Below, piece after piece: positions 1 to 64,000 of a DNA stretch of 64,000 bases. A program made the translations under genes and the position numbers. The notes under the pieces were generated by a model. The model ran no database searches and was not told the origin of the DNA. It saw nothing but the letters and a program-made list of their open reading frames with translations. Positions within the stretch are counted from its first letter, which is position 1; every line of letters starts with the position of its first letter. The stretch is taken from the NCBI RefSeq assembly GCF_003065405.1, contig NZ_CP026947.1:2170001-2234000 (forward strand), written 5' to 3'. Origin of the DNA: Corynebacterium yudongzhengii (GTDB lineage Bacteria > Actinomycetota > Actinomycetes > Mycobacteriales > Mycobacteriaceae).

Positions 1-275
1 TCATTGCCGTGCTCGGCGCGCAGCTTGTCCATCTCGGCGCTGTGGACTTCCTCGCGCATCTCCGCTTCGTTGGCGGCCTCACGGGCCTGGTTACGGTAGC
101 GGTAGACGAGGAAGAAGCCGATGATCGCCGCCCAGAGCGCAGCCAAAAGGGCGATCTTCAGCGCGACGGCGCTGTCGGTGAACAGCATCACGATGCTCGC
201 CACAGCGGCGAGGACCACGAGGGCGATCAGCAGGATGTTGCCGGTGTTGTTATCGGTGCCGTTCTTTTCACGCAT
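1..275 (-). CDS. DUF6779-like small membrane protein (C-terminus cut by window edge)
   Basis: Reading the minus strand from the ATG at 275 gives a protein starting MREKNGTDNNTGN, then two adjacent hydrophobic helices (about residues 14-32 and 39-57), then a charged, Glu/Ala/Arg-rich helix that runs off the window. This layout of two membrane helices and a soluble coiled-coil-like tail, placed last after the folate genes, fits the corynebacterial DUF6779 family; I assign it by position and shape, so the family name is tentative. The start lies 10 bp after the stop of the DUF3180 gene, so the two are probably cotranscribed. No biochemical role can be read from the sequence. Confidence 0.7.
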   Translation of the reverse strand, partial: MREKNGTDNNTGNILLIALVVLAAVASIVMLFTDSAVALKIALLAALWAAIIGFFLVYRYRNQAREAANEAEMREEVHSAEMDKLRAEHGN

Positions 276-285
276 GGAATCTAGC

Positions 286-753
286 TTAACCAATGGATTC
301 CCCTTCCGGCGGCGGTGGTGTTTCGCAGTTTCGTTCGAGAACCACCCCGGCCACAGCCAACGCCAGCGAGCCCAGCACACCGGCGATCACCACGGGGGTC
401 TCCTCTCCGGCCGCGATGAGCTCGGAGGCGTGCGGCAGCACGTAGCTGGCAATGCCGACATAGCCGCCGGCAAGGATGGCGCCGGTCCACGCGGACGCCT
501 TGCCGACGACCATCATCCGCGCCACCGTCATCGGATCGAGCTGGGAGCGATCGAGACCGATGCGGCCTTCTTTGAGGTTGCGGCGCACCACCACGATGAG
601 TACCACGCACACGAGGGCCAGAATCCAGATCGTCACTGGCCCGGCCGCCGGCAGCGGCGGGAAGTACCCGTAGAAGTGCCAGGTGATAATCCCCAACGCG
701 GCGGCGATGAAGACACTGGCCCCACCGAGGGCGAAGATGTTGGTGCGCTGCAT
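286..753 (-). CDS. DUF3180 family membrane protein
   Basis: The product is 155 residues with four predicted membrane helices: an N-terminal one after MQRTN, one around residues 33-55 (FPPLPAAGPVTIWILAL region), and a pair near residues 95-115 and 122-140. Size, helix layout and position directly downstream of folK match the actinobacterial DUF3180 family, whose function is unknown. It follows the folK stop by 20 bp and precedes the next membrane gene by 10 bp, so it is the penultimate visible gene of the ftsH-fol operon. A functional link to folate synthesis is only suggested by this conserved position. Confidence 0.8.
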   Translation of the reverse strand: MQRTNIFALGGASVFIAAALGIITWHFYGYFPPLPAAGPVTIWILALVCVVLIVVVRRNLKEGRIGLDRSQLDPMTVARMMVVGKASAWTGAILAGGYVGIASYVLPHASELIAAGEETPVVIAGVLGSLALAVAGVVLERNCETPPPPEGESIG

Positions 754-773
754 AGCTTTAAGTTTTCCGGAGG

Positions 774-1277
774 TTAGTGCTTCTCGCTGCCTTTAACGTG
801 CGGGACGACGGCGGCGACTTCCTCTTCCTCGAGCTCGTCCAAGTACTCCTTGAGCGGGCGGCCATAGAGGGTGGCCTTCGGGTCCGCGTCGAGCCAGGGC
901 ACGAGCACGAAGGCGCGGTCCTGGGCCCAGCGGTGCGGGATGGAGAGGTTGAAGTCGGTGATCTTTAGCTCGGTGCCGTGTTCGTCGTAGACAGCGACGA
1001 TGTCGATATCCAGGGTGCGCGGGCCCCAGCGCTGGTTGCGCTGGCGCTGGGCGCGGGTCTCAAGGCGCTGGCCGCGGCGCAGCAGCTCGATGGGCTCGAG
1101 GTCCGTCTCGATGATGATGACGGAGTTGAGGAAGTCGGGCTGGTCTTCCATGCCCCACGGCGGGGTGGCGTACACCTGGGAGGAGGCCACGGTGTCTGCA
1201 GCGAAGTAATCGAGGGCACTCTGCATCAGCTTTTCGCGGTCGCCTTGGTTGGTTCCGATGGACAATACGGCGCGCAT
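774..1277 (-). CDS. folK: 2-amino-4-hydroxy-6-hydroxymethyldihydropteridine diphosphokinase
   Basis: FolK transfers pyrophosphate from ATP to 6-hydroxymethyl-dihydropterin, giving the substrate of FolP. The 167-residue product opens with the family start RAVLSIGTNQGDRE (the family has GSNLGD) and carries the hallmark TPPWGMEDQPDFLN (about residues 40-53), the RGQRLETRAQR loop and the RTLDIDI metal-binding strand (about residue 90). I prefer the ATG at 1277 over the GTG one codon upstream because an AGGAG box then sits 6 bp away; this ATG overlaps the folB stop by one base (TGATG), which points to translational coupling. Cytoplasmic. Confidence 0.95.
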   Translation of the reverse strand: MRAVLSIGTNQGDREKLMQSALDYFAADTVASSQVYATPPWGMEDQPDFLNSVIIIETDLEPIELLRRGQRLETRAQRQRNQRWGPRTLDIDIVAVYDEHGTELKITDFNLSIPHRWAQDRAFVLVPWLDADPKATLYGRPLKEYLDELEEEEVAAVVPHVKGSEKH

Positions 1278-1645
1278 CACTTTCTCCTGTGTTCGCGGTT
1301 GCGGCGGGCGGTCACGGCCACGTCCCCGAAGGGCCGCGGGATCGGGGCGTGCGGTTTGTGCACCGTGACCTCGATGGCGTGGAGCACCTCGTAGCGCTCT
1401 AAGGCAGCCTCGGCGATGTCAGCTGCGACGGTCTCAATGAGCTGACGCGGCGGTCCGGTGACCACGGCGTGGGCTAGCTCGGCGAGCTCGGCGTAGTTGA
1501 CGGTGGTGGTCAGATCGTCGTTACGCGCGGGCTGAACCCAGCAGCAGATGTCGACGCTAAAGGTCTGCCCCACCTCGCGCTCGTGCTCTAAGACGCCGTG
1601 GTAGCCGTAGGCGGAAAGGCCGGTCAGTTCAATGCGGTCAGCCAC
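1277..1645 (-). CDS. folB: dihydroneopterin aldolase
   Basis: FolB cleaves 7,8-dihydroneopterin to 6-hydroxymethyl-dihydropterin and glycolaldehyde. The product (122 residues from the GTG at 1645) contains RIELTGLSAYGYHGVLEHE, the family signature with the catalytic Tyr and Glu, and ends in the typical EVTVHKPHAPI strand. An open frame extends upstream to 1678, but that would overlap folP by 41 bp; the GTG at 1645 has GGAG 6 bp upstream and overlaps the folP stop by only 8 bp, so I choose it. It lies between folP and folK in the folate operon. Confidence 0.93.
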   Translation of the reverse strand: MADRIELTGLSAYGYHGVLEHEREVGQTFSVDICCWVQPARNDDLTTTVNYAELAELAHAVVTGPPRQLIETVAADIAEAALERYEVLHAIEVTVHKPHAPIPRPFGDVAVTARRNREHRRK

Positions 1646-2498
1646 GATGGGCTCCGGCGGTGTTCCAGGCGCTGGCAACGTCGACGGCGTCGCGAGACGT
1701 CGGCACGTCGTGCACGCGCACTCCCCACGCCCCCATCTGCGCCGAGATGGCGGTCACGGCGGCGGTGGCGGGATCGGCATCGGCGAGGTGGTAGCCGCGG
1801 TCGGTGCGGATCTGGGCCAGAAAACGCTTGCGGGAGGCTCCGACGAGGAGGGGGAAATCTCCGTCGATAAGCTGCGGCAGTGCCCGCAGCAGAGCCCAGT
1901 TGTCGGCGCGCGACTTCGCAAAACCCAAGCCCGGATCGAGCACGATGTCCTCGGCGGCGATGCCGGCCTTCAGTGCGTTATCGACGAGCTCACCGAGCAC
2001 CTGCTGCACGTCGGCGACGATGTCACCGCCGTGATCGGCCTGGCCGCCGGCCTCGGCGAAGTCCGCGCCGGCCACGGTGCGCCAGTGCATGAGGCAGACC
2101 GGGATGCGGGCGTCGCGCATCACGGAATACATGGCGGGATCGGCGAGCCCGCCGGAGACGTCGTTGATCATGTCGACGCCGGCCTCGGCCGCCGCGGCCG
2201 CCGTGGCGGCGCGCATGGTGTCCACGGAGGTGACGATGCCCTCTTCCGACAGCGCCTGGATCACGGGGCGGATGCGGGCGATTTCGGTCTTCTCGTCGAC
2301 ACGCGTGGCCCCAGGCCGGGTGGACTCGCCGCCGACGTCAATCATGTCCGCACCCTGGGTAACCAGCTGCTTCGCGTGCGCGATGGCGTCGTCGATCTCG
2401 AGGTAGCGGCCGCCGTCGGAAAATGAATCCTCGGTGACATTCACGATGCCCATGACCACGCAGCGGCCCGGGGCCGGAAGGCGCTCAGATACTGCCAA
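1638..2498 (-). CDS. folP: dihydropteroate synthase
   Basis: FolP condenses the pterin pyrophosphate with p-aminobenzoate and is the sulfonamide target. Diagnostic motifs are VMGIVNVTEDSFSDGG near the N-terminus, the DVGGESTRPGA loop, SVDTMRA, MINDVSG and the C-terminal GASRKRFL. The frame stays open far upstream inside folE, but a TTG at 2498 has a perfect AGGAG 9 bp upstream and lies just past the folE stop at 2504, giving a 286-residue protein, the normal family length. Part of the tightly packed folE-folP-folB-folK run. Confidence 0.93.
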   Translation of the reverse strand: MAVSERLPAPGRCVVMGIVNVTEDSFSDGGRYLEIDDAIAHAKQLVTQGADMIDVGGESTRPGATRVDEKTEIARIRPVIQALSEEGIVTSVDTMRAATAAAAAEAGVDMINDVSGGLADPAMYSVMRDARIPVCLMHWRTVAGADFAEAGGQADHGGDIVADVQQVLGELVDNALKAGIAAEDIVLDPGLGFAKSRADNWALLRALPQLIDGDFPLLVGASRKRFLAQIRTDRGYHLADADPATAAVTAISAQMGAWGVRVHDVPTSRDAVDVASAWNTAGAHRG

Positions 2499-2503
2499 AA
2501 TGC

Positions 2504-3101
2504 TCAACTCCTGATCAGGCTCAGGACCTCGGCGCGCGACGCGGCGGATCGCTCGAAGCCACCGCGCACGGCGGAGGTCGTGGTGACAGCGCCGGGCTTG
2601 CGGATACCGCGCATGCCCATGCACATGTGCTCACATTCGATGACAACGATCACCGATTGCGCCCCCAGCTTATCAATGAGCGCATCCGCGATCTGCCGCG
2701 TCAGCCGCTCCTGCACCTGCGGGCGCTTGGCGTAGAGGTCCGCCACCCGGGCCAGCTTCGACAGCCCGGTGACTTTGCCCTCCTTATTCGGGATGTAGCC
2801 GATATGCGCGTGCCCGAAAAAGGGCAGCAGGTGGTGCTCGCACATCGAATAGATGGGAATGTCTTTGACCAGCACGAGTTCCTGGTGATCCTCGTTGAAG
2901 GTGCGCTCCAAGACCTGCGCCGGGTCGGTGTGCAAGCCGGCGAAGTTCTCCGCGAACGCCCGGGCCACCCGCGCCGGGGTATCGCGCAGGCCCTCGCGCT
3001 CGGGGTCCTCCCCGACCGCTAAAAGCAGCTCCCTGATCGCCGCCTCGGCGCGCGGGGCGTCGAAACCGGGGAACTTCTCCGGGTCGAACTCGGTGTCATC
3101 A

Positions 3102-3115
<14 letters not shown>
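2504..3115 (-). CDS. folE: GTP cyclohydrolase I
   Basis: FolE converts GTP to 7,8-dihydroneopterin triphosphate, the first step of folate synthesis. The 203-residue protein has the zinc- and substrate-binding motifs [12 protein letters not shown] and GLSKLARV, the RPQVQERLT segment and the ECEHMCM motif. The much longer open frame extending to 3553 lies inside ftsH and is not coding; I start at the ATG at 3115, preceded by GGAAGG, where the recognisable N-terminus [15 protein letters not shown] begins. It overlaps the 3' end of ftsH by 14 bp. Confidence 0.95.
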
Positions 3116-5519
<2,404 letters not shown>

Positions 5520-5631
5520 AAGTGTGAGCTACCGAACCTGAGCCCCGCCGGCCGGGCGGGTACGACCTTTCTTGTGGGAAGTCTTGGGCATCGGGCCCCT
5601 CGCAGGTGCGAGAGACCCCGTGGGTGGCAGG

Positions 5632-6225
5632 TTAGTCGTCCCCGTAGACACGCGGGTGCAGGGTCCCCACATAGGGCAGGTCTCGGTAGCGCTCGGCGTA
5701 GTCGAGGCCATAGCCGATGACGAATTCGTTGGGGATATCGAAGCCCACGTCGTAGAGGTCGACCTTCGCGGTCTGCACCTCGGGCTTGCGCAGCAGCGTG
5801 ATGACATTCAGCGACCGCGGATGCCTACCCCGCAGGTTCTTCATCAGCCAGCTCAACGTCAGGCCCGAGTCGATGATGTCTTCGACGATGAGCACATCGC
5901 GGCCCTCGATATCGCGATCGAGGTCCTTCAAGATCCGCACCACACCGGACGACGAGGTGGAGTTGCCATAGGACGAGACCGCCATGAACTCCATGTGGGA
6001 GGGAATCGACAGCGCGCGGGCGAAGTCGGTGAGGAAGAACACCGCACCCTTGAGCACGCACACGAGGATGAGGTCATCGTCAATATCCCGATATTCCTCC
6101 GAGACCTTGTCCGCGAGCTCTCGCACACGGGCGCGCAGCTGGTCCTCGGAGATGAGGATCGATTCGACGTCATCGCCGTAGCGGTGCGGCGGAACGTCGA
6201 AGTCCTTCTTATCGTGCAACGTCAT
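5632..6225 (-). CDS. hpt: hypoxanthine phosphoribosyltransferase
   Basis: This enzyme salvages hypoxanthine and guanine to IMP and GMP using PRPP. The 197-residue protein contains the PRPP-binding motif [13 protein letters not shown] (about residues 111-123) with the paired acidic residues, the [11 protein letters not shown] strand that starts the fold, and the flexible-loop SSYGNST segment (about 84-90). The stop of tilS lies 16 bp upstream, and ftsH begins 112 bp downstream. tilS-hpt-ftsH adjacency is widespread in bacteria, which supports the call. Confidence 0.95.
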
Positions 6226-6241
6226 CGGCTTGGCACCTTTC

Positions 6242-7171
6242 TCATTCCTGCCGGATTAGTGACAGTCTGCCACCGATTCGTCGCACGTCCAACCGCTTCC
6301 CGTGCGCGTGCCCGGCGGCGACGGCCGCAGCCGTACCCGGCGTTGTCACTAGCTTATCGACGGCCCCAATCACCGCCTTCGTCACACTGAGGTGATGGCT
6401 GCGCAGCCAGGCAGCGATGCGGCGCCGCCGCAGCGGGGCGGGCTGAGCGGCGAGTTCGGTGCAATCATCGGTGGGCTCACCTGCGAGTTCTGCCAGCAGC
6501 GCGTTGTCTTCGGCCAGTTCGGCGGCGGCTGCGGCGAGTGCGGCGGTGGCGCCGCCGTTGATCTCGTCGAGCAGCGGCAGAACGGCCTGGCGCAGCGCGA
6601 CGCGCCGGTAGGCGGGATCGTCGTTGTGCGGATCCTCCCAGTAGTCGAGGCCGAGTTCTTGGCACGTGCCGACGGTGTCCTCCCGCGTCACCTCCAGAAA
6701 GGGCCGCAGGATCTTTCCGGTCTGCGGCAGCATGCCGGTGGCGTGCCCGCGCAGCGCGGTCAGCAGCAGGGTTTCGGCTTGGTCGTTGCGGGTATGCGCG
6801 ACGGCGACGGGTCTTTTCCCGGCCGCGCTAGTCAGGGCGTCGTAGCGAGCCCGGCGCGCCTCGGCTTCGGTGCCGTCGGTACCACTGCCTTCCTCGACGG
6901 TGACGGTGATGATGCGCGGGCGTGCCTGTAAGTACTCGGCCTGCCGGGCGGCGCTACGGGCGATGGCCGCGGAGTTTTCTTGCAGACCGTGGTCGATGAT
7001 GATCGCTTCGACCTCGCTGCCCTCGATGGTGAGCGCCGCCACGAGCGCGAGGGAATCCGGGCCTCCGGATAAGCCCACGACGATCTCTTGATGTGCTTGC
7101 GCGATCGGCCGGCAGGCCCGCCGGCAGGCGAGGAAGTGCGGGCTGTGACGGGGGTAGTCGAAGGCCGGCAT
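6242..7171 (-). CDS. tilS: tRNA(Ile)-lysidine synthetase
   Basis: TilS adds lysine to C34 of the AUA-reading tRNA-Ile so that it decodes AUA as isoleucine. The PP-loop ATP-pyrophosphatase motif GLSGGPDS lies at about residues 33-40, and the conserved [14 protein letters not shown] and [13 protein letters not shown] segments follow. At 309 residues it has the short actinobacterial form. The start codon is an ATG at 7171, 18 bp after the stop of the carboxypeptidase gene, consistent with a dacB-tilS-hpt transcript. Confidence 0.95.
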
Positions 7172-7189
7172 GGTGTTTCTAGTCCGCTA

Positions 7190-8488
7190 CTAGTCCTCGC
7201 GGATGGCGGAGGCGAAGCGATCGAGGGCCTGGCGGCCGGAAAGGATATCCGCGTCGTTGGAGAGCAACGCGAAGGCGTAGATGCGCCCGGAGTCCGCGAT
7301 CACGGTCCCGGCCAAGGCGTTCGTGCCGGTCAGCGTGCCCGTCTTGGCGCGGACATAGCCGCGGCCCGGAAGGTCCGCGTAACGATCCTCCAGGGTCCCC
7401 TCCCCATGAGCGACCGGCAGGGTATCGAGCAGCGGGCGCAGCTCGGTGCCGGTCACCGCAGCGGTGAGGATGTCATTGAGCACGCGCGGCGGGATGCGGT
7501 TGTTGTCGCTGAGCCCGGAGTTGTCCTCGAGGTGTACGCCGGTGACGTCGATGCCGGCTTCGGTGAGCGTGTTCAAGGTGGCGGCGACGGCGTCTTCGAC
7601 GCTTGTGCCGGTCTGCGTGGCGATGGCCACCTCGCGGCCGATGGCCTCCGCCATGACGTTATCCGAGTGCTGCATCATGTCTTCGGTACGAGCAGTCAGC
7701 GGATCGGACTGGATCTCGGCGATGACCTCGGCTTGCGGGTCGGCGGTGTCTTCGCCGCTGCCTTCGGCGCCGACGCGTTCGGCCAGGGCCGCGGCGACGT
7801 CCAGCGCCGGGGTGTGCGAGCGAGGCACGTCGCCGGCGGGTGCGGTGAGGCGTCCGCCGTTAATCATGGCGGGCTGCAGCGGGGCGACGTAGCCGCCGTC
7901 GATGTTGGTCGGATCCCAGCTATCGACGTAATCCGTCCCCGTCCACGCCGACGCATCGATCCCCACGCGCGTGACCTCCGGGACGTGGGCGGTGATCTGC
8001 TCGGCAAGCGCGGCCAGGTCCTCGCCGTTGAGCCACACGTCCCCGCCGGTGACGATGATGACCTCGCCCGGCTGCTCGCCTGCGACAACGCGGGTGGTCA
8101 GGCGGTGATCCGCATCGAGAGCGAGGATCGCGGCGGCAGAGGTGAGGATCTTGGTGGCGCTGGCGGGTACGAGCGCCTCGTCGGGGGCGTTATCCCACAC
8201 GACCTCGCCGGTCGTGGTGTCAGTGACCACGCCGTGGAAGGTGCCGAGCGCCGGGTCCTGCGCCAACTCGCCCAGGCGGGTGGCGAGCGCGGCAGTGTCG
8301 ACGTCCTCTACCTGCTCGGGTGTTCCGGCGGGATCGAGCAGCGGCGGGCCGGCGGTGAGCTCGAAGGGCTCTCCGTGATCCAGCTCGGAGTACTCGCGGT
8401 GCAGGCTGACGGCCGTCACCGCGGTGACGCCGACGGCCCCCGTCAACACCACACCCGCGATTGCTATACCCCATGTCTTCACGCTCAT
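7190..8488 (-). CDS. dacB: D-alanyl-D-alanine carboxypeptidase/endopeptidase (PBP4, S13 family)
   Basis: A penicillin-binding protein that trims or cleaves peptidoglycan stem peptides outside the membrane. It has an uncleaved or signal-type helix (about residues 6-28) followed by the three active-site motifs in order: SATK (Ser110-Lys113), SDN in MMQHSDNVMAE, and KTG in VRAKTGTLTG. These define S13 carboxypeptidases; length 432 residues is normal. The frame opens with GTG-ATG; I use the ATG at 8488. No clear ribosome site is visible, so the start is less certain than the identity. It is divergent from ppa across a repeat-filled gap. Confidence 0.93.
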   Translation of the reverse strand: MSVKTWGIAIAGVVLTGAVGVTAVTAVSLHREYSELDHGEPFELTAGPPLLDPAGTPEQVEDVDTAALATRLGELAQDPALGTFHGVVTDTTTGEVVWDNAPDEALVPASATKILTSAAAILALDADHRLTTRVVAGEQPGEVIIVTGGDVWLNGEDLAALAEQITAHVPEVTRVGIDASAWTGTDYVDSWDPTNIDGGYVAPLQPAMINGGRLTAPAGDVPRSHTPALDVAAALAERVGAEGSGEDTADPQAEVIAEIQSDPLTARTEDMMQHSDNVMAEAIGREVAIATQTGTSVEDAVAATLNTLTEAGIDVTGVHLEDNSGLSDNNRIPPRVLNDILTAAVTGTELRPLLDTLPVAHGEGTLEDRYADLPGRGYVRAKTGTLTGTNALAGTVIADSGRIYAFALLSNDADILSGRQALDRFASAIRED

Positions 8489-9218
8489 CACTGAGACAAC
8501 TGTAGCGGCAGTCGGGTGCGCGACGGGTTTTCGGGTTTTGGGTTGGCGCGCCGGGTAAGCGCAGCCGAAACCGACGCGGCCGCCCCCCCTATAGAGCGCT
8601 AACGCTGGTCGAATTCACCCTCCGTTTCGGAGCGACTCCTTTCGACCAGCGATATCACTGCATGAGAAACCAGACCCCAAGCAGACGCGGAAGCGACACG
8701 GCAAGCCACCTGCGGTGACAGACGGGACCGAAGAGGCAGGCGAGACTGATGAGGCGCACGAACCGTAACCATACAGCCACCACCGCCCGAGCGCCGTATA
8801 GAGCGCTAATGCTGGTCGAATTCACCCTCATAGAAAGGAGTCCTCCTTTCGACCGCGCGAGACTCCTTTCGACCAGCGATATCGCTGCATGAGAAACCAG
8901 ACCCCAAGCAGACGCGAAAGCGACACGGCAAGCCACCTGCGGTGACAGACGGGGCCGAAGAGGCAGGCGAGACTGATGAGGCGCACGAACCGTAACCATA
9001 CAGCCACCACCGCCCGAGCACCCTATAGAGCGCTAACGCTGGTCGAATTCACCCTCATAGAAAGGACGAGCTCCCACCGACAACCACAACACCACCACAC
9101 CCAAAAGCCAGACACCCCGCAGAATCTGTGGGATCCGCCGGCGATGTTCTAGTCGCGGGTAGGATCGAAGCCGGAAATTTGTCCTCATCAGCTAGCTATG
9201 AAGGAGCTTGGAACCGAG
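8489..9218. other. 730-bp gene-free gap between divergent dacB and ppa
   Basis: No credible gene. Short open frames here are created by the repeated DNA: frames in the two tandem units read the same peptide twice. The gap is filled by tandem GGTCGAA elements (see next entry); about 100 bp at the left (8489-8589) and 150 bp at the right (9073-9218) are unique and must hold the dacB and ppa promoters. An AAGGAG box at 9201-9206 serves ppa. Confidence 0.8.
8590..9072. repeat. tandem array carrying three GGTCGAA palindromic elements
   Basis: Two nearly identical units begin at 8590 and 8797 (both starting TATAGAGCGCTAA), and a third, truncated unit starts at 9024; the unit lengths are 207 and 227 bp. 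Each unit consists of a GGTCGAA element (8590-8664; 8797-8893; left half only at 9024-9072) followed by about 135 bp of spacer that is almost identical in the two complete copies. The first element has a shortened centre, which accounts for the 20-bp length difference. This is the only site in the window where these elements are arranged as direct repeats, and the only one between divergent genes. Confidence 0.85.
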
Positions 9219-9695
9219 ATGAAGGTTGAAGTTACCGTCGAGATCCCCAAGGGTTCGCGCAACAAGTACGAGGTCGATCACGAGACCGGCAAGGTCTACC
9301 TCGACCGTTACCTGTTCACCCCGATGACGTACCCGGCTGACTACGGATTCATCGACGCCACCCTCGGTGAGGACGGTGACCCGTTGGACGCGCTGGTCAT
9401 CACCCCGGAGCCGGTGGTTCCCGGCGTGATCGTCAAGGCGCGCATCGTCGGCGTGTTCAAGATGACCGACGAGGCCGGCGGCGATGACAAGCTGCTCTGC
9501 GTGCTCGACGACCCGCGTTTCGATCACTTCCAGGACATCTCGGATGTCTCGGAGTTCACCCGCAACGAGATCGAACACTTCTTCGTTCACTACAAGGATC
9601 TGGAGCCAGGCAAGGAGGTCCAGGGCTCCGGCTGGGGCGATAAGGCCGAGGCCGAGAAGATCCACGAAGAGGCCGTCGCCCACCACAACGGATAG
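9219..9695 (+). CDS. ppa: inorganic pyrophosphatase (family I)
   Basis: Hydrolyses pyrophosphate released by biosynthesis. The family I core is clear: [25 protein letters not shown] and the metal-binding GDPLDALVI. Two in-frame ATGs exist, at 9198 and 9219. The AAGGAG box at 9201-9206 lies between them and can serve only the second, which also gives the usual 158-residue length and the normal N-terminus [13 protein letters not shown] rhodanese gene follows after 5 bp. Confidence 0.95.
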
Positions 9696-9700
9696 TCGCC

Positions 9701-9997
9701 ATGAAACAGGTCAACGTCACCGAAGTCCCTGTAAGCAGCCAGTTTATCGACGTCCGCGAGCCCGACGAGTACGCCGAGGCGCACGCCGTCGGCACCGTCA
9801 ACATCCCGATGTCAGAGCTGGCGCAGCGCACCGAGGAGATCAACCCCGCCGAGCCGGTCTATCTGATCTGCCGCTCGGGCGGACGCTCGGCGCGCATGGC
9901 GGAGTTTCTCGAGGAAACATTCCCCGACGTGGAGGCGATCAACGTCACCGGAGGCACCCTGGCCTGGATCGAGGCAGAACTTCCCACCGAAAAATAA
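9701..9997 (+). CDS. single-domain rhodanese-like sulfurtransferase
   Basis: A 98-residue stand-alone rhodanese domain. It has the N-terminal FIDVREPDEYAEAH and GTVNIPM motifs and the active-site loop ICRSGGRSAR (catalytic Cys about residue 58) that carries a persulfide in sulfur transfer. It starts 5 bp after ppa and was probably picked up in that transcript. The substrate is not predictable. Its stop codon lies inside the palindrome that precedes the MarR gene. Confidence 0.9.
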   Translation: MKQVNVTEVPVSSQFIDVREPDEYAEAHAVGTVNIPMSELAQRTEEINPAEPVYLICRSGGRSARMAEFLEETFPDVEAINVTGGTLAWIEAELPTEK

Positions 9998-10021
9998 TCA
10001 TGGGTTTAAACCCATGATTAT
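9994..10021. promoter_or_regulatory. 28-bp perfect palindrome, candidate MarR operator or terminator
   Basis: The two 14-base halves, ATAATCATGGGTTT and its exact complement, meet at 10007/10008. It overlaps the rhodanese stop codon and ends 36 bp before the MarR start. MarR proteins are dimers that usually bind such palindromes upstream of their own gene, so autoregulation is the simplest reading. The structure could also act as a hairpin terminating the ppa-rhodanese transcript, although no T-run follows. Confidence 0.55.
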
Positions 10022-10056
10022 GGGAAGTAACGGTAGGACGGCTACCATCGTGGTTC

Positions 10057-10527
10057 ATGTCGAATTCACCTGCCGTTACCGCCATCCCCACCTCGCTGCT
10101 CGAGTCGCCGTCATTCCAGATTGAGCGGCTGCGCCGCCGCACCCGCGAGGAGGTGGAGGCCGCCTTAGGCAAGCGCGATCTGACCCTGCGTGAGCACTGG
10201 GTGCTCGCCTGCCTCGTCGAGGCCGACGCCGCCAGCCAGTCCGCCCTCTCCGCAACTCTGGCGATCGATGCCTCGGACATGGTGCGCCTCATCGACCAGC
10301 TCGAATCCCGCGGCTGGGCCAAGCGCGAGCGCGACCCGAAGGACCGGCGTCGTCAGATCGTCGCGGCCACCAAGAAGGGCCGCAAGATGCACAACGAGCT
10401 CACCGAGATCGTCACGGCTGCGGAGGACCGCGCCTTGGACGCGTCGACAAATAAGCAGCTCAAGCACCTGCGCAAGCTCGCGTCCGCGATCCTTAATGCC
10501 GATCGGGCGGAGGAGGCCCACGACTAG
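10057..10527 (+). CDS. MarR family winged-helix transcriptional regulator
   Basis: A 156-residue protein with the MarR layout: N-terminal dimerisation helix, a winged helix centred on SQSALSATLAIDASDMVRLIDQL, the wing RDPKDRRRQIVAATKKGRK, and C-terminal helices. The DxRxR wing signature (DPKDRRRQ) is typical. It ends 2 bp before the large adenylation protein gene, so it probably controls that gene and the permease that follows. The ligand is unknown. A 28-bp palindrome just upstream is the likely operator. Confidence 0.9.
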   Translation: MSNSPAVTAIPTSLLESPSFQIERLRRRTREEVEAALGKRDLTLREHWVLACLVEADAASQSALSATLAIDASDMVRLIDQLESRGWAKRERDPKDRRRQIVAATKKGRKMHNELTEIVTAAEDRALDASTNKQLKHLRKLASAILNADRAEEAHD

Positions 10528-10529
10528 CC

Positions 10530-14441
<3,912 letters not shown>

Positions 14442-14518
14442 CTCCGGTTTAAATAGACGGCTCTGTCCATTATCGGGTAGTGTCGTCGTGCAGTATCGCA
14501 CCCGGAGGAAGGAAGGCC

Positions 14519-15439
14519 ATGGGGTTACTCACCCTTTTGCTCGTCGCGTTCGCCGGCTTTGCGGCCCAGCTTGTCGACGGCGGGCTGGGCATGGGTTTCG
14601 GCGCCACGTCGATGACGATCCTGACGGCCACGGCCATGGCCCCGGCGACTGCCTCGGCGGTGGTGAATACGGCCCAGCTGGGTACGACGCTGGCCTCGGG
14701 GTTGTCGCACTGGAAGTTCGGCAACGTCGAATGGCGGATCGTGGCGACGATCGGCATCCCGGGTGCTATCGGTTCCTTCGTGGGTGCGACGTTTCTGTCG
14801 CGGCTGTCCCTCGATGCGGCGCAGCCTTTGACGGCGACGATCCTCGCGGCGATCGGCTTGCTTCTGCTCATCCGCTTCGCGCGCACCCGCGTCGACGAGC
14901 AGCTGAAGAAGCGTCAGGAGTCCCGGCCGCTGCTGCTGGGCTTGGGCACGCTCGGCGGGTTTATCTCCGCCTCGGGTGGTGCGGGCTGGGGCCCGGTAAC
15001 CACCTCTGCCCTGCTGACCCGCGGGCGCATTACCCCGCGACGCATCGTGGGCACGGTGAGCGCGGCGGAGTTTCTGGTGACGATCGCCGCGGTCATCGGC
15101 TTCATCTTCGGCCTGTGGGAGGAGATGGTCGCGAACCTCGCGGCGGCGCTGGCACTGATGATCGGGGGCGTGATTGGCGCTCCCATCGCCGCGTGGGCGA
15201 TTAGCCGGCTGAACTCGGCGCTCCTTGGTGGTGCCGTGGGCACCGTGTTGATGGTGCTCAATGTGCCGAAGGTCTTGGACTTCCTCGGCGTGGAGAACAC
15301 CGCGGTGTTGGTCGCGGTGCGGGTGATCATCCTGGTGGTCGGTTTGTGGCTGTCTATTTCGGGTGCGCGCAGGCGCCGCCGTGCGGCGGCGGAAAACCCG
15401 CCGGTCGACCGGACGTTAAGCGCCCCGCCGACCCGGTAG
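14519..15439 (+). CDS. TSUP (TauE/SafE, DUF81) family membrane permease
   Basis: A 306-residue protein with about eight membrane helices in two homologous halves, opening with GFAAQLVDGGLGMGFGATS and repeating the signature as GGFISASGGAGWGPV at about residue 145. TSUP proteins move sulfonates, sulfite or other organic anions. The open frame starts earlier (14480), but the ATG at 14519 has the strong GGAGGAAGG box just upstream. It follows the PosA-like gene by 77 bp and may export or import a related compound, which is inference. Convergent with ppk2. Confidence 0.88.
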   Translation: MGLLTLLLVAFAGFAAQLVDGGLGMGFGATSMTILTATAMAPATASAVVNTAQLGTTLASGLSHWKFGNVEWRIVATIGIPGAIGSFVGATFLSRLSLDAAQPLTATILAAIGLLLLIRFARTRVDEQLKKRQESRPLLLGLGTLGGFISASGGAGWGPVTTSALLTRGRITPRRIVGTVSAAEFLVTIAAVIGFIFGLWEEMVANLAAALALMIGGVIGAPIAAWAISRLNSALLGGAVGTVLMVLNVPKVLDFLGVENTAVLVAVRVIILVVGLWLSISGARRRRRAAAENPPVDRTLSAPPTR

Positions 15440-15455
15440 GTGCTCTTTAGGCGGG

Positions 15456-16352
15456 TTAGTCACCGATCTGCTCGCGGCCACGCTTGACGATGAGCGGATC
15501 CGGCTCCCCGACCACCTCGTGGTCCTTGTTGGTGTATTCGAACTTAGACAGGATGTAGCGCATCGCGTTGATGCGGGCGCGCTTCTTGTCGTTCGACTTG
15601 ATGGTGATCCACGGGGACTCATCCGTGTCCGTGTAGCGGAACTGCTCTTCCTTGGCGCGGGTGTAGTCGTCCCACTTATCCAGCGAGGCCAGATCCATCG
15701 GGGAGAGTTTCCACTGCCGCACCGGGTCGACCTGGCGGATGGCGAAGCGGGTGCGCTGCTCCTTCTGGGTCACGGAGAACCAGAACTTCGTCAGCGAGAT
15801 ACCGGAGCCCAAGATCATGTTCTCGAGCATCGGGACCTCACGGAGGAACTCCGCATGCTGGGACTCGGTGCAAAAACCCATGACGCGCTCGACGCCGGAG
15901 CGGTTGTACCAGGAGCGGTCGAAGAACACGATCTCACCAGCCGACGGGAAGTGCGCGATGTAGCGCTGGAAGTACCACGAGGTGGACTCGCGTGGCGACG
16001 GCTTCTCCAGCGCCACCGTGCGCGCACCACGGGGGTTGAGGTGCTCATTGAAGCGCTTGATGGTTCCGCCCTTGCCGGCGGCGTCCCGCCCCTCAAAGAG
16101 GATGATGTGGCGCTGGCCGGTCTCCTTCGTCCAGTTCTGCCACTTCAAAAGCTCGATCTGGAGCTGGCGCTTGACCACCTCGTACTCGTCGCGGGTCATG
16201 CGTTCGTCGTACGGGTACTGCTCACGCCACGTCTGAATCGGGGTGCCATCTTCGCGCAGGAGTACCGGATCATCCTCATCCGAGTCGTCGACCATGTAGC
16301 CTTCGGTCTCGGTCAAATCGATCATCGGCATGTCGTCGTCGTGTTCAGCCAT
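15456..16352 (-). CDS. ppk2: polyphosphate kinase 2 family protein
   Basis: PPK2 enzymes transfer phosphate between polyphosphate and nucleoside phosphates. The 298-residue single-domain protein has Walker A FEGRDAAGKGGTIKRF (about residues 85-100), Walker B IVFFDRSWYNRSGVERVMGF with the conserved DRSWYNR, and the lid LSPMDLASLDKWDDYTRAKE. The length and the intact motifs fit the class that makes or uses NDP. It converges with the TSUP gene with a 16-bp gap and no obvious terminator. A TAGAAT-like -10 and an AGGA box lie immediately before the ATG. Confidence 0.93.
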   Translation of the reverse strand: MAEHDDDMPMIDLTETEGYMVDDSDEDDPVLLREDGTPIQTWREQYPYDERMTRDEYEVVKRQLQIELLKWQNWTKETGQRHIILFEGRDAAGKGGTIKRFNEHLNPRGARTVALEKPSPRESTSWYFQRYIAHFPSAGEIVFFDRSWYNRSGVERVMGFCTESQHAEFLREVPMLENMILGSGISLTKFWFSVTQKEQRTRFAIRQVDPVRQWKLSPMDLASLDKWDDYTRAKEEQFRYTDTDESPWITIKSNDKKRARINAMRYILSKFEYTNKDHEVVGEPDPLIVKRGREQIGD

Positions 16353-17326
16353 AGTTCCTATTCTAGTGGCTCTCCAGGGATTTCGTCCGTCGAGATAGGC
16401 CTTCGGGGTTGGTGGCTTTCGCGATGATGGGGAGGAATCGATCGTGGGACAGGGGCTTACTATGCGGCCGCATAGTTATGCTGGGCGCTTCGGTGATACT
16501 GGTTCGTTTTTATTGTCAGGTGCGGTTTGTTGGTGGTGCTTCTCCGGCAAGACGGTAGCGACGGTTTCCGGGTAGCTAGTAAAAGCCATCCAGGCCCGGC
16601 CGACACGACCCGGGCCTCGGCGGCGCAAGTGACAGCGTGTGCCGAACGCCTATAAATTCCCTGGAATCCATTGATTTCCGATTACGCACGTGCGTAAAGC
16701 TTTCGGTCCGCACTCTGCGGCGACATCGGGAGTCTAGGACAGTTCTGGTTGCAGGGTCGTTACAGTGACCCGTGAGGGCGGCTAAGGGTGAGGGGGTCTG
16801 GCCACGTTTTACGCACGTGCGTAAAAATCTGAGGCCAAAGGTGACAATGTGGCTCGCGTACCTATGAATTCCCTGGAATCCAATGATTTCCGATTACGCA
16901 CGTGCGTAAAAACCGGCCAGCACTATCCGGCGACATAGCCGAGTAGGTGGGCTTCACCTCCACCAGCAGACCAAGACGGCGTTCCAACAATTCTCTTCAG
17001 GCTGATCTCCGAGGCACAAGGAACGCTCCGGCAGACACACACCGACGGAAGAGACCTCGCAGGGCCGAACAGCGTGGGATGGGAATTATCGACGTAGTAT
17101 CTGTGCGCCCGAAAAGAAGAATTCCCTCCCCCGTTACTGACACAGGAAACGCCGAACTACGAGGCCTCCGCATCAGAGACGCGTCGGAGCCAGAGGGTGC
17201 TACCAGGTAGCCGGAATCCTGCTACCAACTACGCGAACACGCACTACCGCCACCCCGAAGCGGCCTCTAGCGCCCGATAACCCGCTATCGCAAACGAGAT
17301 GAATCCTGGCTATGCGCAGATACGCG
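16353..17326. other. about 1 kb without a convincing gene, upstream of ppk2 and downstream of porA
   Basis: An 87-codon open frame at 16947-17210 has no recognisable protein features, no ribosome site and Arg/Pro-rich composition typical of a chance frame. The region holds the direct repeat and the palindromes listed separately. Apart from the ppk2 promoter at its left edge I see nothing else. It could encode an untranslated RNA, but nothing in the sequence requires this. Confidence 0.6.
16627..16940. repeat. imperfect direct repeat (about 100 bp, two copies) with three TTACGCACGTGCGTAA palindromes
   Basis: Copies at about 16627-16735 and 16830-16940 share GAATTCCCTGGAATCC-like sequence, GATTTCCGATTACGCACG and CGGCGACAT in the same order. 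Each contains the 16-bp perfect palindrome TTACGCACGTGCGTAA (16682-16697 and 16894-16909). A third copy, extended to 20 bp by flanking T/A runs, lies between them at 16807-16826. Three identical palindromes within 230 bp look like binding sites for a dimeric regulator; the target gene is unclear. Confidence 0.75.
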
Positions 17327-17387
17327 AAAACCGCCCGGACCGATGCGGTCGCGAGCGGTTTAACAAACCTGCCGGGCCATGCCCGGC
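17327..17387 (-). terminator. porHA terminator region (two hairpins)
   Basis: Directly after the porA stop, reading the minus strand, come hairpin GCCGGGC-ATG-GCCCGGC (17371-17387) and then a nested hairpin with outer stem AAACCGC/GCGGTTT (17328-17334 with 17355-17361) and inner stem GACCG/CGGTC (17338-17342 with 17346-17350), followed by TTTT. The second has the form of an intrinsic terminator. Two in a row suit a very highly expressed porin transcript. Confidence 0.75.
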
Positions 17388-17399
17388 GGTGGCGTGATC

Positions 17400-17546
17400 T
17401 TAGAGGACCAGGCCGATCAGGTCAGAAGCACCGGCGGCGATGTCGGTGAGCTCGCCCCAGGTGTCGAAGAGCCAGCCGAAGAAGCCCTCGGAGGACAGGG
17501 CGTTCAGGTTCGTGGCGAACTCGGAAAAGCTGCTGTTGTCAGACAT
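17400..17546 (-). CDS. porA: PorA-type mini-porin of the mycolic-acid outer membrane
   Basis: The 48-residue product starts MSDNSSFSEFATNLNALS and ends ASDLIGLVL. It has no signal peptide. Size, the central GFFGWLFDTWGE segment and the terminal DLIGL motif match what I recall of C. glutamicum PorA, a 45-residue protein ending ADLIGLLG. PorA and PorH together form the main cation-selective channel of the corynebacterial outer membrane and are O-mycoloylated on serines. An AGGAG box lies 6 bp before the ATG. porH is 70 bp upstream and both lie downstream of groEL, as in C. glutamicum. The gene is too short for most ORF finders. Confidence 0.88.
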   Translation of the reverse strand: MSDNSSFSEFATNLNALSSEGFFGWLFDTWGELTDIAAGASDLIGLVL

Positions 17547-17616
17547 GTTGATCTCCTTGAAAGTCAGAAGGGTGTTGGTGTGATGTGACCTACGCCGTCA
17601 AATGGCGAGGGGATAG

Positions 17617-17817
17617 TTACTGGTTGGCATCGGACCCAGCGTTGGAGGAACCGGAGGACAGAGCCTCGACACTGGAGGAGGTATTCTCGAACAGCTCCTG
17701 GAAGTCCGCTTCAGCCCAGCTCAGCAGGAACTGCGGGATGCCCTGCAGAACGGCGGTCCAGCCTTCCCAGGTGGTGACGAAGTTGTCGAGGTGCCCCTGA
17801 ATGGTGGCGAGATCCAT
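17617..17817 (-). CDS. porH: PorH-type mini-porin
   Basis: The 66-residue product begins MDLATIQGHLDNF, resembling the MDLSLLKETLGNYETF start I recall for C. glutamicum PorH. It is an amphipathic helical peptide with a Ser/Asn-rich C-terminus (SSSVEALSSGSSNAGS) offering candidate O-mycoloylation serines. The frame extends to a GTG at 17880, but that start would add 21 residues with no family match and only a poorly spaced ribosome site, so I choose the ATG at 17817; no good AGGAG precedes it either. It forms the heteromeric channel with PorA, encoded 70 bp downstream. Confidence 0.85.
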   Translation of the reverse strand: MDLATIQGHLDNFVTTWEGWTAVLQGIPQFLLSWAEADFQELFENTSSSVEALSSGSSNAGSDANQ

Positions 17818-18170
17818 GATGAAACTACTAGCGAATTCTTCCGGCGTTTCTACCGGAACATTACGGTCATATCCAGACACCCTTCAGGGCGTCCCAGCGA
17901 CAATTATGGCACAGGTTTCAGAACAATCAATCCCAATTTTCGCGCATTACCAGCAGCTTTCATATTTCATTTTTCCATTCCAAGTGAATTTTAAGTTACA
18001 AAACATTAGGTACGATCATTAATATAATCCCTCAAGCTGGTTATACTATCTGGGAGTTATTTAATAATCGACGACACTGATTTTCAACAACACTACGCCG
18101 GTCCCGAAAAATTTTTTAATTCAAACACTCCCAACTAACCCTATCTGTCACACCAGTCACACTAGTAGAC
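17818..18170 (-). promoter_or_regulatory. AT-rich porH upstream region
   Basis: This 350-bp gap between the groEL terminator and porH is conspicuously richer in A and T than the rest of the window, including several A/T runs around 17940-18125. It contains no gene. A long AT-rich upstream region fits a strong, separately regulated porin promoter rather than read-through from groEL, because an intrinsic terminator closes groEL. I cannot place a -10 or -35 box with confidence. Confidence 0.55.
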
Positions 18171-18215
18171 AAAAGAAAACGCCCCCTTCCCGTTCCGGGG
18201 GTGGGGGCGGGCGTT
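18171..18215 (-). terminator. groEL intrinsic terminator
   Basis: Reading the minus strand after the groEL stop, AACGCCCGCCCCC pairs with GGGAAGGGGGCGTT across a short loop and is followed at once by TTTCTTTT. Stem, loop and T-run are all present, so this is a strong Rho-independent terminator separating groEL from porH. Confidence 0.85.
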
Positions 18216-18232
18216 AGGCCGTTCGGACTAGT

Positions 18233-19981
<1,749 letters not shown>

Positions 19982-20004
19982 TCACCCACTCGGTTGAGCG
20001 TTTT

Positions 20005-20031
20005 CTGGCACTCAACTACATCAAGTGCTAG
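20005..20031. promoter_or_regulatory. CIRCE operator (HrcA site)
   Basis: CTGGCACTC and AAGTGCTAG are separated by exactly 9 bp, matching the CIRCE consensus TTAGCACTC-N9-GAGTGCTAA at 14 of 18 arm positions. It lies upstream of groEL (start at 19873), as expected for HrcA-controlled heat-shock induction in actinobacteria. It also lies between groEL and the divergent M20 peptidase gene. Confidence 0.85.
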
Positions 20032-20041
20032 AACCCATTTC

Positions 20042-20057
20042 TAGCACTCGGAGTGCC
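20042..20057. promoter_or_regulatory. second CACTC/GAGTG palindrome without the 9-bp spacer
   Basis: Ten bases beyond the CIRCE site, TAGCACTC is followed directly by GGAGTGCC, forming a GCACTC-G-GAGTGC palindrome (20044-20056). It uses the same half-sites but with a 1-bp spacer. It may be a decayed CIRCE with its spacer deleted or a separate site affecting the divergent peptidase gene. Confidence 0.5.
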
Positions 20058-20102
20058 CGACTGCAAGACAATTCCGACCGCTTTAGCGCTACGCTCGACC
20101 CC

Positions 20103-21464
20103 ATGAACGAGATGCTTTCTACTATTACTGACACGGTGCGCTCCGATCGCGACCGGATCTTCCGCCAACTCAGCGAACTCGTCGGCTTCAATTCGGTGCA
20201 CGACGAGCCCGGTATCGGCGACGATCCCGCCCGAGCCGCCGACTGGGTCGCCGACGCTTTCGCCGCCGTCGGCCTCGAGATCGAAAAGATCGACACCGAC
20301 GATGGCTCGACCCTGATCCAAGGCAGCCGCGTCGTCGATAAGCACGCCCCCACCGTGTTGCTCTATGCGCACCACGACGTGGTCCCCGCCGGCGACCCGC
20401 GGGCCTGGAGCGCGAACCCCTTCACCCTCACCGAGCGCGACGGGCGCTGGTACGGCCGCGGCGCCGCCGACTGCAAGGGCAACGTCATCATGCACCTGGC
20501 GGCCCTGCGCGCCGCCGAGGTCGCCGGTGGGCCGAAGGTCAACGTCACCGCCATCATCGAAGGCTCCGAGGAACGCGGTGGGGAGGGGTTGAGCGCGCTC
20601 GTCGAGAAGCGCCCCGAGCTTTTTGCCGCCGATGCGATCCTCATTGCGGATACGGGCAATAGGGCCGTCGGCACGCCGACGCTGACCACGAGCCTGCGTG
20701 GCGGCGCGCAGGTGACGGTGACCGTCGGTACGCTGCGCGCCCCGGTGCACTCCGGGATGCTCGGCGGGCCGGCCCCCGATGCCGTCGCCGCGCTCGTGCG
20801 CCTTTTGGATTCGCTGCGCGACGACAGCGGCAACACGGTGATCGACGGCGTGGATACCAGCGCCACCTGGGAGGGCGCCGACTACGTCGAGGAGACCTTC
20901 CGCGCCGATGCCGGGGTTCTCGACGGCGTGGAGCTCTTCGGCGCCGAGGGCGATAGCCCCGCCGATCTCGTGTGGGCGCGCCCGACCGTGACCGTCACCG
21001 GGTTTAGCTCCACCCCGGTCTCCGAGGCCGTCAACGCCGTGCCCGCCACCGCGAGCGCCCAGCTAAACCTGCGGGTGCCGCACCCGATGAGCGCGCGGAA
21101 GACCGTCGAGAAGCTCGTCGCGCACTTGAAGCAACACATCCCGTGGGGCGCCCACCTAAACATCGAGGTCAGCGACATCAACGAGCCTTTCGCCACCGCC
21201 ACCGACGTGCCGGCCACCCAGCATTTGTCGGCGTGCTTGGCGCAGGCCTACGACGAGAAGGAGACGGTGCAGATCGGTGCCGGAGGCTCGATTCCGCTGG
21301 CGGCCACCCTGCAGGCCGCGCAGCCGCAGGCGACCATCGCGCTGTTCGGCGTGGAGGAGCCGAAGTGTGCGATCCACTCGCCGGACGAGTCCGTCGACCC
21401 CACCGAGATCGAGAACATCGCCATCGCCGAGGCACTGTTTTTAACCAGTTACCAGCCAAAGTAG
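20103..21464 (+). CDS. M20 family zinc dipeptidase
   Basis: A 453-residue M20A-type metallopeptidase. Metal ligands are in VLLYAHHDVVPAG (first His and Asp), RGAADCKGN (bridging Asp), EGSEERGGEGL (catalytic Glu pair), ADTGNRAVG and the C-terminal ECAIHS-like PKCAIHSPDE. The inserted dimerisation domain lies between about residues 190 and 330. The open frame begins at 20025, but the ATG at 20103 gives the normal N-terminus MNEMLSTITDTVRSDRDRIF. It probably cleaves dipeptides in the cytoplasm. It is divergent from groEL. Confidence 0.92.
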   Translation: MNEMLSTITDTVRSDRDRIFRQLSELVGFNSVHDEPGIGDDPARAADWVADAFAAVGLEIEKIDTDDGSTLIQGSRVVDKHAPTVLLYAHHDVVPAGDPRAWSANPFTLTERDGRWYGRGAADCKGNVIMHLAALRAAEVAGGPKVNVTAIIEGSEERGGEGLSALVEKRPELFAADAILIADTGNRAVGTPTLTTSLRGGAQVTVTVGTLRAPVHSGMLGGPAPDAVAALVRLLDSLRDDSGNTVIDGVDTSATWEGADYVEETFRADAGVLDGVELFGAEGDSPADLVWARPTVTVTGFSSTPVSEAVNAVPATASAQLNLRVPHPMSARKTVEKLVAHLKQHIPWGAHLNIEVSDINEPFATATDVPATQHLSACLAQAYDEKETVQIGAGGSIPLAATLQAAQPQATIALFGVEEPKCAIHSPDESVDPTEIENIAIAEALFLTSYQPK

Positions 21465-21508
21465 CGCGCCCCTTGCGCTTTAATGTGACAGGGGTTACAG
21501 TCAGTGCC

Positions 21509-21571
21509 ATGACGCACAGCATCCTCCTACCGAAGCGAGTAGCCAAGGCTACGTACCCCGGCGCGGTCTAG
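21509..21571 (+). CDS. putative 20-residue leader peptide
   Basis: ATG at 21509 opens a short frame (MTHSILLPKRVAKATYPGAV) ending in TAG at 21569-21571. It lies about 100 bp before the LeuA-domain gene, and its last codons and stop fall inside a strong hairpin, an arrangement typical of attenuation control. No good ribosome site is seen, so translation may be leaderless from a promoter near a TAATGT box at about 21481. It has one Ile-Leu-Leu run but no long regulatory codon run. That it is translated is inference. Confidence 0.45.
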   Translation: MTHSILLPKRVAKATYPGAV

Positions 21572-21637
21572 TTCCCGGACCAACCCCCGCGCCCGGGGTA
21601 GTAGTCCTGATAGCTCCCAGAATCCTTCGGTTGGTCC
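21553..21637 (+). promoter_or_regulatory. candidate attenuator or LEU-type RNA element
   Basis: TACCCCGGCGCGG (21553-21565) pairs with CCGCGCCCGGGGTA (21587-21600) with one bulge. The loop holds the leader stop codon and GGACCAACC (21577-21585), which is perfectly complementary to GGTTGGTCC at 21629-21637, so either a pseudoknot or an alternative fold can form. I recall that a pseudoknot-containing LEU element has been described for actinobacterial leuA leaders; whether this is the same motif needs a covariance search. Confidence 0.55.
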
Positions 21638-21673
21638 CCACCTCCACCCCACGGACATCAAAGGACCTACGAG

Positions 21674-22192
21674 ATGCAGCACTACACCCCGATCACCGCT
21701 ACCCCGGATACCCGAACCACCCCGGCTGAGGCCGACCCCTTCGAGCACCGCTTCGGTAGCACCCACCGCCTGCCGAAGGGACTGCGGAAAGAGGCCCGGG
21801 GCATGAGCTGGCCGCTGTTTACCGCCACCTACTGCCCCACCCCGGATCTGCGCATCACCGGACTGACCAGCGAGAAGCTGCGCGCCGGCAAGGCCCGCTT
21901 CAGCGCCGAGCTAACCACCTACTCCAAAACGGCCGCCCCGACGAGCACCCGCCGCGAGACCATCGCCACCGGGCCGGCCTCAGCTATCACCCACTTCCTG
22001 GCGGAGGAGGGACGCTACGTCGAGATCCGCACCTTCCGCCAGCAGCGCATCTTCGAGGCCACCGTCACCTTCCTCGAGGTCGCCCACCAGTGGGATCACA
22101 CCCGCACCGCCTGGGCCGTCGGCTTCGGGCCCACGGACGCGACCTCCATCGCCCACGCCCTGGCTTCCGGCGCGCAGCGCATCCACGGCTAG
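21674..22192 (+). CDS. stand-alone protein resembling the LeuA (2-isopropylmalate synthase) regulatory domain
   Basis: The 172-residue product has no catalytic TIM barrel. Its C-terminal ~100 residues follow the LeuA allosteric-domain pattern: a strand, TGPASAITHFLAEEGRYVEI (LeuA has GNGP-DA-VHAL), a variable loop, VTFLEVAHQ, and a closing TAWAVGFGPTDATSIAHALASGAQR (LeuA: WGVG----A-L-A--SA-NR). The alignment is by eye. It could bind leucine or hetero-oligomerise with LeuA. Start ATG at 21674 with AAAGGA upstream. It is preceded by a leader peptide and structured RNA, fitting amino-acid-responsive control. Confidence 0.65.
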   Translation: MQHYTPITATPDTRTTPAEADPFEHRFGSTHRLPKGLRKEARGMSWPLFTATYCPTPDLRITGLTSEKLRAGKARFSAELTTYSKTAAPTSTRRETIATGPASAITHFLAEEGRYVEIRTFRQQRIFEATVTFLEVAHQWDHTRTAWAVGFGPTDATSIAHALASGAQRIHG

Positions 22193-22537
22193 GCCACACA
22201 CGCAGGGAATTCAACACTGTCAGTGAATACTTCACTTTTGCAGCAATGGATTTCGGGTTAAGGTAGTTTCTTGTTAGCCGCGCCAGTGCGCGGCGCCTTA
22301 TTGCATACCGTGTCTGCACCCCTGCAGCGGGCCACGCCCCGCGGTCCCCGGCGGGATCGACGCAGGAGCATCCACGGTGGCACCGGTTTATGGGTATTAA
22401 AACTTCTAAACCGGCCGCTGCTTTTGTCTTGATTTTTTAAAGGACTAGCCATCGGGACGGCGCCGGCCTCACGGCGGGGAATAACGCTTGATCATTCAAC
22501 CACCCGCGACCGTGCCTAAGTGGGGAGCTGCCATAAC
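22193..22537 (+). promoter_or_regulatory. 345-bp structured leader of the Mrp antiporter operon
   Basis: No gene is present. Structural elements are: hairpin GCCGCGC-CAGT-GCGCGGC (22277-22294); hairpin CCGGTTTA/TAAACCGG (22383-22390 with 22407-22414); and a longer-range pairing GCAGCGGgCC (22324-22333) with GGCCGCTGC (22413-22421), which is followed by TTTTGTCTTGATTTTTT. The last two share bases 22413-22414 and may be alternative folds with terminator character. A long leader ending in a conditional terminator would suit a cation-responsive switch, but no known riboswitch consensus was recognised. Confidence 0.45.
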
Positions 22538-25500
22538 GTGCTAGTACTGCTGTTCGCCCTCGCGCTCGCTGCCGTGGTGGCCACCGTCTTAATCCGCTGG
22601 ATCGGCCAGGCCGGATTCCTGCTGCTGGCGATCGTGCCCGCCGCAGGTTTCGGCTGGGTGCTCTCCCACTTCTTACAGGGGACCTTTAATGATGGCGGGG
22701 CCTTAGTCCACAGCATCGAGTGGATGCCATCGGTACACCTCAATATTGACCTGCGCCTCGATTCCCTGGCTGCGCTGTTCAGCCTCATCATCTTGGGAGT
22801 CGGCACCCTCGTGCTGGTGTATTGCTGGGGCTACTTCGATTCCAATCCGCCCCGGCTGGCAAAGTTCAGCGGGGAAATGGTCTCCTTCGCCGCGGCGATG
22901 TTCGGCCTGGTCATCTCCGACAACCTCCTGTTGATGTACATCTTCTGGGAGATCACCTCGGTGCTGTCCTTCATGCTCGTCGGCTACTACGGCGAGCGGG
23001 CCTCCTCGCGGCGCTCCGCCGGCCAGGCGCTGATGGTGACCACCTTGGGTGGGCTGGCGATGCTCGTCGGCATCATCTTGCTCGGCCGCCAGACCGGGGC
23101 CTGGACCTTCTCCGCGGTCGCGGACATCGACTCCTTGGGCGATGTCCCCTTCATCCTGACGGCCGTGGGCCTGATCCTGGCGGGCGCGCTGTCGAAGTCC
23201 GCGATCGCCCCGGCACACTTCTGGCTGCCCGGCGCGATGGCCGCCCCGACCCCGGTCTCGGCGTATCTGCACTCCGCGGCCATGGTCAAGGCCGGCATCT
23301 ACCTGGTCGCGCGCATGGCGCCGGACTTCTTTGTCGTAGAGGGCTGGCACCTCATCGTCATCGGCCTCGGCGTGTTCACCATGCTGCTCGGCGGCTGGAT
23401 GGCGCTGAAGCAGAAGGATCTCAAGCTCATCCTCGCCTACGGCACCGTCTCCCAGCTGGGCTTCATCATGTCGGTGATCTCCATCGGCTCCCGCGAAGCC
23501 TTGCAGGCCGGCCTGGCGCTGACGTTTAGCCACTCGCTCTTCAAGGCGGCGCTGTTCATGATCGTTGGCGCCATCGACCACACCGCCGGCACCCGCGATA
23601 TCCGCGAGTTCTCCGGCCTGGGCAAGCACCAGCCGCTCATGGCCACCCTGGCGTGGATCTCCGCGCTGTCCATGGCGGGCATCCCGCCGCTGTTCGGCTT
23701 CATCGCCAAGGAGACCGCGCTGACTACGGTGCTGGAAGAGGAACTGCTCGTCGGCATGCCCGGCCAGCTCTTGCTCGTCGGCCTGGTGGTCGGCTCCGTG
23801 CTCACGATGGCCTATGCGCTGTACTTTTTGCACGGCGCTTTTGCCACCAAGAGCGCCGATCACCCCAGCGGCGGCGGCACCTCCGAGGCCGTGCAGAACA
23901 TGCACAACATGGGCTTCTCGCTGTGGATCGCGCCGCTGATCCTCACCGTCGGCACCGTGGTACTCGGCCTGTGGCCGGTGCCCATGGACGCCGCGATCAA
24001 CATCCACCTGGATAACGTCACCCCGCTTGCCGACGGCGAAAGCGCCTTCCACCTCGAGCTCTGGCACGGAATCACCCTGCCGCTTCTGCTCACCGTGTTC
24101 ATCGTCATCGCCGGTCTCATCATGCACTGGCAGCGCGAGCTGGTGCGCCGCGCCCAGTTCGACGCCCCGGCCCTGGGGTCCGCGGATCACGTCTACGACA
24201 ACATCGTCGACTTCTTCCGCAAGATCTCGCTGCGCCTGACCGCCCAGACGCAGCGCGGCTCGCTGACCATCAACCTCGGCGTCATCTTCACCGTGATGAT
24301 CCTCCTGCCGGGCAGCGCACTGTTGCTCGGCGAGCTCAACGACGTGCGCATGGTCCTGTGGGACACCGCCTGGCAGGCCGCCGCCGCGGCCGTCATCATG
24401 GCAGCCGCCGTCGCCGCCTGCTTCCTGGTCAACCGTCTGTCCGCGGTCATCGCCGTCGGCGTGACCGGCTACGGCCTGGTCATAGTCTTCGCGCTGCACG
24501 GCGCCCCGGACCTGGCGCTGACGCAGGCGCTCGTCGAGACCGTCATCATGGTCATCTTCGTGCTCGTTCTGCGCAAGCTGCCCACCACCGCGGACCTGCG
24601 TGTCAATGGCGATTCGAACCGCCTGCGCGCCTGGATTGCTATTGCGGTGGGGTTGATCGCGACCGTCGTCACGCTCTTTGCCATCAACGCGCGCACCGCC
24701 GAACCCATCTCGGAGGCGATCCCCGCACTTGCCGACGCCATCGGCCACGGCGCCAACGCCGTCAACGTCATCCTGGTGGACATCCGTGCCTGGGATACCT
24801 TCGGCGAGATCTCCGTGATCATCATCGCCGCCACCGGCGTGGCCTCGCTGATCTTCCGCAACCGCTCCTTCACCCGCGACACCCGCCGCCCGGTCTTGCG
24901 CACCCACGGGCGCCGCTGGCTGGCCGCGGACGTCGAGCCCGAGAAGGTGCAGAACCGCTCGATCATGGTGGACATCGCCACCCGCATCCTCTTCCCCTCG
25001 ATGATGGTGCTCTCGGTGTACTTCTTCTTCGCCGGCCACAACGCCCCCGGCGGCGGCTTCGCCGGCGGCCTCGTCGCTGCGCTCGCGTTCAGCCTGCGCT
25101 ACCTCGCCGGCGGCCGCGCCGAGCTCGAAGAGGCCCTGCCGATCGACGCCGGCCGCCTGCTGGGCTTGGGCCTCATCGCCTCCGGTCTCGCAGCCGTCTT
25201 GCCGATGATCCTCGACGGCGCACCGCCTCTGACCAGCTACTACTGGAGCTGGGAGAACGTGCCGCTGATCGGCTACTTCTCCATCCCTTCGGCGTTGCTT
25301 TTCGACGTCGGTGTCTACCTCATCGTCATCGGCCTCATCAAGCACGTCCTCGACTCGACCGGCTCCCAGCTGGATCTGGAAGAAGACATCCGTAAGCAGC
25401 GCGCCCGCGATCGGGCCCGCTCGCTGGCGCGCGCCGCCGAACAGCGCCGCCGCCACGAGAAGACGGGCTCGCGGACGGTGGCGCGCGGACCGCTGGCGTC

Positions 25501-25588
25501 GTCACCCCGCGGCCCATCCACCGCGACGCTGGATCCCACCAGCCACGCAGACCCCGACGACGATAACGACCGAAAGGAGCACAAGTAA
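22538..25588 (+). CDS. mnhA: Na+/H+ antiporter subunit A, MrpA-MrpB fusion
   Basis: The 1016-residue protein is the large subunit of the Mrp secondary antiporter, related to complex I NuoL. It has about 20 or more membrane helices, with the proton-channel signatures NLLLMYIFWEITSVLSFMLVGY-type region (about residue 130), PTPVSAYLHSAAMVKAGIY and FSHSLFKAALFMIVGAIDH. The C-terminal part (about 800-950, with FFFAGHNAPGGGFAGGL) is the MnhB domain fused in, as usual in actinobacteria. I choose the GTG at 22538, with GGGGAG 10 bp upstream, rather than the GTG at 22520. It heads the six-gene operon. Confidence 0.93.
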   Translation: MLVLLFALALAAVVATVLIRWIGQAGFLLLAIVPAAGFGWVLSHFLQGTFNDGGALVHSIEWMPSVHLNIDLRLDSLAALFSLIILGVGTLVLVYCWGYFDSNPPRLAKFSGEMVSFAAAMFGLVISDNLLLMYIFWEITSVLSFMLVGYYGERASSRRSAGQALMVTTLGGLAMLVGIILLGRQTGAWTFSAVADIDSLGDVPFILTAVGLILAGALSKSAIAPAHFWLPGAMAAPTPVSAYLHSAAMVKAGIYLVARMAPDFFVVEGWHLIVIGLGVFTMLLGGWMALKQKDLKLILAYGTVSQLGFIMSVISIGSREALQAGLALTFSHSLFKAALFMIVGAIDHTAGTRDIREFSGLGKHQPLMATLAWISALSMAGIPPLFGFIAKETALTTVLEEELLVGMPGQLLLVGLVVGSVLTMAYALYFLHGAFATKSADHPSGGGTSEAVQNMHNMGFSLWIAPLILTVGTVVLGLWPVPMDAAINIHLDNVTPLADGESAFHLELWHGITLPLLLTVFIVIAGLIMHWQRELVRRAQFDAPALGSADHVYDNIVDFFRKISLRLTAQTQRGSLTINLGVIFTVMILLPGSALLLGELNDVRMVLWDTAWQAAAAAVIMAAAVAACFLVNRLSAVIAVGVTGYGLVIVFALHGAPDLALTQALVETVIMVIFVLVLRKLPTTADLRVNGDSNRLRAWIAIAVGLIATVVTLFAINARTAEPISEAIPALADAIGHGANAVNVILVDIRAWDTFGEISVIIIAATGVASLIFRNRSFTRDTRRPVLRTHGRRWLAADVEPEKVQNRSIMVDIATRILFPSMMVLSVYFFFAGHNAPGGGFAGGLVAALAFSLRYLAGGRAELEEALPIDAGRLLGLGLIASGLAAVLPMILDGAPPLTSYYWSWENVPLIGYFSIPSALLFDVGVYLIVIGLIKHVLDSTGSQLDLEEDIRKQRARDRARSLARAAEQRRRHEKTGSRTVARGPLASSPRGPSTATLDPTSHADPDDDNDRKEHK

Positions 25589-26086
25589 ATGGAAGCCAAC
25601 CTGGTTCTGCTCCTCGCGGCGGGCGTGCTAGTCACCGCCGGGGTCTACTTGATCCTCGACAAGGTGCTCACCCGCATCCTCATGGGCGTGGTCCTGCTCG
25701 GCAACGGCGCCAACCTGCTCATCCTGCAGGCCGGCGGCGCGGCCGGATCCCCGCCCATCGTGGGCCGCGACAACGAAGTCGCCGGGCCCGAAAACGCCGA
25801 TCCCCTCGCCCAGGCGATGATCCTCACCGCCATCGTGATCTCCATGGCGCTGACCGCGTTCATCCTCACCCTGATCTACCGCCAGTACCGCTACCGCACC
25901 GCGGACATCGTGGAACAGGACGCCGAGGACGCCGCCGTCGCCACCGCGGCCAGGTCGAACACCTCGTGGTCCGCACCGGATCACGATGCCTCCGACGACC
26001 CGGAGACCGGCCGCATGACCAGCGAGGGCGACTCCTTCGGCCCGAAGTCCTTCGAGTCTCCCGTGAAGGGGGCCAACGATGAGTGA
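25589..26086 (+). CDS. mnhC: Na+/H+ antiporter subunit C
   Basis: NuoK-like 165-residue subunit with three membrane helices: near residues 3-22 (LVLLLAAGVLVTAGVYLIL), 28-47 (LTRILMGVVLLGNGANLLIL) and 71-93 (DPLAQAMILTAIVISMALTA). These sequences are the MrpC core. A hydrophilic C-terminal tail of about 65 residues (Asp/Ser/Thr-rich) is an extension typical of actinobacterial forms. Its ATG immediately follows the mnhA stop, and an AAAGGAG box lies in the mnhA 3' end. Confidence 0.93.
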   Translation: MEANLVLLLAAGVLVTAGVYLILDKVLTRILMGVVLLGNGANLLILQAGGAAGSPPIVGRDNEVAGPENADPLAQAMILTAIVISMALTAFILTLIYRQYRYRTADIVEQDAEDAAVATAARSNTSWSAPDHDASDDPETGRMTSEGDSFGPKSFESPVKGANDE

Positions 26087-27806
26087 GTTTCTCGCCCCCT
26101 ACGTCGATATGGTCGCGCCCTATGCGCCGTATCTCATCCCGATGATGATCCTGCTGCCGGCGTTCAGCGCAGCGCTGACGCTGCTCTTCGCCCGGCACCC
26201 CAGCATCCAGCGCTGGATCGCGCTGATCGCGCTGGCAGGCCTGATGGCCGTGAGCTTCATGCTCGTGGCGATCAGCGACCTCCACGGCATCCAAACCGTC
26301 CAGATCGGCGGCTGGGACGCGCCGATCGGCATCACGCTCGTGGCCGATCGCCTCTCCAGCATCATGCTCGCGGTCAGCTCGATCGTGCTGTTCGCGGTGA
26401 TGCGGTTCGCCATCGCCCAGGGCATCCGTGACGGCGGCACCGAAGACCCCATCGCGGTCTTCCAGCCGACCTATTTGCTTTTGACCATGGGCGTGAACCT
26501 CTCGTTCCTCGCCGGCGACCTGTTCAACCTGTACGTCGGCTTCGAGATCTTCCTCGTCGCCTCCTACGTGCTGCTCACGCTCGGCGCCTCGGCCTCGCGC
26601 GTGCGCGCCGGCATCAACTACGTGGTCGTCTCGATCGTCTCGTCGATGATCTTCCTCATCGCGATCGCGGGTGTCTACGCGGCAGTCGGCACCATAAACC
26701 TGGCGCAGATCGGCATCCGCATGGAGGAGGTTCCCGACGGCACGCGCGCCGCCGTCTTCGGCATCCTGCTCGTCGCCTTCGGAATCAAGGCCGCCGTCGT
26801 GCCTCTCGACGCCTGGCTGCCCGACTCCTACCCCACCGCCCCCTCACTGGTCACCGCAATCTTCGCGGGCCTGCTGACCAAGGCCGGTGTCTACACGATC
26901 ATCCGCATGCGCTCGACCGTGTTTACCGACGGCGAGTTCGACGACCTCCTGCTCGTCGTGGCACTGGCCACGATGATCGTGGGCATCCTCGGCGCCATGG
27001 CGCAGACCGACATCAAGCGACTTTTGTCGTTCACCCTGGTCAGCCACATCGGCTACATGATCTTCGGCATCGGCCTCGGCACCGCCCCGGGCCTCTCCGG
27101 CGCGATCTTCTACGCCGTGCACCACATCCTGGTGCAGACCGCACTATTTCTGGTGGTCGGCCTCATCGAGCGCCAAGGCGGCACCTCGTCGCTGCGCCGG
27201 CTCGGCTCACTGATGTACACCGCGCCGGTGGTCGCGGTGCTCTACCTCGTGCCCGCGCTCAACCTGGGCGGCATCCCGCCGTTTTCGGGCTTTTTGGGCA
27301 AGGTGGTCCTCCTCCAGGCCGGCGCCGAGCAGGGCTCCTGGCTGGCGTGGGTCCTCATCGGCGGCGCCGTGGTGACCTCGCTACTGACGCTGTACGTCAT
27401 GGTGCTGGTCTGGTCGAAGGGCTTCTGGCGCGACCGCAAGGACGCCCCCGAAGGCGCCATCGCGATGGCTCGTCCCGCCCCGCTGGCCGACGTCACCGAA
27501 GACGAAGTCGAGTTCACCGAGCGCCAGGACGTCGGCCGCATCCCCTTCGGCATGCTCGGCTCGACCGGCATGCTCGTGACCGTGCTCTGCGCGATCACCC
27601 TGGTGGCCGGCCCGCTGTCCGGCGTGACCGACCGCGCCGCCGAAAGCGCGCAGGACACCACCATCTACCGGGAGGCCGTCTTAGGCACGAACTGGTCTGA
27701 TCCGGGCCGCACCCTGGACCAGGCCACCCCGGACCAGGAGCCCGACCAGTTCCAAAACCGCGACCACCCGCTGCGCCCGGCGGCTGACGAGGAGGCGAAC
27801 AACTGA
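26079..27806 (+). CDS. mnhD: Na+/H+ antiporter subunit D
   Basis: A 575-residue NuoM/N-like proton-translocating subunit with about 14 membrane helices. Typical stretches are LFNLYVGFEIFLVASYVLLTLG, PLDAWLPDSYPTAPSLVTAIFAGL with the conserved Lys of LTKAGVY, and AMAQTDIKRLLSFTLVSHIGYM. A charged loop of about 50 residues interrupts the C-terminal membrane region before a last helix, followed by a polar tail. The ATG at 26079 overlaps mnhC by 8 bp, indicating coupled translation. Confidence 0.94.
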   Translation: MSEFLAPYVDMVAPYAPYLIPMMILLPAFSAALTLLFARHPSIQRWIALIALAGLMAVSFMLVAISDLHGIQTVQIGGWDAPIGITLVADRLSSIMLAVSSIVLFAVMRFAIAQGIRDGGTEDPIAVFQPTYLLLTMGVNLSFLAGDLFNLYVGFEIFLVASYVLLTLGASASRVRAGINYVVVSIVSSMIFLIAIAGVYAAVGTINLAQIGIRMEEVPDGTRAAVFGILLVAFGIKAAVVPLDAWLPDSYPTAPSLVTAIFAGLLTKAGVYTIIRMRSTVFTDGEFDDLLLVVALATMIVGILGAMAQTDIKRLLSFTLVSHIGYMIFGIGLGTAPGLSGAIFYAVHHILVQTALFLVVGLIERQGGTSSLRRLGSLMYTAPVVAVLYLVPALNLGGIPPFSGFLGKVVLLQAGAEQGSWLAWVLIGGAVVTSLLTLYVMVLVWSKGFWRDRKDAPEGAIAMARPAPLADVTEDEVEFTERQDVGRIPFGMLGSTGMLVTVLCAITLVAGPLSGVTDRAAESAQDTTIYREAVLGTNWSDPGRTLDQATPDQEPDQFQNRDHPLRPAADEEANN

Positions 27807-28315
27807 TGCTCAACCGCCTACGTTTCCGCATCCGCCCGGCCTTCGTCGCCTGGATCGTTGTCATGTGGTGCTTGCTCATGGGCGAGCTGTCCTGGGCCAA
27901 CGTCTTCGCCGGGATCATCGTGGGCCTCGGCGTGGTGATCCTCCTGCCGCTACCCGCCATGCCGATCGGCGGCATGAGAGTCCACTGGATAGGGCTGATC
28001 CGCTTCGTGATCGTCTGGTTCCGCGACCTCATCATCGCCTCCGTCAAGGTGGCGTGGCTGGCGCTGCGCCCGGCACCGCCGCCGAAGACCGCGATCATCC
28101 GCATGCCGATGCGCGTATCCAACGAACTCGTGCTCTACTTCGCCACCGTCGCCTACAACCTGCAGCCCGGCGGCTCGGTCTCTGACCTCGACATCGCCAA
28201 CCGCATGTGGACGGTGCACCTGCTCTCCGTTCCGGACGAGAAAGCCCTAGAGCGCGAAAAGAAAAGCATCACCGAACTAGAGCGCGCCATGATCCGCATT
28301 TTCGAGGAGGGCTGA
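27806..28315 (+). CDS. mnhE: Na+/H+ antiporter subunit E
   Basis: A 169-residue MrpE protein. N-terminal membrane helices (about residues 10-50) are followed by RFVIVWFRDLIIASVKVAWLALRP and the conserved PMRVSNELVLYFATVAYNLQPGGSV region, then a cytosolic tail with VHLLSVPDEKALEREKK. It begins within the mnhD stop codon (TGATG overlap). Required for assembly of the antiporter complex in other species. Confidence 0.93.
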   Translation: MLNRLRFRIRPAFVAWIVVMWCLLMGELSWANVFAGIIVGLGVVILLPLPAMPIGGMRVHWIGLIRFVIVWFRDLIIASVKVAWLALRPAPPPKTAIIRMPMRVSNELVLYFATVAYNLQPGGSVSDLDIANRMWTVHLLSVPDEKALEREKKSITELERAMIRIFEEG

Positions 28316-28320
28316 CCGAC

Positions 28321-28596
28321 ATGAACGACCATCTCTACAACGTCATCCTTGTGCTGCCGGCGATCCTCATCGCCACAGCCCTGGTCATCGTGGTCTGGCG
28401 CATCATCGCCGGTCCCAACTCCATGGACCGCATGCTGGGCCTCGACGGCTTCATCGCCATGATCCAATGTGCGCTAGCGATCTACATCTGCTGGACCCTC
28501 GACACCACCGTCGTCAACGCCATGCTGGTGGTCGCCCTGCTCGGGTTCATCTCGTCGATCTCCGTCGCACGCTTCCGCAAGAGGGACGGTGCCTAG
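28321..28596 (+). CDS. mnhF: Na+/H+ antiporter subunit F
   Basis: A 91-residue MrpF with three membrane helices and the conserved RIIAGPNSMDRMLGLDGF segment, including the functionally important Asp. The frame opens earlier, within mnhE, but the ATG at 28321 gives the family N-terminus and lies 5 bp after the mnhE stop, with GGAGG upstream. Fifth gene of the operon. Confidence 0.93.
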   Translation: MNDHLYNVILVLPAILIATALVIVVWRIIAGPNSMDRMLGLDGFIAMIQCALAIYICWTLDTTVVNAMLVVALLGFISSISVARFRKRDGA

Positions 28597-28599
28597 ATA

Positions 28600-29031
28600 A
28601 TGAACTGGAACCTCATCGCAGACATCCTCTCACTCGTACTGCTCATCCCCGGCGCAGTGTTCGTCTTCTCCGCCGCCGTGGGCGTCGTCCGCTTCCGCGA
28701 CACCATGTCTCGCGTGCATGCGATCACGAAACCCCAGACCACGGGGCTGATCCTCATCATCCTCGGCGCATCCATCCACGTGACCGGCTCGGAAGAATTC
28801 TCGGTCTCTGAACGCGGCGACCTCGGTATGCTGCTGCTCTTGGTGATCTTCGCGCTCATGACCTCCCCCGTGACCGCCCAGCGCCTCGGACGCATCTCCC
28901 GCCGCGAAGGCCTCTACGGCGAACCCGAGGATCTCTCCCTCAACGAAGCACCCGCCGAACGCCCCGGCCGCAAGCGCGGAGAGATCAGCCGGCGCATCGA
29001 AAGGCGGACCGGGAGCACGCCGGGGGCTTAG
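28600..29031 (+). CDS. mnhG: Na+/H+ antiporter subunit G
   Basis: A 143-residue MrpG with three helices and the conserved GVVRFRDTMSRVHAITKPQTTG motif. The C-terminal third is a charged tail (GEISRRIERRTG) not needed for the core fold. It starts 3 bp after mnhF and is the last gene of the operon; a GGTCGAA repeat lies in the gap before the convergent hydrolase gene. The full complement A(B)-C-D-E-F-G is therefore present and intact. Confidence 0.93.
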   Translation: MNWNLIADILSLVLLIPGAVFVFSAAVGVVRFRDTMSRVHAITKPQTTGLILIILGASIHVTGSEEFSVSERGDLGMLLLLVIFALMTSPVTAQRLGRISRREGLYGEPEDLSLNEAPAERPGRKRGEISRRIERRTGSTPGA

Positions 29032-29078
29032 GGTCCTGGTTTCGGTGTGGGTTTGGGCTGATCACTCCTGATGGAGCC

Positions 29079-29195
29079 ATGCGGCGGTATCGTTTTAGCA
29101 CGCCCGGTCGAAAGGGGGGCCCTAAAGGAGTCCCGCGCGGTCGAAACCAGGACTCCTTTCTGTGCAACTCGTTTCGACCAGCGATAGCGCGGCAT
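29079..29195. repeat. GGTCGAA palindromic element (mnhG / hydrolase gap)
   Basis: The ends ATGCGGCGGTATCG and CGATAGCGCGGCAT form terminal inverted repeats. Inside are GGTCGAAA (29106), CCTAAAGGAGTC, a central GGTCGAAACCAG in the same orientation, ACTCCTTTC and the closing TTTCGACCAG. It occupies most of the gap between the convergent genes mnhG and the hydrolase gene. Confidence 0.85.
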
Positions 29196-29247
29196 ACGCC
29201 GAACAGCATCAGAACCCCAACAGCACCCGAACAACCCCACCAAAAAC

Positions 29248-29844
29248 CTAAAACCTTAGCCCCTGCTGGATCAGCGCGACGAACTGCTCGGGCTCTTCGC
29301 GGTAGTCCACGGCGTTACCCGCAGACGCGGCGCCGAAGAACTCGGTAGCTTTACGGGCTTGGGCGGAATTGCCGAAGGTGATGATCTTGGCCTGAACCTT
29401 CGACAGCTCCATCGAGGCGCGTTCCATCTGTTCGATCGTCTGCTTCTTGGTGGTGCCCTTGCGCTTGAACATGAAGTTCGGGATGAAGCGGAAGATCGTG
29501 CGCGCGGCGCGGATCGACCTCTCATCGAGTCCGACCACCGGGTCGACGAGAATGAGGCGGCCAACGCGCTGGGGCTGGCGCGCAGCGAAGAGCCCCGCGA
29601 CGATCGCGCCGCCGGAGTACGCCACGATGTCGACGTTGCGGAGTTCGTGTTTGTCGAGGGTTTCTTCGATGAGCTCGAGCGGCTGCCCGGTGTTCGCCAC
29701 CGGGCGCGCCGAGATCTCCGCGGGCAGCGCGTTGATGACGCCGCTCCACTCGTCGGGCAGATCGCCCGGCGCACCGAGCAGGATCACCGTGCGCGATCCC
29801 GCGGTCTGATCAGGGCCTTCAGAATCAGGATGCTTGTCTTCCAT
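29248..29844 (-). CDS. small alpha/beta-hydrolase fold protein
   Basis: A 198-residue protein with an alpha/beta-hydrolase layout: first strand VILLGAPGDL, a second region VANTGQPLELIEETLD, then the nucleophile-elbow-like DIVAYSGGAIVAGLFA (candidate Ser about residue 80) and the strand GRLILVDPVVGLD with a possible catalytic Asp. No C-terminal His motif is obvious, so enzymatic activity is uncertain. Start ATG at 29844; the frame extends three codons further to a TTG. It lies 10 bp after the glutamate-cysteine ligase-like gene, probably in one transcript. Confidence 0.7.
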   Translation of the reverse strand: MEDKHPDSEGPDQTAGSRTVILLGAPGDLPDEWSGVINALPAEISARPVANTGQPLELIEETLDKHELRNVDIVAYSGGAIVAGLFAARQPQRVGRLILVDPVVGLDERSIRAARTIFRFIPNFMFKRKGTTKKQTIEQMERASMELSKVQAKIITFGNSAQARKATEFFGAASAGNAVDYREEPEQFVALIQQGLRF

Positions 29845-29854
29845 GCGCCCCAAT

Positions 29855-30985
29855 CTACCGTTCGGGGCGCAGCTCCCACATCTCCGCGGCCGTCTTATCG
29901 ATGACCGGCTTCCAGTCCCCCTCCAGCTGGAAGAGGCGTCGCTGCCGGGAGTAGCCGGCCGCGCGTTCGGAGATCTCGGGGATTAAAGCGAGCTCGGGTG
30001 CGCAGTCGAGGTCGTGGGCGACGGGCATGAGCTCGTCGATAAGCTCGTCGAGCTCCTGGGTGATCCAGCGTTCCTCGGTGTCGCGGGAGGTGATCACCAG
30101 CGCCTCCATGCCGTAGCGCGCGGCGCGCCACTTGTTTTCGGCGACGTGCCAGGGCTGCAGGGTTGGCAGGTCTTCGCCGCGGTCGATCTTGCGGTCGTAG
30201 TAGACGACAAGGCAGTGCGCGAGCGCCACCAGGGCGGAGAGTTCCCGCAGGTTGGAGGTGGCGTCGGAGACGCGGATCTCGATCGTGCCCCACTTCGCGG
30301 CCGGGCGGATGTCGAAGTGCATGGAGCCGGTGTGGTTCGTCACGCCACTGGTGGCCTGGTCGTGCTCGAAGTTGAGCCACTCCTGCCAGGAGCCGAACTG
30401 GTAGGGCATGCCGGCGGTCGGTAGCTGCTGGTAGAGCATGGTGCGATTCGAGGCGTAGCCGGTGTCGATGCCGTCCCAGCCGGGTGACGACGCCGACGGC
30501 GCCAGCAGGTGCGGGTACTTCGTCATGAGGGCGTTGATGATCGGCCACACCCGGTCCTCGTGGCTGACGCCCACGTGCGCGTGGATGCCCCAGATGAGCA
30601 TCTGCTGGCCCCAGTACTGGGTGCGGTTGATGATTTCCGCGTATGTCATTTTGGCGCTGACGGGTTGTTTGCGGAAGTCGGAAAACGGGTGCGAACCTGA
30701 CGCCCACAACTTCAGCCCCAGTTCGTTGGCGCCGACGCGTAGGGCCTCGAGGTCGTCGTGAAGCTCGGCGACGGCGCTGGGCACGCTGTCGTGGATGCCG
30801 GTGACCAGCTCGACGGTGTTTTGGAGGAATTCGCGCTCGAAATGGATCTCCGAGTGCCGATCATTGACCAGATCAATCAGCTCCACCGCCCGCGGCACCA
30901 AGTCGCGGGTGACAGGATCAATGACGCCGACCTCCCATTCGACGCCGAGGGTCGGTTTCGGCGAGCGCTTGAACGACTGCGCCAT
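29855..30985 (-). CDS. glutamate-cysteine ligase family 2 (YbdK-type carboxylate-amine ligase)
   Basis: The 376-residue protein carries GCS2 motifs: [18 protein letters not shown] at the N-terminus, [16 protein letters not shown] with metal-binding Glu residues, [25 protein letters not shown] and a C-terminal [13 protein letters not shown]. YbdK relatives have weak glutamate-cysteine ligase activity and their natural role is unsettled; Corynebacterium normally uses mycothiol, so a glutathione role is not assured. The ATG at 30985 overlaps the stop of the LytR_C gene by one base (TGATG). Confidence 0.88.
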
Positions 30986-31719
30986 CAGACGTTAATTCCG
31001 CCCGTGAGCACCAGGGTGATCTGGCGGTCGCCGGTGACCTCGTCGGGAAGGCTTTCAGCATTAGGCTTGGCGACGGCCGGCAGCCCGTTCGTCCGGTTGA
31101 TGTGATCGGCCAGCTCCCGGGCGGCACGCTCACCTTCCGCATCTCCCTCGGCGAAGAAGACCGTGGTCTCGGCGACGATGGCGTCCGACTCCGCGAGGTT
31201 GCCGTGGGTGCCCATCTCGCGGCCCTGCTCCTTGAGATCGCGGTAGACATCCTCGGCGATGCCCGGCTCCAGCGAGTTGTTGAGAACGTTGATGCGCAGC
31301 GGCTCGGCGGCCTCGGCGTCGCCGGCGTTCGCGCCGGCACCTGCACCCGCTCCTGCGCCTGCACCTGCGCCGCCGGCTGCGCCCGCGCCGGCACGTGCAC
31401 CAGTGGCGGCGGCGCCGTTGCTGCGGTCGTCGGTGGGGCGGGCGGCGTCGTCGGCGCCCGGGGCGTCCGCGGCGTCGTCGGTCGCTTCTTCGCGGGGGTT
31501 GGTGGGGGCGGCGGTGTCGTCGGCACCTGCTTCGGGGCGGTCGGCCTCGGCGGTCGCGGTGGTGTCATCGCCGCTGGCGGTGGTGGTGTCGTCGCCACCC
31601 TGGGTCAGGGCATAAAGGCCCCAGAGGCCGAGCATGACAGCGACGGCGATGAGCACCATCGCGAGTCCGCGCAGAGGGACCCCGGCGCCGGTTTCCGTGG
31701 TCTGATTCTCCTGATTCAC
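30985..31719 (-). CDS. membrane-anchored LytR_C domain protein
   Basis: Starting from the GTG at 31719 the product is about 244 residues: a short cytosolic lead, a membrane helix ([21 protein letters not shown]), a long acidic Thr/Asp/Ala linker, an almost pure Ala-Gly stretch (about residues 115-145), and a folded C-terminal domain beginning [22 protein letters not shown], the LytR/CpsA/Psr C-terminal (PF13399-type) signature. This domain occurs in cell-wall ligases and alone as an accessory factor. The frame is open to 31968 but overlaps DUF3263; a GTG at 31728 is an alternative start. No ribosome site is visible. Confidence 0.8.
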
Positions 31720-31738
31720 ATTAGTCACAGCGTTAACA

Positions 31739-31990
31739 CTAGTAACTACTGTCGCTGTGCCTGGCTTTCTCCTCGGCGCGTCGATCACGAATTCTGCGCA
31801 ACCGGGCGGTGAGGGTCGGGTAGGCGGCCATCGCGGCGTCGAGATCAATGAGCAGGTTGAGGCGCTGGTAATAGCGCGTCGGGGTGATGTCGAACTGTGC
31901 GCGGATAGCCTCCTCCTTCGCGCCGACCGAGCGCGGGGCGGTGCGTTCGAACTCGAGAAGGCGGGCATCGGATTCGGTCAGCTCGGGCAT
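31739..31990 (-). CDS. DUF3263 family protein
   Basis: An 83-residue protein with the DUF3263 pattern: LTESDARLLEFERTAPRSVGAKEEAIRAQFDIT, then PTRYYQRLNLLID, and a basic Arg-rich C-terminus. The middle looks like a helix-turn-helix, and a DNA-binding role is often suggested. I start at the ATG at 31990; the open frame extends 13 codons further but would overlap def. It is divergent from def (16 bp between starts) and lies directly upstream of the LytR_C gene. Confidence 0.85.
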   Translation of the reverse strand: MPELTESDARLLEFERTAPRSVGAKEEAIRAQFDITPTRYYQRLNLLIDLDAAMAAYPTLTARLRRIRDRRAEEKARHSDSSY

Positions 31991-32006
31991 GCCTAAACTG
32001 TAGGCC

Positions 32007-32609
32007 ATGACCATTCGCCCCATCGTCATCTACGGCGACCCCGTCTTACACACGCCCACGGAGCCGGTCACGGAGTCGCCCGAGGAGCTCGCCGAACTCA
32101 TCGCCGACATGCACGCAACCATGGACGCCGCCAACGGCGTCGGATTGGCCGCGAACCAGATCGGCATCAACAAGCGCCTGTTCGTCTACCACTGCCCCGA
32201 CACCGAAGGCCCCGACGGCACCGAAAAGCCCGAGGGCGGCATGCGCCGCGGCACCGTGATCAACCCGGTGCTCGAGACGAGCGAGATCCCCAAGTCCATG
32301 CCGGCGACCGACGGCTCCGAGCACGAAGGCTGCCTCTCCCTTCCGGGCCTCGCCTTCCCCACCGGGCGTGCCGACTGGGCGAAAGTCACCGGCACCGACG
32401 AAAACGGCAACCGGATAGAGGTCGAAGGCTACGGCTTTTTCGCCCGCTGCCTGCAGCACGAGGTCGGCCACCTCGACGGCTACGTCTACACAGACGTCCT
32501 CGTGGGCCGAAACAAGCGCAGGGCCAAAAAGGAGATCAAGGCCAACGGGTGGAAGGTGCCAAACAACACCTGGACCCCCGGCGTCGACGAGGACCCGTTC
32601 GGACACTAG
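32007..32609 (+). CDS. def: peptide deformylase
   Basis: Removes the N-formyl group from nascent proteins. The 200-residue sequence has all three motifs: [10 protein letters not shown] (about residue 48), EGCLSLP (about 112) and QHEVGHLDG (about 150), which supply the Cys, the two His and the catalytic Glu of the metal site. Slightly longer than E. coli Def, with an insert around residues 70-95, as in actinobacteria. The stop codon abuts the ATG of the next gene. Confidence 0.96.
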
Positions 32610-33596
32610 ATGTCATATATCTTCCGCTCTGATCGCGTGGCCATCGGCGAGCGCGTCGTGTGTCGGCGGCGTTTCGACGACACGTTTTCCGACGTCATCG
32701 GCCACGTCATAGCCCTCGATCCGCTAACCATCCGCCCCCAGGAAGTCGGCGGCTACCCCTCCGACCTGCCGGCCGTGGAGATCCCGGAGGAGCAGATCTA
32801 CGTGGTGAAGAAGCTCTCGCCGCGGCGTATCCGCAACTCCGACATCCGGCATGTCGAGACCGCCTACGCCAAAGCCTTCCCTGGCACCGACCACCGCTGG
32901 AGCACCGACGGCCAGTGGCTCATGCGCGCCGGCGACGGCATCACCGAACGCTCGCACTCGGTCACACCCTTAGGCCGCGCGGCCGGCTTCACCGCGCTGC
33001 CGCTCGACGAGATCACCGCGTTTTATCAGTCGCACGACCTGCCCGTACGCCTCCACATCCCGGAGCGCATCGGCAAGGCCGCGGAGCAGGTCGTCGGCCT
33101 CGACGGCTGGGAGCTCGGCCCCGAAATTTTAGTAATGACCCGGGTTCTGCGGGACCTTCCTTCCGTACCGGCGAATGGCTTTTCGGTATCGATTGATGCC
33201 CAACCCGACGACGACTGGCTCGAGCTCTACCACTTCCGCGGCGAGAAACTCCCCGTCGACGCCCTGCGCGCGCTCTACGACGAGATCGACGGCACGATGG
33301 CATTCGCCCGCCTGCGTAATGCGGAAGGTCAGACCGTAGCGATCACTCGCGCGACCATCACCGAATCCACCGACGAGACGACCTGGCTGGGCTACTCGGC
33401 GGTCGAAGTCGCCGAAGATTTCCGGCGCCGCGGACTGGGAACCCTGCTCGGCGCGGAAGTGCTCGCCTGGGGCGCTCGGCAGGGTGCTGAGAAAGCGTAT
33501 CTGCAGGTCATCAGCACGAACGAGGCCGGGATCGCGCTCTACGACAAACTCGGCTTCATCGAACATCACCGACACCGATACGCGTTAAAGCGGTAG
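32610..33596 (+). CDS. GNAT acetyltransferase, probable CG3035-type N-acetylglutamate synthase
   Basis: The 328-residue protein has an N-terminal ~75-residue beta-rich domain (RSDRVAIGERVVCRRRF through EEQIYVVKKL) and a C-terminal GNAT domain with acetyl-CoA loop VAEDFRRRGLGTLLG (about 270-284) and the closing NEAGIALYDKLGFIEHHRHRYA. I recall that C. glutamicum Cg3035, in this setting, is an unusual N-acetylglutamate synthase for the first step of arginine synthesis; the size and two-domain layout agree. The start directly abuts the def stop, so the two are cotranslated. Substrate assignment rests on synteny and recall. Confidence 0.75.
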   Translation: MSYIFRSDRVAIGERVVCRRRFDDTFSDVIGHVIALDPLTIRPQEVGGYPSDLPAVEIPEEQIYVVKKLSPRRIRNSDIRHVETAYAKAFPGTDHRWSTDGQWLMRAGDGITERSHSVTPLGRAAGFTALPLDEITAFYQSHDLPVRLHIPERIGKAAEQVVGLDGWELGPEILVMTRVLRDLPSVPANGFSVSIDAQPDDDWLELYHFRGEKLPVDALRALYDEIDGTMAFARLRNAEGQTVAITRATITESTDETTWLGYSAVEVAEDFRRRGLGTLLGAEVLAWGARQGAEKAYLQVISTNEAGIALYDKLGFIEHHRHRYALKR

Positions 33597-33684
33597 GGTG
33601 TTGGTGTTTGGGGTTCTGTGTTTTGGGGTTCTGGCGGTTCTTTAGGTACTGCGTTCGGGATGGTTTTGCGGCTGCTTGGCCGTA

Positions 33685-33766
33685 GTGCGGTAGCGCTGGT
33701 CGAAAGCAGTCACACCTAAAGGAGTACTGGTTTCGACCAGGCGTGCGAGTGCGATAACGCCGCATG
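33685..33766. repeat. GGTCGAA element
   Basis: Contains TAGCGCTGGTCGAAAGC, CACCTAAAGGAGT and TTTCGACCAGG, then a short insertion before the right tip GCGATAACGCCGCATG. The internal right half is deleted, making this a shortened copy. The same insertion type (CCAGGCGTRCGA) occurs in the element at 40783-40904. Confidence 0.8.
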
Positions 33767-33827
33767 GCCGGTAGGGCGCCTAGCGTTCTGACGATCTGCT
33801 TTTCGGTGCGGTTTGACGTTTCTGCTG

Positions 33828-33933
33828 CACAAAGGCTTGAAAGAAGGTGCTTGTAGGGCGTGTCCTATAAGGTTTTGTGTGAGAAAATGGCCCGATTTTG
33901 CGTCCTACAAGGTTCTTTCTTCAGGCATTTGTG
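33828..33933. repeat. 106-bp palindromic element, copy 1
   Basis: Two 33-base arms, beginning CACAAAGGCTTGAA and ending (as complement) CACAAATGCCTGAAG, enclose a 40-bp centre containing GGTTTTGTGTGAG. The inner arm reads TTGTAGG on the left and CCTACAA on the right. Copy 2 at 40966-41071 has the same length and centre. Confidence 0.8.
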
Positions 33934-33991
33934 TTCGAATGGCCCGCAGGTCCCACAGAACTGACCGCGATCAGGCCTGCGCCCCGCATCC

Positions 33992-34112
33992 GCATAGAGC
34001 GCTAGCGCTGGTCGAAAGCACCATCACGAAAAGACCCCACAAACACCCTTCCTTTCGACCGCGCGGGACTCCTTTATATAGACCTGATTTCGACCAGCGC
34101 TACCGCAGCATG
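33992..34112. repeat. GGTCGAA element
   Basis: Complete copy with left tip GCATAGAGCGCTAGCGCTGG and right tip CCAGCGCTACCGCAGCATGG. The left half is diverged (ACGAAAAGACCCCAC), but the central TTTCGACCGCGCGGGACTCC is standard. This copy is absent at the matching place in the homologous block near 41111-41130. Confidence 0.85.
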
Positions 34113-34207
34113 GCAGGAGGAGCCTGACGGACCGCCGGAGCCCCACAGAAGTGATTGATGAGGCTGGCGGGACGACCAGGCAGCAGAGTCGCACGCCCGC
34201 CCGGCCA

Positions 34208-34323
34208 CATGCTCATACCGCACTACCGCTGGTCGAAAGCGCCCCTATAGAAAGGGCTCTCACACGGTCGAAACCAGCACTCCTTTAGGGGTGGCTGTTT
34301 TCGACCAGCGCTAGCGCAACATG
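34208..34323. repeat. GGTCGAA element
   Basis: Full-length copy ending CGCTAGCGCAACATG. Inside: GGTCGAAAGCGCCCC, AGAAAGGGCTCT, central GGTCGAAACCAG and TTTAGGGGTGGCTG. It is in the opposite orientation to the copy at 33992-34112, as judged by the asymmetric centre, and ends about 55 bp from the stop of the next gene. Confidence 0.85.
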
Positions 34324-34378
34324 AAACGTCCGCAAGCGCACCCACAGAAACACCCAACCCCACCCAACCCCAGAAAAC

Positions 34379-35608
34379 CTACTTCCGCCGCTTGATCTCG
34401 CCGTAGTTGATGCCCCCGTGGGTGATGGTGGGCACCAGCGGCCACTGCCGCTTCCAGTTCGCGCACTCCGAGGAGGCGAGGATCTGCTTCCAGCGGGGAT
34501 CCTTCTGGCAGTAGCTCGCCATCTCTTTCTCCTTGATCATGGAGTCGTATTGGTCGAGGGAGTCCTCGAGGGTGTTGGCGTTGAGCACGACCTCGCGTTC
34601 GTAGAAGTCGGCGGTGGGTTTGATGCCGGGGATGCGGGAGAGCTCGGGCTGCCAGGAGTCGGCGGCCATGCCGTTTTCGGAGGAGATCCACACGCCTTCG
34701 GGGGTGTTGATGCACAGCGAGTGATTGCCGTCGGTATGCCCGGGAGTCCACAGCAAGGAGATACCCACGCCGAGTTCCACGTCGCCGGCAAAGGTGGAGA
34801 GCACCTCGCGGTCGACGCCGTCCATCCCGCCTTCGACGTACCAGGAGGACTGCATGGGGTGCAGCGCCTCAAAGGTGCCGAGCTCCGCCTCGTGGACGAG
34901 CAGCCGGGCATGCGGGAAGATCGGTTCGTATGCCGGCTCACCGGCGGGGACCTCGTGAACAGAGCCGACGATCATGCGCGGGTCCTGGACGTGGAGGTGG
35001 TCGAAGGAGACATAGTCGACATCCGCGTTGTTCATGCCCACCGACGGCAGGATGTCGTCGGGGTCGTTGAAGTACTTGGCCAGCAGCTTTTCGGTGCCGA
35101 GGCGTTGGGCGGTGCGCGCGAGACGTCGGAACCATTTCGGCCCGGTACCCTGCCCGAGCAGGGAGCTGTAGAAGCCGGCCTTCTTCGTCCCGTCCGCCAC
35201 GGTGGGCTCCCACACCAGGGTGCGCGGCACGCCGTTGAAGTCCTCGTACTGGATGACCAGCATCCGGTTGATGATGCTGATCAGGGGGTTGAGGTGGATC
35301 GAGTAGTTCTGGAAGGCGTACTGCGCGGGATAGGGCGCAGAGGCGATGTCGAAGGAGCGCACGCCCAGGACGGTGCCTTGGGTAAGGAAGCGTCGTCGAT
35401 AAGCGCGGGCCGCCTCGCGCACCGCCTCGACGCGCTTGCCGCGCAGCCAGATGTCGTGGACACCGTCGAATTCCGGGATGGGCCGCATAGTGGGCGGATC
35501 CACGAGCTGGCGTTCGCGGACGATGTCGGGGCTCGACGAATAAGGGACGCTATCACTGGATCCCCAGTCGTCTCGGCGTCCACTGGTTACGGGTTCGACA
35601 CTGGTCAT
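34379..35608 (-). CDS. metallo-beta-lactamase-fold protein with degenerate metal site
   Basis: A 409-residue protein with a beta-lactamase-like core. The segment SFDHLHVQDPR (about residue 200) sits where the family has THxHxDH, keeping HLH but replacing the next two ligands with Gln-Asp. LLVHEAELGTFEAL follows, then TPGHTDGNHSLCINTPEG (about residue 310), the canonical third-His strand, and ISSENGMAADSW where most members have a bridging Asp. So part of the zinc site looks lost or rebuilt. Start ATG at 35608 (MTSVEPVTSG). It follows the SDR gene by 29 bp, so the two are likely one operon. Confidence 0.7.
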   Translation of the reverse strand: MTSVEPVTSGRRDDWGSSDSVPYSSSPDIVRERQLVDPPTMRPIPEFDGVHDIWLRGKRVEAVREAARAYRRRFLTQGTVLGVRSFDIASAPYPAQYAFQNYSIHLNPLISIINRMLVIQYEDFNGVPRTLVWEPTVADGTKKAGFYSSLLGQGTGPKWFRRLARTAQRLGTEKLLAKYFNDPDDILPSVGMNNADVDYVSFDHLHVQDPRMIVGSVHEVPAGEPAYEPIFPHARLLVHEAELGTFEALHPMQSSWYVEGGMDGVDREVLSTFAGDVELGVGISLLWTPGHTDGNHSLCINTPEGVWISSENGMAADSWQPELSRIPGIKPTADFYEREVVLNANTLEDSLDQYDSMIKEKEMASYCQKDPRWKQILASSECANWKRQWPLVPTITHGGINYGEIKRRK

Positions 35609-35637
35609 GGGTCTTCCTTTCCCCGGCACAGGCAATC

Positions 35638-36417
35638 TCACAGGCGCACAGGCCGGTCACTGGTCAGTTTCGCGTTGATGTATCGGCACAGCCAGGTGGG
35701 CGAAAAGCGCGAGGTCAGGTACGCGAGTTTGGCCTGCCTGCCCACCGGATGATGGATTCTGATGGGGCTACGGCGCGGGGCCTCGACGACGTCGGCCACC
35801 GCGCGCGCCACCTCGGCCGGTGTGAGGTTGACCCCGAGGCGCCGGGTGCCGCTAGTTTCCACCCCGTCGAGCATCCCGGTGGCGGCATAGAGCGGCCACA
35901 CGGAAGCGACGTCGATGCCCTCCTCGGCCCACTCGAGCTCGAGCGCTTCGGTAATACCCCGGATCGCGAATTTGGTCGCGGAGTAGACCGCCATATCGGG
36001 GGTGCCGTAGATAGCGGAGGCGGACGCGATATTGACGAGCTTGCCTCCACCGTCTTTCAGCCAGGGGTAGGCCGCCCGCGCGCCGAAGAGCACGCCTTTG
36101 ACGTTGACGTCGACAAGCTGGGCGCCCTTGTCGTAGGAACCTTCCTCCATGAAAGGCCCGCCGTAGAGAATCCCGGCGTTGTTGACCACGACGTCGATGC
36201 CGCCCCCAGCGGCCGCGGCGAACTCCGCCAGCGCATCTTCCCACGTGTGCGGGTCGCTAACGTCGAGAAAGCCGGTGTGCACGGAGTCGCTGTGCACCCA
36301 GTCGAAGCCGTCGACGAGGTCGTAGACCCCCACCGTCCATCCTCGCTCGGCGAGGATCTCGGCAGTGGCGCGGCCGATACCGCGGGCCCCGCCACTGATA
36401 AATACTGATCGCGTCAT
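35638..36417 (-). CDS. short-chain dehydrogenase/reductase
   Basis: A classical SDR of 259 residues: NAD(P)-binding SGGARGIGRATAE (about residues 8-20), NNAG in VVVNNAGILYGG, catalytic Ser in ASASAIYG and YxxxK in YSATKFAIRG. The acidic Asp after the second strand (VGVYDLVDG) favours NAD(H). The C-terminus carries a non-standard extension (VGRQAKLAYLTSRFSP) found in membrane-associated SDRs. The start is the ATG at 36417, two codons inside the open frame. The substrate is unknown; it is paired with the beta-lactamase-fold gene. Confidence 0.9.
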   Translation of the reverse strand: MTRSVFISGGARGIGRATAEILAERGWTVGVYDLVDGFDWVHSDSVHTGFLDVSDPHTWEDALAEFAAAAGGGIDVVVNNAGILYGGPFMEEGSYDKGAQLVDVNVKGVLFGARAAYPWLKDGGGKLVNIASASAIYGTPDMAVYSATKFAIRGITEALELEWAEEGIDVASVWPLYAATGMLDGVETSGTRRLGVNLTPAEVARAVADVVEAPRRSPIRIHHPVGRQAKLAYLTSRFSPTWLCRYINAKLTSDRPVRL

Positions 36418-36506
36418 ACCCACACCTTAAGTGAGTCATCTCACACAATCTACCCCGAACTCCCACATAACCCGCCGGACTGCGCTACGGTGAAAAGACA
36501 CCGACC

Positions 36507-38388
<1,882 letters not shown>

Positions 38389-38398
38389 CCTAGTGTCC

Positions 38399-39238
38399 AT
38401 GCGCATCGCTTCGTGGAACGTCAACTCCGCCCGCAGCCGTGCTGAACGCATGGTGGATTTTCTGCAACGTCACGACGTCGACGTCTTAGCCGTCCAGGAA
38501 ACCAAAACCAGCGACGCGAAGTTCCCCTACGAGGCTTTCGAGGCCATCGGCTACGAGGTCGCGCACGTCGGCTTCAACCAGTGGAACGGCGTGGCGATCA
38601 TCTCGCGCGTGGGCATCGACGACGTCGAAAAACACCTGCCCGGCCAGCCCGGCTTCGCAAAAGACCCGGATGCCGAGCAGCCCCTCGAGGCGCGCGCGGT
38701 CGGCGCCGTCTGCGGCGGGGTGAAAGTCTGGTCGTTGTATGTGCCCAACGGGCGGGAGATCGGCGATCGCCACTTTGATTACAAGCTCGCCTTCCTCTGG
38801 TCCGCGTGCTGGTACGCCCGCCGCGAGCTGGAGGAAAACCCGGAAACGCTCATGACGATGGTGGGCGATTTCAACGTCGCCGAGCGCGACGAGGACGTCT
38901 GGGACATCGCGGTGTTCGACGGCAAAACCCACGTCACCGAACCCGAGCGCGCCGCCTTCGGGATGCTCACGGAGTCCGGGATGGCCGAGATCACCCGCTC
39001 CCTTGCCGACGGCCGCTACACCTACTGGGACTACAAAGGCATGCGCTACCAGAAGGACGAGGGCATGCGCATCGACTACCACCTCGCCTCCCCGGCGCTG
39101 GCAAAAAAGGCCACTTCCGCGCTTATCGACGCCGACGAACGCTCCGGCAAAGGCGCCTCGGACCACGCGCCGGTGATCGTCGACTACCACCTCGAGGCGG
39201 CGAGGGTGGACGCGCCGGACTACGACAGCGTGCGCTGA
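38399..39238 (+). CDS. xthA: exodeoxyribonuclease III
   Basis: A 279-residue Mg2+-dependent AP endonuclease and 3'-5' exonuclease for base-excision repair. Family motifs: RIASWNVNSARSR at the N-terminus, AVQETKT (catalytic Glu), LYVPNGRE, GDFNVAERDED and the terminal GASDHAPVIVDY with the catalytic Asp-His. The frame is open 104 codons further upstream inside thiC; the ATG at 38399 yields the normal start. cls follows after 1 bp. Confidence 0.95.
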   Translation: MRIASWNVNSARSRAERMVDFLQRHDVDVLAVQETKTSDAKFPYEAFEAIGYEVAHVGFNQWNGVAIISRVGIDDVEKHLPGQPGFAKDPDAEQPLEARAVGAVCGGVKVWSLYVPNGREIGDRHFDYKLAFLWSACWYARRELEENPETLMTMVGDFNVAERDEDVWDIAVFDGKTHVTEPERAAFGMLTESGMAEITRSLADGRYTYWDYKGMRYQKDEGMRIDYHLASPALAKKATSALIDADERSGKGASDHAPVIVDYHLEAARVDAPDYDSVR

Positions 39239-39239
39239 T

Positions 39240-40721
39240 ATGACGATCGACCTCGATTTTTCCACCTGGCAGGTGGTCGGTTTAGCCATTGACTACGCGA
39301 TCAAGATCGCCGCGGTGGGAATTATTCCGGAGGGGCGGCGGCCGTCGTCAAGCAATGCCTGGCTGCTGCTCATCCTGCTTCTGCCCTTCATCGGCCTGCC
39401 GTTGTTCCTGCTCATGGGCTCGCCGTATATCAACCGGCGCCGCCACCGCATCCAGCAGGAAGCGAACGCGATGATCGAGGACGTCCAAAGCGACATCCCC
39501 GATCACCCCCCGGGCGCCGAACCCGGCGCGGAACTCGCCTCCATCGTGCAGCTCAACCGGGAGCTCACCGGGCACCCGGCAGTCTACGGGCACAACCGCG
39601 GGCTTTATGCGGATTACGACGACGCCATCCGCCGCATGGCCGACGTGATCGACACCGCGAAGCGCTACGTCCACGTGGAGATCTACATCGTGGCCTGGGA
39701 CGAGACCACCGACGTGTTCTTCCAGGCGCTAAAGCGCGCGACCGCCCGCGGCGTCGAGGTGCGCCTGTTGTTCGACCAGATCGGCTCGCTGAAGTATCCG
39801 GGGTTTTTCTCCCTCGGCAAGAGGCTCGACGCGATCGGCGTGAAGTGGCGGCACATGCTGCCGCTGGCGCCATGGCGGCTGCGCTTCCGCCGCCCAGATT
39901 TGCGCAACCACCGCAAGGTTGTCGTCGTCGACGGCGACATCGGGTTCATCGGCTCGCTCAACCTCATCGACCGCAGCTACCTCGTGTCCAAGAACGTGCG
40001 CGCCGGGCGGCAGTGGATCGACTACATGGTGGAACTCAGCGGGCCGATCGTGGCGTCGCTGGAGCAGATGTTCGCCGTCGACTGGTACACCGAATCCGGT
40101 GAGACGCTGGCGATCCGCCCGCCGCACGACATCGGCGGACGCCCGGGCGATACGAACGTCGTGCAGCTCATCCCCTCCGGGCCGGGATACACCACCGAGC
40201 CGAACCTGCGCATGTTCACCTCGCTGATCTACCACGCGAAGAAGCACCTGATCATCTGCTCGCCGTACTTCATCCCGGACGAATCGATCCTCGAGGCCGT
40301 AACCACCGCCGCCTACCGGGGTGTGCGTGTCGACCTGCTGGTCTCCGAGCAGGCGGACCAGTTCCTAGTGCATCACGCGCAGTCGTCGTACTACAAGGTG
40401 CTCCTGGAATCGGGCATCCACATCCATCAGTTCCCGAAACCCTTCGTGCTGCACTCGAAGTTCCTCATCGCTGACCCCGACGACGTCCCAGAAAGCTCGG
40501 TCGCGGCCTTCGGGTCGTCGAACCTGGACATGCGCTCCTTCGGCCTCAACTACGAATCAACGGTGCTGGTCAGCGACGGTGACCTCATCCCCCAGCTGCA
40601 CGCCCTCGCGAACAACTACCTCTCCGTGGCGAAAGAGCTCACCCTCGCGCAGTGGAACAAGCGCAGCTGGCGCCGGCGCTATGTCGATAACGTGGCGAAG
40701 CTGACTTCGGCGTTGCAGTAG
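39240..40721 (+). CDS. cls: cardiolipin synthase (phospholipase D superfamily)
   Basis: Makes cardiolipin at the membrane. The 493-residue protein has two N-terminal membrane helices (about residues 12-30 and 38-56) and two HKD motifs: NHRKVVVVDGDIGFIGSLN (about residue 220) and LHSKFLIADPDDVPESS with GSSN (about 400-425). The motifs and helix layout match ClsA-type enzymes. Probably cotranscribed with xthA. A repeat-filled gap follows. Confidence 0.93.
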   Translation: MTIDLDFSTWQVVGLAIDYAIKIAAVGIIPEGRRPSSSNAWLLLILLLPFIGLPLFLLMGSPYINRRRHRIQQEANAMIEDVQSDIPDHPPGAEPGAELASIVQLNRELTGHPAVYGHNRGLYADYDDAIRRMADVIDTAKRYVHVEIYIVAWDETTDVFFQALKRATARGVEVRLLFDQIGSLKYPGFFSLGKRLDAIGVKWRHMLPLAPWRLRFRRPDLRNHRKVVVVDGDIGFIGSLNLIDRSYLVSKNVRAGRQWIDYMVELSGPIVASLEQMFAVDWYTESGETLAIRPPHDIGGRPGDTNVVQLIPSGPGYTTEPNLRMFTSLIYHAKKHLIICSPYFIPDESILEAVTTAAYRGVRVDLLVSEQADQFLVHHAQSSYYKVLLESGIHIHQFPKPFVLHSKFLIADPDDVPESSVAAFGSSNLDMRSFGLNYESTVLVSDGDLIPQLHALANNYLSVAKELTLAQWNKRSWRRRYVDNVAKLTSALQ

Positions 40722-40782
40722 GTTGGGGGTTCTGCTGAGGGTTCTTCGGTTCTGGCGGTTCTGCTGGTTTCTGTTGGTTTCT

Positions 40783-40904
40783 GCATGTTGCGCTGTCGCT
40801 GGTCAAAAGGAGGAGCATCTAAAGGAGTGCTGATTTCGACCGCGTGAGACTCGTTTAGGGGTGGCTCCTTTCGACCAGGCGTACGAACGCGATACCGCTG
40901 CATG
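40783..40904. repeat. GGTCGAA element
   Basis: Left tip GCATGTTGCGCTGTCGCTGG, a mutated first box (GGTCAAAA), CTAAAGGAGTGCTG, central TTTCGACCGCGTGAG, TTTAGGGGTGGC, then TTTCGACCAGG followed by CGTACGAACG and the right tip GATACCGCTGCATGG. It starts 62 bp after the cls stop. Confidence 0.85.
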
Positions 40905-40965
40905 GCCGCTAGGGTACCTAACGTTCCGAAGGTCCGCTTTTCGGTGCGGTTCCGCGTTGTTGCCA

Positions 40966-41071
40966 CACAAAAGCTTGAAGGAAGATGCTTGAAGGGCGCG
41001 CCCTTCAAGGTTTTGTGTGAGGAAATGGCCTGATTTTGCGCCCTTCAAGGTTCTTCCTTCAAGCATTTGTG
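40966..41071. repeat. 106-bp palindromic element, copy 2
   Basis: Arms of 33 bases, CACAAAAGCTTGAAGGAAG at the left and the complement of CACAAATGCTTGAAGGAAG at the right, enclose a centre with GGTTTTGTGTGAGG. The inner arm reads TTGAAGG and CCTTCAA: both strands changed relative to copy 1 (TTGTAGG/CCTACAA), so pairing is preserved. Confidence 0.82.
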
Positions 41072-41227
41072 CTCGAACACCACGAGACGCCATAAAGTCA
41101 GCCACTGCCGGCCATCACGCTATGCCAGAAGGAGCCTGATAGGTCACAAGGGCACACAGGAGTGACTGATGGGACTAGCGGGACGATCAGGCGGCGGAGC
41201 CATACGCCGCCCAGCCATACGCCCATA

Positions 41228-41343
41228 ACACGCTACCGCTGGTCGAATTCACCATTACGAAAGGAACCCGCAAACGCCCTTCCTTTCGACATCGCGGAGC
41301 TCCTTTCTATGAGGGTGATTTCGACCAGCGCTAGCGCACCATG
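41228..41343. repeat. GGTCGAA element
   Basis: Left tip ACACGCTACCGCTGG and right tip CCAGCGCTAGCGCACCATG. Inside are GGTCGAATTCACC, a diverged TACGAAAGGAACCC, central TTTCGACATCGCGG (one box mutated) and TCCTTTCTATGAGGGTG. It ends 33 bp from the stop of the interrupted transporter gene. Confidence 0.85.
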
Positions 41344-41376
41344 TGAGCATCAGAAAACCCAGAAAACGCAGAACCC

Positions 41377-41476
41377 CTACTCCACTTCCCGCGCCGAGGG
41401 CCCGGGCCGCGTCGTCGCATAGACCGCCGCGAGCAGCCCGGCGAGACAGCACACGGCCATGGTCAAGTCCGCGGGA
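41377..41476 (-). pseudogene. 3' fragment of the MFS gene cut off by the IS256-family element
   Basis: Reading the minus strand, the frame ADLTMAVCCLAGLLAAVYA continues into TTRPGPSAREVE and a TAG at 41377. It is one hydrophobic helix plus a short polar tail, exactly what the truncated transporter at 42912-44072 lacks (its twelfth helix and C-terminus). It is too short to be recognised alone; position against the IS end gives the identification. Confidence 0.75.
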
Positions 41477-42911
41477 GTGGTGTATCTGTCCTTCCTGAAT
41501 CATTGGAATCTAGTGGAGGGGGTGTCGGGGACCGGCGCGGGCTGGGTTGCTGTGCATTAGGCCGCTCCCTCGGTCGTGACGGTGTTGCTCGCGTCGACGG
41601 TGTTGGCGACGATAAGCTTTCGGGTTTGTTCCAGGCTTGCCAGTGACATGTAGCGCTTTTGTTGAATCCAATCATCATGCTGCTCGGCGAGCACTGCCCC
41701 GACGAGTCGTACTACCGCGGCCCGATTGGGGAAGATGCCGACAACGTCAGTACGCCGGCGGATTTCCCGGTTGAGTCGTTCCGTCGGGTTATTCGACCAC
41801 ACCTTCGTCCACACAGCTTTCGGCGTGTTCGTGAACGCTAAGATCTCATCCAACGACTCTTCCACGTATCCGGCTACTTCTGGGAAACGCTGGTGACAGA
41901 ACTCTACTACTTCCCGGGCTTGGTCCCACGTGGACCTGGCGTCGGCTTGCTGAAAAATGGAATGAAACATCCCCGACAACGTCGTCCACCCGCGCTTGGA
42001 AACTTTCGAGGAAAGGTTCTTGGCAAAATGCGTTCGGCACCGCTGCCAACCGGCAGTAGGAAGAACTTGGCCGACAGCGGCCTGGATACCCAGGTGGGCA
42101 TCACTAGTGACGAGGTAGACTTCACCAAGTCCGCGGGCTTTTAAGTCCTGGAAGAACCCGGTCCAAGATTCCACGGACTCTGATGTTGCTACTTGCATGC
42201 CCAAAAGCTCCCGGTAGCCGTCGTTATTGACACCGGTGGCAATAAGCACGCTGGTCGTGACTACCCGTCCGCCTTCACGAACTTTCATGGTCACCGCATC
42301 ACAGGACAGGTAGTAGTACGGGCCCTGATCAAGCGGGCGGGTTCGAAACTCCTCGACCATGATGTCGAGTTCTTTGGCCATGTCAGAGACCTGGGACTTC
42401 GACAGGTTGGTGATCCCCAGTGTTGCGACCAGGTCGTTCATCCTGCGGGTGGAGACACCCTTTAAGTAGCAGGTGGCGATCACTGTGGTCAGGGCCCGTT
42501 CGGTTCTGCTGCGTCGTTCCACAAGCCAATCAGGAAAGAAGCTCCCGGTGCGTAGTTTTGGGATAGCGACGTCAATGGAGCCGACACGGGTGTCGAGTTG
42601 GCGGTGACGGTAGCCATTGCGGGTGTTGGTGCGCTGCGGAGAAACAGTGGCGTAGTCAGCACCGCAGACGCTGTCGGCCTGAGCCGAGAGGATTTGGTTG
42701 ATGAAGTCCGAGAGCATTTGGCGCATCAAATCTGGGGACGCTTGAGTCAGTAGCTCTTCGAGATACGCGGTCGGATCGATATGATGAGGGTCAGCGGCCA
42801 TCGCAGGGTACTTCCTTTCGAGGATAGGTAGAAGTTGATTCGAAAGGTACCCGCGATGGTCGCCTTCATGCACACCGGCACAAGACTTACCGCGGGCTAC
42901 AGATACACCAC
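41477..42911 (-). mobile_element. IS256-family insertion sequence, 1435 bp
   Basis: The ends are a 13-bp perfect inverted repeat, GTGGTGTATCTGT at 41477-41489 and ACAGATACACCAC at 42899-42911. A single transposase gene fills the interior. The flanks (GCGGGA at the left, GCTAACGG at the right) do not show the 8-9 bp direct repeat expected from fresh transposition. Size and content are normal for the family, and the transposase is intact, so it may be active. Confidence 0.88.
41557..42801 (-). CDS. IS256-family transposase
   Basis: A 414-residue DDE transposase. The catalytic triad is visible in LSCDAVTMKVREGG, LVTSDAHLGIQAAV and the signature NNPTERLNREIRRRTDVVGIFPN with the essential Glu. 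DADSVCGADYATVSPQR-like sequence near the N-terminus and NGYRHRQLDTRVGSIDVAIPKLR are also standard. The frame extends to 42873, but the ATG at 42801 has GGAAG 9 bp upstream and gives the common length. No frameshift is apparent. Confidence 0.95.
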   Translation of the reverse strand: MAADPHHIDPTAYLEELLTQASPDLMRQMLSDFINQILSAQADSVCGADYATVSPQRTNTRNGYRHRQLDTRVGSIDVAIPKLRTGSFFPDWLVERRSRTERALTTVIATCYLKGVSTRRMNDLVATLGITNLSKSQVSDMAKELDIMVEEFRTRPLDQGPYYYLSCDAVTMKVREGGRVVTTSVLIATGVNNDGYRELLGMQVATSESVESWTGFFQDLKARGLGEVYLVTSDAHLGIQAAVGQVLPTAGWQRCRTHFAKNLSSKVSKRGWTTLSGMFHSIFQQADARSTWDQAREVVEFCHQRFPEVAGYVEESLDEILAFTNTPKAVWTKVWSNNPTERLNREIRRRTDVVGIFPNRAAVVRLVGAVLAEQHDDWIQQKRYMSLASLEQTRKLIVANTVDASNTVTTEGAA

Positions 42912-44064
<1,153 letters not shown>

Positions 44065-44072
<8 letters not shown>

Positions 44073-44883
44073 CGCGACGCAGCGTCACCACGAGTCCGGC
44101 CACCCACGCGACGATCGCCCACGCGGCGAAGACCGCCAGCGAGGACCACACCGGCCAGTCGGTGTTTTCGTAGGGCATGTTCTGGATGAAGGCGTTCATG
44201 TTGAGAAATGGCATGGCGCGCGCGATCTCCGCGCCGACATCCGGGATCACGCGCAGCAGCTGGTCGAAGCCGAGCAGGAGGATGATGGTGATCGCCACGG
44301 TGCCGGCGGTCTGGCGCACCAGCCAGCCGATGCCTTGGACGAACATGATCGCGACGACGGTCACCAGCGGCAGCACCCACAGAAGGCGCTGGCCAGCCTC
44401 GTCTTCGAAGGGCGTGAAGGTGTCCTGGATCTCCTCGGCAAGCAGCGTGTTGGTGAGGACATACGCCGCGACGGTGAACACGAGCGCGATGAGCGCGCCG
44501 ATGAAGCCGTAGAGCACAAGCTTGGCGACGACCACCGGCCAGCGCTTCGGCGTCGCCAGGAAGTTGCCGGAGGTCAGCCCGAAGCGGTACTCGGTGGTGA
44601 CCACCATGATCGCCTGGATGAGCACGACCGCCATGCCGAACATCAGGTACGGGAAGATGGCGGTCTGCGGGGTGATCAAGGCACCCATGGCCGGGTCGGC
44701 CTCGACGTAGAATTCCTGGTTCCCGGCGCCGGCGCCAGCGGCGGCCGGGTCCTGCGGGCTGACCAGCGCCGCGGTGAGGCCGGTGATCGAGAGGCTGACG
44801 ACGAAGACGAGGGCGGTGGTCCACCAGAACGACGCGGTGGAGCGCAGCTTGGTCCACTCGGACCGGAGGGTGTTGATAAACAT
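44065..44883 (-). CDS. ABC-2 type transporter permease
   Basis: A 272-residue permease beginning FINTLRSEWTKLRSTASFWWTT, the usual ABC-2 amphipathic start, then six membrane helices and a TTEYRFGLTSGNFLATPKRW cytosolic segment that is highly typical of actinobacterial ABC-2 permeases. The gene starts 6 bp after the ATPase gene, and together they form an exporter. The exported compound is unknown. Confidence 0.9.
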
Positions 44884-44889
44884 CTCTGC

Positions 44890-45843
44890 TTAGCGTCCTT
44901 CCTGTTTCGCGCCGGCATCGGCACCCGCGCCGGCGGCGCGGTATTGCACGGAGCCCTGGGTCATCTCGAAGAACGCGTCCTCGAGCGAGGCGGACTTCTC
45001 AGTCAGCTCGGTGAGCAGCACGCCCGTCGAATAGGCCAGCGCGCCGATGTCGTCGGAGGTGGCATCGGGCACCGCGATCTGGTCGCGCCCCTCCTCGTCT
45101 TTCTGGCGCTCATGGGCGATGCCCTCGGCGTCGAGCGCGCCGGAGAACTCCTCCACATATGGGGTGCGCACCAGCACGGTGGTGGCGGAGTGATCGCGGA
45201 TGAAGTCACGCACGCGGGTGTCGGCGATCAGGCGTCCCCGGCCGATGACCAGGAGGTTCTCGGCGGTCTGCGCCATCTCGGAGAGCAGATGGGAAGACAC
45301 CAACACGGTGCGCCCCTCGGCGGCGAGGGCCTGCATGAGCCCGCGCACCCAGCGGATGCCCTCCGGGTCGAGACCGTTGACCGGCTCGTCGAGAATAAGC
45401 ACCTCGGGATCGCCTAACAATGCGCCGGCCAAGCCTAGGCGCTGGCCCATGCCGAGGGAGAAGCCACCGGCCTTCTTGCCGGCGACATCGCTTAAGCCCA
45501 CCAGGCCCAACACCTCGTCGACGCGGGAGGTCGGCAGGCCGTTGGACTGGGCGATCCAGCGCAGGTGGGCTGCCGCGGAGCGGTTGGGGTGGACGGACTT
45601 GGCGTCTAAGAGCGCGCCGACTTTCTCCAACGGCCGCTTGAGGTCGCGGTAGTTCTCCCCGCCGATGGTGACCGTGCCGGAGGTGGGATTATCCAGCCCC
45701 ACGATCATCCTCATGGTGGTCGACTTGCCCGCGCCATTCGGCCCTAAAAACCCGGTCACCACACCGGGTTTCACGTCGAAGGTGAGGTCGTCGACCGCAG
45801 TGACGTTTTTGTACTGCTTAGTCAGCCCGACTGCGTGAATCAT
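44890..45843 (-). CDS. ABC transporter ATP-binding protein
   Basis: A 317-residue ATPase: Walker A GPNGAGKST (about residues 38-46), signature FSLGMGQRLGLAGALLG, Walker B VLILDEPVNGLDPEG and switch His in VSSHLLSEM. The sequence is of the DrrA/CcmA class used with ABC-2 permeases for export of lipids, antibiotics or bacteriocins. The last ~100 residues form the usual accessory domain with an Ala/Gly-rich end. The open frame extends to 46050; the ATG at 45843 gives the family start MIHAVGLTKQY. Confidence 0.93.
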   Translation of the reverse strand: MIHAVGLTKQYKNVTAVDDLTFDVKPGVVTGFLGPNGAGKSTTMRMIVGLDNPTSGTVTIGGENYRDLKRPLEKVGALLDAKSVHPNRSAAAHLRWIAQSNGLPTSRVDEVLGLVGLSDVAGKKAGGFSLGMGQRLGLAGALLGDPEVLILDEPVNGLDPEGIRWVRGLMQALAAEGRTVLVSSHLLSEMAQTAENLLVIGRGRLIADTRVRDFIRDHSATTVLVRTPYVEEFSGALDAEGIAHERQKDEEGRDQIAVPDATSDDIGALAYSTGVLLTELTEKSASLEDAFFEMTQGSVQYRAAGAGADAGAKQEGR

Positions 45844-45869
45844 GCTCACCAGGATGCCACATAGGAAAA

Positions 45870-46376
45870 CTATGAGCTCAGTAACTTCCTGATCACTTGG
45901 TAAACATTCGGCCACGATTCGGCGAAAGCCGGCAGCAGCGGATAGTTCTCGAGCTCGCCGAGACCCACCCAGCGCAGCTCGAGCGACTCCTCGTTCGGGG
46001 TGACCGGGATCTGCCCGTCGGCCGTGGCGACGATCGTGGTGTAGGTCCACTGGCCCGCCAGCTCCGGGCGCCGAGGATCGGCGGGGAAAGGCCCGGCGGT
46101 GACCAGCTCGGCGCGGACGTCGATAAGCGTGGTATCGATGCCCGCCTCCTCGACTGCCTCCCGCACCGCGGCCTCGGCGGCCGTTTCATGCGAGTCGCGC
46201 GCCCCTCCCGGCACACCCCAGGTACCACCTTCGGCCGTCCACGTCGCGCGGTGCTGGAGGAGCACACTCGGCTCGTCGCCACGCGTGTCGACGAGCACGA
46301 GCCCCGCCGCGCCGTGCCTGCCCCAGCGCCGGGTTCCGTCGGGCCCTGCCGACCATCCGTCTCCATCTCCCTGCAT
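45870..46376 (-). CDS. Nudix hydrolase
   Basis: A 168-residue Nudix protein. The box GGARDSHETAAEAAVREAVEEAGI matches GX5EX7REUXEEXGU exactly. It probably hydrolyses a nucleoside diphosphate derivative; LQHRATWTAEGGTWGVPGG before the box resembles MutT/NTP-type enzymes. Start ATG at 46376 (MQGDGDGWSAG), 25 codons inside the longest open frame, which would run into the divergent glnX start. It lies 26 bp upstream of the ABC ATPase gene in the same direction. Confidence 0.9.
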   Translation of the reverse strand: MQGDGDGWSAGPDGTRRWGRHGAAGLVLVDTRGDEPSVLLQHRATWTAEGGTWGVPGGARDSHETAAEAAVREAVEEAGIDTTLIDVRAELVTAGPFPADPRRPELAGQWTYTTIVATADGQIPVTPNEESLELRWVGLGELENYPLLPAFAESWPNVYQVIRKLLSS

Positions 46377-46450
46377 GGCCTTCGATCGTAGCGCGAGTTT
46401 TCGCCCCGCACCCGTGGCGTAAGGGCTACCGGGCGGGTTAGAGTGAACCA

Positions 46451-47967
46451 ATGACCGGTGTGCAGTCGAAACGCGGTGAGACGGGCTCCGAAGCGCCCGC
46501 CGAGGATCCGTCCGCGTCGGGCGATGCCTGGCTCGACGCCTACACGCCCGCCGCCGAGCTCCACGAGGACAGTGACACCCGCCCCCGCTGGCGCCGGGCG
46601 CTCACCGACGGGCTCGCCGGCCCGCTCGGCCGTTTGCGCACCATCTACAACTTTTTGGCCACCACCCCGGGCAAGATGGCGGGGATCACGGTGCTTCTGT
46701 CCGTGGCGATCATCGCCGCCGGCTACTCCATGTCCGATTCCTCCGCCCAGCGCCAGGAGGATCTCGACGTCCTCCTATCCGAGACCGAGCCACTTAGCTA
46801 TGCCGCGCATAATCTGTACACGAACCTCTCGCTCGCGGATTCGGAGGCGACCAGCAGTTTCGTGCGCTCCGGCACGACCTCGGAGGACGCGCTGGATCGC
46901 TACTACTCGGCGATCGACCGGGCCGCGGTGGCCGCCACCCAGTCGGCCACGGGCGTGGAGCAGGGCGATCCGCGCATCGGCGAGCTCGTCACCGAGATCC
47001 AGCGCGATCTGCCGGTGTATACCGCGATGGTGGAAATCGCGCGTACCAACGCCCGCGAGGGCCATCCCATCGGCGTGACCTATATGGCGAACGCCTCGGC
47101 TCTCATGCGCAACGAGCTTTTGCCCGCGGCCTCGGAGCTGTTCCAGACCACCAGCAACCAGGTCGCCGCCCAGCAGGAAGAGCTCACCACCCCGCAGTGG
47201 ATTCCGCTGTCCGGACTGGTGGCGGCGATCATGTTCTTGGTGCTGGCGCAGTGGTGGCTGTGGCGCACCACCGGCCGGCGCCTCAACCGCGGTTTCTTGT
47301 TCGCTACCGTGTGCATCGTGGTGGCCACGCTGTGGGTCTCCACGTCGAACTTCATGACCTGGCAGGCCGGCTTCCGCGGCTTCCAGGAGGCGTCCCAGCC
47401 GTGGGATTCGCTGACGAATTCGCGCATCCTCGCGCAGCAGGCGCAGACCCGCGAGACGCTGACTCTGCTGCGCCGCGAGAGCTCCACCGAGGCCCGCGAG
47501 TCCCTCGACGCCATGAGCGCCGGCGTCACGGAGGCGCTCGATGACATGGAGCGCGTCATCGACTCGGCGGAGGCCAGCCGCTTCGATTGGATCGGCACCC
47601 CGTCGATGCGCACGCCGGCGGCCTCGGCCGGAAACGTCGAGGCCGCCCGCCAGGCGCTCGACGATTGGGATAGCGCGCACGCGCGCTTCGAGGTCGCCAT
47701 CGACAACGGCGACTATGACGAGGCCGCGCATCTCGCCACCACCCTCGAGGTCAGCGAGGACGGCGAGCCCACCAGCGCCGCCGCAGCCGCCCGGCTGGAT
47801 CGCTCGCTGAGCAAGCTTATCGACGACGCCCGCCTAGCCATGCGCACCTTCATCGCCGACGGTCTCAACGCGACCACGGCCGTCGCCACCGTGGTGCTGG
47901 TCCTCGCGTTCGCGGCGGTGCTCAGCGTGTGGCTCGGCATCCGTGCCCGACTCCAGGAGTACCTGTG

Positions 47968-47968
<1 letters not shown>
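46451..47968 (+). CDS. glnX: membrane protein GlnX of the PknG signalling operon
   Basis: A 505-residue membrane protein with four predicted helices: after a basic cytosolic region at about 74-92 (MAGITVLLSVAIIAAGYSM), two close together near 255-275 and 283-303, and one near the C-terminus (AVATVVLVLAFAAVLSVWLGI). Two extracytoplasmic domains lie between them. Synteny with glnH and pknG identifies it. In C. glutamicum GlnX and GlnH are thought to pass an external amino-acid signal to PknG. Its stop overlaps the glnH ATG by one base. Confidence 0.9.
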
Positions 47969-51496
<3,528 letters not shown>

Positions 51497-51590
51497 GGTT
51501 GGTTCGGGTTTTGGTTGTTTTCGGGGGCGTTTGAACTGGAGTTTTGCTTGTTTGCTTTCTGCTGGGGGCGGGTGTGGTGCTGTTTTCGTC

Positions 51591-51687
51591 GCCTGGTCGA
51601 AAACAGCCACCCCTAAAGGAGTGCTGGTTTCGACCGCGCGAGAGCCCTTTCTATGAGGGTGAATTCGACCAGCGCTAGCGCAACATG
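51591..51687. repeat. GGTCGAA element
   Basis: Left boundary CCTGGTCGAAAACAG without a tip; then CCCCTAAAGGAGTGCTGG, central TTTCGACCGCGCGAGAG, CTTTCTATGAGGGTG and right tip AATTCGACCAGCGCTAGCG followed by CAACATG. Confidence 0.88.
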
Positions 51688-51800
51688 TTGGGTTGGTGCG
51701 TGGGATGCGAGGCGTGGGTAGTCAGTTGCCTCACTAGTCACGCTTTTCCCAGCAGTCTCACCGGGAGTCCATGAAAGCCGGTTCGGCCGTCCGCGCACTC

Positions 51801-51897
51801 ACCTGGTCGAAAGCAGCCGCCCCTAAAGGAGTGCTGGTTTCGACCGCGCGAGAGTCCTTTCTATAGGGGCGCTTTCGACCAGCGTTAACGCGGCATG
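51801..51897. repeat. GGTCGAA element
   Basis: Left boundary CCTGGTCGAAAGCAG, then CCCCTAAAGGAGTGCTGG, central TTTCGACCGCGCGAGAG, TCCTTTCTATAGGGGCG and right tip CGACCAGCGTTAACGCGGCATG. It is in the same orientation as the element at 51591. Confidence 0.88.
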
Positions 51898-52010
51898 TGG
51901 GGCCGACGGGCGGGATGTGGGGTGCGGGCAGGCACTCACGGCCTCTTGTTGCCTGCCGAAGTTTTGATTAGAGCGTACGGAGGGTCCGTCGGCAAGCGAA
52001 GTTCGGAAAG

Positions 52011-52059
52011 CTGTGGATAACGATCGGCAGAAACGCGCCAATCGACCGGTTATCCACAG
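52011..52059. promoter_or_regulatory. inverted pair of DnaA-box sequences
   Basis: CTGTGGATAAC (52011-52021) and GTTATCCACAG (52049-52059) form an 11-bp perfect dyad with a 27-bp spacer. Each arm contains the exact DnaA box TTATCCACA or its complement. It lies 52 bp before the DUF559 gene start. It may be an operator for that gene or a DnaA-titration site; two boxes are too few for an origin. Confidence 0.65.
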
Positions 52060-52110
52060 GTGCGACAGCAGTGCCAGCGGTCATGGGCGCACATACGCAA
52101 GGATGAGGCC

Positions 52111-53040
52111 ATGCATAACTGGACCGCACATTTCAAGCTTTTGGAGCTTCGCAAAGTCAAGCTCAGCAATGATTTCGTCTACCAACAACTGCACGAGGGT
52201 AAGCTCATCCGGCTGACCGGCGAAATCGCCATGCCGGCGGATCGCTATGAGGAACTGCCGCCGTGGCAACGCGCGACGGCGATGGCGATGGCGGTGGGGA
52301 AGACCGTCGATAAGGCGGTGGTCAGCGGAGTAGCCGCCGCTCTCCTACACGGGCTGCCCGTCCTCAGCTACGACGGGCCCATCGATCTGACGCTGCCATC
52401 CGGGAAGCAGCCGGCGCCGCATCTCGTGCCGCCGGGGCGTCGCTATCACTCGGCGGCGTTGCCGAAGGAGCACATCATCGAGGTCCGGGGCGTGCGGGTA
52501 ACCACCCTCGCTCGCACGATTCTCGACATCACACGCTGGGAAGGCATCATCGCCCGCGTCATTGCTCTCGAAGGCGTGCTACACCGACACCCCCACCTCA
52601 GCCTCGAGACGCTCCGTCACAGCGCTTTCGGCCGTCCGCACCCCGGCTCCCGAGCCGTCCGCGAAGTCTTTCACCTCGCACGCCCCGGCATCGAAAGCCC
52701 GCTGGAGTCCTGGGCGCGTGTACTGATCCTGCAGTCCGACCTCGAGTGCACCGTCCGCACGCAGGTGAAGATCGGCGCACACAGGGTCGACATGCTCATC
52801 GACGACCACATCATCGTCGAAGTCGACGGTGCCTTCAAGTACGACGGCACCACCTTCGGAAAGACAGACGATGTGCTGCGCATGGAACGCAAACGCGAAA
52901 AAGACCTGCAAAACCGCGGTTTTTGGGTGCTGCGCGTCGAACGTGACGATCTGATCGAACGCCCGGATGGGACAGTACCGCTCATCGAGATGCTGCGCGG
53001 CGCCCTGGCTCGCGGGCGCGGGCTCGGACTCGGGGCGTAG
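52111..53040 (+). CDS. AbiEi-antitoxin-like N-terminus with DUF559 (VSR-fold endonuclease-like) domain
   Basis: A 309-residue protein. The N-terminal part (RKVKLSNDFVYQQLHEGKLIRLTGEIAMP) resembles the winged-helix start of AbiEi-type antitoxin proteins; the C-terminal ~110 residues are DUF559, with IESPLESWARVLIL, HRVDMLIDDHIIVEVDGAFKY and RGFWVLRVERDDL, where the Asp, Glu and nearby Lys fit a PD-(D/E)xK-type nuclease core. Start ATG at 52111 with AAGGATGAGG upstream; the frame extends to 52060. It stands alone, without a toxin partner, inside a 357-bp inverted repeat between pknG and ackA. Confidence 0.78.
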   Translation: MHNWTAHFKLLELRKVKLSNDFVYQQLHEGKLIRLTGEIAMPADRYEELPPWQRATAMAMAVGKTVDKAVVSGVAAALLHGLPVLSYDGPIDLTLPSGKQPAPHLVPPGRRYHSAALPKEHIIEVRGVRVTTLARTILDITRWEGIIARVIALEGVLHRHPHLSLETLRHSAFGRPHPGSRAVREVFHLARPGIESPLESWARVLILQSDLECTVRTQVKIGAHRVDMLIDDHIIVEVDGAFKYDGTTFGKTDDVLRMERKREKDLQNRGFWVLRVERDDLIERPDGTVPLIEMLRGALARGRGLGLGA

Positions 53041-53089
53041 AGCGCGAGGCTGGTGCCGGGGGTTCTGGGTGTTGTGGTGGCGCGTTTTG

Positions 53090-53185
53090 CATGTTGCGAT
53101 AGGGCTGGCCAAAAGCGCCCCTATAGGAAGGACTCTCGCGCGGTCGAAACCAGCACTCCTTTAGGGGCGGCTGCTTTCGACCAGG
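53090..53185. repeat. GGTCGAA element
   Basis: Left tip CATGTTGCGATAGGGCTGG with the box mutated to GGCCAAAA; then CCCCTATAGGAAGGAC, central GGTCGAAACCAGCACTCC, TTTAGGGGCGGC and TTTCGACCAGG. Inverse counterpart of the element at 51801-51897. Confidence 0.85.
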
Positions 53186-53299
53186 TGAGTGCGCGGACGG
53201 CCGAACCGGCTTTCATGGACTCCCGGTGAGACTGCTGGGAAAAGCGTGACTAGTGAGGCAACTGACTACCCACGCCTCGCATCCCACGCACCAACCCAA

Positions 53300-53396
53300 C
53301 ATGTTGCGCTAGCGCTGGTCGAATTCACCCTCATAGAAAGGGCTCTCGCGCGGTCGAAACCAGCACTCCTTTAGGGGTGGCTGTTTTCGACCAGGC
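53300..53396. repeat. GGTCGAA element
   Basis: Left tip CATGTTGCGCTAGCGCTGG, GGTCGAATTCACCC, AGAAAGGGCTCTCGCG, central GGTCGAAACCAGCACTCC, TTTAGGGGTGGC and TTTTCGACCAGG. Inverse counterpart of the element at 51591-51687. Confidence 0.88.
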
Positions 53397-53492
53397 GACG
53401 AAAACAGCACCAAACCCGCCCTCAGCAGAAAGCAAGCAAGCAAAACCGCAGGTCAAGCGTCCGCGAAGCACCACGCAAACCCGCGAAATCGC

Positions 53493-54689
53493 CTACCCCA
53501 CCAACCGGTCGACCTTCTGCGCGATGGCGAGCTCTTCGTTGGTGGGCACGACGTAGACGCGGGTGGGCGAGTCGTCGGTGCTGATGAGCTGGACGCCTTC
53601 GCCGACGCTCTCGTTGCGCGAGTCGTCGAGTTTGACGCCGAAGTTCTCCAGGTCGGCGAGCGCGAGGCGGCGCAGCACGGGGTCGTTCTCGCCGACGCCG
53701 GCGGTGAACGCGATGGCGTCGACGCGCCCGAGCTGGATCATGTAGGAACCGAGGATGCGGCGCAGCTGGGTGACGTAGACGTCGAGGGCGAGCTGGGCGT
53801 CTTGGCTGCCGTCCTTGATCATCTGGTGGATGTCGCGGAAGTCGTTGGAGCCGGCCAGGCCTTTCATGCCGGAGCGCTTGTTCAGCAGTTTGTCGATACC
53901 GTCGATGCTCAGGCCGACCTCGCGGTAGAGGTGGAAGATGATGCCGGGGTCGATGGAACCGCAGCGGGTGCCCATGACGAGGCCTTCGAGCGGGGTCATG
54001 CCCATCGAGGTGTCGATGGGCTTGCCGCCGCGCACCGCCGAGGCGGAGGCACCGTTGCCGAGGTGCAGCGTGATGTGGTTGATCTCCTCGGCGGGCTGGT
54101 CGAACTGCTTGTGCAGCTCGCCGGCGATGAACTCGTGCGAGGTGCCATGGAAGCCGTAGCGGCGGATGTGGTATTCCTCGCGCAGCGACTTCTCGATCGC
54201 ATAGACCGCCGCCGAATCCGGCAGGTCAGAGAAGTAGGCGGTGTCGAAGACGCCGACGTGCGGGAGGTTCGGAAGCAGGCGGCGGGCGACCTCGATGCCG
54301 TCGATGTTCGCCGGGTTGTGCAGCGGGGCGAGGGGGATGAGTTCGCGGAGGGTGGAGACGACGGTTTCGTCGAGAAGCACCGGCTCCGAGAAGATGGTGC
54401 CGCCGTGAACGATGCGGTGACCCACGGCGTTGATGTCCAGCTGGGTGGGGCCGCAGCCCAGGCGGTCGAGCTCCGCGAAGGCGCGCTTGAAGCCGGCGGT
54501 GTGGTTGGGGATCGTCAGCACGTGCTCGTGCTTCTCGCCGTTGTGCTTGATGGTGAGGCCGCCGCGGAATTCACCGATCTTCTCGACGAGCCCCGAGACC
54601 AACGGGGTGTCCGTGGCACCGGCGGAGGGGTCGACGATCTGGAACTTGATCGACGAGGAGCCGGAGTTGATCACGAGTACATAGGACAT
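53493..54689 (-). CDS. ackA: acetate kinase
   Basis: Interconverts acetyl phosphate plus ADP and acetate plus ATP. The 398-residue ASKHA-fold enzyme has the N-terminal [64 protein letters not shown] and FTAGVGEND. All are intact. It starts 3 bp after the pta stop and is the second gene of the classical pta-ackA operon for acetate activation and overflow. Confidence 0.97.
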
Positions 54690-54692
54690 GGT

Positions 54693-56057
54693 TTACTTCT
54701 TTCCTGCCTGGATAGCGGTGACGGCGATGGTGTTGGCGATGTCAGCGACTGTCGCGCCGCGCGACAGGTCGTTGACCGGCTTGTTCAGTCCCTGCAGGAT
54801 CGGGCCGACGGCGAGGGCGGCACCGGTGCGCTGGGCGGTCTTGTAGCCGATGTTGCCGGCCTCGAGGTCCGGGAAGATGAAGACGGTGGCCTGGCCGGCG
54901 ACCTCGGAGTCCGGCATCTTCTTCGCGGCGACTCCCTTGTCGACGGCGGCGTCGAACTGGAGCGGGCCGTCGACAAGCAACTCGCCGTCGAGCTCCCGCG
55001 CCTTTGCGACGGCCTGCACCGCCCGCTCGACGTCGGGGCCAGCGCCGGAGGCACCGGTGGAGTAGCTCAACACGGCCACACGCGGGTCGATACCAAAACG
55101 GGCGGCGGTGCGGGCGGAGACGACGGCAATCTCGCCGAGCTGCTCGGCCGTCGGGTTGGGATTGACGGCGCAGTCGCCGAACGCCCAGAGGCGCCCGCGC
55201 ATGACCATCAAGAAGATCGAGGAGACGACCGAGGCCTCGGGCACCGTCTTGATGATCTGGAACGACGGCTTGATGGTGTGCGCGGTGGTGTGGGCGGCGC
55301 CGGAGACCATGCCGTCGGCAAGTCCTTTGTGCACCATCATCGTGGCGAAGTACGAGATGTCCTGCATCGTCTCGCGCGCCTGCTCGAGCGTGACGCCCTT
55401 GTGCTTCCGCAGCTCGGCAAAGTCGGCGGCGAACTCCTCGCGCAGCTCGGAGGTTTCGTGGTTGATGATGTCAGCGCCCGAGATGTCCAGGCCCTTTTCT
55501 TCGGCGCGGGCGCGGATGTCATCGGGATCGCCCAGGATGGTCAGCCGCGCGATGCCGGATTCCAGCACCTCGTGGGCGGCTTCCAGGATGCGGTCGTCCT
55601 CGCCTTCGGGCAGCACGATGTGCGCGCCCGTCGTGCGGGCCTGCTCAGCCAGCCCATGCTTGAAGACGGACGGCGACATGTACGGCTTGACCTCGATATC
55701 CTGCGCCGCCGCGACGGCCGCCGGGGTGCGCTCGGCGTCGCACGCCTCGGCGACGACCGTGCCGGACCTCTCCGACTCCGCCACATAGATATCGACGTGC
55801 GGGCCAGGGCGGTCGTAGCTGACCACCATCGGCACGCCGAGTGCGGCGGCGGACTTGGCGTCGAGAACCTGGTTGCCGGAACCGACGAACAGCTGTCCGC
55901 CGATCTCCCCGACCGCCTCGAGCACCTCGGCGACGTTACTCCCAAGATCGTTGATGTTGGTGCGCGTAAGGCCGCGTTGGGTGGCGATTGCGTCGACGTC
56001 GAGACCATCGAAGTTGCGACCGACGACGGTCAGCAGCACGGATGAATTGGCGGACAT
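54693..56057 (-). CDS. pta: phosphate acetyltransferase
   Basis: Interconverts acetyl-CoA and acetyl phosphate. The 454-residue protein is the shorter two-part form: an N-terminal DRTGG-like region followed by the catalytic domain from about residue 130, with IVLPEGEDDRILEAAHEVL, SGAAHTTAHTIKPSFQIIKT, FGDCAVNPNPTAEQLGEIA and VLSYSTGASGAGPDVE. Start ATG at 56057 with AAGGA upstream. Cotranscribed with ackA and divergent from fprA (162-bp gap that must hold both promoters). Confidence 0.96.
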   Translation of the reverse strand: MSANSSVLLTVVGRNFDGLDVDAIATQRGLTRTNINDLGSNVAEVLEAVGEIGGQLFVGSGNQVLDAKSAAALGVPMVVSYDRPGPHVDIYVAESERSGTVVAEACDAERTPAAVAAAQDIEVKPYMSPSVFKHGLAEQARTTGAHIVLPEGEDDRILEAAHEVLESGIARLTILGDPDDIRARAEEKGLDISGADIINHETSELREEFAADFAELRKHKGVTLEQARETMQDISYFATMMVHKGLADGMVSGAAHTTAHTIKPSFQIIKTVPEASVVSSIFLMVMRGRLWAFGDCAVNPNPTAEQLGEIAVVSARTAARFGIDPRVAVLSYSTGASGAGPDVERAVQAVAKARELDGELLVDGPLQFDAAVDKGVAAKKMPDSEVAGQATVFIFPDLEAGNIGYKTAQRTGAALAVGPILQGLNKPVNDLSRGATVADIANTIAVTAIQAGKK

Positions 56058-56219
56058 GACAGTGCGGGCCCTTCCTTAGAGTTGTCCTTGACTGAGCAGT
56101 GCTCTTCCCAGTCTGCCAAAGCGGCCCGCACCGTGCAGGTATTTACGCAGCGCACCTCAAGTACACTGGGGGAAACTCTGGGATGAGCACCCGTTGAGAA
56201 AGGTCGTGACTACCAACCC

Positions 56220-57590
56220 ATGTCCAGCCACGTACGTATCGCAGTCGTCGGCGCCGGCCCCGCCGGGATCTACGCCTCCGACCTCTTGGTGAAGTCGGAC
56301 GTCAACATCGAGGTCGATCTGTACGAGAAGATGCCCGCCCCGTTCGGACTCATCCGCTACGGCGTGGCCCCGGACCACCCGCGCATCAAGGGCATCGTGC
56401 GCAGCCTGCACCGGGTGCTGGAAAACGAGAAGATCGAGCTCATCGGCAACGTGGAGGTGGGCAAGCACATCACCGTCGAGAAGATGCGCGAGTTCTACGA
56501 CGCGATCGTCTTCTCCACCGGCGCGACCGCCGACCGCGACCTCGACATCCCCGGCATGGATCTCGAGGGCACCCACGGCGCCGGCGAGTTCGTCGGCTTC
56601 TACGACGGCAACCCGAACTTCCGCCGCGACTGGGACCTGGATGCGGAGAAGGTCGCGGTGATCGGCGTCGGCAACGTGGGCCTCGACATCGCCCGCATCC
56701 TGGCGAAAACCGCCGATGAGCTGCACGTCACCGAAATCCCCGACAACGTCTATGAATCCCTCAACGCCTCCCGCATCAAGGAGGTGCACATCTTCGGCCG
56801 CCGCGGGCCCGCGCAGGTGAAGTTCACCCCGCAGGAGCTCAAGGAGCTCGACTACTCGGAGAACATCGAGGTCATAGTCGATCCCGAGGACATCGACTAC
56901 GACGCCGCCTCCGAAACCGCCCGCCGCGAGAAGAAGGCCGTCGACCAGGTCTGTCAGATCCTCGAGGGCTACGCCATGCGCGAGCCGAAGAACGCCCCGC
57001 ACAAGATCTACATCCACCTCTTCCACTCCCCCGTCGAGGTGCTGGGCTCCGATGGCCGGGTTGTGGGCCTGAAGACGGAGCGCACCGAGCTCGACGGCAA
57101 CGGTGGGGTCACCGGCACCGGCGAATTCCACACCTGGGACGTCCAGCAGGTCTACCGGGCCGTCGGCTACCGCCCCGAAGGCGTGCGCGACGTCCCCTTC
57201 GACCACCACGCCTCCGTCATCCCGAACGACGGCGGCCACGTACTTAACGACGTCAACGGCACCCCCGTCCCCGGCCTCTACACCACCGGCTGGATCAAGC
57301 GGGGACCGGTCGGGCTGATCGGCAACACCAAGTCCGACGCCAAAGACACCATCACCATGCTTCTCGACGACTACCGCGCCCAGAAACTCACCCCCGCTCC
57401 GAAGCGGACCCGCAAAGACGTCGCAGCCTTCTTCGAGGAATCCGACCACCCGATCACCACTTGGGCCGGCTGGCACCGCCTCGATGACGCCGAACGCGCC
57501 GCCGGCGAAGCCGAAGGTCGCGAGCGCAAAAAGATCGTCGAGTGGGACGACATGCTGAAGTACTCCGGACCGCAGGATATTACGGAGTAG
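56220..57590 (+). CDS. fprA: ferredoxin/adrenodoxin-type NADP reductase
   Basis: A 456-residue flavoprotein that moves electrons between NADPH and ferredoxins. FAD-binding VVGAGPAGIYASDLL at the N-terminus, the conserved PFGLIRYGVAPDHPRIK, and NADP-binding VIGVGNVGLDIARIL (about residue 145) are all present, together with the typical late TTGWIKRGPVGLIGNTKSDA. This matches mycobacterial FprA, related to mitochondrial adrenodoxin reductase. The ATG at 56220 lies close after a TTGAGAAAGG box. Confidence 0.95.
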   Translation: MSSHVRIAVVGAGPAGIYASDLLVKSDVNIEVDLYEKMPAPFGLIRYGVAPDHPRIKGIVRSLHRVLENEKIELIGNVEVGKHITVEKMREFYDAIVFSTGATADRDLDIPGMDLEGTHGAGEFVGFYDGNPNFRRDWDLDAEKVAVIGVGNVGLDIARILAKTADELHVTEIPDNVYESLNASRIKEVHIFGRRGPAQVKFTPQELKELDYSENIEVIVDPEDIDYDAASETARREKKAVDQVCQILEGYAMREPKNAPHKIYIHLFHSPVEVLGSDGRVVGLKTERTELDGNGGVTGTGEFHTWDVQQVYRAVGYRPEGVRDVPFDHHASVIPNDGGHVLNDVNGTPVPGLYTTGWIKRGPVGLIGNTKSDAKDTITMLLDDYRAQKLTPAPKRTRKDVAAFFEESDHPITTWAGWHRLDDAERAAGEAEGRERKKIVEWDDMLKYSGPQDITE

Positions 57591-58096
57591 GTTTGGGCTT
57601 GCTTTTGGGCTCGCGTTTGCGGTGGCTGCGTTTTCGCTGGTGAGCTGAGCGTTCTGCGCTGTTCGTCCATGATACTGTAGCGCAACACGAGAGCTTGGGC
57701 GGACGGGCGGTTAGGGTCGCCGGCCAGTCTTTTTATCCGTCTCGTCGGTTTCTTCTGTGGGGCTTGCGCGACCTTTTAGGTTTGCCTGCCATGCAGCGCT
57801 AGCGCTGGTCGAAAGGAATCACCCCTAAAGGAGTCCTGGTTTCGACCGCGTGGGGCTCCTTTCTATGGGGGTGATTTCGACCAGGCGTCTGACTAAACGC
57901 GTTAAACGGCGTTTAAGTTTCTGCTGTGACGGATGGGGTTGGTGCGTGGACTGAGGTGGAGCTCCCGGGCGCCTACAGGCTTCCGGTTAGCCCGCGTTCG
58001 TCTTGCGCTAGCGCAACAGGCGCCCGTCGAGAAACGACAGCACCAGTGAGACGCATGGCACCACAACCGCACCCCAACAGTCCCGAAAACCCAGCC
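57591..58096. other. 505-bp gap between convergent fprA and purT
   Basis: No gene is recognised. It holds one GGTCGAA element (57790-57885), and 115 bp further the 14-bp perfect palindrome TTGCGCTAGCGCAA (58003-58016), which equals two GGTCGAA-element tips joined. An 8-bp dyad GCGTTAAACGGCGTTTAA-like sequence follows the element near 57898. Nothing else stands out. Confidence 0.7.
57790..57885. repeat. GGTCGAA element
   Basis: Left tip CATGCAGCGCTAGCGCTGG, GGTCGAAAGGAATCACC, CCTAAAGGAGTCCTGG, central TTTCGACCGCGTGGGG, CTCCTTTCTATGGGGGTG and TTTCGACCAGG. The right tip is missing at the expected place. Confidence 0.87.
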
Positions 58097-59317
58097 CTAC
58101 CGCGTCCGGATCTCCACCATGCTGGCGGCGTCGCGCGCGGCCCGCCGGGCTCCGTCGACGGTCTCGCTGGTAGTGAGCACCACCCCCATCGCGCGCCCGG
58201 GGTAGGCGGTGGGTTTGCCGAAGAGGCGGACGTCTGTCTCCGCGACCGAGAGCGCCTTGTTGATCCCGGAGTAGGAGACGTTGCGAGAGGACTCTTCGGC
58301 GAGCAGGAACGCGGAGGCGCCGGGGCTTGTGAGGGTGACGTCGATAGGCAGGCCCAGGATGGCGCGGGCGTGCAGGTCGAACTGTGAGAACCGTTGCGTG
58401 CCGAGGGTGACCATGCCGGTGTCGTGTGGGCGTGGGGAGACGGACGAGAAGTAGACTTCGTCACCCGCGATGAACAGCTCGACACCGAACACACCCTGTC
58501 CGCCCAGCGCGTTGGTGATGCGCGCGGCGACGGAGCGGGCGTTGTCCATCGCGTCCTCGGTGATCTCGATGGGCTGCCAGGACTCAATCAGCGCGCCCTG
58601 GTGGTGGCGGTGGCCGATCGGTTCGCTGAACCAGGTCGCCAGCTCACCGGTGGCGGGGTCGATGGAGCGCACGGCGAGGATGGTGATCTCGGCGTCGAAG
58701 TCGACGAAGCGCTCGACGACGATCGCGTCTTCACCCCGGTCGGTCGGGCGGTAGACCTGCCCCCAGGCGCGTTCGACATCCTCGGGCGATTCGACCAAGA
58801 CGTGGCGCATGCTCGACGTGTACACGGCCGGCTTGACCACACAGGGATAGCCCAGCTCCTCACACGCCTCCCGGAACTCTTCCAGGGTGGTGGCGAAGGC
58901 ATAGGCGGTCGTCGGCAAGCCAAGTCCGTCGCAGGCGACCGAGCGGATCCCTTCGCGACGAGCCGTCAGCGCGCAGGCGCGGATGCAGGGCACGACGTGC
59001 ACGCCGGTGGACTCTTCGATCTCGATGAGCGCGTCGACGGCGACCGATTCGATCTCGGGGACGATGAAGTCGGGCCTAATGCGGCGGATCAGGGAGCGGA
59101 CCTGGTCGGTGTCGGAGATGTCGGCGACGTACTGATACTGGGCTACCTGGTGGGCGGGCGCGTCCGCATAACGGTCTACGGCATGGACCTCGAGGCCGAG
59201 GCGCTGGAAGGACAGGGTTAATTCGCGGCCGAGCTCACCCGAGCCGAGCAGCAACACGGTCGTGGCGTTGCCCGACATAGGCGTGCCGATGGATTCGATC
59301 GGGGGATGTGGGTACAT
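58097..59317 (-). CDS. purT: formate-dependent phosphoribosylglycinamide formyltransferase
   Basis: PurT makes formyl-GAR from GAR, formate and ATP, replacing folate-dependent PurN. The 406-residue ATP-grasp protein has VLLLGSGELGRELTLSFQRLG, PEIESVAVDALIEIE, the grasp-fold segment GYPCVVKPAVYTSSMRHVLV and VELFIAGDEVYFSSVSPRPHDTGMVTL. The last has Ser instead of the usual Glu in the VSPRPHD-type metal site (common: NEVSPRPHDTG). Two starts are possible, 59317 and 59278 (MSGNATTV); neither has a clear ribosome site. purA lies 14 bp upstream. Confidence 0.93.
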   Translation of the reverse strand: MYPHPPIESIGTPMSGNATTVLLLGSGELGRELTLSFQRLGLEVHAVDRYADAPAHQVAQYQYVADISDTDQVRSLIRRIRPDFIVPEIESVAVDALIEIEESTGVHVVPCIRACALTARREGIRSVACDGLGLPTTAYAFATTLEEFREACEELGYPCVVKPAVYTSSMRHVLVESPEDVERAWGQVYRPTDRGEDAIVVERFVDFDAEITILAVRSIDPATGELATWFSEPIGHRHHQGALIESWQPIEITEDAMDNARSVAARITNALGGQGVFGVELFIAGDEVYFSSVSPRPHDTGMVTLGTQRFSQFDLHARAILGLPIDVTLTSPGASAFLLAEESSRNVSYSGINKALSVAETDVRLFGKPTAYPGRAMGVVLTTSETVDGARRAARDAASMVEIRTR

Positions 59318-59331
59318 GGTGACAGTCCAGT

Positions 59332-60624
59332 TTAGGACGCGAGGACGTCGTGGCGCACGATGGTCTGGTCGCGGCCCGGGCCGACACCGATATACGAGAT
59401 CCGGCAGCCGGAGAGCTCTTCGAGGCGCAGCACGTAGTCGCGGGCCTTCTCGGGCAGCTCGTCGAAGGTGGTGCAGCCGGTGATGTCCTCGTCCCAGGCG
59501 GGCATGGTCTCGAAGATGGGCTCCGCGTGGTGGAACTGGGTCTGGCTGGTGGGCATCTCGTCGAAACGCTCGCCGTCGACGTCGTAGGCCACGCAGATCG
59601 GGATCTCGCCGATGCCGGTGAGCACGTCCAGCTTGGTGAGGAAATAGTCAGTAAAACCGTTGACCCGGCTGGCGTAGCGGGCGATCACCGAGTCGTACCA
59701 GCCGCAGCGGCGCTTGCGGCCGGTGTTGACGCCGACCTCGCCGCCGACGTTTTGGAGGTGCTCGCCCCATTTGTCGAAAAGCTCGGTCGGGAACGGACCA
59801 GCACCCACGCGCGTGGTGTACGCCTTGATGATGCCCAGGCAGCTGGTGATCTTCGTCGGCCCGATACCGGAGCCGACGCACGCGCCCCCGGCCGAAGGGT
59901 TCGAGGAGGTCACGAACGGGTAGGTGCCGTGGTCGACGTCCAGCATCGTCGCCTGGCCGCCCTCCATGAGCACGTGCTTGCCTTCGTCGAGAGCCGTGTT
60001 GAGCAGGTACTCGCTGTCGACGACGAGCGGCTCGAGGCGCTCGCGGAAGCTCAAGAAGTACTCGACGACCTCCTCGACCTCGATGGCCTTGCGGTTGTAC
60101 ATCTTCACCAGCATCTGGTTTTTGACGTCGAGCGCCGAAGAGATCTTCTGGCGCAGGATCGACTCGTCGAAAACATCCTGCACGCGCAGGCCGATGCGGG
60201 CGACCTTGTCCGCGTACGTCGGACCAATGCCGCGGCCGGTGGTGCCGATGGCGCGCTTGCCCAGGAACCGCTCGTGCACGCGGTCGAGCACCTGGTGATA
60301 GGGCGCGACGAGGTGCGCGTTCGCGGAGACCTTGAGGCGCTCGGAGGCGTTCGCGCCGCGGGCCTCGAGGCCGTCGATCTCCTCGAACAGCGCCTCTAAG
60401 TTGATGACCACGCCGTTGCCCAACACCGGCGTCGCGTTTTCCGAGAGGATGCCGGCCGGCAGCAGCTTCAGCTCGTATTTCTCCCCACCGACGACGACGG
60501 TGTGCCCGGCGTTGTTACCGCCGTTGGGCTTGACGACGTAATCCACCCGCCCGCCAAGGATGTCCGTGGCCTTGCCCTTGCCTTCGTCGCCCCACTGGGC
60601 ACCGACGATCACGATTGCAGCCAT
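59332..60624 (-). CDS. purA: adenylosuccinate synthetase
   Basis: Joins IMP and aspartate with GTP on the way to AMP. The 430-residue enzyme opens [20 protein letters not shown] (the GDEGKGK phosphate loop) and contains [37 protein letters not shown] and the C-terminal DQTIVRHDV. All catalytic residues visible in family alignments are kept. It is upstream of purT with a 14-bp gap, giving a two-gene purine operon, and divergent from the next unknown gene. Confidence 0.97.
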
Positions 60625-60772
60625 GTGTCACTTCCCGAATAATTCTCCGAGGCTTGGGCGCCTGTCGCCGGCCCCTGCTAACCGCCCACTCATCCTAGTG
60701 GCCGCAGGCTTCGACCGAAATTCTCGACGCCTGGTTCCCACCCGCCCCCACTCCCCCGGTACGTTAAAACCT

Positions 60773-61759
60773 ATGCGTATCGCCTACCTGGCCTGCGGTT
60801 CCGCGGCCCACCTGCCCGCGCGCGCCGATCTGGACGCGCTCGCCGCGCCCACGGCCACGGTCACGATCCACCAGCTCGACGCCCGCCCTCACCGCAAGGA
60901 ACTGCGGTTTCTCGACGAGCTCGCCCACGAGGTCCTCCCCCACGATCCCACGCCGTCGCTCGACGAGATCGCGCAGCGCCCGGACGTCTCCCACCTCGGG
61001 GAGCCGGGACCGCCGCCGCAGTCGCCCGAGGAGGAGCTGCGGGTGGTCGTCGCAGGTGACGACGCCGCACTCAGCGCCGTACTCACCCGCATGATGCGCG
61101 GCGATTACCTCTGGGCGCCGGTCGGCTACGTGCCCACTGACCCCACGTCGGCGGCGGCGACGAACTGGTCGCTGCCGAGCGCCCGGCCCGGCCAGCTGGC
61201 CTTGGCGCTGCGCGGGCGCCCGCAGCCGGTGCCGGTGATCCGCAACGACCAAGGTGTGGTGGTCGCAGGCGTAGCGACGGTCACGCACTCCGACGGCGGC
61301 GCCTTCGAAGGAGAGATCATCGTCGACGACACCACCCTCGTCCAGCAGCAGATCCGGCCCGCCAACGTGCGCTTCTTCAGCCAGTTCGGGGCTCGTTTGG
61401 TGCCAACGATCGGCGCCCCCGGCATCGCCGCCCTACGCATCATGACGCCGCCCGCGGGTTCCGGTTCTGGTTCCTCGCGCCGAGGCTTGCGCGCGCGGCT
61501 GAGCGACCGGGTCGTCGACAGCATCGGACCGCAGCAGGCACAGAGCTTTTATGAGACCCCGGCGCTGCGATGGTTGGTCTCCGCGGCTGAGGCGCCGACC
61601 GGCGGGGTCGATCCGCGCACAACGACCTACGGGCGCGCACTCCAGGCGGGCGGCAACCGGATGCTCGTGACGGTCGACGGGGTGGAGGCTAAGCGGCCGG
61701 TGGATCGGGTGACGTTTTATCGACACCTGCGCGACCTACAAATCGCCCGCCCCGCCTAA
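60773..61759 (+). CDS. conserved hypothetical protein, function not recognised
   Basis: A 328-residue soluble protein with no signal peptide or membrane helix. It begins RIAYLACGSAAHLPARADLDAL; a lipid-kinase-like or glycosyltransferase-like Rossmann start is possible but not demonstrable. Other notable segments are RMMRGDYLWAPVGYVPTDP, a beta-rich VPVIRNDQGVVVAGVATVTHSDGG, and IRPANVRFFSQFGARLVPTIGAPG. I assign no function. The long open frame upstream (from 60560) is the reverse of purA. The ATG at 60773 follows ACGTTAAAACCT with no ribosome site, so translation may be leaderless. It is divergent from purA. Confidence 0.7.
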   Translation: MRIAYLACGSAAHLPARADLDALAAPTATVTIHQLDARPHRKELRFLDELAHEVLPHDPTPSLDEIAQRPDVSHLGEPGPPPQSPEEELRVVVAGDDAALSAVLTRMMRGDYLWAPVGYVPTDPTSAAATNWSLPSARPGQLALALRGRPQPVPVIRNDQGVVVAGVATVTHSDGGAFEGEIIVDDTTLVQQQIRPANVRFFSQFGARLVPTIGAPGIAALRIMTPPAGSGSGSSRRGLRARLSDRVVDSIGPQQAQSFYETPALRWLVSAAEAPTGGVDPRTTTYGRALQAGGNRMLVTVDGVEAKRPVDRVTFYRHLRDLQIARPA

Positions 61760-62121
61760 TGTGAGATAGCTAACACTTTACGGGATCGTTATAGGCCGGC
61801 AATATGCCCGAAAGGTTGCGTTCATGTTGGCCTTAAACGCGCGGTCGTTTTATGCGCTTGGACTTATCGATCGGGTCACCTGAAGTGCAGCGCAAAGGGC
61901 ATTTTTCGACGATTTAAGATTTCACCGCGCACTTATACCTGTAGCTTTCGATCGGCGCCACCCAGTTCACCACCGCCGCGGAGACAGACACGTTCGGTCA
62001 ATGCAGCAGTTGCGAAACATCCCTAGGATGGACGGTGTCGCTCGCTCCGATAGCGGGGCGGCCCACAAAAAGAACCATCTGGGAATTCTCCAGACAAACT
62101 TCAACGGAAAGGACAATTCCA
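61760..62121 (+). promoter_or_regulatory. upstream region of the PRC-barrel/DUF2382 gene
   Basis: 362 bp without a gene. It holds a ribosome site AAAGGA (62107-62112) spaced for the ATG at 62122. There are moderately AT-rich stretches at 61830-61950 in which a promoter is likely, but I cannot assign -35/-10 boxes. A long untranslated leader is possible. No known riboswitch pattern was seen. Confidence 0.5.
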
Positions 62122-63054
62122 ATGGCCAACAACCGTCAGATCCGCGAACTGCTGGACGCTACCGCTTACGACGTCGACGGCGAGAAGCTCGGCAGCGTCA
62201 ACGAAGTCTTCATCAACGACATTTCCGGCCAGCCGGACTTCATCGAGGTCAACCACGGCCTGTTCGGCATGAGCTCCTCGCTGGTCCCGCTGCGTGGCCA
62301 CTCCTTCGAGGGCGACGAGCTGCGCCTGGCTTTCCAGAAGGACCGCATCAAGGACGCCCCGAACGTCGACGGTGACGCTCACCTGTCCAACGAGGACCAG
62401 GAGAGCCTGTACCGCCACTACGGCCTGGAGAACTCCGAGAACCGCACGAACTACGAGGCGGATCGTCGTGAAGCCAACGCCGAGGGCAGCAACAACCGCG
62501 CCGCTGGCGCAGGTGTCGCCGGTGCCGGTGCGGGCGTTGCCGGTGGCGCCGCTGCCGACGCCAACCGCGAGCACGACCTGACCCACGGCGAGCACGCCGC
62601 TGAGGACAAGGTCGCCGCCGAGAAGGCCGCTGCTGAGAAAACCGAGACCGAGCCGGCCGCTGGGAACACCACCAACGAGGGCGAGATGATCCGCTCCGAG
62701 GAGCGCCTGAAGGTCGACAAGGAGAAGCAGGACGCTGGCGAGGTCCGCCTGCGCAAGTACACCGTGCACGACACCGAGACCGTCGAGGTCCCGGTCGAGC
62801 GCGAAGAGGTCTCCGTCGAGCGCACCCCGATCTCCGAGGAAGAAGCCAAGAACATCACCAACCAGAAGGTTGGCGACAACGACGAGGCTTCCGTCACCCT
62901 GCACGGGGAGCGCGTGAACGTCTCCAAGGAGTCCGTCCCGGTCGAGAAGGTCAACCTGAACAAGGAGACCATCCAGGACACCGAGACTGTCACCGAGGAC
63001 GTCGCCAAGGAGCGCATCGAGTCCGAGGGCACCGACAACCTCGACAAGAAGTAA
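62122..63054 (+). CDS. PRC-barrel and DUF2382 domain protein, probable stress protein
   Basis: A 310-residue, highly charged soluble protein. Residues 1-110 form a PRC-barrel-type domain (LLDATAYDVDGEKLGSVNEVFIND); a low-complexity Ala/Gly stretch follows at about 128-150, then acidic Glu/Ala/Thr repeats, and a DUF2382 domain from about 195 (SEERLKVDKEKQDAGEVRLRK through the VPVEREEVSVERTPI and VSKESVPVEKVNL strands). DUF2382 proteins are linked with stress responses in other bacteria. The start ATG at 62122 has AAAGGA 9 bp upstream. A strong terminator follows, so the gene is monocistronic. Confidence 0.88.
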   Translation: MANNRQIRELLDATAYDVDGEKLGSVNEVFINDISGQPDFIEVNHGLFGMSSSLVPLRGHSFEGDELRLAFQKDRIKDAPNVDGDAHLSNEDQESLYRHYGLENSENRTNYEADRREANAEGSNNRAAGAGVAGAGAGVAGGAAADANREHDLTHGEHAAEDKVAAEKAAAEKTETEPAAGNTTNEGEMIRSEERLKVDKEKQDAGEVRLRKYTVHDTETVEVPVEREEVSVERTPISEEEAKNITNQKVGDNDEASVTLHGERVNVSKESVPVEKVNLNKETIQDTETVTEDVAKERIESEGTDNLDKK

Positions 63055-63103
63055 GCTCTTTAAGCTCTCCGGCTTAAGGTCGGCTTACGGTCATAGCGAA
63101 GGG

Positions 63104-63132
63104 CCCCTCACCGCTTGTGGTGAGGGGTTTTT
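63104..63132 (+). terminator. intrinsic terminator of the DUF2382 gene
   Basis: CCCCTCACC (63104-63112), loop GCTTGT, GGTGAGGGG (63119-63127) and TTTTT. A perfect 9-bp GC-rich stem directly followed by a T-run, 50 bp after the stop codon. Confidence 0.95.
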
Positions 63133-63194
63133 CCGTGTTTTGGTGGGGTTTTGGCTGTGTGCGTGGTTGCGTTCGCGGTTGTGTTCGTGGTGGG

Positions 63195-63304
63195 CGCATG
63201 GTGCGTTTGCGCTGGTCGAAAGCAGCCGGTCGAAACGAGCACTGGTTTCGACCGCGCGGGACTCCTTTAGGGACACCTCCTTCCGACCAGCGCAAGCGCA
63301 ACAT
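63195..63304. repeat. GGTCGAA element
   Basis: Left tip GCATGGTGCGTTTGCGCTGG, then two GGTCGAAA boxes close together (GGTCGAAAGCAGCC and GGTCGAAACGAGCAC), central TTTCGACCGCGCGGG, ACTCCTTTAGGG, and right tip CCGACCAGCGCAAGCGCAAC followed by ATG. The double left box is a variant shared only with the copy at 63421. Confidence 0.86.
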
Positions 63305-63420
63305 GCGTGCGGGTTGGCCGGGGAGACGAACGGGAGGCATGCCACCACACCGGAACCACCACAATCCACGCTCACGCCCCATCCACCCCACCAGTACCTT
63401 AACGGCGTTTAACCACGCCT

Positions 63421-63515
63421 CCCGGTCGAAAACAACCGGTCGAAACGAGCACTGGTTTCGACTTCGCGGGACTCGTTTAGGAGCACCTGATTTCGACCAG
63501 CGCAGGCGCAACATG
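63421..63515. repeat. GGTCGAA element
   Basis: CCGGTCGAAAACAACC and GGTCGAAACGAGCACTGG, central TTTCGACTTCGCGGG, ACTCGTTTAGGAG and right tip TTTCGACCAGCGCAGGCGCA with ACATG. It is in the same orientation as the copy at 63195, and both lie between the DUF2382 gene and the convergent Lrp-type gene. Confidence 0.86.
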
Positions 63516-63562
63516 CACACAGCTCAGCCACACAGACGCCCCACAAGCCGAAACACCACCCC

Positions 63563-64000
63563 TCAGCCACGCAGCCCAGAGATCGACTGCCCGTAGTCCT
63601 CTTTCACGGTGTGCAGGTGGAACCAGGTGGTCATGCGATTAACGGCGTCGAGGCGGCGCAGCCGGGCGAAAAGCTCGCGCGGGGAGGTCCCGACGACCGT
63701 CGCGATAAGATCGTAGCCACCCAGCGTCCGAGCAGTGAATTCGACTTCCGGCCTCTCCGCCAGCACGTCCAGCACGGCGGCCTCATCGCCGCCGAGGTTC
63801 AGCCCGACGCCCACCTTCACCCGGGTCGAGTCGCTGTCCTGGCGAATCACCGCGCCGATTTTCAGGATGCGTTCTTCCAGCATTTGGTGCACCCGGGCGC
63901 GAACGGCGGTCTGGGAGAGGCGAACCTTCTCGGCCAGATCCCGGTAGCTGGCGCGGCCATCACGGCGCAGGTGCTCGATGAGCGCGGCATCAATGCTATC
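63563..64000 (-). CDS. Lrp/AsnC family transcriptional regulator (N-terminus beyond window)
   Basis: At least 145 residues, open through the right edge. The visible start DSIDAALIEHLRRDGRASYRDLAEKVRLSQTAVRARVHQM is the Lrp winged helix-turn-helix, only a few residues short of the true N-terminus. ILKIGAVIR then leads into the RAM ligand domain (VGVGLNLGGDE, PEVEFTARTLGGYDLIATVVG, RMTTWFHLHTVKED). Such regulators bind amino acids and act locally or globally. The operon lies outside the window, so no target can be proposed. Confidence 0.92.
   Translation of the reverse strand, partial: DSIDAALIEHLRRDGRASYRDLAEKVRLSQTAVRARVHQMLEERILKIGAVIRQDSDSTRVKVGVGLNLGGDEAAVLDVLAERPEVEFTARTLGGYDLIATVVGTSPRELFARLRRLDAVNRMTTWFHLHTVKEDYGQSISGLRG

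Follow-up and report, generated by a model that had tools for sequence, protein, structure and literature searches.

The closest described systems to the locus reported here are RAYT genes with their REP palindromes. In published descriptions, two inverted palindromes always flank a RAYT gene; they are dispersed, extragenic and species-specific, often form doublets, and in some species are more frequent close to the gene. The RAYT gene outpaces its neighbours in evolution, and enzyme and palindrome coevolve (PMC2817692, PMC3116915, PMC8266576). REPs are given as 20-40 bp long (PMC3733652). Among nucleases, Caulobacter VsrA is described as a putative mismatch-repair endonuclease (PMC12907096) and the MTES_1575 REase as a domain within a large fusion protein (PMC3710099), with palindromes unmentioned in either passage. 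Both belong to the nuclease domain family of the protein studied here, which also shares an AbiEi-like N-terminal part with AbiEi/AbiEii systems but has pknG and ackA as neighbours rather than an AbiEii partner gene. IS200/IS605 elements and their palindrome-ended derivatives carry imperfect palindromes at both ends and lack target duplication.

We describe a DUF559 gene framed by palindromic repeats in a 64,000-nt stretch of Corynebacterium yudongzhengii (NZ_CP026947.1, positions 2,170,001 to 2,234,000), hereafter the window. Each of the RAYT traits listed above is seen at DUF559 loci at least in part, while the enzyme is a predicted Vsr-like PD-(D/E)XK nuclease and not an HUH tyrosine transposase. 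In the available portions of the open-licence PMC literature, we found no DUF559-palindrome system of this kind, and a DUF559 gene bracketed by palindromes would seem to be a small gene-plus-repeat element of a kind not described before.

Results

An earlier note, made from the letters of the window, had claimed an inverted repeat at 51541-51897 and 53090-53447. That repeat is real and is the best part of a longer pair of arms (378 nt, 96% complementary, spacing 1192 nt; Table 1). The frame of small palindromic elements that the note proposed is likewise borne out, each arm holding a doublet of 80-nt elements with a start-to-start distance of 210 nt. The gene-facing end sequence of the left arm has CGCTAGCGCAACATG as its usual family form, and CATG stands at the inner ends of both arms (51894-51897 and 53090-53093). 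A single gene lies between them. Elsewhere in the genome, matches spanning both doublet elements reach only 71-77% identity among the 40 of 120 candidates scored, so the arm pair is not a product of chance. The upstream neighbour, which we take to be pknG, is matched at the DNA level in 149 of 151 genus genomes.

Table 1. Features of the DUF559 locus and dispersed copies of its palindromic element (window coordinates).
Feature	Position	Strand	Basis
Three partial elements, window family	8586..9068	.	profile search
Dispersed element, window family	29106..29181	-	profile search
Three dispersed elements, window family, one partial	33696..34308	.	profile search
Two dispersed elements, window family	40799..41328	+	profile search
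pknG (context; name presumed)	48911..51496	+	kinase models; longest ORF, start not settled
Left arm (element doublet and flank)	51520..51897	+	repeat search, 378 nt, 96% complementary
80-nt palindromic element, left arm copy 1	51593..51672	+	profile search
80-nt palindromic element, left arm copy 2	51803..51882	+	profile search
Gene-facing end sequence of element, CGTTAACGCGGCATG	51883..51897	+	direct reading
DUF559/MTES_1575-like nuclease gene, AbiEi-like N-terminal part, 309 aa	52111..53040	+	ORF (ATG to end of stop), Pfam, PADLOC models
Right arm of inverted repeat	53090..53467	-	repeat search
80-nt palindromic element, right arm inner copy	53105..53184	-	profile search
80-nt palindromic element, right arm outer copy	53315..53394	-	profile search
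ackA (context)	53493..54689	-	TIGR00016, 438.9 bits
Dispersed element, window family	57805..57884	+	profile search
Dispersed doublet, window family, 212 nt start to start	63212..63500	+	profile search

The window protein scores over the Pfam cut-off for DUF559 (PF04480; 20.8 vs 20.6 bits) and under that for MTES_1575 REase (PF18741; 30.1 vs 38.2 bits), a family matched by 22 of 30 homologues at E <= 0.01 in a Pfam scan. Together with eight matching PADLOC AbiEi models (best E 1.1e-9, residues 55-142), the DUF559 score supports the earlier description of a DUF559 gene with an AbiEi-like N-terminus. E199, D227, E237, D239, K243 and R262 are invariant in all 30 aligned proteins; we take D227, E237, D239 and K243 to be the catalytic residues, and these conserved acidic residues and lysine are as expected of a PD-(D/E)XK nuclease. 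Unlike IS200/IS605 elements, these 30 proteins match no Y1/HUH transposase family, PF01797 (Transposase_17/Y1) being absent from the five Pfam families that they match at E <= 0.01. A sequence search of the PDB gave two matches, both at chance level.

DUF559/AbiEi-like genes are common orphans: the window protein is matched in 112 of 151 genus genomes, and a profile of the 30 proteins in 136 of 150 order-level genomes. Plasmid or phage carriage is rejected on 2 matches in 72,556 plasmid records at E <= 1e-8 (one of them 11.85 Mb and chromosome-like) and 0 in 50,697 phage records at E <= 1e-5, with one protein as query, so that distant homologues may escape these counts. A unit of gene and palindromes would be small and, for the most part, chromosomal.

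DUF559 relatives elsewhere are often bracketed by palindromes of their own. At a score threshold of 20, chosen after the controls were seen, inverted repeats span the gene in 27 of 78 genus loci (window included), vs 0 of 312 shuffled and 3 of 312 swapped flank pairs; lowering the threshold to 17 gives 31/78, 0/312 and 8/312. The three positive swapped pairs join related proteins (L045/L043, L184/L172 and L032/L167). Bracketing was found in none of 30 PIN gene loci and none of 29 pknG genes with 500-bp flanks. Outside the genus, 15 of 28 DUF559 loci are bracketed vs 1 of 224 swapped pairs. The 78 loci are a non-random sample of 8 gap loci and 70 of the best-scoring matches to the window protein (window included); they remain from 82, L147, L152 and L154 having given no tblastn hit and L151 having too short a flank, which also removed L263 from the 29 loci outside the genus. 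L145, L251-L254 and the seven further gap stretches L158-L164 stood outside the bracketing test. An earlier run on 30 loci gave 7 at or above 20, with 2 of 120 swapped controls positive (24 and 26), and in a first trial, whose flanks were 900 bp long, scores of 300-441 came from 3 of 150 swapped controls.

Flanking by inverted palindromic repeats is thus shared with RAYTs; DUF559 genes have it in a third to half of loci, whereas RAYTs are reported to be always flanked. At this threshold 51 of the 78 genus loci (about two thirds) show no bracketing, and among protein clusters (>=50% identity) 15 of 39 are bracketed and 24 are not. DUF559 arms are also longer than REPs (median 71.5 nt over the 42 positive loci), and in 36 of these 42 the right arm begins <=60 bp past the stop codon. 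The earlier suggestion to look for frames around other DUF559 genes was right: many are framed, by sequences that differ from those at the window locus.

The 80-nt element occurs at no fewer than 144 places in its own genome, well beyond what the window displays, a lower bound, as 150 of 1657 candidates were scored (40 of 120 in the doublet-type search). Its end pattern has 205 matches there, whereas of the 241 other genus genomes 4 hold a single match; in a collection of 84,980 species' genomes, from which the own record may have been left out, the pattern has 21 scattered single matches, and viral contigs give 7. Wide sharing of the repeat is rejected on these counts. The element's 45 clusters lie between genes (20 convergent, 19 tandem, 3 divergent, 3 uncalled), and one overlaps a predicted ORF. 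Among 37 neighbouring pairs less than 1 kb apart, 32 have edge-to-edge gaps of 119-120, 129-132, 140-141 or 151-152 nt, and these spacings recur in each of the four relative orientations.

The window element gives weak signs of compensatory change (2 of 15 pairs), sequence being conserved more than pairing, and Rfam gave no match at E <= 1; on these two results we reject an RNA family. Neither window arm folds clearly better than shuffles (-1.5 and -0.7; threshold z <= -2, RNA energies), vs -3.7, -4.0, -1.4 and -2.2 for its four elements folded alone; by the same measure, both arms fold better than shuffles in only 19 of the 42 positive loci. The 42 elements with suitable ends (of 88) carry no target duplications of 2-8 nt and show an excess of 1-nt duplications (0.45 vs 0.27). 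The missing 2-8 nt duplication fits REPs, yet gives no positive mark of insertion; with the imperfectly palindromic ends of the element, it is also a likeness to IS200/IS605.

Dispersal recurs, as with REPs: all five of the palindrome families that we pursued have copies beyond the bracketing pair. The families of G098, G027 and G142 have, in their own genomes, 5 other copies, 13 plus half copies, and 4 (one partial), and that of L184 has 2 other copies >=80 nt in G036 and 6 in G051, so copy numbers are low outside the window species. Specificity was tested for three families, those of the window, G142 and G027. In 6 other genomes the G142 palindrome has no match, and the G027 palindrome has one match elsewhere, of 46 nt, in G142; the G098 palindrome was searched in G098 only. 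The L184 palindrome is common to two near relatives (G036 and G051), so not every palindrome is confined to a single species. By eye, copies of three families share no RAYT-type GT(A/G)G head.

Solo copies lie close to the gene in G098 (P 0.003), G027 (P 0.011) and G142 (P 0.034), and in the window species 27 clusters lie within 200 kb of the gene vs 14.7 expected (P 0.0009), all distances having been picked after the data were seen. Within 50 kb the window species shows no significant excess (7 vs 3.7, P 0.07), and 6-9% of its genome positions are as element-dense as the gene region. We found no clean pair of occupied and empty sites; of two G036/G051 sites, one is rearranged and the other not clean.

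As with RAYTs, the DUF559 gene diverges faster than its orthologous neighbours. Of 13 orthologous pairs, 8 have a clear dip in identity at the gene, with flanks that are better conserved, and 4 show no drop; protein identity is 52% vs contexts of 88/82% in L165/L168, and 64% vs 94/97% in L030/L031, where context values are best tblastx segments and flatter the neighbours. Three of the 8 clear-drop pairs (L165/L168, L181/L203 and L036/L166) fall below the bracketing threshold; fast gene divergence does not depend on the palindromes, which counts against a RAYT-like reading. Palindrome similarity tracks protein similarity in a Mantel test across 31 context-collapsed groups (r 0.257, p 0.0002), a correlation that genome composition may inflate.

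The claim that the unit is an insertion between pknG and ackA agrees with a comparison of 30 pknG loci: the gap is <200 bp in 11 and 592-1320 bp, mostly with an ORF, in 10, while in the other 9, among them the own locus, ackA was not seen within the stretch. Where a DUF559 gene occupies the gap, it shares the direction of pknG in three cases (the window, G103 (L077) and G104 (L087)) and opposes it in L073, L075, L079 and L080. Gene orientation is likewise opposite between L149 and L146, L148, L150, L155, L156 and L157; L146, L148 and L149 form one protein cluster (58-64% identity), within which the difference fits either inversion or separate insertions. At other loci both sides keep the same order in 60 pairs, and one further pair (L050, L193) differs. 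With one genome per species, all these differences are between species.

Discussion

We think it somewhat better than an even bet, at roughly 55%, that these loci are RAYT/REP-like units in which the DUF559 nuclease acts on its cognate palindrome, yielding dispersed copies while the gene stays. Such a unit would be one gene with its own palindromes, in the order palindrome, nuclease gene, palindrome. The AbiEi-like N-terminal part would presumably bind DNA, and the protein, through its Vsr-like PD-(D/E)XK domain, would recognise the cognate palindrome as DNA and nick or cut there. Extra palindrome copies would then arise elsewhere, preferentially near the gene, with the gene itself staying put; the system would work like a RAYT with REPs through an unrelated enzyme, and in the window species the palindrome would have become a doublet and spread genome-wide. 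Binding, cutting and enzyme-driven dispersal are what we infer here. A broader version, in which a Vsr-like nuclease makes and spreads its own palindromes as an independent counterpart of RAYT-REP, the palindromes being renewed repeatedly across lineages, seems to us a little short of an even chance.

A good deal less likely, though the strongest of the rival accounts, is that the palindromes serve the DUF559 protein as sites for binding or protection, in autoregulation, host-DNA marking or defence, kept matched by selection and spread by ordinary recombination or another enzyme. Such sites would explain why palindrome tracks protein and why the window element conserves sequence above pairing; the AbiEi-like part speaks for them too, as do the spacings of the window pairs, which are as expected for sites on one helix face. 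An operator, however, would presumably be needed on one side of the gene only, and these sites are inverted on both flanks; in G098, G027 and G142, moreover, copies are concentrated around the gene.

The earlier note had pictured an invertible cassette in which recombination between near-identical arms flips the gene; on this reading the flip would alter its expression. Inversion of the window cassette is possible given the length and 96% match of its arms, and opposite DUF559 orientations do occur in the same gap in different species; as a unique invertible locus it is rejected as the whole story, with elements genome-wide and bracketing recurrent. As an explanation it is improbable, against the 60 pairs elsewhere that keep their orientation (one does not); and with short arms at most other loci, flipping by homologous recombination would leave the general bracketing unaccounted for. 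Least probable is that intergenic palindromes such as terminators or REP-like repeats gather and an accessory gene landed among them by chance, a background that the intergenic position of the window elements would suit but that is largely excluded by the negative PIN and pknG controls and the nearly negative swapped flanks, both sides of the gene moreover carrying the same palindrome.

If many DUF559 genes bring palindromes of their own, what they do can be tested directly, since the neighbouring sequence supplies the cognate DNA. They would also be a source of species-specific palindromic repeat families beyond the reach of RAYTs, and would show that another nuclease fold can support a REP-like system. 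Under the broader version above, they would make up a class of mobile element that uses no known transposase, recombinase or HUH enzyme.

Some gap loci were also viewed singly for repeats. Bracketing was not convincing at L079, L083 and L087; the G103 gap locus shows an inverted repeat of 20 nt when viewed and 16 in the 78-locus test, and L074, the same locus as the dropped L147, carries inverted repeats of 50 nt and 32 nt.

Inverted repeats bracket many DUF559 genes within and beyond the genus

The recurrence of a gene-plus-palindrome unit around an orphan predicted nuclease is a larger finding than the window locus itself. We scored bracketing at each DUF559 locus as the best inverted match between its 450-bp flanks, with a threshold of 20. 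This score is reached by 27 of the 78 genus loci, the window's included, against 0 of 312 Markov-shuffled flank pairs and 3 of 312 swapped pairs, all three between related proteins. Genus PIN-domain genes show no bracketing (0/30; the highest score is 15, rising to 17 when the flanks are 800 bp), and neither do pknG loci (0/29, 500-bp flanks). Of 28 DUF559 loci from beyond the genus, 15 are positive, versus 1 of 224 swapped pairs. Clustered at 50% protein identity, the family has a positive member in 15 of 39 clusters.

Among the 42 positive loci, arms have a median length of 71.5 nt, and 36 have a right arm that starts no more than 60 bp from the stop codon. Both arms fold more stably than shuffles (z ≤ -2) in 19, and at least one arm does in 26. 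Two loci outside the genus, L262 and L277, carry short repeated motifs around the gene instead of one long palindrome; at L262 an 18-nt motif has four copies on each side.

Features and coordinates of the window locus, its elements, the best arms and related stretches
Locus	Feature	Position	Length	Match
Window	Left arm	51520-51897	378 nt	96% complementary
Window	Right arm	53090-53467	378 nt	96% complementary
Window	DUF559 gene	52111-53040	309 aa	
Window	Elements in the spacing pattern	51593-51882; 53105-53394; 63212-63500		
G000:C1 (own genome)	Distant identical element copies	1918-1997; 2383459-2383538		
L072 (G098)	Gap palindrome	4028-4108		
L312 (G051)	Palindrome copies at rearrangement breakpoints	5697-6330		
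L311 (G036)	Counterpart of L312	1300-3860		
L176	Best arms		93 nt	98%
L184	Best arms		102 nt	88%
L189	Best arms		100 nt	88%
L169	Best arms		104 nt	78%
L280	Best arms		71 nt	92%

The window locus and the pknG-ackA gap

The window spans 2170001-2234000 of a single-contig 2.51-Mb genome. The inverted repeat described in the earlier note is present and slightly longer than claimed. The enclosed protein scores barely above the Pfam DUF559 cut-off and matches the Vsr-like MTES_1575 REase model below that model's cut-off, while residues 55-142 match AbiEi models. The cassette may be invertible.

Comparison of 30 pknG loci bears out the idea of an insertion between pknG and ackA: the gap is under 200 bp in 11 and 592-1320 bp in 10, with ackA not seen in 9, the window's own locus among them. 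A DUF559 match adjoins pknG at the own locus and at L073, L075, L077, L079, L080 and L087, and L074 has a similar ORF without a tblastn match. The frame suggested in the earlier note recurs at other DUF559 genes of the genus, with other sequences. Inverted repeats of different sequence flank the gap gene in genomes G140, G075 and G019, and weakly in G103. Around the gap genes of L079, L083 and L087 we found no convincing inverted repeats. Across L071-L100 the gap often holds a single accessory gene, either DUF559 or another small gene; judged by eye, the translations of these others suggest ATPase-like proteins at L085 and L093, a PIN-type toxin pair at L097 and an HTH protein at L092. In G098, the nearest relative found, the gap has no inserted gene and a strong palindrome of its own, GACCACGGTTTC...GAAACCGTGGTC, which may be a solo copy belonging to a further family.

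The palindromes are dispersed

All five palindrome families followed have copies beyond the bracketing pair. The G098 family occupies five other places; the G027 family 13, in 12 clusters, plus half copies, with variable loops and kept stems; and the G142 family four, one partial. The L184 family, common to two near relatives, has matches of at least 80 nt at no fewer than two other places in G036 (best 40 of 149 candidates scored) and six in G051 (best 40 of 124). Specificity was examined for three families: that of the window, that of G142, whose palindrome was absent from six other genomes, and, by comparison with a single genome, that of G027. With distance windows chosen after the fact, solo copies in three genomes (G098, G027 and G142) are closer to the gene than would be expected; the window species shows this over distances of 100-200 kb, and not significantly within 50 kb.

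In the window species, each arm consists of an imperfectly palindromic 80-nt element, CTGGTCGAAA...TTTCGACCAG, in a doublet; the ends of the element frequently take the form CGCTAGCGCAACATG. Its own genome holds at least 78 BLAST matches (best 40 of 120 candidates scored), and a covariance model gives at least 150 rows, representing at least 144 distinct places in at least 94 clusters. A 19-nt end pattern (≤1 mismatch) occurs 205 times there, and of the 241 other genus genomes four have it, each at a single site; among the genomes of 84,980 species, a collection from which the window's own record was possibly left out, exact matches are 21 scattered single ones in other bacteria. By a simple ORF model, 20 of the 45 element clusters whose stretches were read lie in convergent gaps, 19 in tandem and 3 in divergent ones, with 3 uncalled; one overlaps a predicted ORF.

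Neighbouring elements less than 1 kb apart are separated, edge to edge, by 119-120, 129-132, 140-141 or 151-152 nt in 32 of 37 pairs, in all four relative orientations. A Rayleigh test of 34 gaps gives p ~1e-12, a value that is too small because doublets sharing descent were retained. Genome-wide, gaps near 120, 130, 140 and 151 nt amount to steps of about one helical turn. Two distant copies are identical together with 45 nt on each side, reflecting either recent duplication or gene conversion. Among 42 elements with suitable ends we found no target duplication of 2-8 nt; the single base outside both ends agrees at 0.45 versus 0.27 expected.

Gene and palindromes diverge rapidly

Both the gene and its palindromes evolve rapidly, and to some extent they do so jointly. 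Identity drops clearly over the gene and near flanks in 8 of 13 orthologous pairs profiled, is mildly lowered in one (L041/L042) and shows no drop in four. For L030/L031 it is 28-83% inside and mostly 88-100% outside; for L146/L148, in the pknG-ackA gap, it is 33-83% inside, mostly 92-100% to the left and 95% in the single window seen to the right. L039/L175 and L040/L175 behave similarly, and L191/L198 also drops. The other three pairs with a clear drop, L165/L168, L181/L203 and L036/L166, do not reach the bracketing score, which makes fast divergence a trait of the DUF559 family rather than of its bracketed members only.

Palindrome similarity follows protein similarity (Mantel r 0.257, p 0.0002; 31 groups, after collapsing loci with shared outer context), a small correlation to which genome composition may also contribute. 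Mean palindrome cross-score is 10.7 in the 12 pairs with at least 45% protein identity and 8.7 in the rest (p 0.0008). In all 30 aligned proteins the predicted active-site residues D227, E237, D239 and K243 are invariant, as are A76, E199, G240, R262 and G270; identity to the window protein is 24-44% among the rest of the set.

Comparison with RAYTs and traces of movement

RAYTs are transposase-like genes with dispersed REP palindromes. Their description in PMC2817692 has two inverted palindromes flanking the gene; abundant, species-specific palindromes, commonly in doublets, that in some species accumulate near the gene; and genes that diverge faster than their neighbours and coevolve with the palindromes. 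Each feature listed there is found at DUF559 loci at least in part, with flanking palindromes at only a third to a half of them and near-absence from other genomes in some families, not in that of L184. The DUF559 unit may work like a RAYT. It is nevertheless not one, since the enzyme differs (no Y1/HUH transposase among Pfam matches of 30 DUF559 proteins), the GT(A/G)G head is absent and the repeats are longer. DUF559 is treated as a putative Vsr-like mismatch endonuclease in PMC12907096, and MTES_1575 is named as an REase domain in PMC3710099; searches of open-licence PMC articles listed none on such palindromes.

The best-supported explanation, to which we assign a probability of about 0.55, is that the DUF559 nuclease would act on its palindromes and would spread them. 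Our confidence is lowered because fast divergence occurs without bracketing too.

Palindromes sit at rearrangement breakpoints between the near relatives G036 and G051, which does not prove insertion. In G051, a 366-bp remnant of a gene region lies between two palindromes, while the G036 counterpart is contiguous and palindrome-free; palindrome ends coincide with two of the four junctions. A further palindrome copy, C80, adjoins that same sequence elsewhere. Seen between L312 and L311, the rearrangement has left one copy of a gene truncated.
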